Source: Pseudomonadota bacterium
GTDB lineage: Bacteria; Pseudomonadota; Gammaproteobacteria; CALCKW01
Assembly (NCBI GenBank): GCA_039196715.1
Contig: JBCCUP010000028.1
Coordinates: 1-56,940 of the forward strand
DNA: 56,940 nt
Direction: 5' to 3'
Below, one piece after another: positions 1 to 56,940 of the stretch (position 1 is the first letter of the stretch; each line of letters opens with the position of its first letter). A program made the position numbers and the translations under genes. The notes beneath the pieces were generated by a model. That model was not told where the DNA came from, searched no databases, and saw only the letters and a program-made list of their open reading frames with translations.

Positions 1-85
1 GGTGGCGCTGCCCCGGGTCAGTTGCACCGGCAATTAATTCTCGATACCGTCCGGAGTCTGTTTTGGCTGGTATGGAGGATCGCCT

Positions 86-1078
86 GTGAAACACGTTTTT
101 CTTGGCGCCGTTGCTGCGCTGTCCCTGTCTGTCGCCCCGCTTGTCGCGAGCGCGGAGACCATCCGTGTCACCTTGCAGTTGCCCGAGACCCACTCGTTGG
201 GCGTCAACTGGCAGGACTTTGGCCGCATCATCGACGAGAAGTCGGGCGGCGAGTTGAAGATGCAACTCTTCCCGTCGGCCCAGCTCTTCAAGGACAAGGA
301 AGTGCCGGGCGCGGTGGGCAGTGGCGCGGTGGAAGCGGGCTCCGCCTTCATCGGCCGTTTCGCTGGCTCTGTGCCGGCTGTGGACGTGGTCTCGATTCCG
401 TTCATCTTCGGCAGTGAGGCGCACATCCGCGCGGCGGTCGGGCCGGACTCTGACATGCGCGCCGCCCTCGACGCCGCCATCCTTGCAGAAACCAACAACC
501 GGGTGCTTTGGTGGCAGGCCTTTGGCCGCAACATCTACCTGAACAACGGCTCGGCCATCGTCACCCCGGCGGACATCGCCGACAAGAAGGTGCGCACCTA
601 CGGCAAGGTGCACGGCTGGACGGTGCAGGCGCTCGGTGGCGCGCCCACGCTGATGTCCGGTTCAAAGCAGTTCCTCGCGTACCAGCAGGGTGCGGTGGAC
701 GTCGGCATGACCGGAGCTTCCGCAGTGAAATCCCGCAAGCTCTACGAAGTCATGGACCACATGACGCTCACCTTCGACTCGGCTATCGAGTTCATCGCGG
801 TGATGAACAACGATTTCTATGAAGGCCTCTCCGACGCGCACAAGGCCATCATCGATGCCGCAGCGGCGGAGGTCGAACAGTCGCTGCGCGACCAGATCTA
901 CGGCCAGGAGGCCGAGATCGTCGAGGAGATGAAGGCCAACATGACCGTGGTCGAGCTCACCGACGCGCAGCGCGTCGAGTGGGTCACGGCGACTCAGGGT
1001 GTGGTGGACCAGTTCGTCAGTGAGACCGGTGATGTCGGCGCGGCCGCGGTCGCGGCAGTCAAGGCGGCGATGCCCTGA
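86..1078 (+). CDS. dctP: TRAP transporter periplasmic substrate-binding protein (DctP family)
   Basis: Predicted periplasmic solute receptor of a tripartite ATP-independent (TRAP) transporter, which binds an organic acid and delivers it to the membrane permeases. The 330-residue protein has a signal peptide (cleavage after about residue 23, VASA-ET) and the DctP fold, including the region around residues 145-175 that usually carries the carboxylate-contacting arginine (KKVRTYGKVHG). It starts with GTG behind a GGAGG ribosome-binding site at 75-79. It is followed by small and large permease genes on the same strand, the classic P-Q-M order. The substrate cannot be read from the sequence. The family call is firm. 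Confidence 0.95.
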   Translation: MKHVFLGAVAALSLSVAPLVASAETIRVTLQLPETHSLGVNWQDFGRIIDEKSGGELKMQLFPSAQLFKDKEVPGAVGSGAVEAGSAFIGRFAGSVPAVDVVSIPFIFGSEAHIRAAVGPDSDMRAALDAAILAETNNRVLWWQAFGRNIYLNNGSAIVTPADIADKKVRTYGKVHGWTVQALGGAPTLMSGSKQFLAYQQGAVDVGMTGASAVKSRKLYEVMDHMTLTFDSAIEFIAVMNNDFYEGLSDAHKAIIDAAAAEVEQSLRDQIYGQEAEIVEEMKANMTVVELTDAQRVEWVTATQGVVDQFVSETGDVGAAAVAAVKAAMP

Positions 1079-1145
1079 CGGCGATCGGCTGAGGGGCGTG
1101 GGGTGCGCACGCGGTGCACTCTGCGCTGCTCGCTGACTGACCGCA

Positions 1146-1673
1146 TTGATACAGGCCAGAGACGTGCTGATCCGATTGATCGACGGCCTCTCCGAGTTCA
1201 CGGGCAAGCTGTGCGCGTGGTGCCTGTTTCTGATCGGCTTCTTCATCACCTTCGAGGTGGTGATGCGCTATGTGTTCAACGCCCCCACCGTGTGGGTTGA
1301 CGAGGTCAGCCGGGTATTGCAGGTGTGGGTGGTGTACCTCGCGGCGGCGTACGTGTTGAAGCACCGCGAGATGGTCACCATCGACGTCATCCTCAAGGAC
1401 CCGAACTCGCTCGCGCGTCGGTTGGCCGAGAGCTTTGCCATCGTCGTGCTTTTCGTCTTTGCGGGCGTGGCGTGTTACTACGGCTATCAGATCTGGTGGA
1501 AGGCGACGCTGGCTGGCCACACCACCGACACCTACCTCGCACCGCCGAAGATGCTCACGCACGCGCCGGTTTGGGTGGGTAGCGCACTGCTGATGTTGCA
1601 GGGGGCCGTGCAGCTGTACCGGGTGTGGGCGGACCCGCTTGTCACCGAAAGCCACGACGGACCGCCGCCATAG
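1146..1673 (+). CDS. dctQ: TRAP transporter small permease (DctQ family)
   Basis: Small integral-membrane subunit of the TRAP transporter, about 170 residues with four hydrophobic segments (roughly residues 20-40, 55-75, 95-115, 135-155). The family signature is visible in RYVFNAPTVWVDEVSR near residues 40-55. The start is uncertain: TTG at 1146 gives 175 residues, while the in-frame GTG at 1164 gives 169 residues beginning VLIRLIDGLSE; neither has a strong ribosome-binding site. It lies 67 bases after the SBP gene, and its TAG stop overlaps the beginning of the large-permease reading frame, which fits one operon. Confidence 0.92.
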   Translation: MIQARDVLIRLIDGLSEFTGKLCAWCLFLIGFFITFEVVMRYVFNAPTVWVDEVSRVLQVWVVYLAAAYVLKHREMVTIDVILKDPNSLARRLAESFAIVVLFVFAGVACYYGYQIWWKATLAGHTTDTYLAPPKMLTHAPVWVGSALLMLQGAVQLYRVWADPLVTESHDGPPP

Positions 1674-2947
1674 AAACGGTCCTCATCCTTGTCGCCCTGC
1701 TGGCCCTCCTGGTGCTGCGCACCCCGGTCGCGATCGCGCTCGGTGGGCTCGGCGTCATCCTCCTCGCGCTGAAGGGGTTTCCGCTCGTTGCGGTACCGCA
1801 GCGACTGCACGGTGCGATGGACAGCTTCGAGCTGCTGGCGGTGCCGATGTTCCTGCTGATGTCCAACGTGCTGCTCAAGGGCGGCGTGGGGCGGGACTTG
1901 TATGCCGCGGTACAAAGTTGGGTGGGGCATTGGCCAGGCGGTCTCGGCGTGGCCACCATCCTGTCCTGCACGCTGTTTTCGGCAATTTCTGGTTCGTCGG
2001 TAGCGACCGCCGCCACCATCGGCACCGTCGCCATCCCCGAGATGTCGCAGCGCGGCTACGACAAGCCCTTTGTTTACGGCATGCTGGCGGCCGGAGGGAC
2101 ACTCGGCATCCTGATACCGCCGTCGATTCCCTTGATCCTCTACGGTGTGGTCACCGAGAGTTCGATTCCGACACTCTTCCTCGCGGGCGTGGGGCCGGGC
2201 CTGTTCCTCGCATTGGCCTTCATTGTTTACGGCATTCTCTTTTCGCGCTTTTCGGGTGGCTACCAGCCGATGCCGCGCGCGGCCTGGGGCGAACGTGCGC
2301 GCGCCTCCCTTCTGGCGTTGCCGACGGTGGCGCTGGCGGTGGCGATTGTCGGGTCGATCTACGCCGGTATTGCCACGCCCTCGGAGAGTGCCGGTCTTGG
2401 CTTTGTGATTGCCTTGATCATGACCACGCTGATGGGGCGGATGACCCGCGCCAAACTGCGCGAAGCGGTCGAGGGTGCGTTGAAAACCTCGGTGATGGTG
2501 CTGATCATTGTCGCCGGCGCCAAGGTGTTCTCCTACGCCATCACGCTCTACCTGATTCCGCAGTCGATCAGCGCCTTTCTGACCGAAAACATCGCCAACC
2601 CGAGCCTGTTCATTCTGGCGGTGGGCATCGTGCTGTTGATCATGGGTTTCTTCCTCGAGTCCCTCTCGATGCTCTTGATCATGGTACCGGTGCTGCTTCC
2701 GGCCGTGCTGAACACCGGCATCGACCCGATCTGGTTCGGCATCTTCTTTGTCGTGCTGATCGAAACTGCGCTGATCACACCGCCGGTGGGCATGAACCTC
2801 TTTGTCATCCAGGCTGTCGCCAAGGCGAGACTGCAAGAGGTCGCGCGCGGTGCCTTGCCGTTCGCCGCGATCATGCTCGCCGTCGCCGTGCTGTTGTGGT
2901 TCTGGCCAGGTCTCGCGCTCTACATTCCCTACGAGTTGGCGCGCTAG
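1625..2947 (+). CDS. dctM: TRAP transporter large permease (DctM family)
   Basis: Large membrane subunit that forms the sodium-coupled transport channel of the TRAP system. It is highly hydrophobic, with about a dozen membrane segments and typical DctM blocks (ISGSSVATAATIGTVAIPEM near residue 125; GTLGILIPPSIPLILYGV near 155; ITPPVGMNLFVIQ near 385). The first canonical start is GTG 1625, giving 440 residues and a 49-base overlap with dctQ. The usual family N-terminus corresponds instead to the ATA codon at 1670, which overlaps the dctQ stop as ATAG and would give 425 residues. Its stop lies 23 bases from the convergent peptidase stop. Confidence 0.93.
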   Translation: MGGPACHRKPRRTAAIETVLILVALLALLVLRTPVAIALGGLGVILLALKGFPLVAVPQRLHGAMDSFELLAVPMFLLMSNVLLKGGVGRDLYAAVQSWVGHWPGGLGVATILSCTLFSAISGSSVATAATIGTVAIPEMSQRGYDKPFVYGMLAAGGTLGILIPPSIPLILYGVVTESSIPTLFLAGVGPGLFLALAFIVYGILFSRFSGGYQPMPRAAWGERARASLLALPTVALAVAIVGSIYAGIATPSESAGLGFVIALIMTTLMGRMTRAKLREAVEGALKTSVMVLIIVAGAKVFSYAITLYLIPQSISAFLTENIANPSLFILAVGIVLLIMGFFLESLSMLLIMVPVLLPAVLNTGIDPIWFGIFFVVLIETALITPPVGMNLFVIQAVAKARLQEVARGALPFAAIMLAVAVLLWFWPGLALYIPYELAR

Positions 2948-2970
2948 GCGGCTGCAACGATCACGCAGCG

Positions 2971-4950
<1,980 letters not shown>

Positions 4951-5178
4951 GGGGGGGAGTCCGAGGGAATCGAGAGGCGCCGAAAGGCAGTACCTCACTG
5001 AGTGGCGCCGACGACGATAAGTTCAAGTGCTGGCGCGCTCCTCGGCGCCCACGTGAAAAGGCTGACACCGCGGTCGGCCCGCGGATCGACTGCACGGTGT
5101 GGACGTTGTCGACTGGGTGGCACCGGACCCGGGCCGACGCTCAGGCGGTGGCCACGGCCCGAACGCCATGCGGCCGCC

Positions 5179-5580
5179 TCACTCCGTGACGACGAGTGTG
5201 CCCTTCATGTTGGGGTGCACCGAACAGAAGTACGCGTAAGTGCCCGCGCTGCCCACGGTGATGGCGCCGGATTCCCCGCCCGCGAAGACGCCGGTGTCGA
5301 AGCTGCCGTCGGTGGCCGTGGCCGAGTGCGGCGCGCCGTCCTCGTTGACAAAAACAACGGTGTCCCCGGCCGAGACCGTCAGCTGCGCCGGCACGTAAGC
5401 GAAGTTGCTGATTGCGACGGTGATGGCCCCCTCGGGCGCGTCGGCCGTCCCAGATGACGACCCGCTGACGCTGTGGTCGTAGTACCCCGACTGGGCAAAG
5501 TCGCTCAGCGACGAGCAGGCACCCAGAAACCCCGTGAGGAAGGCAGTGGCGATGACGAGGGTGGCTTTGGATGTGGACAT
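5179..5580 (-). CDS. Cupredoxin-family copper-binding lipoprotein (plastocyanin-like)
   Basis: A small type I copper protein, 133 residues from ATG 5580. The N-terminus is a lipoprotein signal with lipobox FLGAC, so Cys22 is the predicted lipid anchor. After a Ser/Gly-rich linker, the cupredoxin domain (residues 50-133) shows all four copper ligands of the plastocyanin/azurin pattern: His85 (APHSA), Cys119, His122 and Met125 in the CSVHPNMKG block. It probably carries electrons in the periplasm. An in-frame extension upstream to 5673 lacks signal-peptide features and was not used. No oxidase or partner gene adjoins it, so the redox partner is unknown. Confidence 0.9.
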   Translation of the reverse strand: MSTSKATLVIATAFLTGFLGACSSLSDFAQSGYYDHSVSGSSSGTADAPEGAITVAISNFAYVPAQLTVSAGDTVVFVNEDGAPHSATATDGSFDTGVFAGGESGAITVGSAGTYAYFCSVHPNMKGTLVVTE

Positions 5581-6158
5581 ATCGATCTCCTCACGGTGAC
5601 ACACAGCGAAACACGCCGCGAGTATAGGCAATGTGGGATTCGGCGGCCGCGCGGCCGCCCCGCCGGACTGCACGGTCGGCTGTGGTGCGGTTCCTGCCGT
5701 TCATGAGCCAGACGCCGTGGTTGCTGACCCTGGCGGGGCGGTTGCTGTGGCAGCGCCACTCGTCGGGCGGATGCCCCGCGTGGGCAGCCGGGTGGGTGGG
5801 CTTTGCCTCGGGATGTGTCGCATTCCCCGTGCTGGACGACGGCGGTGGTGACACTGCACGGCCGCGTGTCCGTGACGCAATCTGTGTCTTCTCTGAAACA
5901 CAATGGGCAGCAGAACGGGTGATTTCTCGCCTCGTGTGCGCGCTGCCTCCGTCAGGAGCCCGCGGCGCTTTCTACGTAGATGGTTATGTTATAACATCGG
6001 CCGCCGGCTTCCGGTACCGCGCCTGAGCAGTGTGCCTGCTCGTCCCCCTCGAGAGCCTGCGCGCAGGTCATCCGCAACCGACTGCATCCACGGTCGAGTC
6101 AGCAGGGTTTTTTCCACGGCCCGCTGCACCGACACAACCCGAAAGAATTGGAGATACC
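5581..6158. other. Divergent intergenic region between cupredoxin gene and znuA
   Basis: This 578-base stretch separates two divergently transcribed genes. It contains an 18-base perfect GC palindrome at 5642-5659 and a Zur-like operator at 5983-5995. Short frames across it have no convincing protein character, and I see no RNA gene. Confidence 0.6.
5983..5995. promoter_or_regulatory. Putative Zur operator
   Basis: GTTATGTTATAAC is a GTTAT-N3-ATAAC inverted repeat and closely resembles the Zur boxes known from Pseudomonas and other gammaproteobacteria. It lies about 165 bases before znuA, whose product is a zinc-binding transport protein, so zinc-dependent repression is the natural reading. 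The region is otherwise GC-rich, which makes this AT-rich palindrome stand out. It could also act on the divergent cupredoxin gene. No zur gene is in the window. Confidence 0.75.
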
Positions 6159-7703
6159 GTGTCCCTTCGACTACCCCACCTGAAACCCTCAGCCGCACTG
6201 CTGGCAGCCACCTTGTCTGTGGCGGGCATGGCCAACGCCAACGAGCCGCTCGAGGTTGTCGCGACCTTTTCGATCCTGGGTGACATGGTCGCTCGGGTCG
6301 GCGGTGAACACATCGCCCTGACCACACTCGTTGGCCCGGATGGCGATGCACACGTCTACCAACCGACGCCACGTGACGCTGCGGCGGTCGCCGGTGCCAA
6401 GGTGATGTTTATAAATGGCCTCGAGTTTGAAGGCTGGCTGGAGCGCTTGGCTGAAGCGGCGCCCTTCGACGGTGAGATGGTGGTTGCGACCGACGGCATT
6501 GACGCCATCGCGTTCGAAGACGATCACGACGATCACGACGATCACGACGAAAAGGGCCACGACGACCACGACGATCATGGCCACGATGAAAAAGGCCACG
6601 ACGACCACGACGATCATGGCGACGATGAAAAAGGCCACGATGACCACGACGAACACGGCCACGATGACAAGGGCCATGACGACCATGATGACCACGGGCA
6701 TGGCGCGCATGCCTTCGAATGGGCCGGGCTCTTCGAGTTGTCACCGGGCACCTACACCTGGTCGTTTGCCAAAGTCGACGGCGACTACGCTGACCCGGCG
6801 ATGAAGCTTGTCATGCTGTCCGGCGAGGACATCGAGGCGGTTGAAGAGGCGGCAGAAGAACTGCTCGAGAGCGACGCAAGCGAATCAAAGGCCGATGGTG
6901 ACGTGATCACCGCTGCAAACGTGGCCTATTCGCTGAATTTCGACAGCGCGAAAGACGTGACACTGTTCTCTGTCGACGTGGCTGAGGGCGGCACGTACGC
7001 GTTCTTCACTGAACACATGCCGTTTGAATTCGAAGCGGACGCGCATTTCTTCAAAGATGCGTCCGGCGCGGATGTCGAGCCGACAGCCCAGGAACCGGAT
7101 TCGGATCACGCGCACGGACACGGTGATCACGACGATCACGGTGGTCACGACGATCACCACGGCCATAACCACGGCGCTTTTGATCCGCACGCGTGGCAGA
7201 CCGTTGAGAATGCAATCGTGTACGTCGACAACATTGCCGCTGGCCTCTCCAAGGCCGACCCGGACAACGCGTCTGCCTACTTTGCAAACCGGGCAGCCTA
7301 TGTCGCAGAGCTTGAAGCACTGGGTGCCGAGGTCGACGCGATGATTGCGGGCATACCGGAAGACCAGCGCACTGTGGTCACCTCGCACGACGCGTTCGGC
7401 TACTTCAGCCAACACCACGGCATAGCATTCCTGGCACCGGTGGGTCTGAGCACGGAGAGCGAGGCGTCGGCGGCCGATGTGGCTGCGATCATCACGCAAA
7501 TACGGGAAGACGGCATTTCAGCGGTGTTTGTCGAGACCATCACCGACAACCGTTTGATTGAGCAGATTGCGAACGAAACGGGCGCTAAGGTTGGGGGTTC
7601 GCTCTACTCCGACGCGTTGTCAGGGCCTGATGGTCCTGCGTCGACCTACATCGACATGATGCGCCACAACGCCAAGACCTTGTCCGAAGCGCTGAGCGAC
7701 TGA
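6159..7703 (+). CDS. znuA: Zinc ABC transporter substrate-binding protein ZnuA with inserted domain
   Basis: Periplasmic zinc-binding protein of a cluster A-I (ZnuA/TroA) ABC importer. The GTG at 6159 follows a GGAG ribosome-binding site and gives 514 residues with a signal peptide ending near residue 28. Metal-site features are His65 (GDAHVYQPTPRD), His344 (FDPHAWQ) and the TSHDAFGYF block. The usual His-rich loop is greatly expanded: residues 121-186 form four Asp/His-rich tandem repeats, and residues 316-339 form a second His-rich stretch. Between them sits a separate domain (about 187-310, AFEWAGLFEL to FFKDASG). The family normally has about 300-330 residues, so about 200 are extra. A strong terminator follows and znuBC are not adjacent. 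Confidence 0.93.
   Translation: MSLRLPHLKPSAALLAATLSVAGMANANEPLEVVATFSILGDMVARVGGEHIALTTLVGPDGDAHVYQPTPRDAAAVAGAKVMFINGLEFEGWLERLAEAAPFDGEMVVATDGIDAIAFEDDHDDHDDHDEKGHDDHDDHGHDEKGHDDHDDHGDDEKGHDDHDEHGHDDKGHDDHDDHGHGAHAFEWAGLFELSPGTYTWSFAKVDGDYADPAMKLVMLSGEDIEAVEEAAEELLESDASESKADGDVITAANVAYSLNFDSAKDVTLFSVDVAEGGTYAFFTEHMPFEFEADAHFFKDASGADVEPTAQEPDSDHAHGHGDHDDHGGHDDHHGHNHGAFDPHAWQTVENAIVYVDNIAAGLSKADPDNASAYFANRAAYVAELEALGAEVDAMIAGIPEDQRTVVTSHDAFGYFSQHHGIAFLAPVGLSTESEASAADVAAIITQIREDGISAVFVETITDNRLIEQIANETGAKVGGSLYSDALSGPDGPASTYIDMMRHNAKTLSEALSD
6519..6716 (+). repeat. Tandem repeats encoding the His/Asp-rich loop of ZnuA
   Basis: Imperfect repeats of about 33-39 bases (units resembling GAAAAAGGCCACGACGACCA) encode successive EKGHDDHDDHGHD-type units. 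They are coding repeats inside znuA that probably arose by slippage, and they supply many zinc-chelating side chains. A shorter His-rich stretch recurs at about 7104-7175. Confidence 0.85.
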
Positions 7704-7720
7704 GGGCGCCTGCTCAGCGA

Positions 7721-7757
7721 GGCCACGGCGTCATTCGGACGCCGTGGCCTTTTTTTT
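7721..7757 (+). terminator. Rho-independent terminator after znuA
   Basis: A perfect 12-base-pair stem (GGCCACGGCGTC with GACGCCGTGGCC, 7721-7732 and 7738-7749) closes a five-base loop and is followed by eight T. It lies 17 bases after the znuA stop, so znuA appears monocistronic. On the minus strand it has no T tract. Confidence 0.93.
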
Positions 7758-7942
7758 CGTAGGGGCCACGTGCTGCTCGGGGCGCTTAGGCGTCGGTGTC
7801 GCCGGGCGGCGTGCGGGCCCACGCCTCGTATCCGATTCCGAGCCGACCGAATCGATCGGCGTGCGTGTGAGCGGCTGTGTCGCTCGGCGCGGCAGCGGCT
7901 GGATCACCTGTCCTTCGAAGCGTCGCGGCGAAGCGCGCCGTG

Positions 7943-9970
7943 TCACACCACCCGAACCAACCGATTGGCGTCGAGCATGGCCGCGTGGATGTCGCGCGGC
8001 GCCAGCGCGTCGCCGACGCGCAGCAGCAGGTAGTGGCCGTTGGGGTGGCTGTCAGCGGGTTGGGGTGCCAGGCGGACCATGGCCTCGGGGTCGATCTCGC
8101 CGAGGTTGGTGGCCGCGGGCACGAGCGTCTCGAACAGTTCGGTCACCGGGTCACTGCCGAAATCCGCGATGACGGTCTGCGCCCGGCGTGTGTGGCGGCT
8201 GCGGGCGAAGGCGTGGCGGAGGTGCACCACGCACTGGTTGCCCGCCGTTGTGACGTCGACCAGCGCGTGGTCGGTGACAATCTCAACCCCGGCGTTGGCC
8301 AGGTTGCGGAGGTAGACCGGCGCGTTCTGCCCACCGAGCCCGCGGCCGGCGTGGCGGTCCGGCGTGACGAAGATGACGGGCAGCCCCGCGGCTGACAGAC
8401 GGTCGGCGAGCGACAGCGCGGCGTGTTCGCCCACGCTGTCGTAGTTCAGCGTGTCGCCGTCCGTCCGCACGTGCCCGGCCAGTGCGTCCCAGACGGTCGG
8501 CAAGCCGAGGCCGAGCGGGTCGGCAGGCGCGGCCCCGGCGGCCACCACCACCGTGTCCGGTGTCAGCGCGCGCACGGTGTCGAGTTCGGCCAGGGTGTTG
8601 AGCTGCACGTCGACACCGAGCGCCGCGACTTCCGCTGCCAGCCAGTCGGTCACACCGATAAGGTCGGTGCGCCAGGCGCCCGCGGCGGCCAACCGCACCT
8701 GGCCACCGAGCCGGGCTTGCGCTTCGAGGAGGGTTACGCGGTGGCCGCGCAAGGCGAGTACGCGCGCGGCCTCGAGACCGGCCGGGCCACCACCGACCAC
8801 CACGGCACGTCGGGTGTGCGGTGCCGGTGCAATGCGTGGCGGCAGCGTCAGCTCGCGCCCAGTCGACACGTTCTGCACACAGAAGGTTTCGCGGCCACCG
8901 TAAATGCGGTCGAGGCAGTAGCCGGCCCCGACGCAAGGGCGCACCCGCTCGGCGTCGCCGCGGGCGAGCTTGTTGACGAGCTCCGGGTCGGCCATCTGCG
9001 GTCGGGTGAGGCCAGCGAGATCGAGGTAGCCCTGGCCCACCGCCCAGTTGGCGGTGGCCGGGTCCGAGAGCCGCGCGGCCTGCAGCGTGACCCGATTCGA
9101 CGCCTCGCGGACGCGGCGTGCAAGCTCGACGTACGGCGCCGCCGGAAACGCCATGCCGGGCATGTATTCGGTCAGCCCCATGTCGGTGCCACCGTAGGCG
9201 CCGTTGACGTTGATCAGGTCCACCGCGCCGTGTTGCCCGATCAGCGCGGCGAGCGCAACGCCGTCGTCGGCACTGAGCCCGCCCTCGTTCTCCTCGCTGA
9301 AGTTGCTGCGAAACGCGACAACGAAGTCAGGCCCCACGGCGTCACGGCAGGCCTCCAGCACCTCGAACAGCAGGCGCGCGCGGTTTTCGAGTGCGCCGCC
9401 GTAGGCGTCGGTGCGCGCGTTCGAGAGCGGTGAGAGAAACTGGCCGATCAGGTGACTCGAGCCGAGGATCTCCACGCCGTCGAGGCCGCCGTCCCGGCAG
9501 CGGCGCGCGGCGTCGGCGAAGGCCTGCGTGATGCGGCGCAGTTCGCGGGTGCTCAGCGCGTAGGGCATGGCGTGGTGGGCCGGGTCGCGCACCGCCGAGG
9601 GGCCGCGCGTCGGCAGCCAGTCGCCGCCGGTCGCGGTGGTGCGGCGGCCCATGTGGGTGATCTGGCAGACGGCGGCGGCGCCGTGCGCGTGCAGCGCGTC
9701 GGCCAAGGTACGAAAGGCCGGAACCACCGCGTCGTCGCCGACGTAGAGCTGGCCGTACACCGAGCCCGAGTCGCGCGACACGTTCGACGAGCCGCCGAAC
9801 ATGACAAGCCCGCAGCCGCCGCGCGCCTTCTCGGCCTGGTAGGCCACGTAGCGTGGCCCCGGCAGACCGCCCTCGGCGTAACCCGGGGCGTGTGCGGTCG
9901 ACACGACGCGGTTCTTCAGCGTGAGCCCGTTGACCGTCAGCGGCGACAGCAGCTCGCGGTAGGCGCTCAT
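7943..9970 (-). CDS. NADH:flavin oxidoreductase / 2,4-dienoyl-CoA reductase-type two-domain enzyme
   Basis: A 675-residue enzyme of the Old Yellow Enzyme branch that includes 2,4-dienoyl-CoA reductase, trimethylamine dehydrogenase and N-methylproline demethylase. An FMN TIM barrel (1 to about 340; ITHMGRR, QFLSP, RTDAYGG, LTRPQMADPELV) is followed by an iron-sulfur segment and a C-terminal FAD/NAD-binding module (VVGGGPAGLEAARVLALRGH from about 391). The cluster segment has Cys346, Cys352 and Cys364, but the second cysteine of the CxxCxxC pattern is Ala349. The ATG at 9970 gives the proper family N-terminus. Context with a dioxygenase and a hydrolase suggests catabolism of a methylated amine or betaine, as inference only. 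Confidence 0.88.
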   Translation of the reverse strand: MSAYRELLSPLTVNGLTLKNRVVSTAHAPGYAEGGLPGPRYVAYQAEKARGGCGLVMFGGSSNVSRDSGSVYGQLYVGDDAVVPAFRTLADALHAHGAAAVCQITHMGRRTTATGGDWLPTRGPSAVRDPAHHAMPYALSTRELRRITQAFADAARRCRDGGLDGVEILGSSHLIGQFLSPLSNARTDAYGGALENRARLLFEVLEACRDAVGPDFVVAFRSNFSEENEGGLSADDGVALAALIGQHGAVDLINVNGAYGGTDMGLTEYMPGMAFPAAPYVELARRVREASNRVTLQAARLSDPATANWAVGQGYLDLAGLTRPQMADPELVNKLARGDAERVRPCVGAGYCLDRIYGGRETFCVQNVSTGRELTLPPRIAPAPHTRRAVVVGGGPAGLEAARVLALRGHRVTLLEAQARLGGQVRLAAAGAWRTDLIGVTDWLAAEVAALGVDVQLNTLAELDTVRALTPDTVVVAAGAAPADPLGLGLPTVWDALAGHVRTDGDTLNYDSVGEHAALSLADRLSAAGLPVIFVTPDRHAGRGLGGQNAPVYLRNLANAGVEIVTDHALVDVTTAGNQCVVHLRHAFARSRHTRRAQTVIADFGSDPVTELFETLVPAATNLGEIDPEAMVRLAPQPADSHPNGHYLLLRVGDALAPRDIHAAMLDANRLVRVV

Positions 9971-10045
9971 CGGCGCGCCGTTGGTTCGCCTATCGCGGAG
10001 TCGAGCCGGGTGTGGCTGAAGGCCGGCGGTTCGTCGACGCACATG

Positions 10046-10918
10046 TCAGCGCGCTTCCGCGGAGGGTGTCGCCACGTGTGCGTCGAGTGCGCGCCGGTCG
10101 GCAGCCACGGTGACGCGGTTCATGCAACGGTGTTGCGGCAGGTAGTCGGCCACGGCGTAGTGCATGGTGACGCGGTTGTCCCACATCGCCATGTCGCCGG
10201 CTTTCCAGCGCCAGCGCACCTGGTCTTCGGGTCGGTTCATGTGGTTTGCGAGCCAGTCGCGCAATGCGGTGGACTCGTTGGTGGTCAGGCCGTCGATGTG
10301 GCTGACAAAGGCCTCGTTGAAGTTGAGGAAGGGGCGTCCGGTGACCGGGTGCGTGTCGAGCAGCGGTCGCAACCGGTGGCCAAAGCGGCCGACGGCGTCG
10401 TCGAGCCGGTGCTCGCCGGACCGATCGCCTTGCATCCCGGAGAAACTGTTGCGGAAGTCGCCGAGGTCGTGCACCGCACGGAGGCCAGCGAGGTGTTGTT
10501 TCATGCCCTCGGTCAGCCGGTCGTGGGCGGCGTAGGTGCTGGACCACAGCGTGTCACCGCCGCAGGCAGGGACCTCGCGCGCCACCAGAATCTAGGCGAA
10601 CGGTTGGTGCTGCTTGAAGGTCAGGTCGGTGTGCCAGCTGTTGGTGTCGGGCGGGGCGCCCGAGTTGTTTTCCAGCTTCACGATGTTCGGAAAGCCGCCG
10701 ACATGGGGGTAGAGCGGGTGCGGTGCGTCGATCTCACCAAAGTCGGAGGCAAACGCGAGGTGTGCCTCGGGTGTGATCGTGCACCCGCGGAAGAACACCA
10801 CCAGGTGTGCGAGCAGCGCGTCGTAGATGGCCTGCTGGTTCGCGGCATCGAGTGGCGTTGCGAAATCGACGCCGCGGATCTCTGCGCCGATGGCGGACGT
10901 CAGTGGGGTGATCTGCAT
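10046..10918 (-). pseudogene. TauD/TfdA-family 2-oxoglutarate dioxygenase interrupted by an in-frame amber codon
   Basis: Two pieces in the same frame together make a full-length TauD/TfdA Fe(II)/2-oxoglutarate dioxygenase of 290 codons. The first (10592-10918, 108 residues) carries the facial-triad HTD motif (His96, Asp98). The second (10046-10585) carries the family block AREVPACGGDTLW, the distal histidine (MHYAVADY, His253) and the 2-oxoglutarate arginine (CMNRVTV, about residue 268). They are separated only by a TAG at 10592-10594 (codon 109) where family members have a sense codon, probably a Ser TCG changed to TAG. Everything else is intact, so the lesion is recent, a sequencing error, or suppressed. 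Substrate unknown. Confidence 0.88.
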
Positions 10919-10982
10919 GCCGGCAGACTCCTTCGCGTTCTTGCGGGGTGCCTCCAGTGTCTACCAGGTGGAGCGTGTGCCG

Positions 10983-11696
10983 CTAGTGTTCGCTGGCGAT
11001 CGCGCCCAACAGCGTTGTGAGCATGTCGGGGCGCTCGACCATAGCGTCGTGTTTGGCGTCGATCTCGTGCGTCTGCCAGCCGGCGGTGGTGCGGACCTGC
11101 GCGTACTCGGCCTGAAACGGCGAGGGCACGTTGCGCACGCACGCGATGTAGTGGCGGTCGCGGACCTCGGCTTCGCGCCCGCTCAGCGTCACGCCTTCGC
11201 GGAAACTGCCGATCGGGTGTGGGGTGCACTGGCGCCTCAGCCAGGCTTTCAGGTCCGGATCGTCGGTCCAGGCGTCGAAGAGGTCCGGTTCGACCAGGAA
11301 GCCACCGTCGGCGGTTTGCGCTTCAAAGGCGGCCAGGCGCTCGGGGTTGGCATTCGCAAAAATCGCCACCCCACTTGTCTCCGGCACGAAAGCGTCGAGG
11401 TACACGAGCGACCGTATCGCCGCCGGCACCGCGGAGGCCACGCCGGTGATCACCAACCCGCCGTAGGAGTGACCGACCAGCACCACGTCCTCGAGCTCGC
11501 GCCAGCGCAGCACCGCGAGGATGTCCTCGACGTGGGTGTCCGGGGTAATGCCGGGGTGCGCCAGGTGGCTGCGCTCACCGAGCCCGGTCAGTGTTGGGCA
11601 GTGCACCGTGTGCCCGCGCGCCACCAGGCGAGCTTGCGTCGGTTGCCAGCACCAGCCACCGTGCCAGGCACCGTGGACGAGAACGAAGGTGGCCAT
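10983..11696 (-). CDS. Alpha/beta hydrolase (esterase/salicylate-esterase-like)
   Basis: A 237-residue cytoplasmic alpha/beta hydrolase of the small esterase group that resembles plant methylesterases and bacterial homologues (FVLVHGAWHGGWCW at the N-terminus, typical oxyanion-hole HG). The nucleophile is Ser77 in GHSYGG and the likely catalytic histidine is His216 (DAKHDAM). It lies 64 bases upstream of the dioxygenase pseudogene on the same strand and may share its transcript. Natural substrate cannot be told from sequence. Confidence 0.87.
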   Translation of the reverse strand: MATFVLVHGAWHGGWCWQPTQARLVARGHTVHCPTLTGLGERSHLAHPGITPDTHVEDILAVLRWRELEDVVLVGHSYGGLVITGVASAVPAAIRSLVYLDAFVPETSGVAIFANANPERLAAFEAQTADGGFLVEPDLFDAWTDDPDLKAWLRRQCTPHPIGSFREGVTLSGREAEVRDRHYIACVRNVPSPFQAEYAQVRTTAGWQTHEIDAKHDAMVERPDMLTTLLGAIASEH

Positions 11697-11745
11697 GCGG
11701 GACAGTGCCGACGGAACGGGTCAGTCAGTGTAGCAAGCAGGCCCG

Positions 11746-11759
11746 TGCGGCCGGCCGCA
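11746..11759. repeat. 14-base perfect palindrome
   Basis: TGCGGCCGGCCGCA lies in the 69-base gap between the hydrolase and the small membrane protein, just after the latter's stop. It could form a hairpin and act as a weak or rho-assisted terminator, but there is no T tract; chance is possible in GC-rich DNA. Confidence 0.35.
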
Positions 11760-11765
11760 GGTCGG

Positions 11766-12164
11766 TCAGGATGAAGTGGGCGGTGACTCGCGCACGGCGA
11801 GATACAGCGTCAGCGCAGCGAGCAGCGCGAACACCAATCCGCCGACGGCGGCGGCCTCGGGCCCGCCGAACAGCCCCATGAAAACCGCATCGTGTCCGTT
11901 CATGCACATCAAGCCTGCGGCACCGACGATCACCCACGTGCGCTGGCCACCAATCGCGCCAACCAGCGCAATCCCGATCAGCGTCAGTTGTCGGCCGAGG
12001 AAGGCGCCCGCGGTCTCGCCGAGCGACAAGGCTGGGCCGCTTAGGTTGGCGAGACCGGGGTTCAGTGTCGGGTTGACGTAGGCCGGCAGGGTCGCCGCGG
12101 CCATGGCCAGCGCCATGAGCCCAATCAGCAGGCGGGGGATCAGGTAGGGCTTTCTGAGGTCCAT
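11766..12164 (-). CDS. Small membrane protein, four predicted TM segments
   Basis: A 132-residue protein beginning MDLRKPYLIPRLLIG with four hydrophobic segments (about 9-30, 52-72, 76-93, 100-124). It resembles DUF4267-like small membrane proteins, but I cannot assign a function. An upstream in-frame start at 12185 would overlap the preceding gene's stop; the ATG at 12164 is preferred from the hydrophobic profile. It is the last gene of the minus-strand run beginning at the propeller gene (15658), so it may be cotranscribed with that module. Confidence 0.7.
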   Translation of the reverse strand: MDLRKPYLIPRLLIGLMALAMAAATLPAYVNPTLNPGLANLSGPALSLGETAGAFLGRQLTLIGIALVGAIGGQRTWVIVGAAGLMCMNGHDAVFMGLFGGPEAAAVGGLVFALLAALTLYLAVRESPPTSS

Positions 12165-12185
12165 GTCGTTGTCTCGGGCGTGCAC

Positions 12186-12746
12186 TCAGAAATCGACGGT
12201 CAGCGCGCCGCCGTCGGCCTTGATCTTCGTGAGGTCGGTGCCGTCGCCAATGGTGATCAGCAGGCCGCCGGTGTCGAAGCTGAATTCGCTCGCCATGCCC
12301 TGGACGAAGGCGCCGGCGGTCGACAGCGCAGTGCCGGGGGCGATGATGTCGACCGTGGCCGCGAAATCGGCGTGTGTGGCGTCCGACAGGCGCGCGCTGT
12401 CCACCGGCGCATCAAGGCTGATGTAGTAGCGGTCGAAAGTCGTTTCGTCGTACTGCGTGATCTGCAGTTTCGCGAGATCCGCCACAAGCGTCAGGGTTAC
12501 GCTATTGGCAGTGAGGTCGACGTCGTACACGTTGAAGGCAAAGCCGGGCAGTTCGACGGTGTCGCCGATCGTGACCGGGCCCTTGGCGTCCACGGTCATC
12601 TGCGCGCCGCCGGTGGCGGTGCTGTTCTGGAAGGTGTTGACCGCCACCTCGAGTGTGCTGGCGTCGCCCGCGAAGGCGCCGGGGGTGCCGAGGACGAGCG
12701 CCGCGCCGAAGCAGGCAGCACGCCTGCAGCTAAGGTGGGTGTGCAT
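12186..12746 (-). CDS. Secreted protein of unknown function
   Basis: A 186-residue protein with a clear signal peptide (hydrophobic core about residues 9-25, cleavage after GAFA). The mature part is rich in Thr, Val, Ala and Asp with alternating hydrophobic residues, so probably all-beta, and has no cysteines. No family is recognised. It is 21 bases upstream of the small membrane protein and 50 bases downstream of an NTF2-like gene. The shared periplasmic location with the neighbouring propeller and Ig-like proteins is suggestive, but no catalytic motif is visible. Confidence 0.72.
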   Translation of the reverse strand: MHTHLSCRRAACFGAALVLGTPGAFAGDASTLEVAVNTFQNSTATGGAQMTVDAKGPVTIGDTVELPGFAFNVYDVDLTANSVTLTLVADLAKLQITQYDETTFDRYYISLDAPVDSARLSDATHADFAATVDIIAPGTALSTAGAFVQGMASEFSFDTGGLLITIGDGTDLTKIKADGGALTVDF

Positions 12747-12796
12747 GAGGGGACGTGCTCCGTGTCATGGTGTCGGGGTTGGCGTGTGTGCGGTTG

Positions 12797-13294
12797 TCAA
12801 GCGCGGCCGTGGTAGGCCTGGCTGACGGCAAAGCTGTCTTCGAACCAGTGCCAGAGCACCACCTGGCCGTCGCGGACCTTGGCGCGCAGCGCGAAGGTGA
12901 ATTCGCCGATCTCCTGGCCCGAGTGTGGGGTGATGCCGTTCATCTTGCCGAACACCGCGACGGTGTCGCCCGAGGCGAAGGCGTCGGTGTTTTCCCACAA
13001 GGTCGTGGTGAGGTTGGTGGAGAACACGCCGAGGAAGTCGAAGATGGCCGCCTTGCCGCGGGTCTCGCCGATCCAGGGCAGTGAGGTGTCACCCTCGTTG
13101 TGCCACACCATGTCGTCGGCCATGAGCGCGGACATGGCGTCCATGTCGCCGCTTCCCATGGCGCCCATGAAACCCATCACGGTGTCGTAGCTGGCCTGGC
13201 TGGTACTGTCCATTGTCTGTGCTCCTGCGTGTCGGCTGAGGGTCAGCGCCAGGGCGGCGCCGAGTGTGGTGGTCAAGACGGTGCGTCGGTTCAT
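12797..13294 (-). CDS. Secreted SnoaL/NTF2-like protein
   Basis: A 165-residue protein. The ATG at 13294 gives an N-terminus MNRRTVLTTTLGAALALTLS, a signal peptide with twin arginines that may use the Tat pathway. Residues 33-160 are a SnoaL-like NTF2 fold (MGAMGSGDMDAMSALMADDMVWHNEG, then FALRAKVRDGQVVLWHWFEDS). Such domains bind small hydrophobic ligands or act as isomerases or hydrolases; none can be assigned. It lies 34 bases after the Ig-like protein gene and is probably the third gene of that operon. Confidence 0.82.
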   Translation of the reverse strand: MNRRTVLTTTLGAALALTLSRHAGAQTMDSTSQASYDTVMGFMGAMGSGDMDAMSALMADDMVWHNEGDTSLPWIGETRGKAAIFDFLGVFSTNLTTTLWENTDAFASGDTVAVFGKMNGITPHSGQEIGEFTFALRAKVRDGQVVLWHWFEDSFAVSQAYHGRA

Positions 13295-13328
13295 GGCTGA
13301 AATCCTCGGTCTCTGGGTGTCGGGGACG

Positions 13329-14411
13329 TCACGCCGGCGGCAGCGCCAGCGTGCGGGTGGTGTTCGGTGTCGCGGCGGCTTCGCCGTTCGGGTGGTCGAG
13401 CCGCTCGCGGAAGTTGTTGCCCGCGACGTCTTCAAGACGGGGGTCCACGCGCACCTCCACCTGATGGCTGGCCCACGGCCGGTGTGGCACGAAGCGCCAG
13501 CCGCGTTCGCCGGCGTCGAGTTGCACCTCGCCCGGCACCGGCGTCGCCGGGTTGTCCCAGACGGTGATGGCGTCGCGGGCCTGTGCGGCATCGAAGGCTC
13601 TGTCGAAACCGATCAGCAAAGCGTCGTGGCCACCGCGCCGCGGCGGGGTGATGGTCCAGTGGTCGACCCGCGGTCGGCTGCGCAGAGCGCCTGTGACGGT
13701 GAAGCGGTGTTCGAACCGCGGTGCCGTGCCGCGGCCGTCAGCGCTCGGCCACCCGGCCTCGACCACCAACGCGTACTGCTGGCCGTCCACGAGCGCCGGC
13801 CCGAGCGTGCGGTTCTGTGCTACGCCACGCTTGATCCGGCCCGGGTCCAGCAGCACGGTCAGGCGGGTGCGCTCTCGGTTCCAGAGCTCCTGCTTGAACG
13901 CCATAAACGCGGCGGGGTCGGCCTTGCCGTTCGCGTCCACCAGCCTAATGAAGTCGTGCGCGCGGTGGGGCTGCATCGGCGTCGAGAAGTGCAGGTAGAA
14001 TCGCAAGGTGTTGGCGGGGAGCTGTGCGCCACTCGGGTAGGCGGCGGTCACGGCTGGCGCGGTGAGCGCCGTTTTCCGCGGCACCACGAACACCACGAGA
14101 GCGTCGCCGACACGCACGGTGTAGGGCTGTTCGGGTTCGAACGGAAACGCGGGGTGAAACGCGATGTCGTCGGGCGACACCTGATGTTGGCCGGCGATCG
14201 GTGTCCGGTGTGTGCAGCACGCGCTCGCGTCACCGACAAACACCTGTAGCGCGGCGCGTGCGTTCTCGGCGGACCCCGTTGGCAGGCTGAGCCGCACCGG
14301 CGCATGCGCGTGCGTGGGCAGGCTCAGGTCGGGGCCCTCGCTGCCGGTCGCCGCGAGCGGGGCCACACCGAGCACACCGGTCCCGAGGAGCATGGCTCGC
14401 AGGCAGCGCAT
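13329..14411 (-). CDS. Secreted SbsA-type Ig-like domain protein (module copy A)
   Basis: A 360-residue predicted secreted protein with an N-terminal signal and at least two Ig-like beta domains of the SbsA/Big_5 kind (YPSGAQLPANTLRFYLHFSTPM near residue 125; LIGFDRAFDAAQARDAITV near 270; LEDVAGNNFRERLD near 335). A conserved block ELWNRERTRLTVLLDPGRIK lies near residue 180. The copy B protein (32586-33677) matches in length, order and motifs. Copy A has an N-terminal CC-T-H plus H-rich stretch (ACCTHR, GQHQ, FHPAFPF) that copy B lacks. It starts 14 bases after the propeller stop, so they are cotranscribed. Function unknown. Confidence 0.85.
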   Translation of the reverse strand: MRCLRAMLLGTGVLGVAPLAATGSEGPDLSLPTHAHAPVRLSLPTGSAENARAALQVFVGDASACCTHRTPIAGQHQVSPDDIAFHPAFPFEPEQPYTVRVGDALVVFVVPRKTALTAPAVTAAYPSGAQLPANTLRFYLHFSTPMQPHRAHDFIRLVDANGKADPAAFMAFKQELWNRERTRLTVLLDPGRIKRGVAQNRTLGPALVDGQQYALVVEAGWPSADGRGTAPRFEHRFTVTGALRSRPRVDHWTITPPRRGGHDALLIGFDRAFDAAQARDAITVWDNPATPVPGEVQLDAGERGWRFVPHRPWASHQVEVRVDPRLEDVAGNNFRERLDHPNGEAAATPNTTRTLALPPA

Positions 14412-14425
14412 GGGTCCGATGCGCC

Positions 14426-15658
14426 CTACTGGGCCTTGTCGGTGTAGTACTGCGGAAAGTCGAACTCGGCCACGAGGTTGTGCAAGCGGTTCGGGAAACT
14501 GTTGAAGTTCGAGTCCATGTTCAAGCTGCCGGTGTAGAGGTCGCGGGTGAGCGAGACGAACAGGTGCTCGCCCAGTGTGTCGATGTGCAGCGACATGCCG
14601 TCGAACATCACGGCCTTGCCGGTGTCACCGACCGGCATGATCGGCATCAGGTCCGACTTCCCGCCGCGTGGCAAGTCGCCCTGGGTGTAGGCGGTCGCGC
14701 CGTTCAGGCTCTCGACCGGGATGACGTGGGGTGAGCGGCTGTTGTTGGTCAGGAACAGCATCTCGCCGGCTTGGGAGGTGTAGGACACCATGTCGATCGG
14801 CTGGCCGTTGCCGTAGTCCATGATCGTGCGCGCGGCGATCTTGGCGCCGTCGACGATCTCGTCCAGCGCGATCAACACGATCGGGCTGCAGGTGTAGGCC
14901 GCGACGAGGTGAGGGGAGCCGTCGATCTCGTGGATCGACATCGCGCGAATGGGCGCTCGGGTTTCGAACTGGTCGTGGGAGATGTGGTACATCTCGACGT
15001 TCGCCGCGGCCTGGCTGCCGGTGAACGGCACCGGCACACGGCGCAGGGTCGAGAGGAAGTTGTCGAAGGCGACGCCCGAAACGAAAAGCTCGCCGTCGTG
15101 GTAGACCATGTCCATGATCGCGAGCGAACTCAAGCGGATGTTGCCCTTGGCGAGGTCGCGCACTTCAGGCGGGCTCTTGCCCAGGCCACGTGGGCGGAAC
15201 GTGGTCTCCTGGTCGGGGTAGTGGTCGAGCGGCTGCTTCTGGAACGTCAGCGCGCCGAGGTCCACCAGGTCAATGTCGCCGGATTGGGTCACGCGCAGCA
15301 CCGCTGGCGCCGATTCGAAGTTGCCGATGCGTGTGACCGAGACGTAGATCTCCGCCGAGACCGGGTGCACCGCCATGTCGTTGATGGCGAGCGCGCGCGG
15401 GCCCACGCCCAGCACGTCCGCGAGTTTGATGTCGATGTCGGCGATGTTGACCGGCATCACCTGCGCCGGCGCCGTGGCCCCGGTCAGGTCGAAGGCGTAG
15501 ATCGCGCCGCTGTAGTTGTCCCCGACAAAGAGCGTGCCGTCGTCCGAGAAGGTCAGAGCGCCCGCGAATTTCAGGTCGAGTGGGGTGTCGTCGGCGGATA
15601 CCGCGGCGCCGAGGCACAGGCTGAATACTGCAAGGGCGGCTTTCACGGTTCGCAACAT
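14426..15658 (-). CDS. Secreted beta-propeller-like protein (module copy A)
   Basis: A 410-residue predicted periplasmic or secreted protein. ATG 15658 follows a good AGGAG ribosome-binding site and gives a signal peptide ending near AVSA. The body is made of propeller-like repeats (LTFSDDGTLFVGDNYSGAIYAFDL, AINDMAVHPVSAEIYVSV, DMVYHDGELFVSGVAFDNF, SLHIDTLGEHLFVSLTRDL). Copy B at 31360-32586 shares INDMAVH, GELFVSG, STLRR, ETRAPI and the CxPIV block, with almost the same length. It is first in a minus-strand operon with the Ig-like protein and diverges from a LysR regulator. No known enzyme motif was recognised. Confidence 0.85.
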   Translation of the reverse strand: MLRTVKAALAVFSLCLGAAVSADDTPLDLKFAGALTFSDDGTLFVGDNYSGAIYAFDLTGATAPAQVMPVNIADIDIKLADVLGVGPRALAINDMAVHPVSAEIYVSVTRIGNFESAPAVLRVTQSGDIDLVDLGALTFQKQPLDHYPDQETTFRPRGLGKSPPEVRDLAKGNIRLSSLAIMDMVYHDGELFVSGVAFDNFLSTLRRVPVPFTGSQAAANVEMYHISHDQFETRAPIRAMSIHEIDGSPHLVAAYTCSPIVLIALDEIVDGAKIAARTIMDYGNGQPIDMVSYTSQAGEMLFLTNNSRSPHVIPVESLNGATAYTQGDLPRGGKSDLMPIMPVGDTGKAVMFDGMSLHIDTLGEHLFVSLTRDLYTGSLNMDSNFNSFPNRLHNLVAEFDFPQYYTDKAQ

Positions 15659-15771
15659 GGGCGGATCTCCTGAAAAGGGGCACAATGCCGGCACGACTGT
15701 GCAGTCTACGTCCGGCGTTGGGCCTGGACTATGGGCTGAAAACCGAAACCCCTGATCTGCGAGACCGAACA

Positions 15772-16656
15772 ATGATTGATCACCTCAGGCACATGGCGGT
15801 GTTCGCCCGCGTGGTGGAGGAAGGGTCGTTTCGCGCGGCGGCCAAACAGGTCGGGCTCGCGCCGTCGCGCATCAGCGAAACTGTCTCGGAGCTTGAGAAA
15901 GTCCTCGGGGTAACGCTGCTGTATCGCAGCACGCGAAAGCTTGCGTTGACCAACGAGGGCCGCATCCTTTACGCGCGTGTGTCGGAGATGCTGCGCAGCG
16001 CCGAGTCGGGCCTCGACGAACTCAACGCCTTGTCGGAGGAGCCCTCGGGTGCGCTGCGCATCTCGATGCCCGCGTTTCTGGCGCAGGGGCCGCTGTCCAC
16101 CGCGATTGCGCAGTTCGCGTTGCGCCACCCGAACGTCAGTTTCTCGGTGTCGTACACTGACCACCGTGTGCGCCTGGTCGAGGACGGCTTCGACATGAAC
16201 ATTCGGGTCGGCTGGCTCGACGAGAGCGCGATGATGTCGCGCAAGCTGGCCGAGGGTCAGCGCTACCTCGTCGCGGGAGTGGCCTACGCACAACGCAAGG
16301 CCGGACCCACGCAACCGAGCGACCTCGAGGCGTGGGACTGGATTCGCTTCGAGCAGCGCTCGGACACCACCGAGTTCACGTCGGCCACGGGCGAGATCGA
16401 AACCGTCACTGGCAAAGCGCAGATCACGGTGGACAGCATCGAGGCGGTCTACCACCTCTCGACCCAGAACGTCGGTGCCACGGTGTTGCCGTCTTTCCTC
16501 GCACAACGCGGCATTGACGAAGGCAAACTGGTACGGCTGCTGCCCGAGTGGTCGCTCGCGCCGCTTGGCATCTACGCCGTCTGGCCCGACAAATCGCGCC
16601 GCGAGAGCCTGACGCTGCTGTTTGTCCGCTTCCTGGCCGACCAGGGGCTGTGCTGA
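15772..16656 (+). CDS. LysR-family transcriptional regulator
   Basis: A 294-residue LysR regulator starting MIDHLRHMAVFARVVEEGSF. The N-terminal winged helix-turn-helix (residues 1-60; AAKQVGLAPSRISETVSELE, then RSTRKLALTNEG) is followed by a substrate-binding domain (from about 88). It diverges from the propeller gene across a 113-base region (15659-15771), the standard LysR arrangement, so it probably controls the propeller/Ig-like operon. The effector is unknown. It converges with the iron ABC operon at its 3-prime end. Confidence 0.93.
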   Translation: MIDHLRHMAVFARVVEEGSFRAAAKQVGLAPSRISETVSELEKVLGVTLLYRSTRKLALTNEGRILYARVSEMLRSAESGLDELNALSEEPSGALRISMPAFLAQGPLSTAIAQFALRHPNVSFSVSYTDHRVRLVEDGFDMNIRVGWLDESAMMSRKLAEGQRYLVAGVAYAQRKAGPTQPSDLEAWDWIRFEQRSDTTEFTSATGEIETVTGKAQITVDSIEAVYHLSTQNVGATVLPSFLAQRGIDEGKLVRLLPEWSLAPLGIYAVWPDKSRRESLTLLFVRFLADQGLC

Positions 16657-16670
16657 CCCCTGCAGGGCTG

Positions 16671-16687
16671 GCTGACTGCGTGTCAGC
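16671..16687. terminator. Possible hairpin between convergent genes
   Basis: GCTGAC-TGCGT-GTCAGC forms a six-base-pair stem in the 38-base gap between the convergent LysR and ABC ATPase stops. There is no T tract, so it is at most a weak bidirectional terminator. Confidence 0.35.
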
Positions 16688-16694
16688 GCCACTG

Positions 16695-17465
16695 TCAGTG
16701 CGGTAGGGCCACCAGCGAGCCGTCGGCGCGTGTCATCACCTCCATGTCTGCGTCAAAAACCTCTTTCAATAAGGGCGGTTTCATGAACACGTCAGGCGCG
16801 CCGTCGAAGGCGACGCGACCGTCACGTAGGGCGACTATGTGGTCGCAAAACCGCGCGGCCAGGTTAATGTCGTGGATGATGACAACGGCGCCGCGTCCAT
16901 CCGTCTTGCACTGTTGCCGGACCAGGCCGAGTATGTCCATTTGCGTTGCAATATCGAGGGCCGACGTCGGTTCGTCGAGCAGCAAACAGCGCGCATCCTG
17001 TGCGATCAGCAGGGCGAGCCAGGCGCGTTGCGCCTCGCCGCCTGACAAGGTGTCGACGCGCTGCTGCTGCAGGTGATCCAGACCACACACTCGGAGTGCG
17101 CGGTCGACGGCGGCGGCATCGTCGGGTCCTGGCCGACCCAAAGCGCCGTGCCATGGGTAGCGACCCAGAGCCACCAGCTCCTGGATCAACAAGCCCTCGG
17201 CCAGCGGCAGCGTTTGCGGCAGGTACGCGACGTTGCGCGCAAAGGCGTCGTGTGGCCACGACGCCAGCGGGTGTCCGTCGAATTCGATGTCCCCGGCCCC
17301 AGCGGTTGTCTGGCGTGCGATGACCTTCAGCAGGGTGCTTTTGCCCGAACCGTTCTTGCCCACCAAGCCTGTGATGGCACCGGCCTCGAAGGTGACTGTG
17401 ATGCGGTCGAGCAGCCGTCGCGATGGCACGTCGACGCACAGATCTGTGAGCTTGAACAGGGTCAT
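16695..17465 (-). CDS. Iron-siderophore ABC transporter ATPase (FhuC/FecE-type)
   Basis: A 256-residue ATPase that powers ferric-siderophore import. Walker A GKNGSGKST is at residues 36-44, the LSGGE signature at 140-144, Walker B with catalytic Glu165 in LLLDEPTSALD, and the switch His in IIHDINLAARF. The overall pattern (RYPWHGALG, DIATQMDILGLV) is of the FhuC/FecE/BtuD group. Its ATG overlaps the permease stop by four bases (ATGA), showing translational coupling. It is the last gene of the minus-strand iron operon. Confidence 0.93.
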   Translation of the reverse strand: MTLFKLTDLCVDVPSRRLLDRITVTFEAGAITGLVGKNGSGKSTLLKVIARQTTAGAGDIEFDGHPLASWPHDAFARNVAYLPQTLPLAEGLLIQELVALGRYPWHGALGRPGPDDAAAVDRALRVCGLDHLQQQRVDTLSGGEAQRAWLALLIAQDARCLLLDEPTSALDIATQMDILGLVRQQCKTDGRGAVVIIHDINLAARFCDHIVALRDGRVAFDGAPDVFMKPPLLKEVFDADMEVMTRADGSLVALPH

Positions 17466-19429
17466 GATGCGGGTTTGCGGGTGAGCAGCCAGACCAGCCA
17501 GGGTGCGCCGATCAGCGAGGCAAAAAGACCGAGTGGCAGTTGGTAGGGAAAACTGGCCTGTCGTGCCCCGAAATCCGCGACAGTCATCACCAGGGCGCCT
17601 ATCAGGATACTGGCAAGCAGGTGCGGGCCCGCAGCGGAAAACCCGCTGCGCCGTGCCAGGTGTGGTGCCATCAGGCCGACAAAGCTCAGGGGGCCGACAA
17701 TGACGGTTGCCGCGCCCGTCGCGAGGCTCGCCAATGCGATCAGCCCGCACCAAGCGGTGCGCAACGGCACCCCCAGGTTGCGAGCCACAGGCGTCGTCAA
17801 GGGCAGTATGGTCAGCCACCGGTGTGCGCACAACACGAGGCTGGCGATCAGCACCAGCGAGCCGACCAGTGTCACCGTCAGCGTCACCGTCAGTGCCGAT
17901 GTGGAGCCGCTAAGCCAGGATAAAATGGCAAAGGATTGTGTGGTACCAAGCGTCATGAGCAGCGAGAGGACGGCAGCAGCGAGCGATGAGATGGCAATGC
18001 CCGCCAGCAGCACGCGCTCCGGCGACGGGTTGTGCCCGACCACGAAACCCAGGATGGCGAGCGTTGCCAGCGTGCCGCCGACCGTTGCCCCGAAGAGCAG
18101 CAAACCGATGCTCGGCGCAGCGGCCGTGAACAACACCGTGGCGTAGCCAACCGCCGCACCACCGGACACACCGATCACCTCGGGCGATGCGAGCGGGTTC
18201 GCCGTCAACCGCTGCAACACCGTCCCGGCAAGCGCCAGGAGTCCGCCTGCCGCGGCCGCGCCTGCGAGGCGCACAAAGCGGGTCTCGAGAAACAGTTCGG
18301 CTTGTGCCGGCTGTGGCAGAGACCAGCCATCAGGCCCTTGTGCCAGAACGAGGGCCAGGCAAAACACCGCAGACAGAAACAGGCACAACACCGCCAGCGC
18401 GCGAGCGGGTTGAGCGAGGCGCCGGGGCGTGTGTTTGTGGGTTGGCAAAGGCACGGACCGCACGCGCCTCAGCATGAGGAGAATGAGCGGGCCGCCGAGG
18501 ATCGCCGTGACGGCGCCGGTCGGGAACATCTCGTTCGATACGCTCATTGCACGCAGCACCAGCCCATCACAGAGCGCCAGCATCAAGCCACCTGTGAACG
18601 CGGCACCCAGGATGCGTTGTCTTGCGGTACGGGCACCCAGGGCGCGTGCCAGTGCCGGCGCCGCCAAACCGACAAACGCCACCAGGCCCACGGCTGCCGC
18701 AACACCTGCGGCGAGTGCGGTGGCGATCAAGATGAGAAGGCCTCGGTACACGGCGACGTTGACGCCCAGCGACTTGGCACTGCCGGAACCGAGCCCGAGC
18801 ACTTGCACGACGTCCACGAGCGGTGCCACCAGCACGAGACCGAGCAGCAAGGTGACACCGAGCCACAGGGCGGGCTGCCAGCCGGTTTGCACCAGTGAGC
18901 CACCGTTCCAGATCATCAGGCTGAACAAGTAGTGACCCTGTGACAGCGTGATGGCGGCGGCGAGCGCACTCGCCATCAGGCTGACCAGCATACCCACGAT
19001 GACCAGGGTCGTTGGATCGTATTCCCGCGCAGACGCGATCAGCATGACGATCACGGCAGTGCCGAGGCCGCCGGCCATTGCCACTGGCCAGTGGCCCCAG
19101 GCCAACCACCCTGGAGCCAGCACGACAGCGGCCGTCAAGGCCAGTTGCGCACCGGCGGAAATCCCGAGCGTTGAAGGGTCGGCCAGGGGGTTTCTGAGAA
19201 CGGCTTGCAGTATTGCACCGGAGAGCCCGAGCAGGGCGCCGCACAGGAGGGCGACAGCGGCACGCGGCACATGGCCGTGATACAGCAGGATCCCGTCGAT
19301 CGACAGCCGAGCGGCATCGAGCGAGAACACAGGCAGCCCGGCGCGCGTGTACGGCAGGGCGTTCCACCACCACAGCACGCTGACGACGACAGCTCCGAAT
19401 GCAACTGCTGTTCCCAGTGGACGGGTCAT
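17462..19429 (-). CDS. fhuB: Fused FecCD-type iron-siderophore permease (FhuB-like)
   Basis: A 655-residue membrane protein made of two tandem FecCD permease domains, the arrangement of FhuB. Each half carries the characteristic block: LRNPLADPSTLGISAGAQLAL near residue 80 and TANPLASPEVIGVSGGAAVGY near 415; the ATPase-coupling loops (VGLVAFVGLAAPALAR, VGPLSFVGLMAPHLARR) are also duplicated. ATG 19429 overlaps the SBP stop by four bases, and its own stop overlaps the ATPase start. FhuB itself transports hydroxamate siderophores, but the substrate here is only inferred from this architecture. Confidence 0.92.
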   Translation of the reverse strand: MTRPLGTAVAFGAVVVSVLWWWNALPYTRAGLPVFSLDAARLSIDGILLYHGHVPRAAVALLCGALLGLSGAILQAVLRNPLADPSTLGISAGAQLALTAAVVLAPGWLAWGHWPVAMAGGLGTAVIVMLIASAREYDPTTLVIVGMLVSLMASALAAAITLSQGHYLFSLMIWNGGSLVQTGWQPALWLGVTLLLGLVLVAPLVDVVQVLGLGSGSAKSLGVNVAVYRGLLILIATALAAGVAAAVGLVAFVGLAAPALARALGARTARQRILGAAFTGGLMLALCDGLVLRAMSVSNEMFPTGAVTAILGGPLILLMLRRVRSVPLPTHKHTPRRLAQPARALAVLCLFLSAVFCLALVLAQGPDGWSLPQPAQAELFLETRFVRLAGAAAAGGLLALAGTVLQRLTANPLASPEVIGVSGGAAVGYATVLFTAAAPSIGLLLFGATVGGTLATLAILGFVVGHNPSPERVLLAGIAISSLAAAVLSLLMTLGTTQSFAILSWLSGSTSALTVTLTVTLVGSLVLIASLVLCAHRWLTILPLTTPVARNLGVPLRTAWCGLIALASLATGAATVIVGPLSFVGLMAPHLARRSGFSAAGPHLLASILIGALVMTVADFGARQASFPYQLPLGLFASLIGAPWLVWLLTRKPAS

Positions 19430-20328
19430 GGTGCGGTCAGGGCCCTGTGCAGCAGTGCGGCAAAGCGCAGACCGGCTGGCACTCCGCCAAATGGGTTGAT
19501 GTTGTCGAGAAAATGCACACGCGACTCGGCAACGGGCGTGAGACGTCGCCAGAGTGTCGAGTGTGCAAGGCTGTCTCGGACCAGTGCCGGCACCTCGGAC
19601 ACCACGAGAATACGCGCGTCCGCCGTGGTGGCCAGCTGCTCGATCGGGACGGGTGCCGCGAAGGAGAAGCGGCTCCGCGCCTCCCAGGCGTTTTGCAAGC
19701 CAAGCGCCATGAGGACACTGCCGAACAAGCTGTCGTCTCCCAGCATTCGGACATGCCGAGCGTCTCCAATTTGCACGATGTAGCACGGCCGGTCGCGGTA
19801 GGGTCGGAGCGCCCTGGCGCGCATTGCGATCGTTTTCTTCGTCTGGGCCTCCACAGCCAAGGCGTGCTCAACCACACCCAGGCGTTGACCGACCACCCTC
19901 AGCGCAGCGAGTGCTTTCGGCCACGGCGGCTCCCCAGGCGTGTAGACCGTGTGCGTGACAAGCTTGGCGACAGACGCCAGGCGGTGCTCGATGAACGCGT
20001 ACCACGGCGACGTCAGGATGACGTCCGGTGCGGTCGTGATCAGCAGCTCCAGGTTGGGCGACCCGCGCAAGCCGAGGTCAACGACCGTGGCAGGCACGGC
20101 GGGTGTCACAGCGTCGACGCGAAAACGGACAAGCTCGGTTGCCGCCACCGGGGTGATACCGAGCGCCAGTGCGGTTTCGAGCATCGCCCAGTCGATCGCG
20201 GCAACCCGCATGGGCTCCGCGCGTGCGGCGAGTGGTAGCAGAGCCAGCGCGGCTGTGAGACACGCACGGCGGCGCAGCCCGAAGGGTGTGTCAACACCGG
20301 AGCGGGCAGCGTCATGTGATCGCGGCAT
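19426..20328 (-). CDS. Iron-siderophore ABC transporter substrate-binding protein (FhuD-like)
   Basis: A 300-residue periplasmic binding protein of the FhuD/FecB class III type. It begins with a twin-arginine-like signal (LRRRACLTAALALLPLAARA, cleavage near residue 37) and contains the usual helical-backbone fold motifs (VAAIDWAMLETALALGITPVA; LELLITTAPDVILTSPWY; FLDNINPFGGVPAGLRF). It overlaps the downstream permease by four bases and the upstream FMN-fold gene by 17 bases, so all are cotranscribed. The residues contacting the siderophore cannot be assigned. Confidence 0.9.
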   Translation of the reverse strand: MPRSHDAARSGVDTPFGLRRRACLTAALALLPLAARAEPMRVAAIDWAMLETALALGITPVAATELVRFRVDAVTPAVPATVVDLGLRGSPNLELLITTAPDVILTSPWYAFIEHRLASVAKLVTHTVYTPGEPPWPKALAALRVVGQRLGVVEHALAVEAQTKKTIAMRARALRPYRDRPCYIVQIGDARHVRMLGDDSLFGSVLMALGLQNAWEARSRFSFAAPVPIEQLATTADARILVVSEVPALVRDSLAHSTLWRRLTPVAESRVHFLDNINPFGGVPAGLRFAALLHRALTAP

Positions 20329-20878
20329 GATCCCTGACGATTCTCGACAATGACGCTATCGGCCGCTCGCGTGGCCAGGTCTCGGGCTGCCACACCGATG
20401 CGTGCTGTAGCGCAGCGCCGCAATGCAGCATCACCTCACGTGTGCGCACGCGGAGCACGGATTTCGGAACGCTATCCCAGAGGTCCGGATACGGGTCGGT
20501 GTCGAACTCCAGGACAACCTCTGCGGGCCCGTTGACTCGCAAGGTCTCCTTGACGCCCGGGATGAAAAAGACCAACGCGACCTGCGGTTCGGCGGCGATG
20601 TTGATCAAGCCATCGATCCGGTTGTTACCGGCGTAGTCGGGCATCAGCAAGGTCTGATCGTTTTCGACCTTGATGAAGCCGGGGTCGCCGCCTTTGGGCG
20701 AGACATCGAGCGTATGGCCATTCGACGTTGCCAGCATGACAAGCGGTGAGTGGTCGATGAATGTGCGGCAATGCACATCCAGCCGGTCGATCACCTTTGC
20801 TGCAGCGAGCGGCATCGGATCGCCGTAGCGGCGTCTCAGCGTGGCTGCAAGACCCTCTTCGGGTTGCTGCTTCTCCAC
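20312..20878 (-). CDS. Pyridoxamine 5'-phosphate oxidase-fold FMN-binding protein
   Basis: A 188-residue protein of the pyridoxamine-phosphate-oxidase-like split-barrel superfamily, nearest to the MSMEG_1061-type group (FIDHSPLVMLATSNG, DVSPKGGDPGFI, LLMPDYAGNNRIDGLINI, VALVFFIPGVKETLRVNGPAEV). These usually bind FMN or F420. It lies within the iron operon between the TonB receptor and the SBP and overlaps the latter, which hints at a role in reducing the ferric siderophore or releasing iron in the cytoplasm. That role is inference; the fold call is firm. Confidence 0.88.
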   Translation of the reverse strand: MEKQQPEEGLAATLRRRYGDPMPLAAAKVIDRLDVHCRTFIDHSPLVMLATSNGHTLDVSPKGGDPGFIKVENDQTLLMPDYAGNNRIDGLINIAAEPQVALVFFIPGVKETLRVNGPAEVVLEFDTDPYPDLWDSVPKSVLRVRTREVMLHCGAALQHASVWQPETWPRERPIASLSRIVRDHAAIT

Positions 20879-21007
20879 AGCAGTTTCCTCATCTCTCCGA
20901 CCTGATGAAGCATACCGTGAACGCCGGGTTCCCCTCGGGCCTGCGTGTCACGTGGCACGGACCGCCCAACAGGGCGATCCGATTGGACCCCGCGCATGAA
21001 ACTGCGC

Positions 21008-23191
21008 TCAAAAGTCACTGGTCAGGGACACGCTGATGCTGCGCGGTTCGCCTTGCACAAGGTAGTTTGCGCCCGGGAAGCCACCGACAGATGCCCAGTA
21101 GGCCTCATCCGTCACGTTTTCTACTCGGGCACGCAGTGTTGCAGGGCGTCCACCCAGTCGCGTTTGGTACTTCAGGCCGAGGTCAAGTCGCGTCCAGCTG
21201 TCAGCCGAGAGCGTGTTGGCAGCGTCAAGGTACTGTGAGCCGGTGTGAATGACACGACCGTCCACGGTGAGACCGCTGACTGAAGCGACGTCATACACAA
21301 CGCCGAAATTCGCCATGGTTTCAGGGACTCCGACCGCGTCTTGCCCCTGGTTGATCCCACCCTGAGTTTGATCAAGCGTAGCACTCAGCAAGGTCACACC
21401 GCCGAGTAGACGCAGACCGGCTGTCGGCTCACCGTGCATGGTGATTTCGATGCCCTCGTTCACTTGCTCGCCGGCGTCGGTGAAGGTGTCATTGACCACG
21501 ATTGCGCTACGCTGGCTGATCGAGAACAGGCTGACACCGAAGCCGAAGCGTTCGTCACCGTATTTCGCTCCCAGCTCGATCTGTTCACTCACCAGCGGAT
21601 CGAGGATTTCACCGGCGTTCGTGACAGGATTGCCGCCACTCGTTGCCGGCGCGACGGCACCACGCTGAAGCGCCTCCGCGGCGTTTGCAAAAAGTGCCCA
21701 GCGCGCGTTGGGTTTGTAGACGATGCCGAGCGCCGGAGTGACCGCGTCGCTGTCTATGTCTCCTTCTTGCGCACCCGTGGTGGCGTTGAACGTCTTTTGC
21801 TCGATCGTTTGGGAGCGTGCGCCCAGTGTCAGCAACACACTGTCGTCCATGAAGGACAGCGTGTCCGATATCGCCACACTGCTGGTACGCGCGTCTTCTG
21901 TGGTCAATGGGTTGTTGAGGTCTCCGCCGACAAACGCGGTGGTTGCGGGCGGGGCCACCTGCACCGGGTTTTCTAGCGTGCCGCCAGAGAATCGGCTGAA
22001 ATCCGAAAACGCGAAGGCGTTGTCGAACTGAAAGCGCGTCGCCGAGACGTTTGCGACCAGTGTGTGTCCGACGCCGCCGGTGTCAAACTCGGCCCGAAGC
22101 CCGATATCCTGTGAGCTGATGTCGTCCTCGCGCACGTTCACGAATCGGAGCGCTTGCAAATTGCCATTCTCGTCGGCGTTGGGGTTGGCCAGGTCGTTTT
22201 CTTCTTTGCCGTCGCGTATGCCCAACGCGGCCCAGCCAACGACGTTGTCAGTGAACCGGTACTCGCCGCGTGTGGTGAAGAACAGTTGCTCTTCATTGGA
22301 GAAGGTGAAGTCCTGGGCGTAGTTGGTGTCCCCGTCAGGTGGGGTTGGCGCAGCGCCGGTGGGCGTCACCTGCGGCCTCGGCCGATCGATGCTGTTGTCC
22401 TGGTAGCCGATGTCTGCGGTAAAACGCAGCTGGTCGCCGTCGTAGTCGACACCGAAAGAGAGTGCGCTGAGATCACGTTCGCTGTCCTCGACTGCTGTAT
22501 CGCCACCGCGTACCACGGCGTTCGTGCGCAGGCCCCACTCGCCATCCGTGCCGAACCGTTGGCCGAAATCCGCTGCTCCAAAGAGGGTGCCTGCTGTCTC
22601 GTAGCCGAGCGTGAACTGACGGATACGCTCGTCGGGTGCCCGTTTGGGTACCAGATTGACCGAGCCACCCACACCACTGCTGCCCGGGGCCGCGCCGTTC
22701 ACGAAGGTGTTGACACCGCGCAGCACCTCGACGCGCTCAACCAGCGGTGCAGCCACGAATTGCCGTGGTACGACGCCATAGAGTCCATTGAAGGTCAGGT
22801 CGTCGGAGAAAACCGGGAAACCGCGGATCTGATAGACGTCCTGAAAGTTGCCAAAACCTTTTTGAACACGGACTGACGGGTCGCTCAACAACACGTCTCC
22901 CACACCGTCGGCCTGCAAGTCCTGCGCGAATGCCTCGGTGTAGGCTGAGCCGCTGAAGGGCAGGTCACGGTAGGGCAAATTGCCGAGCATGCCCGCCCGG
23001 CCGCCGTCGGCGACCTGGCCACCAGGTGCCGGACCAGCCAACTCGATTTGCGAGCCGATGATCACGAGCTGTTCGGTTTCAATCGCGTCGATCTGCTCGT
23101 CGCTATCCTGGGCTACTGCGGTGAAGGCGGGCGCTGTCAGTACGCAAAACAGCGCCGCTGACCCGCAGATTCCATGGGGTTTGTGGAGCAT
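21008..23191 (-). CDS. TonB-dependent siderophore receptor
   Basis: A 727-residue outer-membrane receptor, first gene of the iron operon. The signal peptide ends at AVAQ (about residue 29). A TonB-box-like segment (EQLVIIGSQ) precedes the plug domain (RDLPFSGSAYT, VQKGFGNFQDVYQIRGF, VERVEVLRGVNTFVNG, GSVNLVPKRA), and a 22-strand barrel follows, ending in a C-terminal Phe (SVSLTSDF) as needed for BAM insertion. ATG 23191 gives the signal peptide directly. A Fur-like palindrome lies 49 bases upstream. The ligand is likely a ferric siderophore, fitting the downstream FhuB-type system. Confidence 0.93.
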   Translation of the reverse strand: MLHKPHGICGSAALFCVLTAPAFTAVAQDSDEQIDAIETEQLVIIGSQIELAGPAPGGQVADGGRAGMLGNLPYRDLPFSGSAYTEAFAQDLQADGVGDVLLSDPSVRVQKGFGNFQDVYQIRGFPVFSDDLTFNGLYGVVPRQFVAAPLVERVEVLRGVNTFVNGAAPGSSGVGGSVNLVPKRAPDERIRQFTLGYETAGTLFGAADFGQRFGTDGEWGLRTNAVVRGGDTAVEDSERDLSALSFGVDYDGDQLRFTADIGYQDNSIDRPRPQVTPTGAAPTPPDGDTNYAQDFTFSNEEQLFFTTRGEYRFTDNVVGWAALGIRDGKEENDLANPNADENGNLQALRFVNVREDDISSQDIGLRAEFDTGGVGHTLVANVSATRFQFDNAFAFSDFSRFSGGTLENPVQVAPPATTAFVGGDLNNPLTTEDARTSSVAISDTLSFMDDSVLLTLGARSQTIEQKTFNATTGAQEGDIDSDAVTPALGIVYKPNARWALFANAAEALQRGAVAPATSGGNPVTNAGEILDPLVSEQIELGAKYGDERFGFGVSLFSISQRSAIVVNDTFTDAGEQVNEGIEITMHGEPTAGLRLLGGVTLLSATLDQTQGGINQGQDAVGVPETMANFGVVYDVASVSGLTVDGRVIHTGSQYLDAANTLSADSWTRLDLGLKYQTRLGGRPATLRARVENVTDEAYWASVGGFPGANYLVQGEPRSISVSLTSDF

Positions 23192-23239
23192 GTGTGTCAC
23201 CTGTCCTAACGGGGTAATGCTGTGGCTCAGCACTGGGTG

Positions 23240-23264
23240 GCAAATGATAACGCTTCTTATTTGC
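23240..23264. promoter_or_regulatory. Putative Fur box before the iron-uptake operon
   Basis: GCAAATGATAA-CGC-TTCTTATTTGC is a near-perfect inverted repeat (9 of 11 arm bases match) resembling the Fur consensus GATAATGATAATCATTATC. It sits 49-73 bases upstream of the TonB receptor start in an AT-rich patch that is unusual for this genome, where the promoter should be. Iron repression of the whole receptor-to-ATPase operon is the expected effect. Confidence 0.72.
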
Positions 23265-23430
23265 ATTTGTACACCGCGTCGAGCGTGTACCCGTTTCAGG
23301 CAGACACGAGGTCGAGGAGGGACGTTGGCGTCCTGTGTCATACCAGTGGTGGGACGGCTACCCCGCGTCGCGTGCTCAACGACCTGGTTGGAGCCTGAAC
23401 ATCGACCAGTGGAGGCAGGTCGCCGTGTGA

Positions 23431-24039
23431 CTAGAGGCGATCCTCACCGCCGTCGTCCAACTCGGCCGGTTGTTGCCAGTAGCTGTACTGTGGCGTGAAC
23501 GTGTCTGTGCCCACGCCCGCGAGCGCGAGCAGGTGCCAGGCCGGGCAGTAGAGGTCGCCCGGGCCGAACACGGTGCTGTTCTTGCGCAACACGGTGTCGC
23601 CCTCGCGCTCGTACACCACACAGCCTGGCACGTTGTCGCGCCCGGGCAGCACGGATTGGTCGCGGATGTAATCGCCACCGCCGTGCGAGGCCAGGCGGAA
23701 GCGCCAACCGCGCGCGTTGGCAAAGCGGCGCTGCACCTCGGGTGTGTCCTTCGACACAAGCGCGACCGACAGGGTGGCCTCGAGGTGCGGCAAAAACCCG
23801 TTAAAGCCGTCGGCCCAGAGCGTGCAGTAGCGGCAGCCCTGACCCATGTTGTGGACCACCAGCAGTTGGCGCTTGTCCGAGAAGAGGTCCAGCAGTGACA
23901 CGCTGCCGCTCTGGGTGTCGAAGGTGTAGTTCGGGACCGCAATCGGGGCGGCCGCTGTGCGCAGTGCCGTGAGCTTTCGGGTGAGCTCAAAGATTTCGGT
24001 CTCCACCGCCTGGATGGCCTGTTGTGTGTTGTCGCTCAT
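23431..24039 (-). CDS. DUF899 family thioredoxin-like protein
   Basis: A 202-residue protein of the DUF899 family (thioredoxin-like fold). The diagnostic block GQGCRYCTLWADGFNGFLPHLE is near residues 82-103 and includes a CxxC pair; a C-terminal GDLYCPAWHLLAL and DTFTPQYSYW also match the family. ATG 24039 (MSDNTQ) is chosen because the upstream extension is Pro/Thr-rich and unlike the family. The function of DUF899 proteins is not established. It stands alone between the iron operon and a LysR gene on the same strand. Confidence 0.87.
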   Translation of the reverse strand: MSDNTQQAIQAVETEIFELTRKLTALRTAAAPIAVPNYTFDTQSGSVSLLDLFSDKRQLLVVHNMGQGCRYCTLWADGFNGFLPHLEATLSVALVSKDTPEVQRRFANARGWRFRLASHGGGDYIRDQSVLPGRDNVPGCVVYEREGDTVLRKNSTVFGPGDLYCPAWHLLALAGVGTDTFTPQYSYWQQPAELDDGGEDRL

Positions 24040-24162
24040 CGGGTTCCCCTTGCGTGGTGTGGCTGGGTGCGTTGCCACGGTAGAACACACCGGTGGTGGG
24101 AGCGAATCGACGGCGTGTGCACGCTCACATGGACGGTGTGGCTGAACAGCGTGGCTGCGTTA

Positions 24163-25077
24163 TCACAAGCCTGCTCCGACGGTGTCGGCGGCCTGTGACG
24201 CGAGGGCCGACTGCAAGTAGGCCGTGAACGCGCGGGCCGAGGGCTTGGTGCCCTTGCCGCCCGCGAGCAGGGCGTTCACCTCGATGTGACCGAGGTCCCA
24301 GTCGGGCAGCAGACGCACCAGCGTCCCGCTCGCCAGCTCCGCCTTGCAGCCCCACAGCGCGGTGCTGACGATGCCGAGGCCCGCTGTCGCGGCGGCGGTG
24401 GTGCCTTCGTTGACCGTGATCATCAGCCGGCTTTCGACCCGCACCGACTGCACCTTGCCGTCCTTCTCGAACTTCCAGCCCGTGCGGCTCGCGCTCGATG
24501 GGCCGAGGATGATCTGGTGGTCGACCAGGTCTGCCGGCGACGCGGGCGTGCCGTGGCGCTCGAGGTAGGCCGGGGACGCCGCCAGCAGTCGCGGGGTGGT
24601 GCCGAACGCGCGCGCGACCATGGTCGAGTCCTCGAGTGGCCCGAAGCGGACGGCGACATCGATGGCCTGGTTGATCAGGTCCTGCTTGGCGTCGGTGAGC
24701 ACGAGGTCGACTTTCAGTTTCGGGTGGCTCACGAGGAATTCGGGCAGCGCCGGGATGATTTCGCGCTGGGCAAAGCTCGTGGCCGCGCCGATGCGCAACC
24801 TGCCGCGCAGTTCGCCGGTGCCGCGGACAGCGTGGTTGGCTTCCTCGATGTCCGCGAGGATGGGTTCGACCCGGCTCAGGTACTCCTCACCCGCCTCGGT
24901 GGTCCGCACCGCGTGGGTGGTGCGTGTCAGGAGCGCGACCCCGAGCTCGGCTTCGAGTTTGGACACGATGCGCGACACCGAGGGTTGCGACAGGCCCGCC
25001 TCCTTGCCGGCGGCGGTGAAGCTGCCGGTGCGCGCCACCCGCGTGAAGAGCCGCAGTGCATTGATGTCTTCTGTCAT
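24163..25077 (-). CDS. LysR-family transcriptional regulator
   Basis: A 304-residue LysR regulator starting MTEDINALRLFTRVARTGSF. It has the N-terminal helix-turn-helix (AGKEAGLSQPSVSRIVSKLE, RTTHAVRTTEAGEEYL) and a type 2 periplasmic-binding-like effector domain from about residue 90 (LRIGAATSFAQREIIPALPEFL). It diverges from a small membrane protein at 25198; the 120-base gap should hold both promoters, including the AT-rich stretch at 25078-25100. That neighbour is the likely target. Effector unknown. Confidence 0.93.
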   Translation of the reverse strand: MTEDINALRLFTRVARTGSFTAAGKEAGLSQPSVSRIVSKLEAELGVALLTRTTHAVRTTEAGEEYLSRVEPILADIEEANHAVRGTGELRGRLRIGAATSFAQREIIPALPEFLVSHPKLKVDLVLTDAKQDLINQAIDVAVRFGPLEDSTMVARAFGTTPRLLAASPAYLERHGTPASPADLVDHQIILGPSSASRTGWKFEKDGKVQSVRVESRLMITVNEGTTAAATAGLGIVSTALWGCKAELASGTLVRLLPDWDLGHIEVNALLAGGKGTKPSARAFTAYLQSALASQAADTVGAGL

Positions 25078-25197
25078 TCGAAATTCGTATATCCAAAAAC
25101 CACGAGAGCACTCTACCGATTGCAAAGTGAATGAACAACACTGACCGTCAGACGCAACACACCGCGTCGACAACCCACACAACTCACAGGTGCTCTC

Positions 25198-25605
25198 ATG
25201 ACCACAGCAACCCACACACACGCCCCCGGCCGCTCAGCGCGGATCATGGCGTCCTACGCCGCCTTGCCCACCTGGGTGAAGCTCTGGATGAACGTCGTGC
25301 TCGGCCCGGTAAACCTCGCGACGCTCGCGTTCCTCGACGAACCGGGCGGTGCGCTCATCGCGGCCCTGGCCATCGGCGGCATGGCGCTCACGGTGGCCAT
25401 CGTCGTGGCGTCCGGCGGCTTCACCAAACTCGCGGCCGCCGGCCTCATCCTGCCCTGGACCCCACAGGTGCTGATGCTGGTATTCGCCTCGCCGGGCGGC
25501 AGCGCGCTCTACCAGACGTTCCTGACGGTGTTGCTGGTGATCAATCTGGTGTCGCTGGCGTTCGACGTCAACGACGTGCGCCAGTGGTTCCGCGCGCGGG
25601 CCTGA
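25198..25605 (+). CDS. Small membrane protein, four predicted TM segments
   Basis: A 135-residue hydrophobic protein with four likely membrane segments (about residues 25-47, 53-72, 76-98, 104-122). It starts at ATG 25198 behind AGGTGC and ends in a short basic tail (RQWFRARA). No family is recognised with confidence. Because it diverges from a LysR gene it is probably that regulator's target. Together with the peroxiredoxin downstream, a stress role is possible but unsupported. Confidence 0.75.
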   Translation: MTTATHTHAPGRSARIMASYAALPTWVKLWMNVVLGPVNLATLAFLDEPGGALIAALAIGGMALTVAIVVASGGFTKLAAAGLILPWTPQVLMLVFASPGGSALYQTFLTVLLVINLVSLAFDVNDVRQWFRARA

Positions 25606-25847
25606 GTCGGCGCTGAGCCCGGCGTCTCCGGTGTGAAGGCATCCACGGTTGGGGGTGCCTTTCCTTGAATCGAGCGGAGCCGGGGTTGCGATAAGCGAAA
25701 GTCCCATGCACACCGCGAATAACCGTTAGCCGCGCGGGCCGTCTACCGAACTGGTCCGCTCGGGCCGACCATGAAACCCAACGCCGATGCCGCTCGTTGA
25801 TGGGCTACCGGCGTGATGACCCCTTTACCCTGTACGAGGTTCACAGC

Positions 25848-26510
25848 ATGTCACTCCAAGAAAAACTCGATGCCTTCAAGGTCCAGTTCACGTCCCAGGT
25901 GCCCGCCGAGGCGGTCGAGGCTTTCGAGCGCTCCACCCGGGAACTCATTGAGAGCGGCCAGGCGGAACGCACACTCAAGGCCGGCGACGCCGCACCGTCG
26001 TTCGTCCTGCACGACCCCGACGGCAACCCGGTCGCACTCGAGACCCTGCTCGCCGAGGGCCCCGTCGTGGTGTCGTTCTACCGCGGCGCGTGGTGCCCCT
26101 ACTGCAACCTGGAGTTGCAGGCCCTGGAGGCGGTGGCCGACGACATCCGCGCCCGCGGTGCCCAGCTCGTCGCCATCTCTTTGCAAAACGCGGCGCAGAG
26201 CCGAAAGTCGCAACGCGAGAACGGGTTGAGCTTCCCGATTCTGTCGGACGTGGGCGGCAACGTCGCCGACGCCTTCGGCTTGCGCTGGCGTGTGCAGCCC
26301 TACGTACAGCCGGTGTTCCGCTCGTTCAAGGTGGACCTGCCGAGCATCCACGGCGACGGTCAGTGGAACCTGCCGATGCCCGGGCGCTACGTGATCGACA
26401 CCGACGGCACCGTCGCCTACGCGGAGGTGAACCCGGACTACACGCGCCGGCCCGAGCCGGCCGAGCTCTTTCCGGTGTTGGATGCGCTCGGCGCAAGCGC
26501 CGCAGCCTAG
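25848..26510 (+). CDS. Peroxiredoxin-like AhpC/TSA family protein
   Basis: A 220-residue thioredoxin-fold protein of the AhpC/TSA group that reduces peroxides or acts as a thiol oxidoreductase. The active site is YRGAWCPYCNLEL, with Cys83 and Cys86 in a CPYC-type motif. The N-terminal helix (SLQEKLDAFKVQF) is typical of the bacterial peroxiredoxin-like family often annotated as alkyl hydroperoxide reductase. The ATG at 25848 gives the family N-terminus; the upstream in-frame start at 25797 adds 17 atypical residues. Monocistronic by spacing. Confidence 0.9.
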   Translation: MSLQEKLDAFKVQFTSQVPAEAVEAFERSTRELIESGQAERTLKAGDAAPSFVLHDPDGNPVALETLLAEGPVVVSFYRGAWCPYCNLELQALEAVADDIRARGAQLVAISLQNAAQSRKSQRENGLSFPILSDVGGNVADAFGLRWRVQPYVQPVFRSFKVDLPSIHGDGQWNLPMPGRYVIDTDGTVAYAEVNPDYTRRPEPAELFPVLDALGASAAA

Positions 26511-26721
26511 ATGCCCTTGGCCCTGGACCGCGTGCCGGCCCGGCGCGCGGTTGAGGCGACGGTGCAATGCGGTCTGCGCGGTGTCACGACAGCATCCGCT
26601 CGATCACCACGTGATCGGCGCGTTGACCGAGCAACGCGCCTGTGACTGGCTGACCCTGAGCTGCGGCGTGCCACTGACCGACGTGACCCTCTGCAACTTG
26701 CCTGTACCTGTTATGACGCCA

Positions 26722-29700
26722 TCAACTGGCCACAGCGGGCGTCTGGCGCTCGCCTCGCGCAAAAAACACGTAGTAGAACACCGGGGCGGCGATCAGCGTC
26801 AAGATCGACGCAAACGCAAGCCCGCCCATGATCGTGACCGCCATGGACTGGAAAAAAGCGTCCGAGATAAGCGGGATCATGCCGAGAATGGTCGTCGCGG
26901 CGGCGAGGATGACCGGCCGAAGTCGCGACGTAGACGCGGTGACAATGGCCTCTTTGAGTGGCCATGTCGGCTGCTCGCGCCGGGTGATGTCGATCTCTTC
27001 GACGAGCACGATGCCGTTCTTGATCAGCATGCCCGAGAGCGACAACAGACCCAAAAGGGCGGTAAAGGTAAACGGCAGGCCGACGCCGAGCAGGGCGAGA
27101 CTCACGCCGTTGACCGACATGGGTACCAGCAGCCAGATGATCAGCGGCTGACGCAGCGCGTTGAACAGCAACACCGAGATCAAGACCATGATGATCAAGC
27201 TGAGCGGCAACTGCCGGCCGAGGCTTGCCTGTGCGTCGCCTGCGCTCTCGAGCTCACCGCCCCAGGCCAATTGATACCCTGCAGGCAGTGGCAGCTCCTC
27301 GATGGCGGTCGTGATCTCGGCTTGCACTTCGGCAGCGGTCATGCCTTTGGGCACATCTGCACCGACGGTGATGGTGTACAGCTGATCGCGTCGCATCATC
27401 AGGGTGTTCTGCGCCTCAAATGCGAGCCCGTCGGTCACCTGTTGGAACGGCACAACGCCGCCAGCTGCATCCGAGTACACGGTGTAGTCGGTCAGATCGA
27501 GATTGGCGTCGCGAGGCGTACGCAACACGATCGGCAGTTGCCGCTCGCCCTCGCGGAACACCCCGGATGACACACCCGTGGTGGCAAACCGCAAGGTGTC
27601 GGTGACGTCACTGCGCGATACGCCCGCCTGTTGCGCGCGGTTCTCGGCATACACCGGCCTCAAGACCTGCTCCTGCTCGCGCCAGTCGTGTCGCGGCGCA
27701 ATGATATTTGTCGACGTCGACTTCAAGGTGTCGATCGCCCGGTCGGCGAGGTCGCGTAGCGTCTCGGGGTCCGGTCCCGAGTACCGCACCTGAATCGGGT
27801 CACCGCCGCCAGGGCCGAATGCGAGGCGTTTCGCGCGCACCTCGGCGTGGGGAAGGTTGGTGGCAACAAACCGGTCCAGATCGGCAATCAGGGGCGCAAT
27901 GGTGTCGAGCGATGCGGTGCGGACGATGATGTGGCCGTAGCTCGGGTTCGGATCCTCAGCCTGGTAGGTGAGCATGAAGCGTGCGGCCCCTTGGCCAACG
28001 TAAGCTGTGGCAGCGACCGTGTCGGCTTGCTCGAGCAGCCAGCCTTCGAGGACGTCGAGATCGCGTGAGGTCTCGTGTATCGACGCACCCTGTTCAAGCT
28101 TGTAGTGGACGAAAAAGAGTGGCGTGTTGCTGTCCGGGAAAAACTGCTGCTTGATTGAGCCGAAGGCGACATAGCACGCGGCCGTGACCAGCACCAACAG
28201 GGCGATGACCAGCCACCAAAAACGCAGGCACAGGCGGACCGTGTTCGCGTAAGCGCGGAACAGGAGGCCGTCGTAGGTGCTGTCGCTGCCGGAAGCCGAG
28301 GGAGATCCTGTGACGAACAGGTAGTGTCCGAGCAGGGGTGTGACGGTGAGCGCGAGCACCCAGGAGAGCAAGAGAGAAATCGAAATCACGGCGAACAAGG
28401 AGAACAGGAACTCACCGGTCGCGTCCGGACTCAGGCCGATACCGGCAAACGCCATGATGGCGATGACGGTTGCGCCAAGCAGCGGAATTTGCGTTTTGCT
28501 GGCGGCATCGTCGGCCGCGTCGCGCGATGTCATGCCGCGTTTCATCGACGTCTGCATGCCCTCGGCAACCACGATCGCGTTGTCGACCAACATGCCCATG
28601 GCAATGATCAAGGCGCCGAGTGAGATGCGCTCCATCTCGATCGAGAAAAACGCCATGAACAGCAGCGTCCCCACAACCGTCAGCAACAGTGTCGACCCGA
28701 CGTTCAGCGCGGCACGCCACCCCATGAATACGGCCAACACCGTGACCACGATGCCAACCGACATGGCGAGGTTGACGATAAAGTCGTTGCTCGCCTCCTC
28801 GACGACCAGGTGTTGTTGGTAAATCGGCGATACGGTGACCCCGAGTGGGATCTGGGCAGCAAGCGCGTCCAGTTGCGCATCCACGCGGTGCCCGATGTCC
28901 ACGATGTTTTGGGTGCCGACACCTGCGACCCCGAGCGTGAACGCCTCTGTTCCGTTGTGGCGAATCACGATGTTCGGATTCGCTTCACGGCCCCGGTAGA
29001 CCTCGGCAAAGTCGGAGACTGTCAGCAGGTGATCGCCAACGCCGATGGCCAGGCCAGCGATTTCTTCGACGCTGTCGTCGCCCTCAGGCCGTTGAATCAA
29101 CAATCGACCGTTTGTGTCCTGGACACTGCCACCGTCTTGCACTTCGTTGGCACTGCTCAGAGCGCCCTGGATAACCGCGGGGGAGATGCCGAGGTTGGTG
29201 CTCAGTGACAAGTCCGGTTCAACGTAGATCACTTCGTTGGGCACGCCACTGAGAGACACATCCGCCACGCCGTCGACGGCCAATAAACGCAGCCGCAGAA
29301 AGGTGGCGAGGTCGTAGATCTCGGCGTCGGAGTACCCGGGAGCGGTTACCGCGTAGTAGAGCCCGAAGACATCGCCAAAGCTGTCGTTGACAAACGGTGT
29401 GCTGGTGCCGCTTGGCAGCGTGGCATCGGCGACGCGGTTGCGCAGTTTGACCCAAATGCGCGGCAGCTCCGTGCCGTCAAACTGGTCCTCCATGTCCACC
29501 GTGATCCACGACAAACCTGGCTGGTTCATCGACCGGATTTCCTTGACCTCGGCCAACTTCTGGATTTCGGATTCGATCGGTTCGGTGACCTCACGTGCCA
29601 CTTCGGCGGCGGAGGCGCCCGGGTACTGCGTGACCACAACGGCGGTTTTGATCGTGAACGCCGGGTCTTCGAGTCGGCCGAGTGACGAAAATCCCCAGAG

Positions 29701-29775
29701 CCCGCCGAGCAGGCAACTGAGGATGATGATCCACGTGTAGATGGGCCGGTCTATGGACAATCGCGCGATGTTCAT
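26722..29775 (-). CDS. RND efflux transporter permease (AcrB/MexF family)
   Basis: A 1017-residue inner-membrane resistance-nodulation-division pump. It has the twelve-TM duplicated layout, with N-terminal MNIARLSIDRPIYTW, two large periplasmic loops and the proton-relay helix GMLVDNAIVVAEGM (Asp398). The second-half motif SLSGMLIKNGIVLVEEID is also present. It starts 9 bases after the stop of the adaptor gene, so they are cotranscribed. The sequence looks like the hydrophobe/amphiphile efflux group (HAE1/HAE2-like). No outer-membrane channel or TetR regulator lies nearby, so it must use a TolC encoded elsewhere. Substrates unknown. Confidence 0.94.
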   Translation of the reverse strand: MNIARLSIDRPIYTWIIILSCLLGGLWGFSSLGRLEDPAFTIKTAVVVTQYPGASAAEVAREVTEPIESEIQKLAEVKEIRSMNQPGLSWITVDMEDQFDGTELPRIWVKLRNRVADATLPSGTSTPFVNDSFGDVFGLYYAVTAPGYSDAEIYDLATFLRLRLLAVDGVADVSLSGVPNEVIYVEPDLSLSTNLGISPAVIQGALSSANEVQDGGSVQDTNGRLLIQRPEGDDSVEEIAGLAIGVGDHLLTVSDFAEVYRGREANPNIVIRHNGTEAFTLGVAGVGTQNIVDIGHRVDAQLDALAAQIPLGVTVSPIYQQHLVVEEASNDFIVNLAMSVGIVVTVLAVFMGWRAALNVGSTLLLTVVGTLLFMAFFSIEMERISLGALIIAMGMLVDNAIVVAEGMQTSMKRGMTSRDAADDAASKTQIPLLGATVIAIMAFAGIGLSPDATGEFLFSLFAVISISLLLSWVLALTVTPLLGHYLFVTGSPSASGSDSTYDGLLFRAYANTVRLCLRFWWLVIALLVLVTAACYVAFGSIKQQFFPDSNTPLFFVHYKLEQGASIHETSRDLDVLEGWLLEQADTVAATAYVGQGAARFMLTYQAEDPNPSYGHIIVRTASLDTIAPLIADLDRFVATNLPHAEVRAKRLAFGPGGGDPIQVRYSGPDPETLRDLADRAIDTLKSTSTNIIAPRHDWREQEQVLRPVYAENRAQQAGVSRSDVTDTLRFATTGVSSGVFREGERQLPIVLRTPRDANLDLTDYTVYSDAAGGVVPFQQVTDGLAFEAQNTLMMRRDQLYTITVGADVPKGMTAAEVQAEITTAIEELPLPAGYQLAWGGELESAGDAQASLGRQLPLSLIIMVLISVLLFNALRQPLIIWLLVPMSVNGVSLALLGVGLPFTFTALLGLLSLSGMLIKNGIVLVEEIDITRREQPTWPLKEAIVTASTSRLRPVILAAATTILGMIPLISDAFFQSMAVTIMGGLAFASILTLIAAPVFYYVFFARGERQTPAVAS

Positions 29776-29784
29776 GGCCGGCGT

Positions 29785-30816
29785 CTACTTCGCAAATCCG
29801 GTAAATCGGCGGACGGACTGACCGTCTGTCAGGGCCGAGGCGCCGCTTGCGATGATCTCCTCACCGCCGGAGAGCCCGCTGACCACAGCGACCCCGCCGC
29901 TGTCGGTGGGTGTAATGCTGATATCGACCGCCGAGACGGTACCCTCGTCCGCGCCGGTGGGTTCGAACACCATGACTTGTGTGCTGCCATCGTTGCGCGT
30001 GAGGACCGCCGATCGGGGTATTACAATGCTTGGTACACCGCCTTTGAGTGTCGCCGTGACGGTTGCCGAGGAGCCGGGCAAGGCCACCAACCCTGGCGGG
30101 CGCGGCAGGCCCAGCGTGATTCGAAAAGACTGCCCAACCGCCGACGTCTCAGCGTTGAATTCGCGGGTTTCGAGTGCATGGCGGGTGTCACTCGTCGGGA
30201 AAGTGACCCAAAGCTCGACATCGGGGTCTTCGCCAGCGCGCTGGAACAGAATCTCCGGCACCTCGATCTCGATTCTGAGCTCGGACATGTCGTGCAGTCT
30301 CACCACAGGTGTACCCGCCGACACGGTCGAAAAGTTGTCGAAGTTGCGCGTGGCAACCAGTGCCTCAAAGGGTGCGTACAAGCTTGCATTATTCAGGTCG
30401 CGTTGCGCGTTGCGCAAGGCGATGTCAGTCAGCTCGGCGCTGGTCTGGGCGTCTTCGAGTGCGACCCGGCTGACCGCGTTTTGCAGTCGTTGGTTGCGCG
30501 CGAGTGCGCGGTCAGCTTGGTTTTTTTGTGCTTTTGCCTGGTCCAATGCCAACTGAAACGGTTCCTGATCGAGTTTGGCGATCGTCGCACCCTTTTCGAT
30601 TGTGTCGCCTTCGACCACCGGCAATTCGGTGATTTGACCACTGACTTGAAAGGCGTAGTCGACGGTCTGCTTGGCGACCACACGGCCGAAAAACGTGCGC
30701 GTGACGTTGCCGTCGTCGAACGTGACCGGGATGATCTTGGCGAGCCGCGGGTCTTCCGCGAAAACGGGGCAGAGGAACAGGGTCGCGGCGAAAAAGCACA
30801 GAAGCCGATTGAACAT
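29785..30816 (-). CDS. RND efflux periplasmic adaptor (membrane fusion protein)
   Basis: A 343-residue HlyD/AcrA-type adaptor linking the RND pump to an outer-membrane channel. The signal peptide ends near residue 20 (CPVFA). It then shows a biotinyl-lipoyl half (VVAKQTVDYAFQVSGQITEL, then VVEGDTIEKGATIAKLD), a coiled-coil hairpin (about residues 85-135, QAKAQKNQADRALARNQRLQ), a lipoyl second half and a beta-barrel domain. No lipobox is seen, so it is a soluble or signal-anchored adaptor. It is the first gene of the two-gene efflux operon. Confidence 0.93.
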   Translation of the reverse strand: MFNRLLCFFAATLFLCPVFAEDPRLAKIIPVTFDDGNVTRTFFGRVVAKQTVDYAFQVSGQITELPVVEGDTIEKGATIAKLDQEPFQLALDQAKAQKNQADRALARNQRLQNAVSRVALEDAQTSAELTDIALRNAQRDLNNASLYAPFEALVATRNFDNFSTVSAGTPVVRLHDMSELRIEIEVPEILFQRAGEDPDVELWVTFPTSDTRHALETREFNAETSAVGQSFRITLGLPRPPGLVALPGSSATVTATLKGGVPSIVIPRSAVLTRNDGSTQVMVFEPTGADEGTVSAVDISITPTDSGGVAVVSGLSGGEEIIASGASALTDGQSVRRFTGFAK

Positions 30817-31359
30817 GGTGTCTACTCATTGTCACGCGCGGGGCGCACGAGTCACAGGTGATTGAATGGGGGGCGATACGCACGCCGGCACCGGCAGCGC
30901 CGGTGGCGCACAGTCTAGCAACTTGTGGTCGTGCGGTCGCCGCAATCAGAGTGACGTGCTCGCAGCTGACAACACCCCGATGGCCTTGAGCGGTGAGTGC
31001 CTGTCGGTGTCTGAAAAAAGAGTCTTGACGTCCTGCAAGCGCACCTGTGTTGCGGATCGGCAGGCGATGTCCGACGACCGGGTGAACACGTACGAGTAAG
31101 GCCGCTGTGCCATGGGGTACCGCTTGCCTGCACTCGCCGTCGGTGTGGTCGCGCGGAGTGTGCCGCTCGACACAGCGCCCCTGCTGGGCGCGGGGTGCGG
31201 GGGCGGTCTGAAGGGGGACACCGTGTTCGACCCTTCCGCTTGGGAGTGACTGGCTGAAGTGGACTAAAAAAGTGAACACAGTTATCCCAAACTGCTGTCT
31301 GTGACTGTTATTGAGGTCGACATAGACTCGCCGTTCCTCTTCTCAACAGGAATGCAAAG
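30817..31359. other. 543-base intergenic region between efflux operon and propeller copy B
   Basis: This region separates divergent units. Its first half is GC-rich with no convincing frame: a 77-codon open frame at 30866-31099 has no ribosome-binding site or protein character. The last 120 bases before 31360 are noticeably AT-richer (31255-31320) and probably hold the promoter of the propeller/Ig-like pair. A CAGTT-N6-AACTG repeat occurs at about 31279-31294. No regulator gene is present. Confidence 0.5.
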
Positions 31360-32586
31360 ATGCTTTCACGCAACGCAACGGCGCTCGCCTCGGCGCTGGC
31401 CCTTGCCCTGACAGCGGCGGCCCACGCGGGCAGTGGCCCGATGCAATCAGCGGGCGCGCTCGCCTTCAACGACGGCAACGTGCTCTTTGTCGGTGACAGC
31501 AAGGCGGGGGTGGTGCGCGCCTTCGACTTCGGCGAGGGCGGTTTTGACGACCAGTCGGGCTACGCGCTCGGACGCGCGCAGACCTTCGAAGGGCGCACGC
31601 TGATCGACGGCCTCGACCACGCCATTGCGGCGCTGCTCGGCGTCGACGCCGCAGATATCACGATCAACGACATGGCGGTGCACAAGCCGAGCAAGCAGAT
31701 TGTGCTGTCGGTGCACCGTGGCACCGGCCCCGACGCCGAACCCGTGTTGCTCAAGGTCAACCAGGGCGCGGTCGAATTGCTGGCGATCGAAGACGCGGCT
31801 GAGACCGTGCAGAGCGTCGGCCCGGTGCCGACCGACGACACCCTGGAGTTCGGGCAGCCGTTGAACGGCCTTGCGATCACCGACATCGACCACTACCAGG
31901 GCGAGCTGTTTGTCTCCGGCATCTCGGATGCGTCCTTCAGCTCGACGCTTCGCCGCATGGCCTACCCGTTCACCGACACGGTGGCGACGTCATCGATCGA
32001 GATCTGGCACGCCGTGCACGCGCAGTACGAGACGCGCGCGCCGATCATCACCCAGACCGTCACCGAGTTCGACGGCGAGCCCACCCTGGTCGCGGTGTAC
32101 GCGTGCACGCCAATCGTGCGGATCCCGCTGGCTGACCTGCAGGACGGCGCCGAGGTGCGCGGCACCATGATCGGTGAGATGGGTTTTGGCAACACGCCGA
32201 TCGACATCGTGCCCTACGTCAACGGTTGGGATCAGAGCCACAACTTCATTGTCACCAACACCAACCGCAGCGCCGTGACGCTGTCGGCCGACGCGGTCGC
32301 GACGGCCGAGGCGATGCCGCACGGCGAGGGTGTGCAGCCGGTGTTCGCGGTCGCGGGCGTGGCGCAGCAGCCGATGCCGTTGAGTGGCACGCTCCACCTC
32401 GACACCGTCGACGCGACCTGGGCCGTGGTGGTGCGGCGGAGCCCCGAAGACACGCGCAACATCCAGCTGCACACGCTGCCCATGCCGTTCTTCTTCGACC
32501 GGGCCGACCATGTGGTTGAGATGAACTGGGCGGACGGCCCGGACCCCTTTGGCTACAAGTCGGCGCCGCCGCTCAGCTACAACTGA
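31360..32586 (+). CDS. Secreted beta-propeller-like protein (module copy B)
   Basis: A 408-residue predicted secreted protein, paralogue of the gene at 14426-15658. The signal peptide is MLSRNATALASALALALTAA with cleavage near AHAG. Shared motifs in the same order are AGALAFNDGNVLFVGDSKAG, INDMAVHKPSKQIVLSV, GELFVSGISDASFSSTLRR, YETRAPI and VAVYACTPIV, all spaced as in copy A. It starts at ATG 31360 (GGAATGCAAAG upstream) and overlaps the Ig-like gene by one base (TGATG). No enzymatic motif is recognised; propeller proteins of this shape are often binding or lactonase-like. Confidence 0.85.
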   Translation: MLSRNATALASALALALTAAAHAGSGPMQSAGALAFNDGNVLFVGDSKAGVVRAFDFGEGGFDDQSGYALGRAQTFEGRTLIDGLDHAIAALLGVDAADITINDMAVHKPSKQIVLSVHRGTGPDAEPVLLKVNQGAVELLAIEDAAETVQSVGPVPTDDTLEFGQPLNGLAITDIDHYQGELFVSGISDASFSSTLRRMAYPFTDTVATSSIEIWHAVHAQYETRAPIITQTVTEFDGEPTLVAVYACTPIVRIPLADLQDGAEVRGTMIGEMGFGNTPIDIVPYVNGWDQSHNFIVTNTNRSAVTLSADAVATAEAMPHGEGVQPVFAVAGVAQQPMPLSGTLHLDTVDATWAVVVRRSPEDTRNIQLHTLPMPFFFDRADHVVEMNWADGPDPFGYKSAPPLSYN

Positions 32587-33677
32587 TGGCACGGGGTCAC
32601 ACCTGGCTGCGGCGGGCGCTGCTCGCCGCCAGCCTCTCTGCCGCGGCACTCGCGGCCGCGCAGCCCCGGGTCGACTACGACCCGGCGTTGCGCGTCGTCA
32701 CGGTGGGTGGCGTGAGTACCGGGCTTGCGCAATCGGTGGTCAACGGCGACGTCGCCGTACGCCTGCAGCTCGACGCCAAGCCGGAGGCGCGTGGCATGCT
32801 GGTGCGCGTCGCGCGCCACGACCACGGCCTGGCGGTGTCACCGCGCTTCGCGCTCAAGCCCGGCGCCACGTACCGCCTCTCGATCGGGACGGCAGCCGGC
32901 GCTGCAGCAGCCGATGCGGTGGACGTCGCCTTTCGGGTGCCGGCCGCCGAGGCTCAACCACCTGTGCTCGCTGGCGTCTCGCCGTCGGCTGCGGTGTGGC
33001 CTGCCAACACGCTGCGCGTGCACCTGCGCTTCTCGGAGCCCATGGCCACCGGGCAGGTGCGCGAAGCGGTCTGGCTCGAATCCGAGGGCGGCGTGCGGGT
33101 CGCAGGCGCGTTCCTCGCCACCCCGACCGAGCTCTGGGATCGGCGCCAGCAGCACCTCACGCTGGTGTTCGACCCGGGCCGCATCAAGCAGGGCGTCGGG
33201 CCCAACACGCGCGTTGGTGCGCCGCTGCAAACCGGTCAGCGCTACCGCCTGGTGGTCTCCGGTCGCATGCGGAGCGCAGCCGGTGTGCCGCTTGGGGACA
33301 CCGTGCACCACGCGCTGACCGTCGGCGAAGCCGAGCGCCGCGCGGTGTCGCCGGACACCTGGCGCGTTTCGTCGCCTGCGGCTGGCACGCGCCACCCTCT
33401 CGAGGTTCGCTTCGACCGCGCGATGGACACACTCGCATTGCAGCGCTTTCTGCGTGTGCGCGGTGGCGACGGCGCACCGCTCGACGGCACCCGCGCGACC
33501 GACGGCACGAGTTGGTCGTTCACGCCGGCTCGCGCCTGGCCCGACAATGCCCAGCTGGTTGCTGCGCCGGCGCTCGAGGACGTCGCCGGCAACCGCTTGC
33601 GTGCGGCCTTCGACGCGGCCGGCACGCTCGGCACGGCGCGGGCCGAGGCGGTGGTGCTGCCGGTCGTGGTGCGCTGA
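32586..33677 (+). CDS. Secreted SbsA-type Ig-like domain protein (module copy B)
   Basis: A 363-residue predicted secreted protein, paralogue of the gene at 13329-14411. A signal peptide (cleavage near AAAQP, residue 26) is followed by Ig-like beta domains: VSPSAAVWPANTLRVHLRFSEPM near residue 130, LEVRFDRAMDTLALQRFL near 275, and LEDVAGNRLR near 335. The most diagnostic shared block is ELWDRRQQHLTLVFDPGRIKQGV. Its ATG overlaps the upstream TGA, showing tight translational coupling and probably a stoichiometric partnership. Function unknown. Confidence 0.85.
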   Translation: MARGHTWLRRALLAASLSAAALAAAQPRVDYDPALRVVTVGGVSTGLAQSVVNGDVAVRLQLDAKPEARGMLVRVARHDHGLAVSPRFALKPGATYRLSIGTAAGAAAADAVDVAFRVPAAEAQPPVLAGVSPSAAVWPANTLRVHLRFSEPMATGQVREAVWLESEGGVRVAGAFLATPTELWDRRQQHLTLVFDPGRIKQGVGPNTRVGAPLQTGQRYRLVVSGRMRSAAGVPLGDTVHHALTVGEAERRAVSPDTWRVSSPAAGTRHPLEVRFDRAMDTLALQRFLRVRGGDGAPLDGTRATDGTSWSFTPARAWPDNAQLVAAPALEDVAGNRLRAAFDAAGTLGTARAEAVVLPVVVR

Positions 33678-33711
33678 GGAAAGCCGGTCGGGCACGCCGA
33701 CCGGGGGCGAT

Positions 33712-34227
33712 TCAGGCGGTGCCGCGCACCGGGCGGTTGTTGGTGATGTTGAAGGTCATGCCGTCGAGCAGCTCCTCGAGGTCCGGGCGCGCGGCCGGGC
33801 CGTTGCTGATGTCGACCAGCATCAGCGAGCCGTCCGGGCGAATGCCGAAGGCGCCGGGCTCGGCGAAGCGGTGGTCGGTTTCCTCGGCTGAGAGCGGGTC
33901 CGACACGTAGAGGCCGAGCGCGCGCATCTGCGCTTCGCTCAGGCTGTGGCACAAGGTGAACGCCCAGCCGTGTTCCTGCTGGTCGGCCAGCGCCTGGCTT
34001 TCGCTGTCGGCCGATGCCACGACCACGTCGAGCACCGCTGTCCAGTCTTGCAATACGGCGTTGAGCTTGTTGAGGAAGCGCTTGCACCGCGGGCAGTGTG
34101 TGCCGCGGTAGACGAAGAGCATGGTCCACCGCTCGGTCGGCTGGCCCAGGGTCACGGACCCGCCGCCCACGCTCGGCAGGGTGAGGCTGTCAAGGTGTTC
34201 GCCAACTCGGGGTTTGGCTGCGCTCAT
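33712..34227 (-). CDS. Peroxiredoxin-like (AhpC/TSA) protein
   Basis: A 171-residue thioredoxin-fold protein starting MSAAKPRVGEHLDSLTLPSV at ATG 34227. The active site is YRGTHCPRCKRFL (Cys45, Cys48), a CxxC arrangement typical of AhpC/TSA-related thiol oxidoreductases. It is a different, shorter subgroup from the peroxiredoxin at 25848-26510. It converges on the Ig-like gene and diverges from the acyl-CoA synthetase. No signal peptide, so cytoplasmic. Confidence 0.88.
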   Translation of the reverse strand: MSAAKPRVGEHLDSLTLPSVGGGSVTLGQPTERWTMLFVYRGTHCPRCKRFLNKLNAVLQDWTAVLDVVVASADSESQALADQQEHGWAFTLCHSLSEAQMRALGLYVSDPLSAEETDHRFAEPGAFGIRPDGSLMLVDISNGPAARPDLEELLDGMTFNITNNRPVRGTA

Positions 34228-34406
34228 GTTCAACTCCTGAAGTGCACAGCGCGGCAGCATGCCCCGCTGTTCTGAAACACTCTAGCGTGATTCGCCCGGG
34301 TCGTCTGGTCCGTCCACGGCGCCGTGGATTGAAGGTCCCGGGGGACAGGACACCCTGGCGGGCAAGGGTGTCACAATGCCGCTTCGTTTCCGGAAGGAGC
34401 CGGGTC

Positions 34407-35951
34407 ATGGAGCCACTGCCAGACGCCGTTGTCGGCGACCTCGATCAGTGTGTCGTGCAGCACCAGCTGGATGCCCGCGCCGCCCAGGGGGCCGCCGCGT
34501 TGACAGCGATGGGTGCGGGCGAAGACGCACGCGTCGCGCTGATTCTGCGGAACGACCTGACACAGCTCGAGGTCATGCGGGCCGCGGCCCTCGCCGGCAC
34601 GGTGATCGTGGCGCTCAACTGGCACGGGGAGTCCGACGAAGTCACCGCCATCTGCAACGACAGTGGCGCCGAGACCGTGATCATCCACCGCGACCTCATC
34701 GGCCGACTGCAACCCGCGCTCGCGGGGCGGCGCGTGATCGGCGTGACACCGGCGCCCCGGCTGCGCGCGGCCTACGGCATTGCCCCGGAGGACGCAGAGT
34801 GCCACGCCGACATTCCGGAATGGGCGACGCTGGTTGACGACAGCCCGCCGCTGACCACGCGCGCCGCGATGCGCCCGCTGCTCCGCTACACCTCCGGCTC
34901 GACGGGCCGCCCCAAAGCCATCCGGAAAGTTGCGGTCGGGCCGAAGCGAGACCACCGCGACCTCTTGCGCCGCCTCGGGGTCGAGATGATGCGGTTCGAA
35001 CCCGGGTCGCGGTTTTTCACCGCGGCGCCGATCTACCACTCCGCCCCCTCGACCCTGTCGCTCGCGGCGCTGGAAAGCGACGACGTCTCGACCCTGGTCG
35101 CGCCGCGCTTCGACCCGGAAGCCTTTCTGGCGACGATCGAGGCGCACCGGATCACACACATCTACCTTGTGCCGACCATGATGAGCCGGCTGCTGAAACT
35201 GCCCGAGGCCGTGAAGTCGCGCCATGACCTGTCGTCGGTGGCGTTCTGTGTCTCAACCGGGTCGCCTTGGCCGCACGAGCTGAAAGTGGCGATGATCGAT
35301 TGGTGGGGCCCGGTGTTCTGGGAGACCTACGGCGCCTCGGAACTCGGGTTTATGACGATGGTGTCGTCGGCCGAGGCGCTCGAGCGCCCCGGCACGGCTG
35401 GCCGCATGCAGATGGGCGGGACCGTGCTCATCCTCGACAACGACGGCAACCCGTTGCCCGCCGGCGAGGTCGGCGAAATCCACGCGCGGCTCGAGGCCTT
35501 CGGTGATTTCGATTACGCCAACGACCCCGACAGCCGGCAGTCTGCCGAGAAGCACGGGCACGTCTCGGTGGGTGATCTTGGCTGGGTGGACGACGACGGC
35601 TACCTCTACATCACCGACCGCAAGAAGGACATGATCATCTCGGGCGGCGCCAACATCTTCCCGGCCGAGATCGAGGCCGTGCTGATGCGGGCGCCGTTCA
35701 TCCGCGACGTCGCCGTGTTCGGCGCGCCGGACCCGGAGTTCGGTGAACAGATCGTGGCCGCCGTCGAGCCGGCGGCGGGTTGCGAGCCCGATGCGGACGA
35801 CGTCAGGCAGTTTCTGCAGGGCAAGCTGGCGCGACTGAAGCACCCGCGCATCATCGACTTCCACGCCGCCTTGCCGCGCGAGGACACCGGCAAGATCTTC
35901 AAACCGCGGTTGCGCGAGCCCTACTGGCGGGACGCCGGGCGGAACGTGTAG
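34407..35951 (+). CDS. AMP-binding acyl-CoA synthetase/ligase
   Basis: A 514-residue adenylate-forming ligase that activates a carboxylic acid as acyl-AMP then acyl-CoA. ATG 34407 follows GGAAGGAGCC. The core motifs are present: the phosphate loop RYTSGSTGRPKAI (near residue 165), ETYGASELGFM (near 310), GDLGWVDDDGYLYITDRKKDMI (near 395) and the catalytic lysine in EDTGKIFKPRLRE (near 500). The acid specificity (medium-chain, aromatic or other) is not readable. It is transcribed alone, ending at a hairpin shared with convergent acnB. Confidence 0.92.
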   Translation: MEPLPDAVVGDLDQCVVQHQLDARAAQGAAALTAMGAGEDARVALILRNDLTQLEVMRAAALAGTVIVALNWHGESDEVTAICNDSGAETVIIHRDLIGRLQPALAGRRVIGVTPAPRLRAAYGIAPEDAECHADIPEWATLVDDSPPLTTRAAMRPLLRYTSGSTGRPKAIRKVAVGPKRDHRDLLRRLGVEMMRFEPGSRFFTAAPIYHSAPSTLSLAALESDDVSTLVAPRFDPEAFLATIEAHRITHIYLVPTMMSRLLKLPEAVKSRHDLSSVAFCVSTGSPWPHELKVAMIDWWGPVFWETYGASELGFMTMVSSAEALERPGTAGRMQMGGTVLILDNDGNPLPAGEVGEIHARLEAFGDFDYANDPDSRQSAEKHGHVSVGDLGWVDDDGYLYITDRKKDMIISGGANIFPAEIEAVLMRAPFIRDVAVFGAPDPEFGEQIVAAVEPAAGCEPDADDVRQFLQGKLARLKHPRIIDFHAALPREDTGKIFKPRLREPYWRDAGRNV

Positions 35952-36032
35952 GGCTTAACCGCGCGTCAGGCCCGCACGGGATGCCGTTGCCACCCTGCGG
36001 GCAACACCGGCATGTGCCTGTTTTATGAAGGG

Positions 36033-36062
36033 CAGGGCGCCCGGTCGAGGGCGCCCTGTTTG
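36033..36062. terminator. Bidirectional hairpin between acyl-CoA synthetase and acnB
   Basis: CAGGGCGCCC-GGTCGA-GGGCGCCCTG is a perfect ten-base-pair stem (36033-36042 and 36049-36058) followed by TGTTT. It lies between the stops of convergent genes (35951 and 36074) and can serve both. The T tract is short, so strength is moderate. Confidence 0.75.
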
Positions 36063-36073
36063 GCGGTGCGGCG

Positions 36074-38866
36074 TCAGAAGTGCACCGACTGCGAGCCGAG
36101 CGGGGTCTGCGTCGGCGGTGCGAAGGTCGTGAGGTCGATGCCCTCGACAGCGCTCTTGTACTCCTCGAGCGTCGGCGTGCGGCCAAGCACGGCCGAGAGC
36201 ACCACCACCGGCGTCGAAGCCAACAGCGATTCGCCGGCCTTCTCTTCGGAGTCCTCGACCACGCGGCCCTTGAACAGGCGCGTCGAGGTCGCGAGCACGG
36301 TGTCGCCCTTGGCGGCCTTCTCCTGGTTGCCCATACAGAGGTTGCAGCCCGGGCGTTCGAGGTAAAGCTTGTTCTCGTACTCGGTGCGCGCGGTGAGTTT
36401 CGGCGCTGAGTCGTCGAACTCGAAGCCCGAGTGCTTCTGCAGGACTTCCCAGTCGCCCTCGGCTTTCAGCTCGTCGATGATGTTGTACGTCGGCGCCGCG
36501 ACCACGAGCGGTGCCTGGAATTGCACATCACCTTGCTCTTTTTCGATGTTCTTGAGCATCTGCGCGACAATCTTGATGTCGCCTTTGTGCACCATGCAGG
36601 AGCCGACGAAACCGAGGTCCACTTCCTTCTCGGCGTTGTAGTAGGAAATCGGTCGGATGGTGTCGTGCGTGTAGCGCTTCGAGATGTCGGAGTTGTCGAC
36701 ATCGGGGTCGGCGATCATCGGCTCGTTGATCAGGTCGAGGTCGACCACCACTTCGGCGAAGTACTTGGCGTTGTCATCCGGGGCCAGAGCAGGCTTTTCG
36801 CCAGAGCGGATCTCATTGATGCGCTTGTCCGCAATCGCGATCAGGCCTTTGAGCATTTCGACGTCGTTGTCCATGCCCTTGTCGATCATGATCTGGATGC
36901 GCGCTTTGGCGATCTCGAGCGAGCCGATCAGGGTGTCGTCTTCGGAGATGCAGATCGAGGCCTTGGCCTTCATCTCTGCGGTCCAGTCGGTGAAGGTGAA
37001 CGCCTGGTCGGCCAGCAGCGTGCCGATGTGCACTTCAATGATGCGGCCCTGGAAGACGTTGTCGCCGAAGGCGTCGAGCATCTGCGCCTGGGTGGCATGG
37101 ACGACGTCGCGGAAGTCCATGTGGTCGGCCATCCTGCCTTTGAAGGTCACCTTGACCGACTCGGGGATGGGCATGTTGGCCTCGCCGGTCGCGAGCGCCA
37201 GCGCCACCGTGCCGGAGTCCGCGCCGAAAGCCACACCCTTGGACATGCGCGTGTGGCTGTCGCCGCCGATGATGATCGCCCAGTCGTCGACGGTGATGTC
37301 GTTCAGCACCTTGTGGATCACGTCGGTCATCGAGTGGTAGACGCCTTTCGGATCGCGCGCGGTGATGAGGCCGAACTTGTGCATGAAGGCCATCAGGCGC
37401 GGCGTGTTGGCCTGGGCTTTCTTGTCCCAGACCGAGGCCGTGTGGCAGCCCGACTGGTAGGCACCGTCGACGAGCGGCGAGAGCACCGTGGCCGCCATGG
37501 CCTCGAGCTCCTGCGAGGTCATGAGACCGGTGGTGTCCTGTGAGCCGACGATGTTCACCTTGACGCGGACATCCGAGCCCGCGTGCAGCGTCTTGCCGGG
37601 CGCAACGCCCACGGCGTTGGCGTTGAAAATCTTCTCGACCGCGGTCAGGCCCTGGCCTTCATGGGAGACTTCCTTCGAGGGGGCAAAGGCCGATTGCAAT
37701 TCGATGCCGAGTGCCTCGCAGGCAAATGTCTGAAGCTTCTTGCCGAAGACGATGGCGTAGGAGCCGCCCGCCTTCATGAACTCGACCTTCTGCGGCGTGA
37801 AGGACGACGACATGTCGACGAGCTCTTCGTCGCCTTCGGCGTTGTAGAGCTTTTTGGTCTTGGTGTTGATGGTCAGCACGGTGCCGGTGTCGACCGAGTA
37901 GCGCTGCTGGAGGATCGGGTTGCCGTCGTTGTTCAATATCGGCTTGCCGTCGTCGTCGAGTGTCTTCTCCCAGTTCTTGAGGTCGACGCCGATGCCACCG
38001 GTGACGCCGACGGTGGTGAGGAAGATCGGCGAGATGCCGTTGGTCCCCGCAACCACCGGCGCGATGTTGACGAAGGGCACGTAGGGGCTCGCCTGCTTGC
38101 CCGTCCAGAGGGCGACGTTGTTGACGCCGGACATGCGCGAGGAGCCAACGCCCATGGTGCCCTTTTCGGCGATCAGCATGACGCGCTTGTCGGGGTGCTG
38201 GAGTTTCAGCGCCTGGATTTCCTGCTGCGCGCGCTCGGAGATCATGCACTTGCCGTGGAGCTCGCGGTCCGAGCGCGAGTGCGCCTGGTTGCCCGGTGAG
38301 AGCAGGTCGGTCGAGATGTCGCCTTCAGCGGCGATGTAGGTGACCACCTTCACGATTTCGTCGACGTCCGGCAGCTTGGTGAAGAACTCCGCTTTCGCGT
38401 AGCTCTCGAGGATGTCCTTGGCGACCGCGCTACCGGCGTCGAACGCGGCCTTGAGCCGGCTGGTGTCGGCGTCGTAGAGGAAGACCTGGGTCTTGAGCAC
38501 CTCGGCGGCCTGTGCGGCGATGCCGGCGTCGTCGCCGAGCGTGAGGTCGATGAGCACCTCGACGGAGGGACCGCCCTTCATGTGCGAGAGCAGCTCAAAC
38601 GCGAATTCGACCGAGATCTCCTCGACCACCGCTTCGCCCAGCACGACGTCCTTGAGAAAGTGGGCCTTCTCGCCCGCCGCGCTGGTGGTGCCCGGCAGCG
38701 TGTTGTAGATCAGGTACTTGAGTGAGTCCGCCCGGTGCGGGTGTTCGGTGTCCTTGATCTGGGCGATGATTTCCCGGGTGAGCTCGCCATCGTCCACCGG
38801 CTTGGGGCTGAGACCCTGCTCGGCGCGGGTGTCGATTTCCTCGAGGTAGGCTGCGTAAAGGCTCAT
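36074..38866 (-). CDS. acnB: Aconitate hydratase B
   Basis: Bifunctional aconitate hydratase/2-methylisocitrate dehydratase of the TCA cycle, 930 residues from ATG 38866 (MSLYAAYLEEIDTRAEQG). It has the AcnB-type order: N-terminal HEAT-like and swivel regions (HGKCMISERAQQE, MGVGSSRMSGVNN), then the catalytic halves (GGDSHTRMSKGVAFGADSG). The 4Fe-4S ligands are Cys757 (GSCM), Cys841 and Cys844 (GCNLCMGNQ). It is longer than E. coli AcnB (about 865 residues), with additional sequence around residues 290-340, as in many non-enteric proteobacteria. A possible GntR-like palindrome lies just upstream. Confidence 0.97.
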   Translation of the reverse strand: MSLYAAYLEEIDTRAEQGLSPKPVDDGELTREIIAQIKDTEHPHRADSLKYLIYNTLPGTTSAAGEKAHFLKDVVLGEAVVEEISVEFAFELLSHMKGGPSVEVLIDLTLGDDAGIAAQAAEVLKTQVFLYDADTSRLKAAFDAGSAVAKDILESYAKAEFFTKLPDVDEIVKVVTYIAAEGDISTDLLSPGNQAHSRSDRELHGKCMISERAQQEIQALKLQHPDKRVMLIAEKGTMGVGSSRMSGVNNVALWTGKQASPYVPFVNIAPVVAGTNGISPIFLTTVGVTGGIGVDLKNWEKTLDDDGKPILNNDGNPILQQRYSVDTGTVLTINTKTKKLYNAEGDEELVDMSSSFTPQKVEFMKAGGSYAIVFGKKLQTFACEALGIELQSAFAPSKEVSHEGQGLTAVEKIFNANAVGVAPGKTLHAGSDVRVKVNIVGSQDTTGLMTSQELEAMAATVLSPLVDGAYQSGCHTASVWDKKAQANTPRLMAFMHKFGLITARDPKGVYHSMTDVIHKVLNDITVDDWAIIIGGDSHTRMSKGVAFGADSGTVALALATGEANMPIPESVKVTFKGRMADHMDFRDVVHATQAQMLDAFGDNVFQGRIIEVHIGTLLADQAFTFTDWTAEMKAKASICISEDDTLIGSLEIAKARIQIMIDKGMDNDVEMLKGLIAIADKRINEIRSGEKPALAPDDNAKYFAEVVVDLDLINEPMIADPDVDNSDISKRYTHDTIRPISYYNAEKEVDLGFVGSCMVHKGDIKIVAQMLKNIEKEQGDVQFQAPLVVAAPTYNIIDELKAEGDWEVLQKHSGFEFDDSAPKLTARTEYENKLYLERPGCNLCMGNQEKAAKGDTVLATSTRLFKGRVVEDSEEKAGESLLASTPVVVLSAVLGRTPTLEEYKSAVEGIDLTTFAPPTQTPLGSQSVHF

Positions 38867-38893
38867 GGCTAACCCAACTTGTCCGTTATTTCG

Positions 38894-38906
38894 TTCGTAT
38901 ACAATT
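38894..38906. promoter_or_regulatory. Possible operator/promoter of acnB
   Basis: TTCGTATACAATT, centred on GTATAC, is an imperfect palindrome of the kind bound by GntR-family regulators (TTGTATACAA-like) and lies 28-40 bases upstream of the acnB start in an AT-rich patch. It could equally be part of the promoter itself. No GntR gene adjoins it. Confidence 0.35.
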
Positions 38907-39341
38907 CTATTAAGTCGTCTCTCGTGCGCCAAACTGAACGCGTGCGACGCATTTAAGGCGCCTTGGAGGCCCTATCCTGCGGCCGCTCAGCACAACTGAG
39001 ACAGAAACGGCACGCGGGGCCATACACGTCTTGCTGTGTGGCCTGCGCCAGCCTCAACGTCGACGCCTACGGTCTTCGATCTACCGAGCCCCGTCGGGGT
39101 TCAACGCGATCGCGTGGCCAGAGCTCCGTCGGCGGGCACCGCAGCGGTGTACGGTGCCGTCTCGCAGCGGTGTACTGCCGAAGTGCACGCACTCGATGTG
39201 AGGTCACGTGCAGTGGTGCGCACTATGTTGCAGCGCGCCGTCTGCCTAGCCGTACGAGTGTACCAAATCGTGGAGCGCTTTGCAGGCCCACACCGTGACC
39301 GAGTGCCGAGGCTGCTCAATCAGAACACGATTTTATTGCAA

Positions 39342-39360
39342 GCCTGTACATTTTACAGGC
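39342..39360. repeat. Inverted repeat GCCTGTA-N5-TACAGGC
   Basis: Perfect seven-base arms (39342-39348, 39354-39360) in an AT-rich stretch 35 bases beyond the TauE stop. It may be a weak transcription terminator for the TauE gene on the minus strand (followed there by TTGCAATAAAA) or a protein-binding site. Confidence 0.4.
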
Positions 39361-39394
39361 ATGGCATAAAATTCATGGCTTCGGACGCGGCTCT

Positions 39395-40135
39395 TCAGAG
39401 GGTGTTCTGCCAGAGCAGACGGAGTGCCAGCAGCGTCAGCACCGCGAGGATGATGCGGTCGAAGGTGGCTTTGGGAATGCGGCGGCCGAGCCGGTCGCCG
39501 AGCGGCATGCCGAGCAGCAGGGGTAACACGCCGAGAGCGCTGTAGCCCGCACGTTCCCAGGTCATGATGCCAAGCGCGATCTGCATGGGCAGTTGGATCG
39601 CGGCCATCGCGAGGAAGAAGGTCGACAGCGTGAACACGAAGGTGTTGCGCGCGAGCCCGGCGGCGTTCAGGAAGGTCACCGAAACCGGGGCTGATATGCC
39701 AACTGCGCCCTGTAACACGCCGCCGGCGGTGCCAACGGGGAATGCCAGTCGGTCGACGAGCGGCGCGGGCAACGTCCAGCCCGGGTTGCGCAGACGAAAG
39801 CCGACGTACATGAGCACAACCAGCGCAACCGCGGTGGTCAGGACGCTCGCGCTCATGCCGGCGAGCGCGGCCGTGCCAATCCCGGCACCGACGACACCGG
39901 CGAGGGCGTAGCGCGTGAGAAACCCGCGTTCGGGGCGGTGGTGCCGGTAGTTCCAGACTTGCCACGCGTTCGACACCACGTTCGGAAACACGAACACCGC
40001 CACGGCGAAGGGCACGTCGACGAGGATCGCCATGATCGGCACGGCGAGGAACGGCGCGCCTGCACCGGTCGCGCCCTTCAACACCCCGCCGAGGCTGAAC
40101 GCCACGAAAACGAGGGCGAGGTGTTCCAGGGACAT
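39395..40135 (-). CDS. TauE/SafE (TSUP) family membrane exporter
   Basis: A 246-residue membrane protein of the TSUP (TauE/SafE/YfcA) family with about eight membrane segments. The two family repeats show GGVLKGATGAGAPFLAVPIMA near residue 18 and GGVLQGAVGISAPVSVTFL near 140. Members export sulfite, sulfoacetate or related organosulfur anions. It diverges from the sulfatase/alkylsulfatase operon 256 bases away, which supports a role in exporting sulfite, sulfate or a desulfurised product. That link is inference; the family call is firm. Confidence 0.9.
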   Translation of the reverse strand: MSLEHLALVFVAFSLGGVLKGATGAGAPFLAVPIMAILVDVPFAVAVFVFPNVVSNAWQVWNYRHHRPERGFLTRYALAGVVGAGIGTAALAGMSASVLTTAVALVVLMYVGFRLRNPGWTLPAPLVDRLAFPVGTAGGVLQGAVGISAPVSVTFLNAAGLARNTFVFTLSTFFLAMAAIQLPMQIALGIMTWERAGYSALGVLPLLLGMPLGDRLGRRIPKATFDRIILAVLTLLALRLLWQNTL

Positions 40136-40390
40136 GCGGGCGCGGCTCGGGGGGCGAAGCAGGGCTGGACAGGATACGGCATGGCGGCGTGCGGCCGCGA
40201 GCGCCCGCCGGCTCAGTTCGCGCGGGTGTCGCGCGGTTGCAAGCGGCCTGCGGCGACCGCCGAAGCGGCGACCATCGGCTTGTGGTGTTCTCGGGGTCCG
40301 GGGTGTCCGGTGCGGCAGACGGGTTCCGTGCGATCATGCGGCAGTGTGCCCTCGCGTTATGACAGAGGGATTGCACCGGGCGGAGCGTAC

Positions 40391-41821
40391 ATGGCCAACA
40401 CCATCGTGATCATGACAGACGAACTGCGGCGCGATTGCCTCGGGTGCTACAGGAACACGGTGGTGCAGACGCCCCACATCGACGCGCTGGCGGCGCGCGG
40501 TGCGCGCTTCGACTGCGCCTACACGCCGTCGCCGATCTGCGTGCCGGCGCGCGCGTCCGTCGCGACCGGGCGCCACGTCCACGAGACCCGCTGCTGGTCG
40601 AACGCGCAACCCTACGCGGGCGAACCCGCCAGTTGGCACCACGTCCTGCGCGATGCCGGGCAGCAGGTGCACTCCTTCGGCAAGCTGCATTTTCGCAGCG
40701 GCGCCGACGACAACGGCTTCACGCACGAGCACCACCCGCTGCACGTGGTTGGCGGCCAGGGCTGGGTGCACGGCCTGCTGCGCGACGAGGACGGTCTCTT
40801 CGACGCGTCGGGCTTTGCCGGACACATCGGCCCGGGCGAGGACCCGTACAGCGACTACGACACCCGCGTCTGTGACGCGGCGGTGCAGTGGATTGCCGGG
40901 CAGGGCGCCGCCGAGGGTGCTGCGCCGTGGTGCCTGTACATCTCCTTCCTGAGGCCGCACTACCCGCTGACCTGCCCGCCCGACTTCTACGGCCTCTACG
41001 ACCCGGCCGAGGTGCGCCTGCCGCGGCCCGCTCGGCTCGAGGGGCCCGAACAGCACCCGGTGCTGCAGTGGTTGCGTCACACCTGCGACTACGACGCGCC
41101 CTTCGACGACGCGAGCCGTCGGGTCGCGGTCGCGTCCTACTTCGGCCTGTGCTCCTTCGTCGACCACCTCGTCGGCCGGATCACCGGCGCGGTGTCAGCC
41201 GCCGGCCTCGACGACGACACCGCCGTGCTCTTCACCAGCGACCACGGCGAGTGCCTTGGCGACCGCGGCTTCTGGACCAAGATGGTGATGTTCGAGGAAT
41301 CGGCCGCCGTGCCCTTGATCCTCGCGGGCCCCGGTGTGACCCCCGGCACCTGCGATGCACCCGTCTCGCTGATCGACCTCTTCCCGACGGTGCTCGACGC
41401 GGCCGGGGTGCCGGCACCCGACGGCGCCTGCCCGCACGCGCGCTCGCTGTTCGACACCCTCGACGCGCCGCGGCACGACCGCCCGATCCTCTCGGAGTAC
41501 CACGACTACGGCGCCCAGACCGGCGTGTTCATGCTGCGCTTCGAGCGGTGGAAACTCGTGGTGTACTCGGGCTTTGCGGCGCAGCTGTTCGACCTCGACA
41601 GCGACCCGGACGAATTGCATGATGTGGCGGACGACCCGGGCAACGCCGCCGTGCTGGAGCAGCTGCACGCACACCTGCGCACGCTCGTCGACCCGGACGC
41701 TGCCAACGCCCAGGCCTTTGCCGACCAGGCGGCGCGCATCGACGCGCTCGGCGGGCGCGAGGCGATCAAGGCCATGCAGAACTACGACCACACCCCGGTG
41801 GCAACGCAGGAGGGCGCGTGA
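40391..41821 (+). CDS. Type I sulfatase (formylglycine-dependent)
   Basis: A 476-residue arylsulfatase/choline-sulfatase-like hydrolase that cleaves sulfate esters. Start is ATG 40391 (MANTIVIMTDELRRD), with no signal peptide, so apparently cytoplasmic. The formylglycine signature CVPAR is intact (Cys50, Arg54), and metal and substrate blocks FTSDHGECLGDRGFWTK (Asp284, His285) and MTDELRRDCLGCY are visible. The cysteine must be converted by a maturase (FGE or anSME), which is not encoded in the window. It overlaps the following hydrolase by one base (GTGATGG). The substrate ester is unknown. Confidence 0.92.
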   Translation: MANTIVIMTDELRRDCLGCYRNTVVQTPHIDALAARGARFDCAYTPSPICVPARASVATGRHVHETRCWSNAQPYAGEPASWHHVLRDAGQQVHSFGKLHFRSGADDNGFTHEHHPLHVVGGQGWVHGLLRDEDGLFDASGFAGHIGPGEDPYSDYDTRVCDAAVQWIAGQGAAEGAAPWCLYISFLRPHYPLTCPPDFYGLYDPAEVRLPRPARLEGPEQHPVLQWLRHTCDYDAPFDDASRRVAVASYFGLCSFVDHLVGRITGAVSAAGLDDDTAVLFTSDHGECLGDRGFWTKMVMFEESAAVPLILAGPGVTPGTCDAPVSLIDLFPTVLDAAGVPAPDGACPHARSLFDTLDAPRHDRPILSEYHDYGAQTGVFMLRFERWKLVVYSGFAAQLFDLDSDPDELHDVADDPGNAAVLEQLHAHLRTLVDPDAANAQAFADQAARIDALGGREAIKAMQNYDHTPVATQEGA

Positions 41822-43821
41822 TGGACGTGATTGAAACGGTCTGGATTCCGATGCCGGACGGCACGCGGCTCGCCGCGCGCTTGTGGTTGCCGGACGGTGC
41901 GCGCGAGGCGCCGGTGCCCTGCATCCTCGAGTACATCCCCTACCGGCGTCGCGACCGCACGCGCCTGCGCGACGAGGTCACCCACCCGCTCTTTGCCGAC
42001 GCCGGCTACGCCGCCATCCGCGTCGACCTGCGCGGTGCGGGCGACAGCGAGGGCGTGATGCTCGACGAATACGCCGACATCGAAACCGACGACGGCGTCA
42101 ACGTCGTCGCCTGGATTGCCGAGCAGCCCTGGTGCGACGGCAACGTCGGTATGTTCGGCAAGTCCTGGGGCGCCTACAACGCCTTCCAGGTCGCGGCCCG
42201 GCGGCCGCCCGCGCTCAAGGCCATCGCCCCGGTGATGGGCACCGACGACCGCTGGCTCGAGGACATCCACTTCTACGGCGGCGTGCTCGCGAGCGACAAC
42301 TTCTGGTGGGGCTCGATCATGCAGCTCTACAACGCGATGCCGCCGGACCCGGCGATCGTCGGCGAGCGCTGGCGCGACATGTGGCGCGAGCGCCTCGACG
42401 CCATGACCTACTGGCCCGCGATGTGGCTCGAGCACCAGACCCGCGACGCGATGTGGCGGCGCGGGTCGATCTCGGAGAACTACGACGACATCACCATTCC
42501 TGTGTACTTCTTCGGCGGCTGGGCCGATCTCTTTCGCGACACCCCGTTCCGCATCGCCGAGCACCTCACCGGCCCGCTCAAGGTGCTGATGGGCCCGTGG
42601 GCCCACCTCTACCCGCACGAGGGCATCCCGGGGCCGCGCATGGATTTCACCCGCGAGATCATCCGCTTCTGGGACCACTGCCTGAAAGGCATTGACACCG
42701 GTCTGATGGACGAGCCACCCTTGCGCTTCTACCTGCAGGACAGCGTTGCCCCGGCCGGTACGCACAAGCAGCGCACCGGCACCTGGGTGGAGGAGGCGAC
42801 GTGGCCGTCGCCCAACGTCAGCACACAGACGCTCTGGCTCAACGCCGCCAGCCTCGGCAGCGCGCCGGCCGAGGGCGCACCGATGGCCATTTGCTCGCCG
42901 CAGACCTTCGGCCAGTCGGGCGGCGACATGTGCTCGTTTGCGATACCGGGCGACATGCCGAGCGATTGCCGCATCGACGCGGGCGGCGCGCTGGGCTTTG
43001 CCGGCCAGCCGGTCGCCGAGCCTCTCGACATCCTCGGCCAGCCCTCGCTCGAGCTGAGCCTCAGCGCCGACCAACCGCAGGGCTTTGTCGCGGTGCTGCT
43101 GATCGACCAGGCGCCGGACGGCGCGCAGACGCTGATCTCGCGCGGCTACGCCAACCTCATGCACCGGCACTCGGACACCGACCCGACGCCTGTGGTGCCG
43201 GGCGAGGTCATGACCATCCACGTGCCGCTGCACGGTGTCGGGCACCGCCTCGCCGTCGGCCACGCGTTGGTGGTACAGGTCGCCTCGACCTACTGGCCGG
43301 TGCTCTGGCCCGCGCCCGAGCCGGTCACGCTGACGCTGCAACCGGGCCGCTCGCGCTTGCACCTGCCGACCCGCGCCGCCGTCGACGACAACCCGCGGCC
43401 GATGCCCGAGCCGCCGCGGCGCACGCAGAAGCGCCCGATGACGAAGGTGCGCGACGGCGCCATGGAGCGCTCGCTGCACACCGACCTGACCACCGGCGAG
43501 CACCGCACACGCTTCTACCTCGACGGTGGCGTGTTCGGCCCGATCGGGCGGTTGCGGCTCGACGACACCGGCACCGAGATGGGTGACATCTCCGACCGCG
43601 TGTACCGCATCACCGCCGACGACCCGCTGTCCTGCCGCGCGACCATGGACCAGGAGAGCCACTTCTGCCGCGAGGACTGGGACGCCCGGATCAAGACCAC
43701 GACGGAAATGACCGCGAGCCGCACCGCCTTCCATCTGCGCGCCAGTGTGACCTGCTGGGACGGGGACACCGTCTTCCACACGGTCGAGTGGGAACACGAC
43801 ATCCCCCGCAACGGTATGTGA
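41821..43821 (+). CDS. CocE/NonD family hydrolase (X-Pro dipeptidyl-peptidase-like)
   Basis: A 666-residue serine hydrolase of the S15/CocE group. The N-terminal alpha/beta hydrolase half has the nucleophile Ser115 in GKSWG, with Asp in GGWADLF and His in GPWAHLYPHEG as probable triad partners; the C-terminal jelly-roll domain is visible from about residue 420 (FVAVLLIDQAPDG, GHALVVQVASTYWPV). Family members hydrolyse cocaine esters, glutaryl-7-ACA or dipeptides. Here it is translationally coupled to a sulfatase, so it likely cleaves an ester or amide in the same substrate. No signal peptide. Confidence 0.91.
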   Translation: MDVIETVWIPMPDGTRLAARLWLPDGAREAPVPCILEYIPYRRRDRTRLRDEVTHPLFADAGYAAIRVDLRGAGDSEGVMLDEYADIETDDGVNVVAWIAEQPWCDGNVGMFGKSWGAYNAFQVAARRPPALKAIAPVMGTDDRWLEDIHFYGGVLASDNFWWGSIMQLYNAMPPDPAIVGERWRDMWRERLDAMTYWPAMWLEHQTRDAMWRRGSISENYDDITIPVYFFGGWADLFRDTPFRIAEHLTGPLKVLMGPWAHLYPHEGIPGPRMDFTREIIRFWDHCLKGIDTGLMDEPPLRFYLQDSVAPAGTHKQRTGTWVEEATWPSPNVSTQTLWLNAASLGSAPAEGAPMAICSPQTFGQSGGDMCSFAIPGDMPSDCRIDAGGALGFAGQPVAEPLDILGQPSLELSLSADQPQGFVAVLLIDQAPDGAQTLISRGYANLMHRHSDTDPTPVVPGEVMTIHVPLHGVGHRLAVGHALVVQVASTYWPVLWPAPEPVTLTLQPGRSRLHLPTRAAVDDNPRPMPEPPRRTQKRPMTKVRDGAMERSLHTDLTTGEHRTRFYLDGGVFGPIGRLRLDDTGTEMGDISDRVYRITADDPLSCRATMDQESHFCREDWDARIKTTTEMTASRTAFHLRASVTCWDGDTVFHTVEWEHDIPRNGM

Positions 43822-43958
43822 CCGGGCCGGCGCACCGGTGGTCCGGCACACCGGCCGGGCGGCGTTCCGCGGCGCGCTGCACCCAGCAGCACGCCGCGCG
43901 CGCCGGGCTTGTGTAGGCTAGGGCCCAGCCGACCTTCAACCCGTGCACAGGTTTTTCG

Positions 43959-44804
43959 ATGAGCGCCTTCCCCGAGTTCGCCGCGACCGCGACCACCCAC
44001 TCACTGACCGCCGAGGGCGTCACCATGCGCGTCGTGGTCGACGGCACCGGGCCCGACATCGTCTTCATCCCGGGCGGCGACCAGACCGCCGAGGGCTACT
44101 CGCAGCAGTTTGCGTTGTTGTCGCAGCACTTCCGCTGCGTGTCCTACGACCCACGCGGCGCGGGTGAAACCACGTCACCGCCTGCGCCCTGGACCATGGG
44201 CGACTACGCGCGCGACTGCGCCGCGGTGATCGATGCTTTCTGTGAGGGGTCAGCGGTGGTCTGCGGGCTGTCGCTCGGCGGCCTGGTGACGCAGCAGGTG
44301 GCGATCGATTTCCCGGATAAGGTCAGGCTTGCGATACCGATGGGCACCGCGGCCTACATCGACGGCTTCACACGCGACTGGATGCAGGCCGAGATCGACA
44401 TCCGCAAGGCCGGCATCGAGCTGCCGGACTCTTTTCTCGCGCCGCACTACGCGCCCTTTGCATTTCCGGCCAAGGCGCTGCACGACCCGGCGCTCTGGGC
44501 CGAGATCAAGCCGGCCTACACCACACGTTTTGCCAACCGTGACCCGAAGGACCTGATCGACCAGTGGCAGGCCTGTCTCGACTTCGATTGCCGCGAGGGC
44601 CTCAAGACCTGCCCGGTGCCGATGCACGTGATCGCCTTCTCCGAAGACGTGCAGACCGCGCCGTCGATGTGCCAAGTGGTGTCCGACCTCGCGCCGAAGG
44701 GCGTCTTCCACGAGATCCCGGGCCTCGGTCATGTGTCGATGACGCGCCACCGCCCGGACGTGGTTGCAGCCAAGATCCGCGACATCGTCGAGGCGGCGGC
44801 GTGA
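43959..44804 (+). CDS. Alpha/beta hydrolase
   Basis: A 281-residue alpha/beta hydrolase with nucleophile Ser105 in GLSLGG and catalytic His258 in GLGHVSMTRH; an acidic residue sits near FSEDVQTA. The N-terminal VVVDGTGPDIVFIPGG and the SYDPRGAGETT strand-loop are typical of 3-oxoadipate enol-lactonase or haloperoxidase-type hydrolases. It follows the CocE gene after 137 bases and overlaps the alkylsulfatase start by four bases (GTGA), so the last two genes are coupled. The substrate is unknown but presumably belongs to the sulfate-ester pathway. Confidence 0.9.
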   Translation: MSAFPEFAATATTHSLTAEGVTMRVVVDGTGPDIVFIPGGDQTAEGYSQQFALLSQHFRCVSYDPRGAGETTSPPAPWTMGDYARDCAAVIDAFCEGSAVVCGLSLGGLVTQQVAIDFPDKVRLAIPMGTAAYIDGFTRDWMQAEIDIRKAGIELPDSFLAPHYAPFAFPAKALHDPALWAEIKPAYTTRFANRDPKDLIDQWQACLDFDCREGLKTCPVPMHVIAFSEDVQTAPSMCQVVSDLAPKGVFHEIPGLGHVSMTRHRPDVVAAKIRDIVEAAA

Positions 44805-46639
44805 CCGACACCGTCTACCCCGGCACGCTGGCCCACAACCGGGCCTTTGCGGCCCGCCTGCCGCTCGACGACCCGCAGCGGCTCGCCGACGCACAACGCG
44901 GTTGGCTGGCCGCATTGCCTGGCCCCGTGACGCGAGCCGACGGCGGCGTGGCCTGGGACCTCGGCTGGTTCGATTTTCTCGACGGGCCCTGCCCGGATAC
45001 CGTCAACCCGTCGCTCTGGCGGCACGCGCAGCTGAACGCGCTCAGCGGGCTGTTCGAAGTGTGCTACGGCGTCTGGCAACTCCGCGCCTGCGACTACGCC
45101 AACATGACCGTCGTGCGCGGCGACACCGGCTGGATCCTCATCGACCCGTTGATGACCGCCGAGACCGCGGCGGCGGCGCTGCAGCTGGTCAACGACACGC
45201 TCGGCGTCCGCCCGGTCAGCGCGGTGCTGGTGACGCACACCCACCCCGACCATTTCGGTGGCCTGCGCGGCGTGACCGCCGACAACCCGTCGATCACCGT
45301 GCCCGACCAGTTCATGAATTTCGTTGCGTCCGAGGGCGTGCTCGGCGGCAACCACACCTCGCGCCGCGCGGTGGACCAGTTCGGCATCGCGTTGCCGATG
45401 GGGCCGACCGGCATGGTCGACGGCGGCATCGGCAAGACCGTGGCGCGTGGCACGCGCGGCTTCGTCGTCCCGACCGACGTGGTTTGCGAGACCGGCGAGA
45501 CGCGCACGCTCGACGGCGTGCGTTTCGAATTTCTGATGGCGTCGGGCACCGAGGCGCCGGCAGAGTTCACCTTCCTGTTGCCCGAGTTCGGCGTGCTCTG
45601 CATGGCCGAAGTGTGCACCCAAACCCTGCACAACGTGCTGACGCCCCGCGGTGCCGAAGTCCGCGACCCTTTGCTCTGGGCCCGCGTGATCGACGAGGCG
45701 CTGTGCCGTTTCGGCGCGCGCACCCACACGCTGATCAACAGCCACAACTGGCCGGTCTGGGGCGAGGCGGCGGTCGCGCAGTTTCTGCTCGAGCAGCGTG
45801 ACATCTACAAATACACCCACGACCAGACGCTGCGTCTCGCGAACCACGGCCACGGGCCCGACGAGATCGCCGCCAAATTGGCCGAGCCGGATTTCCTCGC
45901 CAGCGCACTGCACGCGCGCGGCTACTACGGCACGCTCGCGTTCAACGCCCGCGCGACCTACCAGAAGTATTACGGCTGTTTCGACGGCCGGCCGGTGAGC
46001 CTCAACCCGCTGCCGCCGGAGACCCTCGGCGCGCACTACCTCGCCGCGCTCGGCGGCGTCGAGCGCGTGCTCGAGCTGGCGCGCGAGGCCGTCGCGGGCG
46101 ACGCGCTGCAGTGGGCGGCGACGCTGCTGAGCCACGCGGTGTTCGCCGGTGAGGTGGACGCCAAAGCACCGCTCGCGGCGGTGTACCGCAACCTCGCCTA
46201 CCGCGAGGAGAGCGGTATCATGCGCAACATCTACCTCGCCGGTGCACAGGAACTCGACGCAGGTGTCAAAGCCCTGCCGAGTGCCGGTGGGCGCAACAGC
46301 GACCTCGCCGCGGTGCTCGGATTGCAAGACTGGTTCGACGCCTTCGCGGTGCGGCTGAACCCCGAGCGCGCCCGGGATGTGACACTGGCGATCCGGCTGA
46401 TCGTCGACGGCACGCCGGTGACGGTCACGGTGGCGCGGCAAACCGAATTCGCGCGGGTCGACGACGCGCTGTCGGCGGTCGACGCGACGGTCACCCTGAG
46501 CCAGGCCGAGCTTGAGCAGCTCGCGGCCGGCCAGTGTGATGCGGCGGCGCTGAACGTGGAGGGTGACGCAGACCGGGTGGGCGCGTGGCTCGCGCTGCAC
46601 GACCGCTTCGACCTCTGGTTCAACATCGCGACGCCCTGA
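44801..46639 (+). CDS. SdsA1-type alkyl sulfatase (metallo-beta-lactamase fold)
   Basis: A 612-residue zinc-dependent alkylsulfatase of the SdsA1/BDS1 (linear primary alkylsulfatase) family, which hydrolyses alkyl sulfates such as dodecyl sulfate. GTG 44801 overlaps the preceding TGA. The metal motif THTHPDHFGG gives His146, His148, Asp150 and His151. Further family blocks are LCMAEVCTQTLHNVLTPRGAEVRDPLLW, the zinc-site WPVWGEAAVAQFLLEQRD, and the C-terminal SCP2-like domain (about residue 500 on). No signal peptide is visible, unlike secreted SdsA1, so alkyl sulfates would be hydrolysed inside the cell. Confidence 0.93.
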   Translation: MTDTVYPGTLAHNRAFAARLPLDDPQRLADAQRGWLAALPGPVTRADGGVAWDLGWFDFLDGPCPDTVNPSLWRHAQLNALSGLFEVCYGVWQLRACDYANMTVVRGDTGWILIDPLMTAETAAAALQLVNDTLGVRPVSAVLVTHTHPDHFGGLRGVTADNPSITVPDQFMNFVASEGVLGGNHTSRRAVDQFGIALPMGPTGMVDGGIGKTVARGTRGFVVPTDVVCETGETRTLDGVRFEFLMASGTEAPAEFTFLLPEFGVLCMAEVCTQTLHNVLTPRGAEVRDPLLWARVIDEALCRFGARTHTLINSHNWPVWGEAAVAQFLLEQRDIYKYTHDQTLRLANHGHGPDEIAAKLAEPDFLASALHARGYYGTLAFNARATYQKYYGCFDGRPVSLNPLPPETLGAHYLAALGGVERVLELAREAVAGDALQWAATLLSHAVFAGEVDAKAPLAAVYRNLAYREESGIMRNIYLAGAQELDAGVKALPSAGGRNSDLAAVLGLQDWFDAFAVRLNPERARDVTLAIRLIVDGTPVTVTVARQTEFARVDDALSAVDATVTLSQAELEQLAAGQCDAAALNVEGDADRVGAWLALHDRFDLWFNIATP

Positions 46640-46739
46640 CCCGGTGCCGTGCAGTGCCGTCCGCGGCCCGGCGGGTGATCTACCCTCTGGGGACGCGGCG
46701 CGTGGACCACGCCCGCACCGGCTGCCGTGAGGACACACC

Positions 46740-47075
46740 GTGACGCATTTCATCGACGCGCTGACCAAGACCTTCGATTTTCAGGGGCGCACCACGCGGA
46801 CCGGCTACTGGATGTTCATCCTCGTCTACGTGATCGTGTACTTCGGCCTCGCCTTTCTCGTCGGTGGGTCGGACGACAGTCTGACGGCGGCGGACGTGTT
46901 CTCCCTGCTGTTGCTGGTCACCTCGATCAGCGTGACTGCGCGCCGGCTGCACGACATCGGCCGCAGCGGCTGGTGGCAGCTGATCAGCTTCATCCCGTTG
47001 GTGGGGTGGCTTGTGCTGATCTACTTCATGGTCCAGCCGAGCGAGGGCGACAACCGCTTCGGCCCGGCGCCCTGA
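46740..47075 (+). CDS. DUF805 family membrane protein
   Basis: A 111-residue inner-membrane protein of the DUF805 family. It shows the typical N-terminus (FDFQGRTTRTGYWMF) and the conserved SVTARRLHDIGRSGWWQL, with three membrane segments (about 22-42, 50-66, 75-96). It begins with GTG 46740 (MTHFIDAL). Such proteins occur widely without assigned function. It stands alone downstream of the alkylsulfatase and converges with a lipoprotein gene. Confidence 0.93.
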   Translation: MTHFIDALTKTFDFQGRTTRTGYWMFILVYVIVYFGLAFLVGGSDDSLTAADVFSLLLLVTSISVTARRLHDIGRSGWWQLISFIPLVGWLVLIYFMVQPSEGDNRFGPAP

Positions 47076-47173
47076 AGCGGTTCGAGGCTGACACGTTTGA
47101 AATCCGCGCTGCGGGCTCCCCGACACCAAAAACAGCGAAGTGCGACGGTGTTGGACCCGACTGGGAACGGTGC

Positions 47174-48193
47174 TCAGCCAGGCCCGATTGTGAGCGCCTG
47201 CAGAAAGTCTTCGAAGTGCAGGCGGTTCCACTGGTAGGTGCCTTCAAGGCCGGTGTAGAGCAGCACCAGCGTGCCGTTGGCAAGCGGCACGCTGACCACT
47301 TCCTTGTGCAGCGACTGCGCGGCGTCGAAGGCGTAGAGGCTGTTGAAGCCGCCGACCGACGTCGGTTCGGGCGCGGTGTTGCCGCCCATGCCGTAAAGCG
47401 GCAGCGCGTGCGCGAGCGCGTCGGTTTCGTTGGATGGGTAGTGCGAGAGCAGGATCGTCGCTTGCGAGTGGCCGCGCTTGCTGGTGTCGTCGGCGGTGCC
47501 GGTCGAGATGATGGCCACCTCGACGGTCTGGCCCGCCGCGTCTTCGGTGGTGCCGATCTGCCAGAGCATGAACGAGTACGGGTAGCGCACCGACCAGTCG
47601 TCGCGCGAGCGCAATCGGAAGAGGCCGTGCTCGAGTTGCAAATCGAGGTGGTCGGGGAGTTGCGTCCGGGTGTGTGTGGTGGGCGGCGCGTAGGGCGTTG
47701 GCTCGAGCGCCTCGACCAACAGCGCGCCGCCGTACACGTCCAGCGCGTCGACCCAGTAGAACAGGATTGACAGCACCGGGTCGTCGCTCGGCAAGACCCA
47801 CTGGCCCTCCTGCGCGGTGATGTACTTGGCGCGGGAGTCGATCAGCGCGTACACCCGCTCGCGCATCCGCGCCCGCCGCTCGGCTGGCTCGTCGGGAAGC
47901 GTGTCTCGGTTGCGGTCGAGCCACGCGTGCAGCTTGATCGTCTCGAACAGCACGGTGTTGTTGTCCTGCACCGCACGGGTTTGTGGGGTCAGGCGGTAGA
48001 CCGGGTCGATCGCCACCGCGTCGGCGGAGACCGATGATTCGTAGATCGCCGTGGGGGTGTTGTCGGGCGTCTCGGGTTCGGTCGGCGTTGCACACGCCAG
48101 CAGCAGCGGCAGGCTCAGCGCGCACGCCGACAGCAGGCGCAGGGTGGGGCGGCGAAGGGCAGGCGGCGGCGTCACGGTCGAGCGGCTGTGCAA
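47174..48193 (-). CDS. Predicted lipoprotein of unknown function
   Basis: A 339-residue protein with a lipoprotein signal peptide (LPLLLACATP; the lipobox cysteine is near residue 34). The listed start is TTG 48193; the in-frame GTG at 48175 is an alternative. The mature protein has alternating hydrophobic and charged stretches such as HAWLDRNRDTLPDEPAERR and LFRLRSRDDWSVRYPYSFMLW, and a C-terminal part (GTYQWNRLHFEDFLQAL) with no recognised domain. It could be an outer-membrane or periplasmic protein. It converges with the DUF805 gene; no operon partner. Confidence 0.7.
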   Translation of the reverse strand: MHSRSTVTPPPALRRPTLRLLSACALSLPLLLACATPTEPETPDNTPTAIYESSVSADAVAIDPVYRLTPQTRAVQDNNTVLFETIKLHAWLDRNRDTLPDEPAERRARMRERVYALIDSRAKYITAQEGQWVLPSDDPVLSILFYWVDALDVYGGALLVEALEPTPYAPPTTHTRTQLPDHLDLQLEHGLFRLRSRDDWSVRYPYSFMLWQIGTTEDAAGQTVEVAIISTGTADDTSKRGHSQATILLSHYPSNETDALAHALPLYGMGGNTAPEPTSVGGFNSLYAFDAAQSLHKEVVSVPLANGTLVLLYTGLEGTYQWNRLHFEDFLQALTIGPG

Positions 48194-48260
48194 GCGGGTG
48201 TGGCCTCACCCTACCACGGTCGAGCGGCCCCGCCGATGGGCCGGTTGCGCGTTGCGCTGG

Positions 48261-48917
48261 CTACCAGTCGATCGGGCGGCGGTCGCGGAAGAAGCCGCCG
48301 CTCGGGCCGGCTGCGTCGAGCGTGGCGAGCCAGACGGCGGTGTCTGCGCCGTCCTCGGGCGAACGCGCCGCGCCGGCGCCGCCCATGCGGGTGCGCACCC
48401 AGCCGGGGCACATCGCGTTGACCTTGACGTCGGCGGGCAGGCCGCGGGCTGCGGCAACGGTCAGGGCGTTCAACGCCGCCTTCGCCACCCCGTAGGCGCC
48501 AGGCCCGGCGACGCCGTCGGCGAAGGCCCCCCAGCCCGACGACACGTTGACCACGCGCCCGTGGCCGCGCGCCACCATGCCGGGCACCAGCAGGTGCATC
48601 AGGCGGTAGGGGCCGTGGACCATCACCGCCATCGCCTCGGCAAAGTCGGCTGGGTCGTCGAGCACCCTGCCGCTGCCGAGCACGCCGGCGTTGTTGACCA
48701 GGATGTCTACCGCGCCGATCGCTGCGACGGCGGCGTCGATGCTGTCGTTGTCGGCGACGTCCAGCGCGACGGCCTCGGCGCCGAGGGCTTTGGCGACCGT
48801 CGCACCGGCGGCGGTATCGCGCGCGCCGATTACCACCTCGCAGCCGGCCGCAATCAAGCCACGGACGATCGCTTCGCCGATGCCGCGGTTACCGCCTGTG
48901 ACGAGTGCGCGTGCCAT
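48261..48917 (-). CDS. Short-chain dehydrogenase/reductase (SDR)
   Basis: A 218-residue classical SDR with the NAD(P)-binding glycine motif TGGNRGIG at residues 7-14, NNAGVLGSG near 85, and the catalytic Ser-Tyr-Lys (VVNVSSG and AYGVAKAAL). It is shorter than the usual 240-260 residues. ATG 48917 is the start. It follows an NTF2-like gene with 8 bases between, so the two are cotranscribed, as the last gene of the cluster that begins at 50844. Confidence 0.92.
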
Positions 48918-48925
48918 GGTCGACC

Positions 48926-49297
48926 TCAGTTGGCGTACTGCAAGGACATGCGTGTGATCTTGCCGTCGGCGTTCCACCAGTAGCTGTAGTGCACCACCCA
49001 CGCCGACCAGTTGACCTCCGTCTTCGCGTAGCCGTGGTCGGCGTCGAGGATCGCGCGGTGGCGGAAGCCGTCGCCGCCTGGGATGACCTCGCGCTCGGCC
49101 CAGGCGCGGATCGCCGCCTGGCCGGTGAACGTGCGCGAGACGTCGACCATCACGGCGTCTTCGGTGAAGCAGGCCATGTAGGCGTCGATGTCCTGTGCAG
49201 TGGTGGCGTTCTGGTAGCAGTCGATGGCGGCGGGCAGCGGCTCCATGCCCACAGCCACCGTGGTGCTCAGCGCGAGTGCGGCAAGCAGCGTTCTCAT
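48926..49297 (-). CDS. Secreted SnoaL/NTF2-like protein
   Basis: A 123-residue protein with a signal peptide ([17 protein letters not shown]) and an NTF2-like domain ([34 protein letters not shown]). Two cysteines (about residues 27 and 43) may form a disulfide in the periplasm. No enzyme residues can be assigned. It sits between the hydrolase and the SDR on the minus strand. Confidence 0.85.
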
Positions 49298-49329
49298 GCG
49301 TGTCTCCAGTGTGAGATGCAAGGGTGACA

Positions 49330-50232
49330 CTAGCGCAGGAACGCCGCAACCGCGTCGGCCGAGGCGGTGACGGCATCCGCGCGGTCGTAGAAGTCGAACT
49401 GGGTCACGTCGTCGCCCAGCCACAGCCGCTTGAGCGGGGCCGCGGTGCGCGCCGCGTAGGCCTCGGCGCCCGCCGGCAAGGCGATCGACGGCGAGCCGAC
49501 CATCAACAGCGGGACGCGCAAGCGGTCGGCGCTCGCCTGGGCGTCGTAGCCGAGCCAGGCCTTCCAGGACGCGACCGAGAAGCGGTTGTCGTACGCGTCG
49601 ATCAAGCCGCGGTCGGGCTCGGTGTAATACGGCGCCTGGAACATCACCGCGCTGTCGTCGGTGGCGGAGGCGGCGGTGAGCACGGTGTCGGCGGCACCGG
49701 GTCGCTCGCTCGCGGCAATCAATCCGGCTGCCGCTTCCGCGCCGCCGTAGATGCCCTCGGCCATCGCCGGGTCGTGCAGCCAGGGTGCGACCAGCGCGAC
49801 GCGTTGGATGGCGTCGTTGTCGGCCGCGACGGCCGCCATGTAGCCCGACGACGCACAGAGGCCAAGCCCGCTGATCGATGCGCTGTCGACGTCGTCCCGG
49901 CTCGCGAGGTAGGCGACCGCCGCGTGGATGTCGGCGGTCTTGGTGGTCGGGTCCTCGACGTAGCGCGGCGTGCCCGCGCTCTCGCCCCAGCCGCGAAAAT
50001 CGAAGGCGAGCGCGGCGAAGCCACGCGCCGCAAGTTCCCGCGCGTAGGTGCCGGCCATCTGTTCCTTGACCGTGGTCCAGGCGCCGGTGACGACCACGGC
50101 CGGCCACGGGCCTTCGCCTTCGCTCGGGTGGTAGAACGTGCCGCGCAGTGGCGTGCCGGCGCTGTCGAACCGGACGTCGGAGGCAGTGAGGCTATCGGGG
50201 GTCGGGGTGTTCTGCAGGTTGAGTGTGGTCAC
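49330..50232 (-). CDS. Alpha/beta hydrolase with atypical catalytic residues
   Basis: A 300-residue alpha/beta hydrolase, similar in layout to YcjY/dienelactone-hydrolase-like proteins ([40 protein letters not shown]). The nucleophile elbow reads GLGLCASSG, so Cys126 replaces the usual serine. Near the C-terminus, where a histidine is expected (as in THFDFYDR), the sequence is TQFDFYDR, so Gln278 is in the histidine position. Enzyme activity is therefore uncertain. It lies between two NTF2-like genes in a LysR-divergent cluster. No signal peptide. Confidence 0.85.
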
Positions 50233-50259
50233 GGTATTCTGCCTCGACTGTGCCGGTTG

Positions 50260-50844
50260 TCAGTTGCCGGGGGTGTTGCGGACGAAGGGGTTGCCGCGCT
50301 CGGCGGTGGCGTGAAAGGCCATGCTGTCGACCTTCCAGCCGGTGGCGGTGCGGGTGAACCCGTGCGTGTAGTGGCCCCAGACCTGCCAGAGCGGGTCGCC
50401 GCCGTTGGCCTCGAGTGCGCCCCGCTCGAGGCGGTTCCAGGCGTAGCCGTGGCTGAACACGGATGCGGTGTCGGCGCCGTTGAAGGCCACGCGGTGGTTG
50501 CCGCGCAGGTGGAAGCTCGTTTTTTCGGCGGTGAGGTTGGCCGACCAACCGGCGATCAGGCCGTCGGCCGGGATCGTCGCCGGGCCGCCGCCGACCAGCG
50601 AACTGAAATCAACGGTGATCTCGTCGACAAAGTGGCTGCGCGCGGTGGGCCAGTCCTTGGCATCGACAGCGGCGTCGATGGCGTCGGTGAGGCGGGTCAG
50701 CTCGGCGACGTCGACGAGCCGTTCAGCGGTGATCGGGTCGCCGGGTGTGGCGGGGCCGTCGGCGGCGGTAGCCGGGGTGAGAGCCAGTGCGGCAGTGAGT
50801 GTGGCGGCCAGCGTCAGCGCGACGGTGTTCGGGCAGTGTTTCAT
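50260..50844 (-). CDS. Secreted SnoaL/NTF2-like protein
   Basis: A 194-residue protein; ATG 50844 (MKHCPN) is preferred because the other in-frame ATG at 50850 sits directly on the GGGG ribosome-binding site. A signal peptide ends at TAAD; residues 55-190 form an NTF2-like fold (AIDAAVDAKDWPTARSHFVDEITVDF, ending in TATGWKVDSMAFHATAERGN). It opens the four-gene cluster whose divergent neighbour is a LysR regulator. Function is unknown. Confidence 0.85.
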   Translation of the reverse strand: MKHCPNTVALTLAATLTAALALTPATAADGPATPGDPITAERLVDVAELTRLTDAIDAAVDAKDWPTARSHFVDEITVDFSSLVGGGPATIPADGLIAGWSANLTAEKTSFHLRGNHRVAFNGADTASVFSHGYAWNRLERGALEANGGDPLWQVWGHYTHGFTRTATGWKVDSMAFHATAERGNPFVRNTPGN

Positions 50845-50946
50845 GGTCATCCCCAGGGCGTGGTGCTGTGGGGATGCAGTCTAGACAGTGCGATTGGTGA
50901 TGATAATGGGGTATAAATCAATCTCATAGTTGAATGAAATAACACA

Positions 50947-51855
50947 ATGCGCTTGCCACTCGCGACGCTCGAGGTCTTTGACGCGATTGCCCGCACCGGC
51001 TCGATGCGGGCGGCGGCCGACCGCCTGGGGGTGCAACCGTCCACCGTCAGCCACCAGCTGAAGGCGCTCGAGACGCAACTTGGCACCGCGTTGTTCGTGC
51101 GCACCACGCGCTCGGTCAGCCTGACCGAGGCTGGCCGCGCCTTGCTGCGCGGGGCTGGCCCGGCCTTTGAGCAATTGGGCAAGGCGGTGGAGAGCGCGCG
51201 GTCCACCGGCCATGCGGCGCGCGGCACACTGAAGCTCGCGATGCCGGAGTTCGTTTACCGCCTGGTGCTCGGGCCGGCGCTGCCGCGCGTTTGCGCGGCG
51301 TACCCCGAGATCGAGCTCGAGCTGTCAATCACTGACGCGCTGTCCGACATCCTCGGTGAGGCGTTGCACGCGGGCTTCCGCCTCGGCGACCGCATCGCCG
51401 ACGACATGGTGGCGGTGCGCGTCAGCGACCCGCTCGCGCTCACGGTAGTGGGCAGCCCGGCCTACTTTGCCGAGCGGGGCACGCCAGACACGCCGCGCGA
51501 CCTCCTGGGCCACAGTTGCATTCGATACCGGTTTCAGTCGTCGAAGCGGCTCGCGCCGTGGCGCTTCACAGGGGCTGAGGGGGGCTACGAGGTCGATGTG
51601 AACGGCCCTGTAGTCGGCAACACGCTGCCGGCGCTGATTGACCTCGCCAAGCAGGGCCTGGGCCTGGTCAACACCTTCAGCAACCTCTGCACCGACGCCG
51701 TCGCCGCCGGTGAGCTGGTGCCGGTGCTGGACGATCACCTGCAAATGACCCCCGGCGTGCACCTTTACTACCCGCGCGAATACCGGACCCTGATGCCGTT
51801 GCGGCTGCTGATCGAGCAGTTGCGACTGCCAGCACGAGACCGGAACAGTGCCTAG
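50947..51855 (+). CDS. LysR-family transcriptional regulator (GcvA-type)
   Basis: A 302-residue LysR regulator starting MRLPLATLEVFDAIARTGSM, with the helix-turn-helix AADRLGVQPSTVSHQLKALE and the GcvA-like segment RTTRSVSLTEAGRALL, then an effector domain from about residue 90. It diverges from the NTF2-like/hydrolase/SDR cluster across about 100 bases containing AT-rich sequence (50885-50945), the likely promoter and LysR site. It probably controls that cluster. Confidence 0.93.
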   Translation: MRLPLATLEVFDAIARTGSMRAAADRLGVQPSTVSHQLKALETQLGTALFVRTTRSVSLTEAGRALLRGAGPAFEQLGKAVESARSTGHAARGTLKLAMPEFVYRLVLGPALPRVCAAYPEIELELSITDALSDILGEALHAGFRLGDRIADDMVAVRVSDPLALTVVGSPAYFAERGTPDTPRDLLGHSCIRYRFQSSKRLAPWRFTGAEGGYEVDVNGPVVGNTLPALIDLAKQGLGLVNTFSNLCTDAVAAGELVPVLDDHLQMTPGVHLYYPREYRTLMPLRLLIEQLRLPARDRNSA

Positions 51856-51884
51856 TTCACGCGGACACACGGCCAGCCAGGTGG

Positions 51885-52283
51885 CTATCCGGTGCCACAC
51901 TGGTGTTTCATCAAGGCGCTGTCCATGTACTCCACCAGCTTGACCGGCGTGCCGCTCTCGAAGGTCCAGAAATGCGCGATCGTGGCGTCGAACGTGTCGC
52001 CAGTCTGGTGTGAGGTCAGATTGAGTGCAACCTGCGCCGCGACGCGGTCACCGTCGACCACGATGTTGGTCGCGGCGTAGCGGTTGAAGGTGAACCGCTC
52101 GGCGAGGCTCTGGAGTTGCGCGAGCAACTCGGCCTTGGTGCCGCACACGCCCGCGTACGCCGCGTGCGCCGGGTCCACCGGCCACTCGAAACAGAAGTCG
52201 TCCGGGATGGCGTCGAGTACACCAGCGATATTGCGGTTGGCGTAGTCGGCGTAGATGGCTTCGATTCGGGTTTTGACGTCCAT
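51885..52283 (-). CDS. SnoaL/NTF2-like protein
   Basis: A 132-residue cytoplasmic NTF2-like protein (MDVKTRIEAIYADYANRNIAGVLDAIPDDFCFEW, later FTFNRYAATNIVVDGDRVAAQV). Its length and pattern fit the small SnoaL-like polyketide-cyclase family, but no catalytic set is assigned. It converges with the LysR regulator. It is the fourth NTF2-like protein in this window. Confidence 0.85.
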   Translation of the reverse strand: MDVKTRIEAIYADYANRNIAGVLDAIPDDFCFEWPVDPAHAAYAGVCGTKAELLAQLQSLAERFTFNRYAATNIVVDGDRVAAQVALNLTSHQTGDTFDATIAHFWTFESGTPVKLVEYMDSALMKHQCGTG

Positions 52284-52477
52284 GCGGTGGGCTCCTTGTT
52301 CAAGCGGTTGGGTGCATACAGTGGGTGTGTATCAAATGCCAATACAGGCTGTGTCCGTGGCGCTGGGGTGAGACGCCGGCTCAAACGACGACACGAGTGT
52401 GTTTTTCAGAGCGCAGTGACCGGGCATGGCGCAGACGGTTGTCCGTTTTACCGAAGCACGCCGCCGTTGGACCGCTG

Positions 52478-53521
52478 TCACGGTGCCTCGAGCACGCAGG
52501 CGAGCACCGATTGAAACCAGTCGGTACCCGTCCAACCGGCTGATTGGGCCAGCAACAACGCGGGGCGGCCGCGGTACGAGAAGGCGGCATCAAACGGGCC
52601 GTACGTGTCGGTCAACCACGCGATGTGGACGGCCTGCCCAGCGACTGCGACGACTTTGGTCGCGCAGGCTTGCGTGCCGATGTCCGGGTTTAGCGGGATG
52701 GGGGACGGCGCGTGTTCCGGAGAGACCAGCAGCCGGAGATAGGCGCCGTTGCGTGCGGTGTGCTCGAACACGAAGTCGATCTCTGAGCACCGGTCCGTGT
52801 CGGGACCAATTGCGAACACACTGTCGAGAGTGCAGCCGACCCGGGACAGGTCGGGCGGTGCCACACCGAAGCGAGAGAACGTGTCTGCGTGTGCGTCCAG
52901 TGTCCAGTGCAACTCACCCGGTGTGCGTGTGTGCTGCCAATAGCTCACTGGCACGCCAGACGCGGTGGCCGGGTGGCGCGCCTGGTGCGAGAGCGTGGCG
53001 AACGGTGTCTGCGCGAGGGCGTCGGCGCGCTCCGGGTCAACGACCTGCAGACCCCGAAACACGCCGAGCAACTCCGCGTCGCTGAACACCCCCGCTGTGA
53101 CGGTCAGTTCGAGCCGCGTTCGGCGGAACCCGACGGTGCCGGCGACGAACTGACGGTGGTCGTGACCGAGCCACACCGTGTGGTCGCCGAGCGGGAACGG
53201 CCTCGGAGCGGGGAAGGTCTGTGCCGCGGTTTTCCGGGGGTTTCGCCACAGGCTCGGGTGGTCGTAGGCAGGGGGTGCGAAATCAAACAGGAATTGCTTG
53301 AGCGTCAGCGCACGCCGCTGCCCGCACGCAACGTAGCGGTACGTCGCCGTCTGGTCCGGACGTTCGGGGCGAAGGGACTGTTCGGTGATTGTCACGTCGT
53401 CGGGCAACCAGCGCGGCGCGTACAGGGTGAAATTACACCAGGCTTGTGCGGCACGCAGGTCTCGCGCGACGGCCCTGGCCGCTTCGGCAGGCCCGGTCTG
53501 CAAGGCGAGGTCAGTTGGCAT
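52478..53521 (-). CDS. Hypothetical protein with two similar halves
   Basis: A 347-residue protein with no signal peptide and no family I recognise. It looks bipartite: residues 25-160 (NFTLYAPRWLPDDVTITE to VFSDAELLGVFRGLQVVDP) and 185-345 (SGVPVSYWQHTRTPGELHW to DWFQSVLACVLEAP) both end in a beta-strand run followed by a short helix (LTVTAGVFSDAELLGVFRGL against LLLAQSAGWTGTDWFQSVLA). This suggests a duplicated all-beta/alpha domain. It contains four cysteines and no obvious catalytic motif. Stand-alone gene. Confidence 0.72.
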   Translation of the reverse strand: MPTDLALQTGPAEAARAVARDLRAAQAWCNFTLYAPRWLPDDVTITEQSLRPERPDQTATYRYVACGQRRALTLKQFLFDFAPPAYDHPSLWRNPRKTAAQTFPAPRPFPLGDHTVWLGHDHRQFVAGTVGFRRTRLELTVTAGVFSDAELLGVFRGLQVVDPERADALAQTPFATLSHQARHPATASGVPVSYWQHTRTPGELHWTLDAHADTFSRFGVAPPDLSRVGCTLDSVFAIGPDTDRCSEIDFVFEHTARNGAYLRLLVSPEHAPSPIPLNPDIGTQACATKVVAVAGQAVHIAWLTDTYGPFDAAFSYRGRPALLLAQSAGWTGTDWFQSVLACVLEAP

Positions 53522-53613
53522 GGTGCGAACCCCATTGCGTGTGATCAGGGACCAGCCCCCGAGCGCGCACCGACAAACGACCGCGGTGCACGCGGCGGCA
53601 CGGGTTCAGCGTT

Positions 53614-53997
53614 TTACTGCTCGGCAATCGCGTCGATTTCCAGCAGCCACCCGTCCTCGAACAGGTCGGCGAGCACCACCGTCAATGCGAAGGTGTGGCC
53701 CTGCAACATCGCCTGCCTGACCTCGCGGTTCTCGTCGCGGTGCTGCCGATCGGCGAGGTAGGTTGTGGCTTGCACGATGTGTTTGGCGCCCATGTCCGCG
53801 GCGCGCAATTGCGCGAGGATGTTCTGCCACACGGTCTCCGCCTGTTCCCGGAACGTGTCGGGGGTTCTGCCGTCGCATGTCACTGGGCCCTGCCCACTCA
53901 CATAGAGCCGGCGCGTCGTGCCCGTTACCTCCAACGCCTGCACGTAGGCGCCGACAGGCTCGGCGCCGTCAGCGGCGTTGATGCGTCTGATTGGCAT
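53614..53997 (-). CDS. RidA/YjgF/YER057c family protein lacking the deaminase arginine
   Basis: A 127-residue member of the RidA superfamily (RRLYVSGQGPVT, DTFREQAETVWQNILAQLRAADMGAKHIVQATTYL, LLEIDAIAEQ). In E. coli-type RidA an arginine (Arg105, in VEVARLP) is essential for enamine/imine deaminase activity; here the same position reads VVLADLF with Asp. It is therefore expected to belong to a Rid4-7-like subfamily without the classical activity. It is 61 bases from a VOC-family gene on the same strand. Confidence 0.88.
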   Translation of the reverse strand: MPIRRINAADGAEPVGAYVQALEVTGTTRRLYVSGQGPVTCDGRTPDTFREQAETVWQNILAQLRAADMGAKHIVQATTYLADRQHRDENREVRQAMLQGHTFALTVVLADLFEDGWLLEIDAIAEQ

Positions 53998-54057
53998 GGC
54001 GATGTCCTCCGGTCGACGTGGTGTGATGGAGCTGCTGCCACTTCGCGGTGGTGTGGG

Positions 54058-54465
54058 TCAGCCCTCGACACCCTGGCTCACACGAAAGACGTGGCCGTCG
54101 GGGTGACGGATGTGCAGCTCCCGCGCGTGCCACGGCATGTCCTCGGGCTCGTGCAACACCTCGACACCCTCTGCGACGCACTGTGCGTGCACGGCGTCGA
54201 CATCGTCTACCCAGATTGACAGCCACACGCCCTTGTCCTGCTCTTCGCCGCCGGCTTCACCGAAGGTGCGGGTGTTCCGGCCCTTGCCTTTGCCGCCTTG
54301 CGCGTTCAGGCAGAGGAAGATCTCACAGTGGCCTGATCCGACGCACCCGAACGACGGCGGGTCGCCCCAATCCCAGCGTTTGCTCCAACCGACCTTGTCG
54401 AACCACGCGAAGGTGTCGTCGAAATCCGACACATTGAGGATGGGTGTGATGCCCTTTGCGTTCAT
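54058..54465 (-). CDS. VOC (glyoxalase/bleomycin-resistance) family protein
   Basis: A 135-residue vicinal-oxygen-chelate protein with one beta-alpha-beta-beta-beta repeat pair (ITPILNVSDFDDTFAWFDKVGWSKRWDW, then VWLSIWVDDVDAVHAQCVAEGVEVLHEPEDMPW, HIRHPDGHVFRVSQG). ATG 54465 (MNAKGI) is the family-like start. Metal or ligand residues cannot be assigned safely. Members include glyoxalases, antibiotic-resistance proteins and dioxygenases. Confidence 0.88.
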   Translation of the reverse strand: MNAKGITPILNVSDFDDTFAWFDKVGWSKRWDWGDPPSFGCVGSGHCEIFLCLNAQGGKGKGRNTRTFGEAGGEEQDKGVWLSIWVDDVDAVHAQCVAEGVEVLHEPEDMPWHARELHIRHPDGHVFRVSQGVEG

Positions 54466-54558
54466 GTTGCGAGCTCCCGCGGATCGGAGAGGAAAGGCCA
54501 CCTGGCGAACCGGGTTCAGCGTTCTGCAGGGAGTGCCGCCGCGTGCCGACGGCTGCGC

Positions 54559-54969
54559 TCAGCGCACAACCAGCACGGAGCAGGTCGCGTGGCGCACGAC
54601 CTTGGCCGCGGTCGAGCCCAGGAAGTAGTCCTGCAGGTCCGGTTGGTGCGACGCGACGATGATCAGCTCGCTGCCGATCTCCTTCGAGACTTCGAGGATC
54701 GTCTTGTACGGGTGGCCGACGCGGACTTCGGCGTCAACGTCGATGCTGATCGACGCGGCCAGGGCGTTGAGGGATTCCACGGCCGACTGCACCGACTTGT
54801 CCTGTATGCCCCGCGGCAACTCCACCTGTGCCCAGCTCGGGATGTCTTCGACGACGTTCAACAACACGATTTTCGCGTCGGTGCTCGCGTGGGCGGTCGC
54901 GTGCTCGATCAGGGAATCGACGTTCGTCGTGTTGGCCAGATCAACCGCGATAAGGATGGAACGGTACAT
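54559..54969 (-). CDS. Universal stress protein (UspA family)
   Basis: A 136-residue universal stress protein starting MYRSILIAVDLANTTNVDSL. The C-terminal block LIIVASHQPDLQDYFLGSTAAKVVRHATCSVLVV is the Usp signature; the G-2x-G part of the ATP loop is altered to H-Q-P-D-L, as in UspF-like members, while GST is kept. It follows a VOC gene on the minus strand with about 93 bases between. Confidence 0.92.
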   Translation of the reverse strand: MYRSILIAVDLANTTNVDSLIEHATAHASTDAKIVLLNVVEDIPSWAQVELPRGIQDKSVQSAVESLNALAASISIDVDAEVRVGHPYKTILEVSKEIGSELIIVASHQPDLQDYFLGSTAAKVVRHATCSVLVVR

Positions 54970-55228
54970 GGCTGTGACTCTCCTGATGGGCAACGCGTGA
55001 CTCGGTGAACGGCCAGTATGTGCGGTTTTGGGGTGACGTGCCAGTCAGTGTCCTGAATCCCGTAAAAGCGAAGGAAAACAGGCACTAGAGTGGGTTTTCA
55101 GGCGGGTTTCGGCAGTCTTGCGCCGTGCACGCGTGTGAGGCGTCGACCCGACCACCTGCAGGTCGTCACCTGCGATTCAGGGCAACTGGCTGTGGGGATT
55201 AAGGCATTGTCCCGGAAAGACCGCGTAT

Positions 55229-55501
55229 TCAGAGCCCGTATTGGGTCTTCAGCCGCTGCTTCTCGGAGATCAACAGAAACACCTTGCGCGCGCCCCACAG
55301 CATGATGCCGACACCGGCGACCAACATGAGGTTGACGATGCCCGAATCGTTGAGGAAGGGCAGAAACGCATCGCCGTTGGCGGCGAACTTGGCGTAGAGA
55401 CCAAGGCCCACCAACGCTGTGCCCGGGGCGTCCAGCATCGCCACCTTGACGATGTCCTTGTCGATGGCTTTCATTCGCGCTTCGGCGTCTGCGTCGAGCA
55501 T
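55229..55501 (-). CDS. Small membrane protein, two predicted TM segments
   Basis: A 90-residue protein (MLDADAEARMKAIDKDIVKVA) with two hydrophobic stretches (about residues 27-40, weakly hydrophobic, and 56-76, strongly so) and a basic tail (SEKQRLKTQYGL). No family is recognised. The start ATG 55501 has a modest AGGACACC upstream. It stands alone in its stretch; coding potential is supported by residue composition and length, but the function is unknown. Confidence 0.62.
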   Translation of the reverse strand: MLDADAEARMKAIDKDIVKVAMLDAPGTALVGLGLYAKFAANGDAFLPFLNDSGIVNLMLVAGVGIMLWGARKVFLLISEKQRLKTQYGL

Positions 55502-55674
55502 GGGAGGTGTCCTCTGATGATCGTGTCAGTGCGTCCGGCCGCACGCATTGAGCACGCGGTTTGGACGCGACGGGTGGCCGTAGTGCATACAAGAACGACA
55601 CCAACGTGTTTAGACGAACACTGTGAGACACCATTGCCCGGGGGAGTAGCGTCCCCCGCATTGGCACCGCCTGC

Positions 55675-56037
55675 TCAGCGCGAAGAGCCGTCGTCCACGT
55701 AGCCTCTGAATTGGTAGGTTGGCGCGCCGAAAAACAGCGCCGAGCGCTCAGCTAGCCTGGCCGTCTTGCCTCGTTGGAACTGCGACACAGTGTCTATCGA
55801 AGTCCGGACTTCCTCTCCGCTATCAAGCCTGACAATAAGGAGCGACTTGTTCCCAATCACCGAGGGGACGCCCGCGACGCGGAGGGCGACACCGGTCCGT
55901 TCCCGCACAGCGCCCATTTTGGGCATGTCATACAGGGTGAAGAAGCCAACGAAAACGACAATGACGCCAATTGACACGAGCTGCCGTCGGCTCTCGAGTC
56001 GAATGTGCTCGTTCAGCTTTCGCCTGAATTCACTCAT
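55675..56037 (-). CDS. Hypothetical single-TM protein
   Basis: A 120-residue protein (MSEFRRKLNEHIRLESRRQL) with one membrane segment (about residues 22-39, VSIGVIVVFVGFFTLYD) and a soluble beta-rich tail (GVALRVAGVPSVIGNKSLLIVRLDSGEEVRTSIDT). ATG 56037 is preferred over the long upstream frame, which is unlike protein. The segment is more AT-rich than the rest of the window, as is the acetyltransferase gene next to it, suggesting recent acquisition. No family recognised. Confidence 0.65.
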   Translation of the reverse strand: MSEFRRKLNEHIRLESRRQLVSIGVIVVFVGFFTLYDMPKMGAVRERTGVALRVAGVPSVIGNKSLLIVRLDSGEEVRTSIDTVSQFQRGKTARLAERSALFFGAPTYQFRGYVDDGSSR

Positions 56038-56256
56038 GGCGTGACCCTGGCTGTACATATACACCAGCAGTAGTGACGCTGATATTAGGCGGAGCAAGCC
56101 TGGGAACTGGCTGAGCCCAGTTATCGAAAGATAAGAATTGCAGCAAGACTGTCGTTGGAGCTTGGATAGTTGACGTGAATACGTGGATTTCTTTCGCTCG
56201 CGCAAAGGATACCCACTCCGAGGAGACTACGGCTTGGCTGAGCTGAGCACAGCGTC

Positions 56257-56760
56257 CTATTTGGCTGCTTTGAGTTGGCAATCCATCGACCAGGCCTCCA
56301 GTTCAGAGCCATGGACCAGTTCGTGCGTCGTCGGCGCCGTCTTTTCGAAACCTTGTGCTTTGTAGAACGCAAGGGCGCGCTGACTTGACCGCAAGACGGT
56401 GATCTTGATTGAGCTGCACTTCTGGTCCAGTGCACGTAGTCTTACCGCATCAAAGAGTGCCCGACCTGCGCCACTGCCTTGATGCGCACGGAGTACGTAC
56501 ATGCCCCATAAAAAACACGTTTCGTTAACGCAGCTGCATGCCGCAGCGCCGATAGTGTCAGTGTTTGCTATTGCGATATACAACGCTCTGGTTCCGGGTC
56601 CGACGAACCATGTCCTAATCTCGTCTGGGCTGGCGCCCCGCAGCAGTTCAGGCAAGGCCGCTGTCGGAATCACACTGGCGTACGACTCGGACCAGCATTG
56701 TGAGTAGAGGTCAGAAACGCACGCGACCTGCCCTTGATCGAGTGACTCAATCCGATAGAT
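56257..56760 (-). CDS. GNAT-family N-acetyltransferase with non-standard start
   Basis: A GNAT acetyltransferase whose acetyl-CoA loop is visible (LRAHQGSGAGRALFDAVRL), with C-terminal ALAFYKAQGFEKT. From the first canonical start, GTG 56673, it is 138 residues, but the frame stays open upstream to the stop at 56770, and the extra codons read like the N-terminal half of the GNAT fold (VSDLYSQCWSESYASVIP). An AGGAG sits at about 56768-56772, seven bases before ATC 56760. So either ATC is the start or the true start codon has been lost. The coordinates given follow the ATC reading. Confidence 0.7.
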   Translation of the reverse strand: MYRIESLDQGQVACVSDLYSQCWSESYASVIPTAALPELLRGASPDEIRTWFVGPGTRALYIAIANTDTIGAAACSCVNETCFLWGMYVLRAHQGSGAGRALFDAVRLRALDQKCSSIKITVLRSSQRALAFYKAQGFEKTAPTTHELVHGSELEAWSMDCQLKAAK

Positions 56761-56844
56761 GCTGAACTCCTAGGCCTCTACAGGCTGCTGGATCTGTGCT
56801 TGGTAGTTCAATCATTCCTGCCTAGTTGTGATCTTTCAGTAGGT

Positions 56845-56914
56845 TGTTCATCCGAGCCCCTTGCTCGATGCTGTTGGGTGTCTACGTCCAACACACCAAA
56901 GAGGCCCGGATGAA
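56845..56914. repeat. Imperfect inverted repeat at the IS481-like element edge
   Basis: GTTCATCCGAGCCCCTT (from 56845) and the complement of AAAGAGGCCCGGATGAAC (ending 56914) pair at about 16 of 18 positions. Inside it, TGTTGG (56872) pairs with CCAACA (56889-56894). The outer arm covers the start codon of the transposase gene. The structure may be the element's left end or a translation-limiting hairpin. Confidence 0.45.
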
Positions 56915-56940
56915 CACCCACAAGAATGCCCGATTGACAC
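56872..56940 (+). mobile_element. Left end of an IS481-like insertion sequence (truncated by window edge)
   Basis: The last 69 bases look like the beginning of an IS481-family element, with a TGTTGGGTGT... end-like sequence followed by the 5-prime end of a transposase. The other end is outside the window. The family call rests on the transposase N-terminus, which resembles IS481 transposases (MNTHKNARLT). Confidence 0.6.
56910..56940 (+). CDS. IS481-family transposase, N-terminal fragment (runs off window)
   Basis: ATG 56910 follows GAGGCCCGG and opens a frame MNTHKNARLT that resembles the N-terminus of IS481-family transposases, which carry an HTH followed by a DDE integrase core. Only 10 codons are present. 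A longer in-frame version starting at ATG 56868 is open too, but the ribosome-binding site favours 56910. Confidence 0.6.
   Translation, partial: MNTHKNARLT

Follow-up and report, generated by a model that had tools for sequence, protein, structure and literature searches.

Class I formylglycine-dependent sulfatases hydrolyze sulfate monoesters by S–O cleavage through their formylglycine residue, and SdsA1-type enzymes hydrolyze alkyl sulfates at a binuclear metal site; in both cases, sulfate is released. The SdsA1-type enzymes are classic scavengers of sulfur and carbon from alkyl sulfates. A described genomic context for an alkylsulfatase is the SLF module, in which the neighbors are genes for alcohol and aldehyde oxidation (PMC10779009). 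Among the formylglycine enzymes, choline sulfatase owes its specificity for choline to Glu386 and to a quaternary-ammonium clamp of Trp129 and His145 (PMC5870055, PMC9063841). The closest functional precedent for the locus described here is provided by the acesulfame clusters of Shinella and Bosea/Chelatococcus, in which a TauE/SafE exporter and an amidase accompany a cytoplasmic sulfatase of either the formylglycine or the metallo-β-lactamase type. On this one substrate, either sulfatase fold can do the work of the other, each type occurring in different strains; the exporter has been proposed to remove sulfamate, not sulfate (PMC10413263, PMC11500405).

The window analyzed here (56,940 nt) is the whole of one contig (C28) of a draft genome of 4.95 Mb (169 contigs, 96% complete). 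It contains genes for a formylglycine sulfatase (SULF), a CocE-type hydrolase (COCE), an α/β hydrolase (ABH), and an SdsA1-type alkylsulfatase (MBL), with a TauE/SafE gene diverging from them (Table 1).

Table 1. Features of the hydrolase cluster and its flanks, in window coordinates
Feature	Position	Strand	Basis or remark
TauE: TauE/SafE (TSUP) family membrane protein, divergent	39395-40135	-	PF01925 4.2e-28
Divergent intergenic region, 255 nt	40136-40390		Imperfect inverted repeat 40193-40208/40233-40248
SULF: formylglycine-dependent (class I) sulfatase, 476 aa	40391-41821	+	PF00884 7.2e-40
COCE: CocE/NonD (S15) ester/amide hydrolase, 667 aa from GTG	41818-43821	+	TIGR00976, PF02129 + PF08530
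Hairpin-rich gap COCE/ABH, 137 nt	43822-43958	+	Folding, inverted repeats
ABH: alpha/beta hydrolase (Abhydrolase_6), 281 aa	43959-44804	+	PF12697 1.4e-20
MBL: SdsA1/Pisa1-type metallo-beta-lactamase-fold alkylsulfatase, 612 aa	44801-46639	+	PF14863 and PF14864, 4AV7, 2CFU
DUF805	46740-47075	Same as MBL	100 nt after MBL

A preliminary description of these genes had recognized two mechanistically different sulfatases, two esterases, and a divergent TSUP gene, and profile and structure–sequence matches bear out these families. It had also called the hydrolase genes tightly linked, with overlaps of one and four bases. The gene order, the coordinates, and both overlaps stand: SULF and COCE overlap by 1 nt if COCE starts at ATG 41821 and by 4 nt if it starts at GTG 41818, and ABH and MBL overlap by 4 nt. 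The linkage is not uniformly tight, however, because of the gap between COCE and ABH, and the genes are thus better described as two translationally coupled pairs than as one tight quartet. The gap folds more stably than shuffled sequences (minimum free energy of -78 versus -68.4 kcal/mol, z -2.2) and has strong hairpins and inverted repeats, ending in GTTTTTCG directly before the ABH start. A consensus scan of the divergent intergenic region gave no match to a sigma-70-like promoter. The genes are real and probably functional, and a single operon of all four hydrolase genes is plausible. The genome has 19 PF00884-like sulfatase loci, as counted from a genome-wide profile search table, and a single SdsA1-type gene of full length; the chance that the latter would lie three or fewer genes from a formylglycine sulfatase is estimated at roughly 2%, assuming ~4,600 genes. 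Clustering and overlaps together exceed random expectation, although the evidence is short of overwhelming.

SULF has the C-x-P-x-R motif of the class I enzymes (C50-V-P-A-R54) and their metal and sulfate ligands. Its closest solved relative is the choline sulfatase BetC (SmCS, PDB 6FNY; 216 bits). Residue mapping places D10, N71, K98, H100, H190, D284, H285, and K297 of SULF on D14, N75, K102, H104, H201, D296, H297, and K309 of SmCS, and the core catalytic residues are all kept except Gln15, which is Glu in SULF. The choline-binding residues, in contrast, are changed: Tyr123 is replaced by Val, Glu386 by Tyr, and Trp142-Trp143-Tyr144-His145 by Gly-Leu-Phe-Asp, so that Trp129 of the clamp is retained but its partner His145 is Asp. 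These residues, together with a TIGR03417 (choline sulfatase) score of 279 bits against a curated cut-off of 433, rule out SULF as a choline sulfatase. By family, SULF should cleave the S–O bond of a sulfate monoester. It can be matured because the genome encodes a formylglycine-generating enzyme (contig C13, 237 bits) with the active-site cysteine pair GGSFLCHKSYC; a search for such a maturase had been suggested in the preliminary description. The nearest relatives of SULF, at 55–62% identity, come from Alphaproteobacteria and group with it in a clade with 100/100 support, and no other gene of the cluster occurs in their neighborhoods (L015–L019). Matches at E <1e-100 were found in only 3 of the 369 genomes of the class sample, and the same-genus genomes, apart from that of the window, gave no such match. 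In the Nitratireductor metagenome-assembled genome (L017, 168-2803), 32 nt separate the end of an M20 peptidase gene from the SULF orthologue downstream; none adjoins the orthologues in L015, L016, L018, or L019.

MBL has all three domains of the SdsA1 type (PF00753, Lactamase_B; PF14863, Alkyl_sulf_dimr; PF14864, Alkyl_sulf_C) and matches both the sec-alkylsulfatase 4AV7 (446 bits, 1.6e-132) and SdsA1 itself (2CFU; 421 bits, 5.5e-125). It aligns end to end with these enzymes, and the metal-site motifs are conserved: THTHPDH (145–151), the glutamates in GTEAPAE and MAEVC, and SHNWPVWG. From its family, it should hydrolyze an alkyl sulfate to sulfate. It differs from the SdsA1, Pisa1, and SlfS alkylsulfatases in lacking a signal peptide, and its neighbors are not the alcohol and aldehyde oxidation genes of the SLF module (PMC10779009). 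As the preliminary description had noted for both sulfatases, neither SULF nor MBL has a signal-peptide-like stretch at its N-terminus, and each aligns to characterized enzymes from near its first residues. One same-genus genome carries an MBL orthologue (62%), which stands alone; its surroundings contain no other gene of the cluster (L065). On a Rhodococcus plasmid (L091), an SdsA1-type alkylsulfatase gene adjoins genes for an MFS transporter and a member of the formylglycine-generating-enzyme family.

The two remaining enzymes, which also have no signal peptide, are predicted serine hydrolases, whose Ser-Asp-His triads should act on ester or amide bonds. COCE has the Peptidase_S15 and PepX_C profiles and scores 234 bits against TIGR00976 (cut-off 66.3), and its triad (S116/D237/H263) is invariant in 23 sequences. 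Its fold family and triad positions are those of cocaine esterase CocE (PDB 1JU3), but the match to that enzyme is in two separate pieces only, and its nearer relatives adjoin peptide transporters. ABH is nearest to BpoC and PcaD-like enzymes, with a triad (S105/D230/H258) that is invariant across orthologues. Orthologues of COCE (68–80%) and ABH (72–84%) occur in one other family (f223), probably the Rhodobacteraceae, because the COCE of Ruegeria sp. AD91A falls in the same clade. More distant relatives of COCE (45–47%) also lie behind peptide-type ABC transporters, and those of ABH (56–62%) are near trimethylamine-methyltransferase-like genes (PF06253 relatives), with dimethylglycine-dehydrogenase-like genes as well in one distant locus (L179).

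In the other family, COCE and ABH belong to a conserved module (L140, 1383-16770, and L168–L177) that comprises an XRE-cupin regulator, a Dpp-type peptide ABC transporter (DppABCDF; SBP_bac_5/oligo_HPY), COCE, a second CocE gene (CocE2), ABH, and usually an M81/MlrC peptidase. The order DppF-COCE-CocE2-ABH is found in 10 of the 14 retrieved loci, usually with the regulator, and the peptidase lies beside ABH in 8 of the 14; in one locus (L175), a further gene separates CocE2 from ABH. The DppF and COCE frames share 4 nt, as those of ABH and MlrC can also do. The window thus resembles the module in the orthology, order, and overlap style of COCE and ABH. It differs in having neither the importer nor CocE2, for which reasons we do not count the cluster as a member of the module, nor the peptidase; the module in turn has no sulfatases and no TauE. 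SULF, MBL, and TauE occur in none of the 14 loci, nor does any sulfatase related to SULF or MBL. The two sulfatase genes of the window sit at what are the DppF/COCE and ABH/MlrC junctions in the relatives, and CocE2 falls where the window has its 137-nt gap; a blastn search of the gap at word size 7 returned, among the matches listed, only short, chance-like ones, and a CocE2 remnant is rejected. Elsewhere in the genome, nothing closely resembles the donor DppA (best 28%), and an MlrC homologue (44%) is unlinked to the cluster. In the COCE tree, the window protein groups with those of L168 and L171 (99/98), nested inside the clade of the module, which indicates horizontal acquisition. From this conserved context, the substrate of COCE and ABH would be peptide-like or an ester and would enter through a Dpp-type transporter. 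A targeted literature search found no paper on a CocE-MlrC-ABC module. Some module loci (L140, L169) have a gene for an OYE-type NADH:flavin oxidoreductase nearby; the window encodes an NADH:flavin oxidoreductase at 7943-9970 (-), 32 kb from COCE, that is ~41% identical to the enzyme encoded next to COCE in both Ruegeria and L169.

TauE matches the TSUP profile over its full length (99 bits, positions 2–237 of the 237 in PF01925), and its role as an exporter, putatively of sulfite or sulfonate, is inferred from its family. Other same-genus genomes have no close orthologue (best 26–31%), and its closest plasmid relative has no sulfatase beside it. It is also not a native neighbor of acnB, because TauE does not lie beside acnB in the same-genus genomes, whose acnB neighborhoods lack TauE and the hydrolase cluster alike. 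We know of no TauE for which sulfate is a waste product. Because SULF and MBL should release sulfate rather than sulfite, an exporter of the sulfite type is not required. The acesulfame clusters, to which the combination of a cytoplasmic sulfatase, an amide-cleaving hydrolase, and TauE/SafE invites comparison, are not of the same kind. Their hydrolase is an amidase-signature enzyme, unlike COCE and ABH, their metallo-β-lactamase gene has 852 nt (284 codons) and is not of the three-domain SdsA1 type, and they have an ABC importer and a LysR gene (PMC11500405, PMC10413263). In the window cluster, there is no amidase-signature (ANSA amidase) gene and no importer. These differences in hydrolase class, sulfatase type, and transport set the cluster apart from the acesulfame type, and acesulfame degradation is rejected as its function.

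The preliminary description had rightly pointed out that cytoplasmic sulfatases call for an importer of the intact substrate and that none adjoins the cluster. A TRAP transporter (DctP, DctM) is encoded at the contig start (86-2947, +), 37 kb away, and nothing ties it to these genes. Several other sulfatases of the genome do lie beside tripartite tricarboxylate transporters (TTTs) or ABC importers. In one block (L071, C21:35000-50000), MarR, sulfatase, and MBL-fold genes face TctC-TctB-TctA and a second sulfatase; the block includes a sulfatase 46% identical to SULF and matches an arrangement on a plasmid of Sulfitobacter sp. SK012. Its layout points to cytoplasmic sulfatases fed by TTTs. On contig C2, TctA and TctC adjoin a sulfatase, and on C130, a sulfatase accompanies an ABC set resembling an amino acid importer. 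In Paracoccus seriniphilus and Sulfitobacter (L098, L102), the gene after a TTT-linked sulfatase encodes an FAD-linked oxidase, which suggests that the substrates are hydroxycarboxylic acids esterified with sulfate.

What, then, might the four enzymes do together? The preliminary description had proposed a single pathway in which SULF, COCE, ABH, and MBL dismantle an imported compound that is both a sulfate ester and an acyl ester or amide, and the anion leaves through TauE. The frame overlaps on both sides of the COCE-ABH pair suggest that co-expression has been selected for, as one would expect more readily of a single pathway than of a chance mosaic. In addition, every enzyme is cytoplasmic, the acesulfame clusters unite a sulfatase, an amidase, and TauE/SafE (PMC10413263, PMC11500405), and the SULF orthologue of Nitratireductor lies close behind an M20 peptidase gene. 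But the conserved context of COCE and ABH is free of sulfatases and has a peptide-type importer; the preliminary description had itself held that its proposal would fail if homologous loci had an adjacent transporter for substrates lacking sulfate, and Dpp-type transporters beside COCE and ABH are largely of this sort. Moreover, SULF and MBL are found without the other genes, two sulfatases would be redundant for one sulfate ester, the products offer TauE no obvious cargo, and no importer is adjacent. Conservation of the neighborhood, which had been suggested as a check, is lacking: in the collections searched, the four-gene set was found in one genome only. We therefore consider the proposal unlikely and set it aside. 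A common substrate for the sulfatases and COCE/ABH is possible, but the comparative context gives it no backing. A variant, in which sulfatases grafted onto a peptide/ester module would form a new cytoplasmic pathway, with formylglycine and SdsA1-type sulfatases and two serine hydrolases acting on one doubly esterified organosulfate, seems to us quite improbable.

Two other readings dispense with the shared molecule. SULF and MBL could be broad sulfate-ester hydrolases that scavenge sulfur when sulfate is limiting; COCE and ABH would then be passengers or esterases of general use. The abundance of sulfatase loci in this genome, several of them by importers, and the scavenging role usual for SdsA1-type enzymes agree with this, but neither a sulfur-limitation regulator nor a sulfate assimilation gene adjoins the cluster and the divergent gene is an exporter, and we regard this reading, too, as doubtful. 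Alternatively, SULF-COCE and ABH-MBL could be independent transcription units that are neighbors by chance, as the gap and its hairpins before the ABH start might suggest. A consensus scan, however, reported no terminator in the gap, and the proximity of COCE to ABH is inherited from the donor module, which implies one unit in the ancestors. This makes two chance neighbors very unlikely.

The explanation that we favor, with some reserve, is that the cluster is probably a mosaic accessory set of hydrolases that act in the cytoplasm on small esters taken up by the cell. It would not be a conserved pathway for a single sulfated ester, because COCE and ABH derive from a widespread peptide/ester-uptake module in whose loci no sulfatase was found. 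In the simplest history, whose order of events we infer, a COCE-ABH pair would have been gained, probably from a Rhodobacteraceae-like donor in which it served a peptide/ester uptake-and-hydrolysis module with a Dpp-type importer, CocE2, and often MlrC. The pair would then have lost importer, CocE2, and MlrC, and SULF and MBL would have joined at its flanks, each becoming translationally coupled to one member. Such a mosaic would be recent; the arrangement was found in one genome only in the collections searched, which are a sample, and intermediate arrangements may exist beyond them. In the cell, cytoplasmic hydrolysis of imported small organic sulfates would yield sulfate plus an alcohol or acid, and COCE and ABH would cut acyl ester or amide bonds, but sulfatases and esterases need not act on one molecule.

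In general, this case shows that tight gene overlap can imply a pathway to which comparative context gives no backing. The comparison has also brought to light cytoplasmic sulfatases linked to TTTs in the same genome. The more interesting lead, however, lies outside the window cluster, in the Dpp-CocE-CocE2-ABH-MlrC genes of the relatives, a conserved and apparently undescribed module for uptake and hydrolysis.
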